Notes under the pieces: generated by a model | What the model saw: only the letters and a program-made list of their open reading frames with translations | What the model was told of the DNA's origin: nothing | The model's database searches: none | Translations under genes and position numbers: made by a program | Part shown: piece after piece, positions 1-6,185 of the stretch | Layout: each line of letters begins with the position of its first letter | How positions within the stretch are numbered: position 1 is the stretch's first letter | Assembly: GCA_021850505.1 (NCBI GenBank) | Contig: JAJZLW010000016.1 | Location: 1-6,185, forward strand | DNA length: 6,185 nucleotides | Direction: 5' to 3' | Origin: Thermoplasmata archaeon | GTDB lineage: Archaea; Thermoplasmatota; Thermoplasmata; Thermoplasmatales; Thermoplasmataceae

Positions 1-294
1 TTATCAGAGGGAATCGATATGTACAGGGTTGAATATACGTGTCCAAGCTGCTCAAATCATGCGGTTCTATACAGGCAAAACAAAGATGACATTCCATGCC
101 CGAAATGTGGTGCGACTATGCAGGCAACGCAATCTGAGGATCTTGTTGAGACATTCTACCGGATGGCCGAAGAATCCGGAACGACTGTTGAGCTGATCTC
201 TGAGGAAAGCGATGAGGGAAAGCTGCTTAAGAAGGCGTTTGGTGGAGCTGCCGGCATACTTAGATACGCTGCTGGTGCTACAGTTCCGCATTGA
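1..294 (+). CDS. prf1: Archaeal peptide chain release factor aRF1, C-terminal part (5' end outside window)
   Basis: Frame 1 is open from the first base to a TGA at 292-294. The ATG at 19 is probably an internal Met: the six codons before it are in frame and read LSEGID, fitting the conserved aRF1 segment just ahead of the zinc ribbon. Two Cys pairs follow (CPSC at 40-51 and CPKC at 97-108), a zinc-ribbon insertion seen in the C domain of aRF1. After that comes the typical end of eRF1/aRF1 domain 3, an acidic helix (DLVETFYRMAEESG), a strand (VELIS) and the hallmark KAFGGAAGILRY. Family knowledge: aRF1 recognises all three stop codons in the ribosomal A site and triggers peptide release; the C domain contacts ABCE1 and aEF1A. 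The GGQ and stop-codon recognition domains lie upstream of the window. The less likely alternative is a stand-alone 91-residue C-domain protein starting at 19; no Shine-Dalgarno-spaced case for that start is compelling. Confidence 0.85.
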   Translation, partial: LSEGIDMYRVEYTCPSCSNHAVLYRQNKDDIPCPKCGATMQATQSEDLVETFYRMAEESGTTVELISEESDEGKLLKKAFGGAAGILRYAAGATVPH

Positions 295-305
295 GCAATT
301 AAATT

Positions 306-569
306 TCAGATATGTTTTGATTGGGACAGATCAACAACCAGAACGTCTTCCATGGATTTTATGCCCTTTATTGATACGACATACCTTCCTTCCTTGTCCC
401 TCTCCAGTGTTTGGATGACCGCATCCTCAGTTGGTTCCACAAGCAGGTTTGTCACCTCTCCAGTATCCAGGTTCAGAACAAGATTGTCAAGTTTTCCTAC
501 AACCTGGCCGGTTGTAGTGACAACTGATTTTCCGATTATGTCGGTTGTAAATTTTTTAAGATCTACCAA
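306..569 (-). CDS. Small PRC-barrel domain protein downstream of VAT
   Basis: This 87-residue protein is almost entirely one PRC-barrel domain. The pattern DIIGKSVVTTTGQVVGKLDN (10-29), then a strand with LDTGEVTNLLVEP (34-46) and a final VVSIKGIKSMEDVLVVD block, is typical of the small archaeal PRC proteins. There is no signal peptide, membrane segment or catalytic motif, so it is likely a cytoplasmic adaptor. The start is TTG at 569, preceded by GGGTGA at 576-581 with 6-base spacing; an in-frame TGA lies just upstream. The gene begins 15 bases after the VAT stop codon with no promoter between, so it should be cotranscribed with VAT. Its TGA ends 11 bases from the convergent prf1 stop. In haloarchaea short PRC-barrel proteins (CdpB1/CdpB2) act in cell division with SepF, but no specific role can be assigned here from sequence alone. 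Confidence 0.82.
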   Translation of the reverse strand: MVDLKKFTTDIIGKSVVTTTGQVVGKLDNLVLNLDTGEVTNLLVEPTEDAVIQTLERDKEGRYVVSIKGIKSMEDVLVVDLSQSKHI

Positions 570-575
570 GAAAGC

Positions 576-581
576 TCACCC
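576..581 (-). promoter_or_regulatory. Shine-Dalgarno site deciding the TTG start of the PRC-barrel gene
   Basis: On the minus strand this reads GGGTGA, a good match to the archaeal anti-SD, six bases ahead of the TTG at 569. It lies in the 15-base gap after the VAT stop, supporting translation of the second gene from a shared mRNA. Confidence 0.6.
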
Positions 582-584
582 TAC

Positions 585-2822
585 TTATTGATACAGACCA
601 AGTTCTTCAACCTGCCGCTTCTTTTCCTGTACTGTTTTCCCCATTTCCTGTGCAATATTCTTGTAGAACTTCAGGACATTGTCATCAACAGAAGGTCTTA
701 TAGATTTCAATGCATCAATGAAATTCTTCTGCGAGACCTGAGATGCATCTGGATTCTCCCTGTATGCCATCATACCAGCTTCCCTGCAGAGGTTCTCCAG
801 ATCGGCGCCAACGTATCCCTCCGTGCGCTCTCCAATTTCTTCCAGGTTGACGTCTTTTGCAAGGGGCATATTCTTTGTGTGCACCTCAAGAATCTTGACC
901 CTGCTCTCCTTATCGGGCGCGGGTATGTAGATCATCTTGTCAAATCTCCCAGATCGCACGAGAGCACTGTCCAGTATATCTGGTCTGTTAGTTGCCGCTA
1001 TGACAACAACACCCTGAAGTGTCTCTATCCCATCAAGAGATGTGAGCAGCTGATTAACCATCCTTTCAGTAACACCCGAATCGCCGAAAGTGCCTCTTCT
1101 CGGTGCGATCGAGTCGATCTCATCCAGGAAAACGATCGACGGGGCAACCTGTTTTGCCTTCTTGAATATCTCCCTGATCGCCTTCTCGCTCTCTCCAACC
1201 CATTTACTCAAGACCTCTGGCCCCTTTACAGATATGAAATTAGCCTTGCTTTCCGTGGCTACCGCTTTTGCAAGAAGGGTTTTACCGACACCCGGTGGGC
1301 CATAAAGAATAAATCCCTTGGATGGCCTGATTCCAAGTTTCTTGAACACATCCGGCTTAAGGAGCGGAAGTTCAACAGCTTCCCTCAATTCATTCTTCAC
1401 TTCGATCAAGCCTCCGATATCCGTCCACTTTACATTCGGTATCTCTGCTGTGACCTCACGCAGGCTGCTGGGTTCAATCAGCTTCAGTGCGTCCATGAAA
1501 TCATCTTTCCGGACTGCCATCTTTTCCAGTATTTCAGCCGGAATAGGCTTGTCAAGGTCAATCTCAGGAAGATACCGTCTCAGGGCATTCATTGCAGATT
1601 CCCTTGCAAGGGCTGCGAGATCTGCACCAACAAAACCGTAAGTGTATTCCGATATCTCGTCCAAGAACTCACCCTTTTCCTGCTCTGACATGCCCATAGG
1701 CATACCCCTTGTATGTATTGCAAGAATCTCTTTCCTGCCGTTCTTGTCAGGAACACCAATGTTGATTTCCCTGTCAAATCTGCCAGGTCTCCTCAGGGCC
1801 GGATCAACGGCATCAATCCTGTTGCTCGCGCCAATAACGATGACATGGCCCCTTTCTTTCAGTCCATCCATCAGTGTCAGCAGCTGGGCAACAACCCTTC
1901 TCTCAACCTCGCCCTGAACCTCCTCTCTTTTAGGGGCTATTGAATCTATTTCATCTATGAATATTATAGAAGGTGCAGATTCCTCCGCTTTCATAAATAT
2001 TTCACGAAGCTTCTGCTCACTCTGGCCGTAGTACTTGCTCATTATTTCCGGTCCGTTTATTGAATAGAAATTTGCACCGCTTTCATTTGCCACTGCTCTT
2101 GCAATAAGTGTCTTACCTGTTCCTGGTGGACCATACAGGAGAACTCCCTTCGGCGGGTGTATTCCGAGTCGTTCGAAGAGTTCGGGGTGCTTGAGGGGGA
2201 GTTCTATTATTTCCCTTACCTTGCCCAGCTGATCTCTAAGTCCACCTATATCCTCGTAGCTGATCCTTGAAACATCCTCAAGAACCTCAGAAGCAGGTTC
2301 CTCCCTTATCTCTATCTTTGTTGTCTCACCGACCTCAATCGGTATCTTTGGGGGAAGCGTTTTAACGACCTTGAATAGAAGCCCGGAATGACCCGCGAGC
2401 GTCAGGCCCGGTACGCTGATATTATCCTGCTCGATCATCGGCCTTCTTATAAGAGCCTTCTGAACAAACTCTTCAATGCCCTCACCAAACTTCAATCTCT
2501 GATCTTTTCTGATAATTGGAGCAAGAGTTACCCTCTTTGCCTCTTCAGCAATGACTCTCCTGACCTTTACCTTGTCTCCAATGGAAGCACCGCAGTTGTT
2601 CCTCATAACACTGTCAATTCTAACAATGCCACGGTTCTCATCCTCAGGTCTTGCACGGTAAACTCTGCCGACTGTTTTTTTAACCTTCTCTATCTCTACA
2701 ACATCACCAATCTCTGCTCCGAGAGACATCCTTGATTCTTCGTCAAGCCTTACCCTGGACATGCCTGGATCAGTTGAATTAGCCTCTGCCACTCTTAAGG
2801 TAATGTCATTATTGCTTGGCAT
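585..2822 (-). CDS. vat: VAT, Cdc48/p97-type double AAA+ ATPase unfoldase
   Basis: At 745 residues this has the full Cdc48/VAT architecture. Residues 1-~185 form the substrate- and cofactor-binding N domain (double-psi barrel plus four-stranded part). D1 has Walker A GPPGTGKT (231-238), Walker B IIFIDEID (286-293), pore loop KYYG (263-266) and arginine fingers in RRPGRFD (344-350). D2 has Walker A GPPGVGKT (508-515), Walker B IVFLDEID (563-570), pore loop KWVG (540-543) and VRSGRFD (622-628), where the usual Pro is Ser. The C-terminal helix ends in LGLYQ. Known role: a hexameric cytosolic ring that threads and unfolds proteins using ATP, feeding the archaeal 20S proteasome. The start is ATG at 2822, with no Shine-Dalgarno and a TATA box 23 bases upstream, indicating a leaderless or nearly leaderless mRNA. 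It is followed after 15 bases by the PRC-barrel gene. Long + strand open frames opposite it are composition artefacts. Confidence 0.97.
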
Positions 2823-2844
2823 ACTTATAGACAGTAAAGGAGGG

Positions 2845-2858
2845 TATTTTAAAATATT
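2845..2858 (-). promoter_or_regulatory. Probable TATA box of the vat-PRC transcription unit
   Basis: In the 55-base gap between the msrA stop and the vat start, the minus strand carries the palindromic AT run TATTTTAAAATA (2845-2856). Its near edge is 23 bases from the vat ATG, so the usual archaeal spacing puts the transcription start at or within a few bases of the ATG. The absence of a Shine-Dalgarno sequence before vat agrees with leaderless translation. No clear BRE purine run is visible. Confidence 0.55.
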
Positions 2859-2877
2859 GAGACAATTTCAGGTACCA

Positions 2878-3426
2878 TTACGATTCAGTAGCCAGGGATT
2901 CACCAAATTTCTTCCTGAATTTCTTGATTTTAGGGGAAATGACGAACATGCAATACGGCTGGCTTGAATTTCTTTCGAAGTATCTCTCATGATAGGACTC
3001 AGCCGGGTAGAAATTAGTGAATTTTTCCACCTGTGTTACGATTGGCTTCTTGAATTCACCACTGTTATTGAGATCCTGTATCTTTTTGAGAGCCTTCTCC
3101 TTCTGTTGATCGTCCAAATAGAAAATTGCAGAGCGGTATTGCGGCCCAATATCGTTACCCTGCCTGTTCAATGTTGTGGGATCATGCGTGGAAAAAAATA
3201 TCTCAAGAAGGTCATCATATGATATCTCGTCTGGATCATACTTTACCCTTACAGACTCAGCATGCCCGGTAGTTCCTGTGCATACATCCTCATAAGAAGG
3301 ATTCTCTATATGTCCCCCAGCATAACCTGATTTCACATCCATAACGCCCCTGACTTCGTTGAATATTGCTTCTGAACACCAGAAACATCCACTTGCAAAT
3401 ACTGCAGTTTCAAGATTTTCACTCAT
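2878..3426 (-). CDS. msrA: Peptide methionine sulfoxide reductase A (MsrA)
   Basis: A complete 182-residue MsrA, a normal length for the family. It reduces the S-epimer of methionine sulfoxide in oxidised proteins, and in free methionine, using thioredoxin-type reductants. Numbered from the ATG at 3426, the signature GCFWC is at 13-17 with catalytic Cys14; the conserved active-site Glu is in HAES (Glu56), followed by GPQYRSAIFY (94-103) and YHERYFERN (145-153). The distal Cys159 in the PYC motif near the C terminus is a good candidate for the resolving Cys. A GTG at 3438 is in frame and would add four residues, but it sits inside AGGTGG, the Shine-Dalgarno sequence correctly spaced (8 bases) from the ATG at 3426, so the ATG is preferred. 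It has its own TATA box upstream and is separated from vat by that gene's promoter, so it is probably monocistronic. No signal peptide: cytosolic. Confidence 0.95.
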   Translation of the reverse strand: MSENLETAVFASGCFWCSEAIFNEVRGVMDVKSGYAGGHIENPSYEDVCTGTTGHAESVRVKYDPDEISYDDLLEIFFSTHDPTTLNRQGNDIGPQYRSAIFYLDDQQKEKALKKIQDLNNSGEFKKPIVTQVEKFTNFYPAESYHERYFERNSSQPYCMFVISPKIKKFRKKFGESLATES

Positions 3427-3434
3427 ATTTTGTG

Positions 3435-3440
3435 CCACCT
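3435..3440 (-). promoter_or_regulatory. Shine-Dalgarno site deciding the msrA start
   Basis: The minus strand reads AGGTGG, eight bases before the ATG at 3426. It contains the in-frame GTG at 3436-3438, which would otherwise be taken as the start. Confidence 0.65.
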
Positions 3441-3464
3441 GTATAAACTTGTATCACGATCACT

Positions 3465-3480
3465 TTAATATTTATATATA
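3465..3480 (-). promoter_or_regulatory. Archaeal TATA box for msrA
   Basis: On the minus strand this run reads TATATATAAATATTAA, a strong archaeal TATA element. Initiation about 24-27 bases downstream would fall near 3445-3452, giving a leader of roughly 20-25 bases that includes the Shine-Dalgarno site at 3435-3440. Confidence 0.65.
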
Positions 3481-3706
3481 CAACAAATTTAGACATTTCT
3501 ATCAGAGTAAACTTCTATTTGTCTTCTGTATTTCATTTCGTGTCTTAACCTACAAACGATAAGAAATCCGGAGTCCTGTCACCATTCTTATTCAGTTGGA
3601 ATTAAAAGAAGGATGATCCTAGTTTGAAGGATCGCTCCAGCAGCCTGATCTGCGAATGACCGGATCTATGAAAAATACAAGTAATCTTTAGTGCCAGAAA
3701 GGAAAA
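3481..3706. other. Intergenic region without a supportable gene
   Basis: Between the msrA promoter and the end of the HNH gene I see no open frame with protein-like composition, no tRNA cloverleaf, no rRNA and no direct-repeat array. The left part (3481-3560) is AT-rich. The right part (3610-3670) is more mixed and holds one short perfect inverted repeat (GATCCT at 3615-3620 and AGGATC at 3628-3633). It most likely carries the 3' untranslated end of the HNH operon. Confidence 0.5.
3601..3633 (-). terminator. Possible 3' end of the HNH operon: hairpin plus T-rich tail
   Basis: Read on the minus strand, GATCCT and AGGATC pair as a 6-bp stem with a 7-base loop, followed by a T-rich stretch including CTTCTTTTAATT. 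It lies about 75 bases beyond the HNH stop codon. A second T run (TATTTTTC, around 3670-3677) sits closer to the stop and could serve instead. Archaeal termination depends mainly on T tracts, so the stem may be incidental. Confidence 0.25.
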
Positions 3707-4411
3707 TTATCCAATCAGGTTTCCATTGCTGTCCAGAAAGAATGTTACGATTTTGCTACCAGATCCAGACTGCTTTATCTTAAAGTAACTGCATGCCGAA
3801 TATTCTGTCTCAAATTTTTTTCCAATTGACCTGAATCTGTCAAATGTCAATAGTATAACGGATACTTCCATCCGTTCACCGAGTTTCGGCTTTATCATAT
3901 AAGTTCCAGTATCAGGGTCATAAGTTCTAGCGTAGTCCTGGATAACGGCCTTTGTCGCTCTCTCACCGTCTTTCAGGAATGAATCTGGAATGACAAGCAG
4001 ATACTTTGAATTATATACAGACAAAGCGGGATCTTTTGAGGGCAAACCCGCATAGTCATTCGAAAAAGTCGAATGATGGCACTCATCACACAGTGTTATC
4101 AGGTTTCTGAAAGAGTCTGATCCTCCATCCTTTCTGGGAATGATATGATGAACCTGGACTGAAAGATGGATGGAATGTGACGAGTTCTCTTTAGGAACAT
4201 CTGCAAATGTTGATTTTCCGCACGATCTGCAGGAATAATTATCTCTTGCAAGAACCGCCTCGGAAATTCTTTTCCATGGGATTCCTTTCGGCGTCTTATC
4301 TCCGGCAGGATCAAAATCTGATGCATTCTCAAATCCAAAATGCCTGCCGATTTGATCTATGACAGCTGGAGAAACTCTTGGTATTTCAGAATAAATGTTT
4401 GGTATCCTCAT
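3707..4411 (-). CDS. HNH endonuclease, last gene of the mevalonate-type operon
   Basis: A 234-residue protein with a clear HNH nuclease fold in its middle. A CRSC pair (Cys61, Cys64) and a CDEC pair (Cys108, Cys111) form a structural zinc site. The ββα-metal core is VHHIIPRKDGG (87-97), with His88/His89 as catalytic candidates, then Asn103 in RNLITLC and His112/His113 after the second Cys pair. Residues 1-55 and about 130-234 are outside the HNH core and I do not recognise them; the C-terminal part alternates strands and loops and contains no membrane segment. The ATG at 4411 overlaps the TGA of the decarboxylase gene as ATGA (4408-4411) and has only a weak GGA upstream, so translation is probably coupled to the upstream gene. 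Members of this fold serve in restriction, phage defence, repair and homing; nothing here separates these, and no methyltransferase, intron or specificity subunit is adjacent. Confidence 0.85.
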   Translation of the reverse strand: MRIPNIYSEIPRVSPAVIDQIGRHFGFENASDFDPAGDKTPKGIPWKRISEAVLARDNYSCRSCGKSTFADVPKENSSHSIHLSVQVHHIIPRKDGGSDSFRNLITLCDECHHSTFSNDYAGLPSKDPALSVYNSKYLLVIPDSFLKDGERATKAVIQDYARTYDPDTGTYMIKPKLGERMEVSVILLTFDRFRSIGKKFETEYSACSYFKIKQSGSGSKIVTFFLDSNGNLIG

Positions 4412-5535
4412 TGTGATTCCGTAAAAGAGGCGAAAAATGCTTTTCCCCGTTCCCTGAAAGCGTTTGATGCAGATGGAGAACTGTCCTTGACTATATTACC
4501 TGAAATGTAAAAATCCGTTTCTGTTTCAAGGAATTCCTTCAGTAAATTTTCATCCAGTGTCATGACCAGTATGCTCGGACCAGTATCTGCGGTAAAATAT
4601 AACCCTGGATTTTTTTTCCTGAAAGATACGATCCTCTCAATTAGAGAAAGGGATTCCTCAGTTTGAAGAACCCTTCCAGCTGACATAAGGAGTGAGTTCA
4701 GATTAAGCATCTCCTCCTCCGCACGGATCAGAAGATCTTCAAGATCAAAGGAGCGATCAATTATCTCCCTGAAACGGGCAAACTTGTTCTGTACCCATGG
4801 GATGTATTGTGGTGACTTGACTGATAATTCATGCATCTGATTTGTTGAATAATCAGCATACTTTGGAAACATTGCTATTTTTATTTTAGAGAAATCAATC
4901 TTAATCTCATGTGCCATGCATTTTGGCTCCTGAATGCCCGGGTATGAGATCCAGGTTGAAAGCCCCGGAAAGACAGATCTTGTGCCGGAACCAGAAACAA
5001 ACTTTGCAAACCTGGATGCAAGCATTGAATGGGCCCTAACATTATAACCGAAGACATTGGATACAAGAGCGCTAGAAACAGCAGCGGCAACCGCAGATGA
5101 TTCGCTCAATCCTTTTGCCCTAACATACCTCCTTTCCCTTTCAACATAGAAAGTGAAATAACCCTTCACACCGCAGATTGATCTGAATTTATCAAGTGCT
5201 ATCTTCGCAGATTCGCTCCTTTCAGGATCAAATCTGGAGTCAAGATAAACAATATCCGACTTTCCAGCTTTATTGTAAAGGCAGTATGCCCTTGCAATTG
5301 AAAAGTCTGTCAGGATTGACATTGATGGGGTATAGGCAATCCTTGAATTCCTGTCATAATAGCCGATAAACTTCTCAATCGCCTTGCTGGGGTAACCTGA
5401 ACCAAATGTGATTCTACCATCCTCTGGGGATGGCGGTGGCATCTCCTCTTCGTGGATTATCCCCATTTCATTCAGTTTTGAATATATTCTTGAACCCTTC
5501 TGATTAAGATCAGATATAACATTAAGATCCAACAA
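4408..5535 (-). CDS. Probable mevalonate-3,5-bisphosphate decarboxylase (GHMP-fold, MVD family)
   Basis: A 375-residue relative of diphosphomevalonate decarboxylase. AIEKFIGYYD (52-61) aligns with the family motif AVIKYWGKRD, placing the conserved Lys at Lys55; SGSGTRS (181-187) matches SGSACRS with Arg186; TADTGPS (315-321) matches the TFDAGPN motif with Asp317. This Lys/Arg/Asp set is that of a decarboxylase; Thermoplasma mevalonate 3-kinase is described as lacking the Lys. The GHMP ATP loop is altered: GLSESSA (142-148) has Glu where family members have Ser, and the preceding Pro is missing, fitting an enzyme that needs no ATP because its substrate already carries the 3-phosphate. Expected reaction: mevalonate 3,5-bisphosphate to isopentenyl phosphate, CO2 and phosphate in the cytosol. 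The TTG start at 5535 lies inside the kinase gene (14-base overlap) with GGTGG 6 bases upstream. Met24 (5466) is an alternative start without a visible Shine-Dalgarno. Ordinary ATP-dependent MVD activity is the main alternative. Confidence 0.75.
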   Translation of the reverse strand: MLDLNVISDLNQKGSRIYSKLNEMGIIHEEEMPPPSPEDGRITFGSGYPSKAIEKFIGYYDRNSRIAYTPSMSILTDFSIARAYCLYNKAGKSDIVYLDSRFDPERSESAKIALDKFRSICGVKGYFTFYVERERRYVRAKGLSESSAVAAAVSSALVSNVFGYNVRAHSMLASRFAKFVSGSGTRSVFPGLSTWISYPGIQEPKCMAHEIKIDFSKIKIAMFPKYADYSTNQMHELSVKSPQYIPWVQNKFARFREIIDRSFDLEDLLIRAEEEMLNLNSLLMSAGRVLQTEESLSLIERIVSFRKKNPGLYFTADTGPSILVMTLDENLLKEFLETETDFYISGNIVKDSSPSASNAFRERGKAFFASFTESQ

Positions 5536-6136
5536 AATCAGCCACCATTTTCATGAGTCTCTCCCTTGTATCGTTATATGAAATATTGTCTATGGTTTCA
5601 ATGTTATTCACCTTCGACGCTTCGAGGGAACAATCCATAATCGTCCTGTATTCATGTAAGTGCTCGATTAGTCGTTTTCCAGAAGATCCAGGATGCGTAA
5701 ATTCCTCTCTTTCCCCGAGTCGTTTTTCATGTATTTTGCTGTCAGAGATATAGATATAAACCGGCAATATCAGATCCTTCGGTATATCTGTGAAATAGAC
5801 TGGCTCAAAGTAAAGCGTCTCAATGATCATGCTTTCTCCATTTTTAATTGCTCGGTCAATAACGGCTCTTATACCTTTCCAGATGAATTTTGCCTGCTCC
5901 CTGAATCCGCTAATGATATTGTCAACAGTCATATCACCAAAGTGTTTCCAGGAATCATAAACGCTGTATCCTAGGACATCGTCGTTGTTATCCTGGTAGG
6001 CCCTCAGGAATTCACGCAGATAGTCTCCTGAAAGAACAATGTTTATCCCGTTGGATGCTGCTATTGATCCTGAAAGCGAAGTTTTCCCAACCCCAGGCAC
6101 TCCCCCTATTAGTATTATTTTTGATTTTTTGGGCAA
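5522..6136 (-). CDS. P-loop kinase related to 2-phosphoglycerate kinase; probable mevalonate-3-phosphate 5-kinase
   Basis: A 204-residue soluble kinase. Walker A GGVPGVGKTS occupies 11-20 (Lys18, Thr19). It is followed by the 2-phosphoglycerate-kinase-like block VLSGDYLREFLRAY (34-47), YSVYDSWKHFG (57-67), a strand with the acidic SMIIETLYFEP (102-112) in the place of the family's EGVH region, and a basic lid KRLGEREEF (138-146). Family knowledge: the Thermoplasma mevalonate-3-phosphate 5-kinase is a P-loop protein resembling 2-phosphoglycerate kinase and not a GHMP kinase. Here the gene overlaps by 14 bases the gene for the enzyme that would use its product, which is the main reason for the specific call. 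Expected reaction: ATP plus mevalonate 3-phosphate to mevalonate 3,5-bisphosphate. The start is TTG at 6136 with AGGAG 10 bases upstream; an in-frame stop lies just before it and the next Met (69) would remove Walker A. A true 2-phosphoglycerate kinase or another small-molecule kinase remains possible. Confidence 0.7.
   Translation of the reverse strand: MPKKSKIILIGGVPGVGKTSLSGSIAASNGINIVLSGDYLREFLRAYQDNNDDVLGYSVYDSWKHFGDMTVDNIISGFREQAKFIWKGIRAVIDRAIKNGESMIIETLYFEPVYFTDIPKDLILPVYIYISDSKIHEKRLGEREEFTHPGSSGKRLIEHLHEYRTIMDCSLEASKVNNIETIDNISYNDTRERLMKMVADFVGS
5542..5546 (-). promoter_or_regulatory. Shine-Dalgarno site for the decarboxylase TTG start
   Basis: The minus strand reads GGTGG inside the last codons of the kinase gene, six bases before the TTG at 5535. 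It supports the long N terminus over Met24. Confidence 0.45.
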
Positions 6137-6137
6137 T

Positions 6138-6185
6138 TTATCCCCACTCCTTTAGAAGATCCCTAGTATCAATTATCCTTGTTAT
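6138..6185 (-). CDS. C-terminal end of an unidentified upstream gene (partial)
   Basis: On the minus strand, one frame is open from the window edge for 15 codons and ends in TAA at 6138-6140, reading ITRIIDTRDLLKEWG. This is protein-like, with a short amphipathic helix at the end, and it stops one base before the TTG of the kinase gene. The Shine-Dalgarno site of the kinase lies within its last codons, as in the other junctions of this operon. Fifteen codons are too few to identify a family, and an open frame of this length can arise by chance. Confidence 0.5.
   Translation of the reverse strand: MTRIIDTRDLLKEWG
6147..6151 (-). promoter_or_regulatory. Shine-Dalgarno site for the kinase TTG start
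   Basis: The minus strand reads AGGAG, ten bases ahead of the TTG at 6136; a second G-rich run (GGGG, 6142-6145) is closer. With an in-frame TAA just upstream, it fixes the TTG as the only reasonable start that keeps Walker A. Confidence 0.5.

Follow-up and report, generated by a model that had tools for sequence, protein, structure and literature searches.

Organisation of the locus

The window, that is, the whole 6185-nt stretch of archaeal DNA that was analysed, carries on its minus strand a P-loop kinase gene whose end overlaps the start of a gene of the MVD family. Both open reading frames and their overlap were found where the sequence-only reading had placed them (Table 1). Each gene appears to be under purifying selection, as judged by dN/dS against the homologues in the genome UBA582 (0.111 for the kinase gene, with 15 synonymous and 6 nonsynonymous differences; 0.088 for the MVD-family gene, with 26 and 8). 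The next in-frame ATG of the MVD-family gene encodes Met24, and a start there would drop residues that can be aligned with relatives, so that the overlap is probably real. A short same-strand overlap is by itself unremarkable; support comes instead from relatives, in which this arrangement turns up repeatedly.

The pair is part of a larger co-oriented block that was not part of the earlier reading and that runs from a gene for an isochorismatase-fold protein, through the kinase and MVD-family genes, to a gene for an HNH nuclease. Further downstream on the same strand is a gene for a CDC48-family AAA ATPase, a neighbour outside the pathway. Of 45 pair loci, 15 have it no further than 9 kb downstream, although many of the loci stop short of that distance. 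No tRNA was found in the window and no Rfam model matched it over its gathering score, and a scan against viral contigs turned up 20 pattern matches but no relative. Scans for bacterial-type promoters (11, against 7.5 expected from shuffles) and terminators (4, against 1.6) were given no weight.

Table 1. Features of the window. M3P5K, mevalonate-3-phosphate 5-kinase; MBD, mevalonate-3,5-bisphosphate decarboxylase; IHL, isochorismatase-like.
Feature	Position	Strand	Details
CDC48-family AAA ATPase gene	585-2822	-	TIGR01243, 1020.9 bits
HNH endonuclease-family gene	3707-4411	-	234 aa; PF01844, E 2.6e-10; ATG overlaps MBD stop by 4 nt
MBD gene (MVD family)	4408-5535	-	375 aa; TTG start; NF040847, E 1.4e-117
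MBD Asp317 codon (catalytic Asp; equated with P. torridus Asp309)	4585-4587	-	Invariant in 25 rows of alignment A1
MBD Arg186 codon (catalytic triad)	4978-4980	-	Invariant in 25 rows of alignment A1
MBD Lys55 codon (catalytic triad)	5371-5373	-	Invariant in 25 rows of alignment A1
Overlap of M3P5K end and MBD start	5522-5535	-	14 nt, or 11 nt with the neighbouring second TTG as start
M3P5K gene (P-loop kinase)	5522-6136	-	204 aa; TTG start; NF008996, E 3.4e-70
M3P5K Walker A motif (P-loop), GGVPGVGKTS	6077-6106	-	Alignment A2
IHL gene, end	6138-6185	-	Last 15 codons and stop; 1 nt from the kinase start

Identity of the kinase

The best curated model for the kinase is the M3P5K model NF008996, which it matches at near full length (residues 6-198 on positions 1-192 of 193) with 235.7 bits. 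This is under the curated cut-off of 250 bits, which is passed in only 28 of the 117 genomes of the order, and it is thus by its position in a tree and by its neighbourhood, not by the cut-off, that we class the protein as a divergent M3P5K orthologue. It is 48% identical to the M3P5K of Thermoplasma acidophilum (Ta0762). Residues G11, G12, P14, V16, G17, K18 and S20 of the Walker A motif are invariant in the 23 kinases aligned (A2), and a search of the PDB with the protein gave nothing beyond weak P-loop matches.

Could the kinase be a 2-phosphoglycerate kinase (2PGK), or a relative acting on some other substrate, with its MBD neighbour incidental? The two belong to related P-loop kinase families, several relatives of the kinase are named 2PGK in public sources, and the window protein does score 103.9 bits with the 2PGK model NF003259. 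That score is, however, far under the 343-bit curated cut-off of the model and less than half of that with the M3P5K model. The model comparison and tree that the sequence-only reading had proposed as a check put the kinase with the Thermoplasma M3P5Ks, split by a branch with support of 100 from 19 2PGK-like rows, which sit on a long branch and include no proven 2PGK such as that of Methanothermus fervidus (L132, whose genes are in pieces, was left out of the tree). A search aimed at 2PGKs likewise gave none recognisable as a proven 2PGK among the best 120 of 301 matches. No 2PGK scored over the cut-off in the 292 genomes of the phylum searched, and the kinase has an MBD neighbour in 43 of the 63 genomes of the order that hold both genes. 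The relative model scores and the tree led us to reject the 2PGK assignment, and we regard this whole reading as very improbable.

Identity of the decarboxylase

For the downstream gene the separation between models is wider still, with 392.8 bits for the MBD model NF040847 against 60.9 for the next. The score again lies under the curated cut-off, here 560 bits. Only 10 of the order's 117 genomes have a match that passes it, and the MBD of Picrophilus itself barely does so (561.5 bits, or 556.6 when trimmed). Among solved structures, the protein is closest in sequence to PDB 7t71, the MBD of Picrophilus torridus (E 1.6e-51), and it is 47% identical to T. acidophilum MBD (Ta0893), for whose expression PMC5177888 used GroEL/ES.

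Since MBD, mevalonate 3-kinase (M3K) and the ATP-dependent decarboxylases share a superfamily, the gene might instead encode an ATP-dependent (di)phosphomevalonate decarboxylase or an M3K, and such models do find it, at 60.9 bits (MvaD), 58.4 bits (diphosphomevalonate decarboxylase) and 28.9 bits (M3K). The score with the MBD model and the rank of 7t71, by far the top PDB match, argue against both assignments, and so do the catalytic residues. The decarboxylation triad is given as Asp/Lys/Arg in PMC5177888, and alignment places it at Lys55, Arg186 and Asp317 of the window protein. The aligned M3Ks of the order are without the triad Lys and Asp, the Lys55 position being Leu in 12 of 12, whereas the window protein keeps all three residues. 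It also has GLSESS where the MVD 2gs8 has GLSSSS in the printed alignment, a difference that may bear on the loss of ATP-binding residues of MVDs, of which PMC5177888 names two. On model scores, PDB match and triad residues, M3K and ATP-dependent enzyme were rejected as candidates, and we take the chance that either is correct to be very small.

A probable pathway module

The Thermoplasma-type mevalonate route, an acid-adapted way of making the precursors of membrane lipids, is known from extreme acidophiles, mostly through T. acidophilum, whose pathway genes are scattered. In this route, the window M3P5K would phosphorylate mevalonate 3-phosphate at C5, and MBD would then form isopentenyl phosphate by an ATP-independent loss of CO2 and the 3-phosphate. 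The proposal of the sequence-only reading that the two proteins represent these steps is upheld by their best models, NF008996 and NF040847, which lead by wide margins, with both scores below the cut-offs.

Pathway completeness was read from the sister genome UBA582 (G001), the nearest to the window, rather than from the window's own genome. UBA582 has a single M3P5K match and a single MBD match, so that the separate, better Ta0762 orthologue that would have spoken against the assignment was not found there. M3K (226 bits, truncated where its contig stops) and isopentenyl phosphate kinase (IPK; 214.3 bits, over its cut-off) lie on contigs other than that of the pair. Neither mevalonate kinase (best match to the model 79.1 bits, cut-off 163) nor AcnX (20 bits, cut-off 31.5) scored over its cut-off in this genome. 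UBA582 therefore holds the Thermoplasma-type gene set of M3K, M3P5K, MBD and IPK, without mevalonate kinase or AcnX. The same separation is seen more widely: comparing the tables by eye, no genome in which AcnX (36 genomes) or mevalonate kinase (35 genomes) scored over its cut-off had an M3P5K of at least 100 bits. What the analysis shows is the sequence families, the catalytic residues, the gene order, how that order recurs and which pathway genes the sister genome carries; mevalonate 3-phosphate and mevalonate 3,5-bisphosphate are the probable substrates of the window enzymes. We are confident that the window holds the second and third steps of the Thermoplasma-type pathway, as overlapping genes in a short co-oriented block.

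Conservation of the gene pair

The survey of adjacency suggested by the sequence-only reading shows M3P5K and MBD side by side in 43 of the 63 genomes of the order that hold both genes, Picrophilus included, with the MBD, M3K and kinase lists cut below 68, 226 and 100 bits, respectively, and with broken or cut genes in some of the 43 (G063, G099, G105). In 40 of 60 genome-contig loci, among which are some near-duplicates, M3P5K immediately precedes MBD. The other 20 of the 63 genomes have the two genes at separate places, so that adjacency is not required. On an MBD tree, the adjacency label, which disregards strand and order (L010, L022 and L045 were scored as adjacent), can be explained by 6 changes; shuffled labels took 22.1 on average, and none of 500 shuffles was as low. 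This was a quick tree, weakly resolved towards its base (support of 76% at the midpoint root) and with a long Picrophilus branch, and was made without L073, which is from the same genome as L060.

The wide separation of Ta0762 and Ta0893, which the earlier reading had given on the basis of locus numbers, was borne out: M3P5K lies at 804,147 and MBD at 961,418 of a 1,564,906-base contig taken to be that of T. acidophilum. The pairing is not special to the window contig. Its occurrence in so many genomes of the order, and in Picrophilus, makes the separated T. acidophilum layout the likelier derived one. The pairing is common, and probably ancestral rather than new, and the neighbourhood, probably ancestral in this archaeal group, would have been split in the lineages of Thermoplasma, Ferroplasma and Acidiplasma. 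The proposed use of the pair as a handle on uncultured lineages is upheld: with the paired layout the commoner one, M3P5K-MBD adjacency is a cheap marker of the pathway, both for archaea that have not been cultured and for DPANN genomes that have acquired it.

The arrangement suggests that the isochorismatase-fold, M3P5K, MBD and HNH nuclease genes are probably read as one transcript, and M3P5K and MBD may in addition be translationally coupled. The overlap could equally be ordinary genome compaction, giving co-transcription at most, with neither translational coupling nor an enzyme complex. Plausible MBD starts lie mostly from about -32 to +40 nt from the kinase stop, in no fixed frame, and in one clade at about +105 to +117 nt; with the 20 genomes in which the genes are apart and the second short overlap, between MBD and HNH, immediately beside the first, these speak for compaction. 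Close spacing of M3P5K and MBD recurs, however, across divergent lineages, and we consider the two possibilities evenly balanced.

The isochorismatase-fold and HNH genes

The 49 bases 6137-6185 of the window are identical to their counterpart in locus L001, which carries the full IHL gene (6705-7310, 201 aa). The L001 protein matches PF00857 with 36.6 bits (cut-off 27), and its structure model (pLDDT 90.3) finds hydrolases of the isochorismatase fold in Foldseek with E about 1e-7 and TM-scores of 0.5-0.7. With ordinary isochorismatase-family paralogues (up to 73.6 bits) kept separate from the M3P5K-linked family (at least 96.7 bits), the IHL gene is present in 62 of the 67 M3P5K genomes of the order and lies directly upstream of M3P5K in 46, among them T. 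acidophilum, where MBD is elsewhere. IHL also still adjoins M3P5K in T. volcanium, and in both Thermoplasma species these are the sole two genes that the locus has in common with the five window-type loci compared. Within the order the link is confounded with phylogeny; the pathway is also present outside it, in Heimdallarchaeia and Aenigmatarchaeota.

Isochorismatase-like hydrolases use an Asp-Lys-Cys catalytic triad. The M3P5K-linked family does not have it: in the 22 sequences aligned, the Asp position is always Asn, the Lys position is not conserved and the Cys position is never Cys. The eight other IHL paralogues aligned all keep the Asp and Lys, and only one has the Cys, the other seven having Gly. 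As ordinary paralogues so often are without the Cys, its loss is not peculiar to the M3P5K-linked family. A literature search for a link between the isochorismatase-fold gene and the M3P5K pathway found no paper. We suggest, tentatively and with the odds somewhat against it, that the IHL protein is an undescribed, catalytically altered partner of the pathway, with a role in binding M3P5K, in regulating it or in processing one of the metabolites of the route. If this neighbour does matter, then the pathway has a missing component, and one that in T. acidophilum is encoded next to M3P5K.

A further partner, of narrower occurrence, may be the HNH protein. In 27 genomes of the order its gene follows MBD at a distance of no more than 200 nt. 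The survey behind this count also took in two kinase fragments, of 94 and 62 bits, and a 60-bit MBD fragment of G098, and it excluded isochorismatase-fold rows below 90 bits and HNH rows below 229 bits.

Comparison with known systems

Ta0762 and Ta0893 of T. acidophilum belong to the same families as the window pair and the MBD triad residues are alike, but some 157 kb separates the two genes, with IHL still directly upstream of M3P5K. Picrophilus, whose MBD (gene pto0478) was crystallised as PDB 7t71 and is nearly identical to that of G103, has the kinase followed directly by MBD, with an 8-nt overlap if TTG is the start. It differs from the window in that no IHL or HNH gene was found within its 8.5-kb locus. 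An isochorismatase-fold relative is present elsewhere in the Picrophilus genome.

The clusters of the Micrarchaeota, such as that of Ca. Micrarchaeum A_DKE (L060/L073), contain the same M3P5K-MBD pair but have no IHL gene beside it, and their gene order varies. An M3K homologue is added in 6 of the 8 pair loci labelled Micrarchaeota or Marsarchaeota, and the Micrarchaeota M3K is divergent (116 bits in L060, against a cut-off of 440). Horizontal transfer has been reported (PMC8975820), and clustering of the genes in the Micrarchaeota would provide a simple route for it.

Organization of the locus

ORF calling placed the kinase and the MVD-family decarboxylase genes where the sequence-only reading had put them, on the minus strand with an overlap of 14 nt, which shrinks to 11 nt should translation begin at the second of two successive TTG codons. 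Starting instead at the ATG of Met24 would strip the decarboxylase of residues that align throughout the family. The contig of the sister genome, Thermoplasmatales archaeon UBA582 (L001), has the same gene order; the decarboxylases are 98% identical. From the few differences between the two, dN/dS comes to 0.111 (kinase), 0.088 (decarboxylase), 0.373 (HNH gene) and 0.023 (MsrA).

Features of the window and of the sister contig
Feature	Position	Strand	Remarks
Isochorismatase-fold gene (end only)	6138-6185		1 nt ahead of kinase start
Kinase (M3P5K) gene	6136 to 5522	minus	TTG start
MVD-family (MBD) gene	5535 to 4408	minus	TTG start
HNH-family gene	3707-4411		ATG overlapped 4 nt by MBD stop
MsrA, CDC48-family ATPase, PRC-barrel protein	rest of window		
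aRF1-like gene (end only)	rest of window	plus	
Isochorismatase-fold gene, complete	6705-7310 of L001		product of 201 aa

Assignment of the two enzymes

The proposal that these genes encode mevalonate-3-phosphate 5-kinase (M3P5K) and mevalonate-3,5-bisphosphate decarboxylase (MBD) is supported by curated profile models, in which the kinase scores 235.7 bits for M3P5K against 103.9 bits for 2-phosphoglycerate kinase (2PGK), and the second protein 392.8 bits for bisphosphomevalonate decarboxylase, with the next model at 60.9 and mevalonate 3-kinase (M3K) at 28.9. Both scores lie under the model cut-offs, which are exceeded by a match in 28 (M3P5K) and 10 (MBD) of the 117 genomes of the order. Identity to the Thermoplasma acidophilum enzymes is 48% for the kinase and 47% for the decarboxylase, and the top PDB match of the latter is the P. 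torridus MBD (7t71; 1.6e-51). Lys55, Arg186 and Asp317 are unvaried across 25 aligned MBDs; when M3Ks of the order were aligned alongside MBDs, all 12 had Leu at the Lys position, and all 11 that reach the Asp position had Gly there. Passages of PMC9254496 and PMC5177888 respectively describe Asp309 as essential in P. torridus MBD, and the MBD catalytic triad and missing ATP-binding residues.

A quick tree of 76 kinases also set the window kinase within the M3P5Ks, across a support-100 branch from 19 2PGK-like kinases. The tree counts for less than the model scores, because that branch is long and the 19 rows include no proven 2PGK. A separate, better orthologue of the T. acidophilum kinase Ta0762 was not found in the sister genome, whose single M3P5K match is accompanied by a single MBD match. 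The window enzymes are well assigned as M3P5K and MBD, with substrates predicted from sequence.

Two further groups of relatives were seen. The 2PGK-like kinases of loci L134-L153 (except L141), from genomes of the phylum, form a separate family, scoring 120-136 bits against a 2PGK-model cut-off of 343. In five Thermoplasma genomes (L077, L079, L082, L084, L087) there is a second MBD-like protein, scoring 231-307 bits; the catalytic Lys and Asp are retained, but Ala or Lys replaces the Arg in all five copies, which make up a clade of their own in the MBD tree.

Pathway complement in the order

The sister genome also has an isopentenyl phosphate kinase (214.3 bits) and an M3K truncated by the end of its contig; AcnX and mevalonate kinase were looked for there and none was found over the cut-off. 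Across the 117 genomes, M3P5K was found in 67 (at least 100 bits), MBD in 65 (at least 68 bits), M3K in 71 (at least 226 bits) and all three in 59. AcnX and mevalonate kinase exceed their cut-offs in 36 and 35 genomes, respectively, and, from tables read by eye, no genome of either group also has M3P5K at that level. Neither pathway type is seen in a few genomes, which may be incomplete. The split agrees with the pathway types described in a passage of PMC11052028, which reports the Thermoplasma type from some DPANN and Heimdallarchaeia as well.

Adjacency of M3P5K and MBD

Pairing of the two genes extends well beyond the window. In a scan of 60 loci, 40 had the kinase immediately before MBD on the same strand; in 16 no kinase was detected within the locus, and 4 had another arrangement. 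In the survey of the order, the two are neighbours in 43 of the 63 genomes with both (three of the 43 having broken or cut genes); the other 20 include Thermoplasma, Ferroplasma and Acidiplasma. Plausible MBD starts fall mostly -32 to +40 nt from the kinase stop, without a fixed frame. In no genome of the order does M3K lie beside the pair; where contigs are shared, it comes no closer than 67 kb to M3P5K and 22 kb to MBD.

On the MBD tree, adjacency requires 6 changes, against a mean of 22.1 for shuffled labels (none of 500 shuffles as low), and is seen to either side of the midpoint root. Separated genes are confined to one part of the tree in 21 of 22 rows, the remaining row being a Micrarchaeota locus with M3K between the two genes. 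The simplest reading of this tree, whose root support is weak (76%), is ancestral adjacency with later separation. The pairing is common, present in Picrophilus and probably ancestral. One metagenome bin (G068; L090, L091) holds two different pairs, possibly from two organisms, and the MBDs of two loci labelled Marsarchaeota and Micrarchaeota (L025, L032) group with Thermoplasmatales sequences, have no kinase beside them and possibly lie on mis-binned contigs.

Eight pair loci carry a Micrarchaeota or Marsarchaeota label. In six of them (L010, L028, L045, L046, L054, L060/L073) the cluster also holds a divergent homologue of M3K; the order varies, being M3K-M3P5K-MBD in three. In the alignment, none of the six homologues has the decarboxylase Asp, which fits kinases of this type. 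Clustering would allow joint transfer of the three genes, which, according to a passage of PMC8975820, Micrarchaeota probably acquired from Thermoplasmatales.

That M3P5K and MBD are neighbours is not stated in passages of PMC5177888, PMC11052028, PMC9254496, PMC8975820 and PMC4357925, the second of which says only that mevalonate pathway genes usually form clusters; two 2014 papers that it cites for the pathway (PMC4081127, PMC4047369) could mention it.

The wider block and its isochorismatase-fold member

In 27 genomes of the order, the HNH gene is no more than 200 nt downstream of MBD, and in 23 the isochorismatase-fold gene, M3P5K, MBD and the HNH gene are consecutive. HNH motif residues are kept in 14 aligned family proteins. 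The link of this gene to the pathway is the weaker one, since at 229 bits or more it is missing from the majority of genomes that have M3P5K but not the whole block, and a more distant relative (125-153 bits) occurs in 15 AcnX-type genomes.

The unexpected part of the locus is the isochorismatase-fold neighbour. Of 53 distinct kinase loci (58 less five too short upstream), 34 have it as the gene immediately before M3P5K. A profile made from family members in these genomes, with which other paralogues reach at most 73.6 bits, detected it at a threshold of 90 bits in 62 of the 67 M3P5K genomes and in one of the 50 that lack M3P5K (G073, where MBD and M3K are present); it is directly upstream of M3P5K in 46 of the 62, T. 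acidophilum included. No literature linking isochorismatase with Thermoplasma and mevalonate, or with Thermoplasmatales, was found. An AlphaFold model (pLDDT 90.3) and Foldseek matches (E about 1e-7, TM 0.5-0.7) support the predicted fold. In an alignment with eight other paralogues from these genomes, all 22 members of the family have Asn for the catalytic Asp, and none has Cys at the Cys position. What sets the family apart is the Asp-to-Asn change, because all eight paralogues have the Asp but only one has the Cys (seven have Gly).

Conserved operons often mix unrelated genes. Presence of the isochorismatase-fold gene and M3P5K tracks phylogeny, one set of genomes having both and the other neither, and therefore their co-occurrence may represent a single event. 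The gene was not found at 90 bits or more in five M3P5K genomes (G079, G087, G088, G089, G092) and lies beside the pair in none of the eight loci labelled Micrarchaeota or Marsarchaeota, so the pathway can do without it.

Comparison of T. acidophilum, T. volcanium and a third genome (G107) with five window-type loci, using ORFs of 90 aa or more, found only the isochorismatase-fold gene and M3P5K in common; the two adjoin in all three genomes, with MBD elsewhere. Since these loci keep only that pair, the link appears, from gene order, to outlive the general decay of gene order. Picrophilus, the source of the crystallised MBD (its MBD is almost identical to 7t71), carries the M3P5K-MBD pair, with an 8-nt overlap if TTG is the start. 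It has M3P5K and MBD in common with the window-type loci, and more downstream genes with some of them, but, unlike the window block, has its isochorismatase-fold relative elsewhere in the genome.
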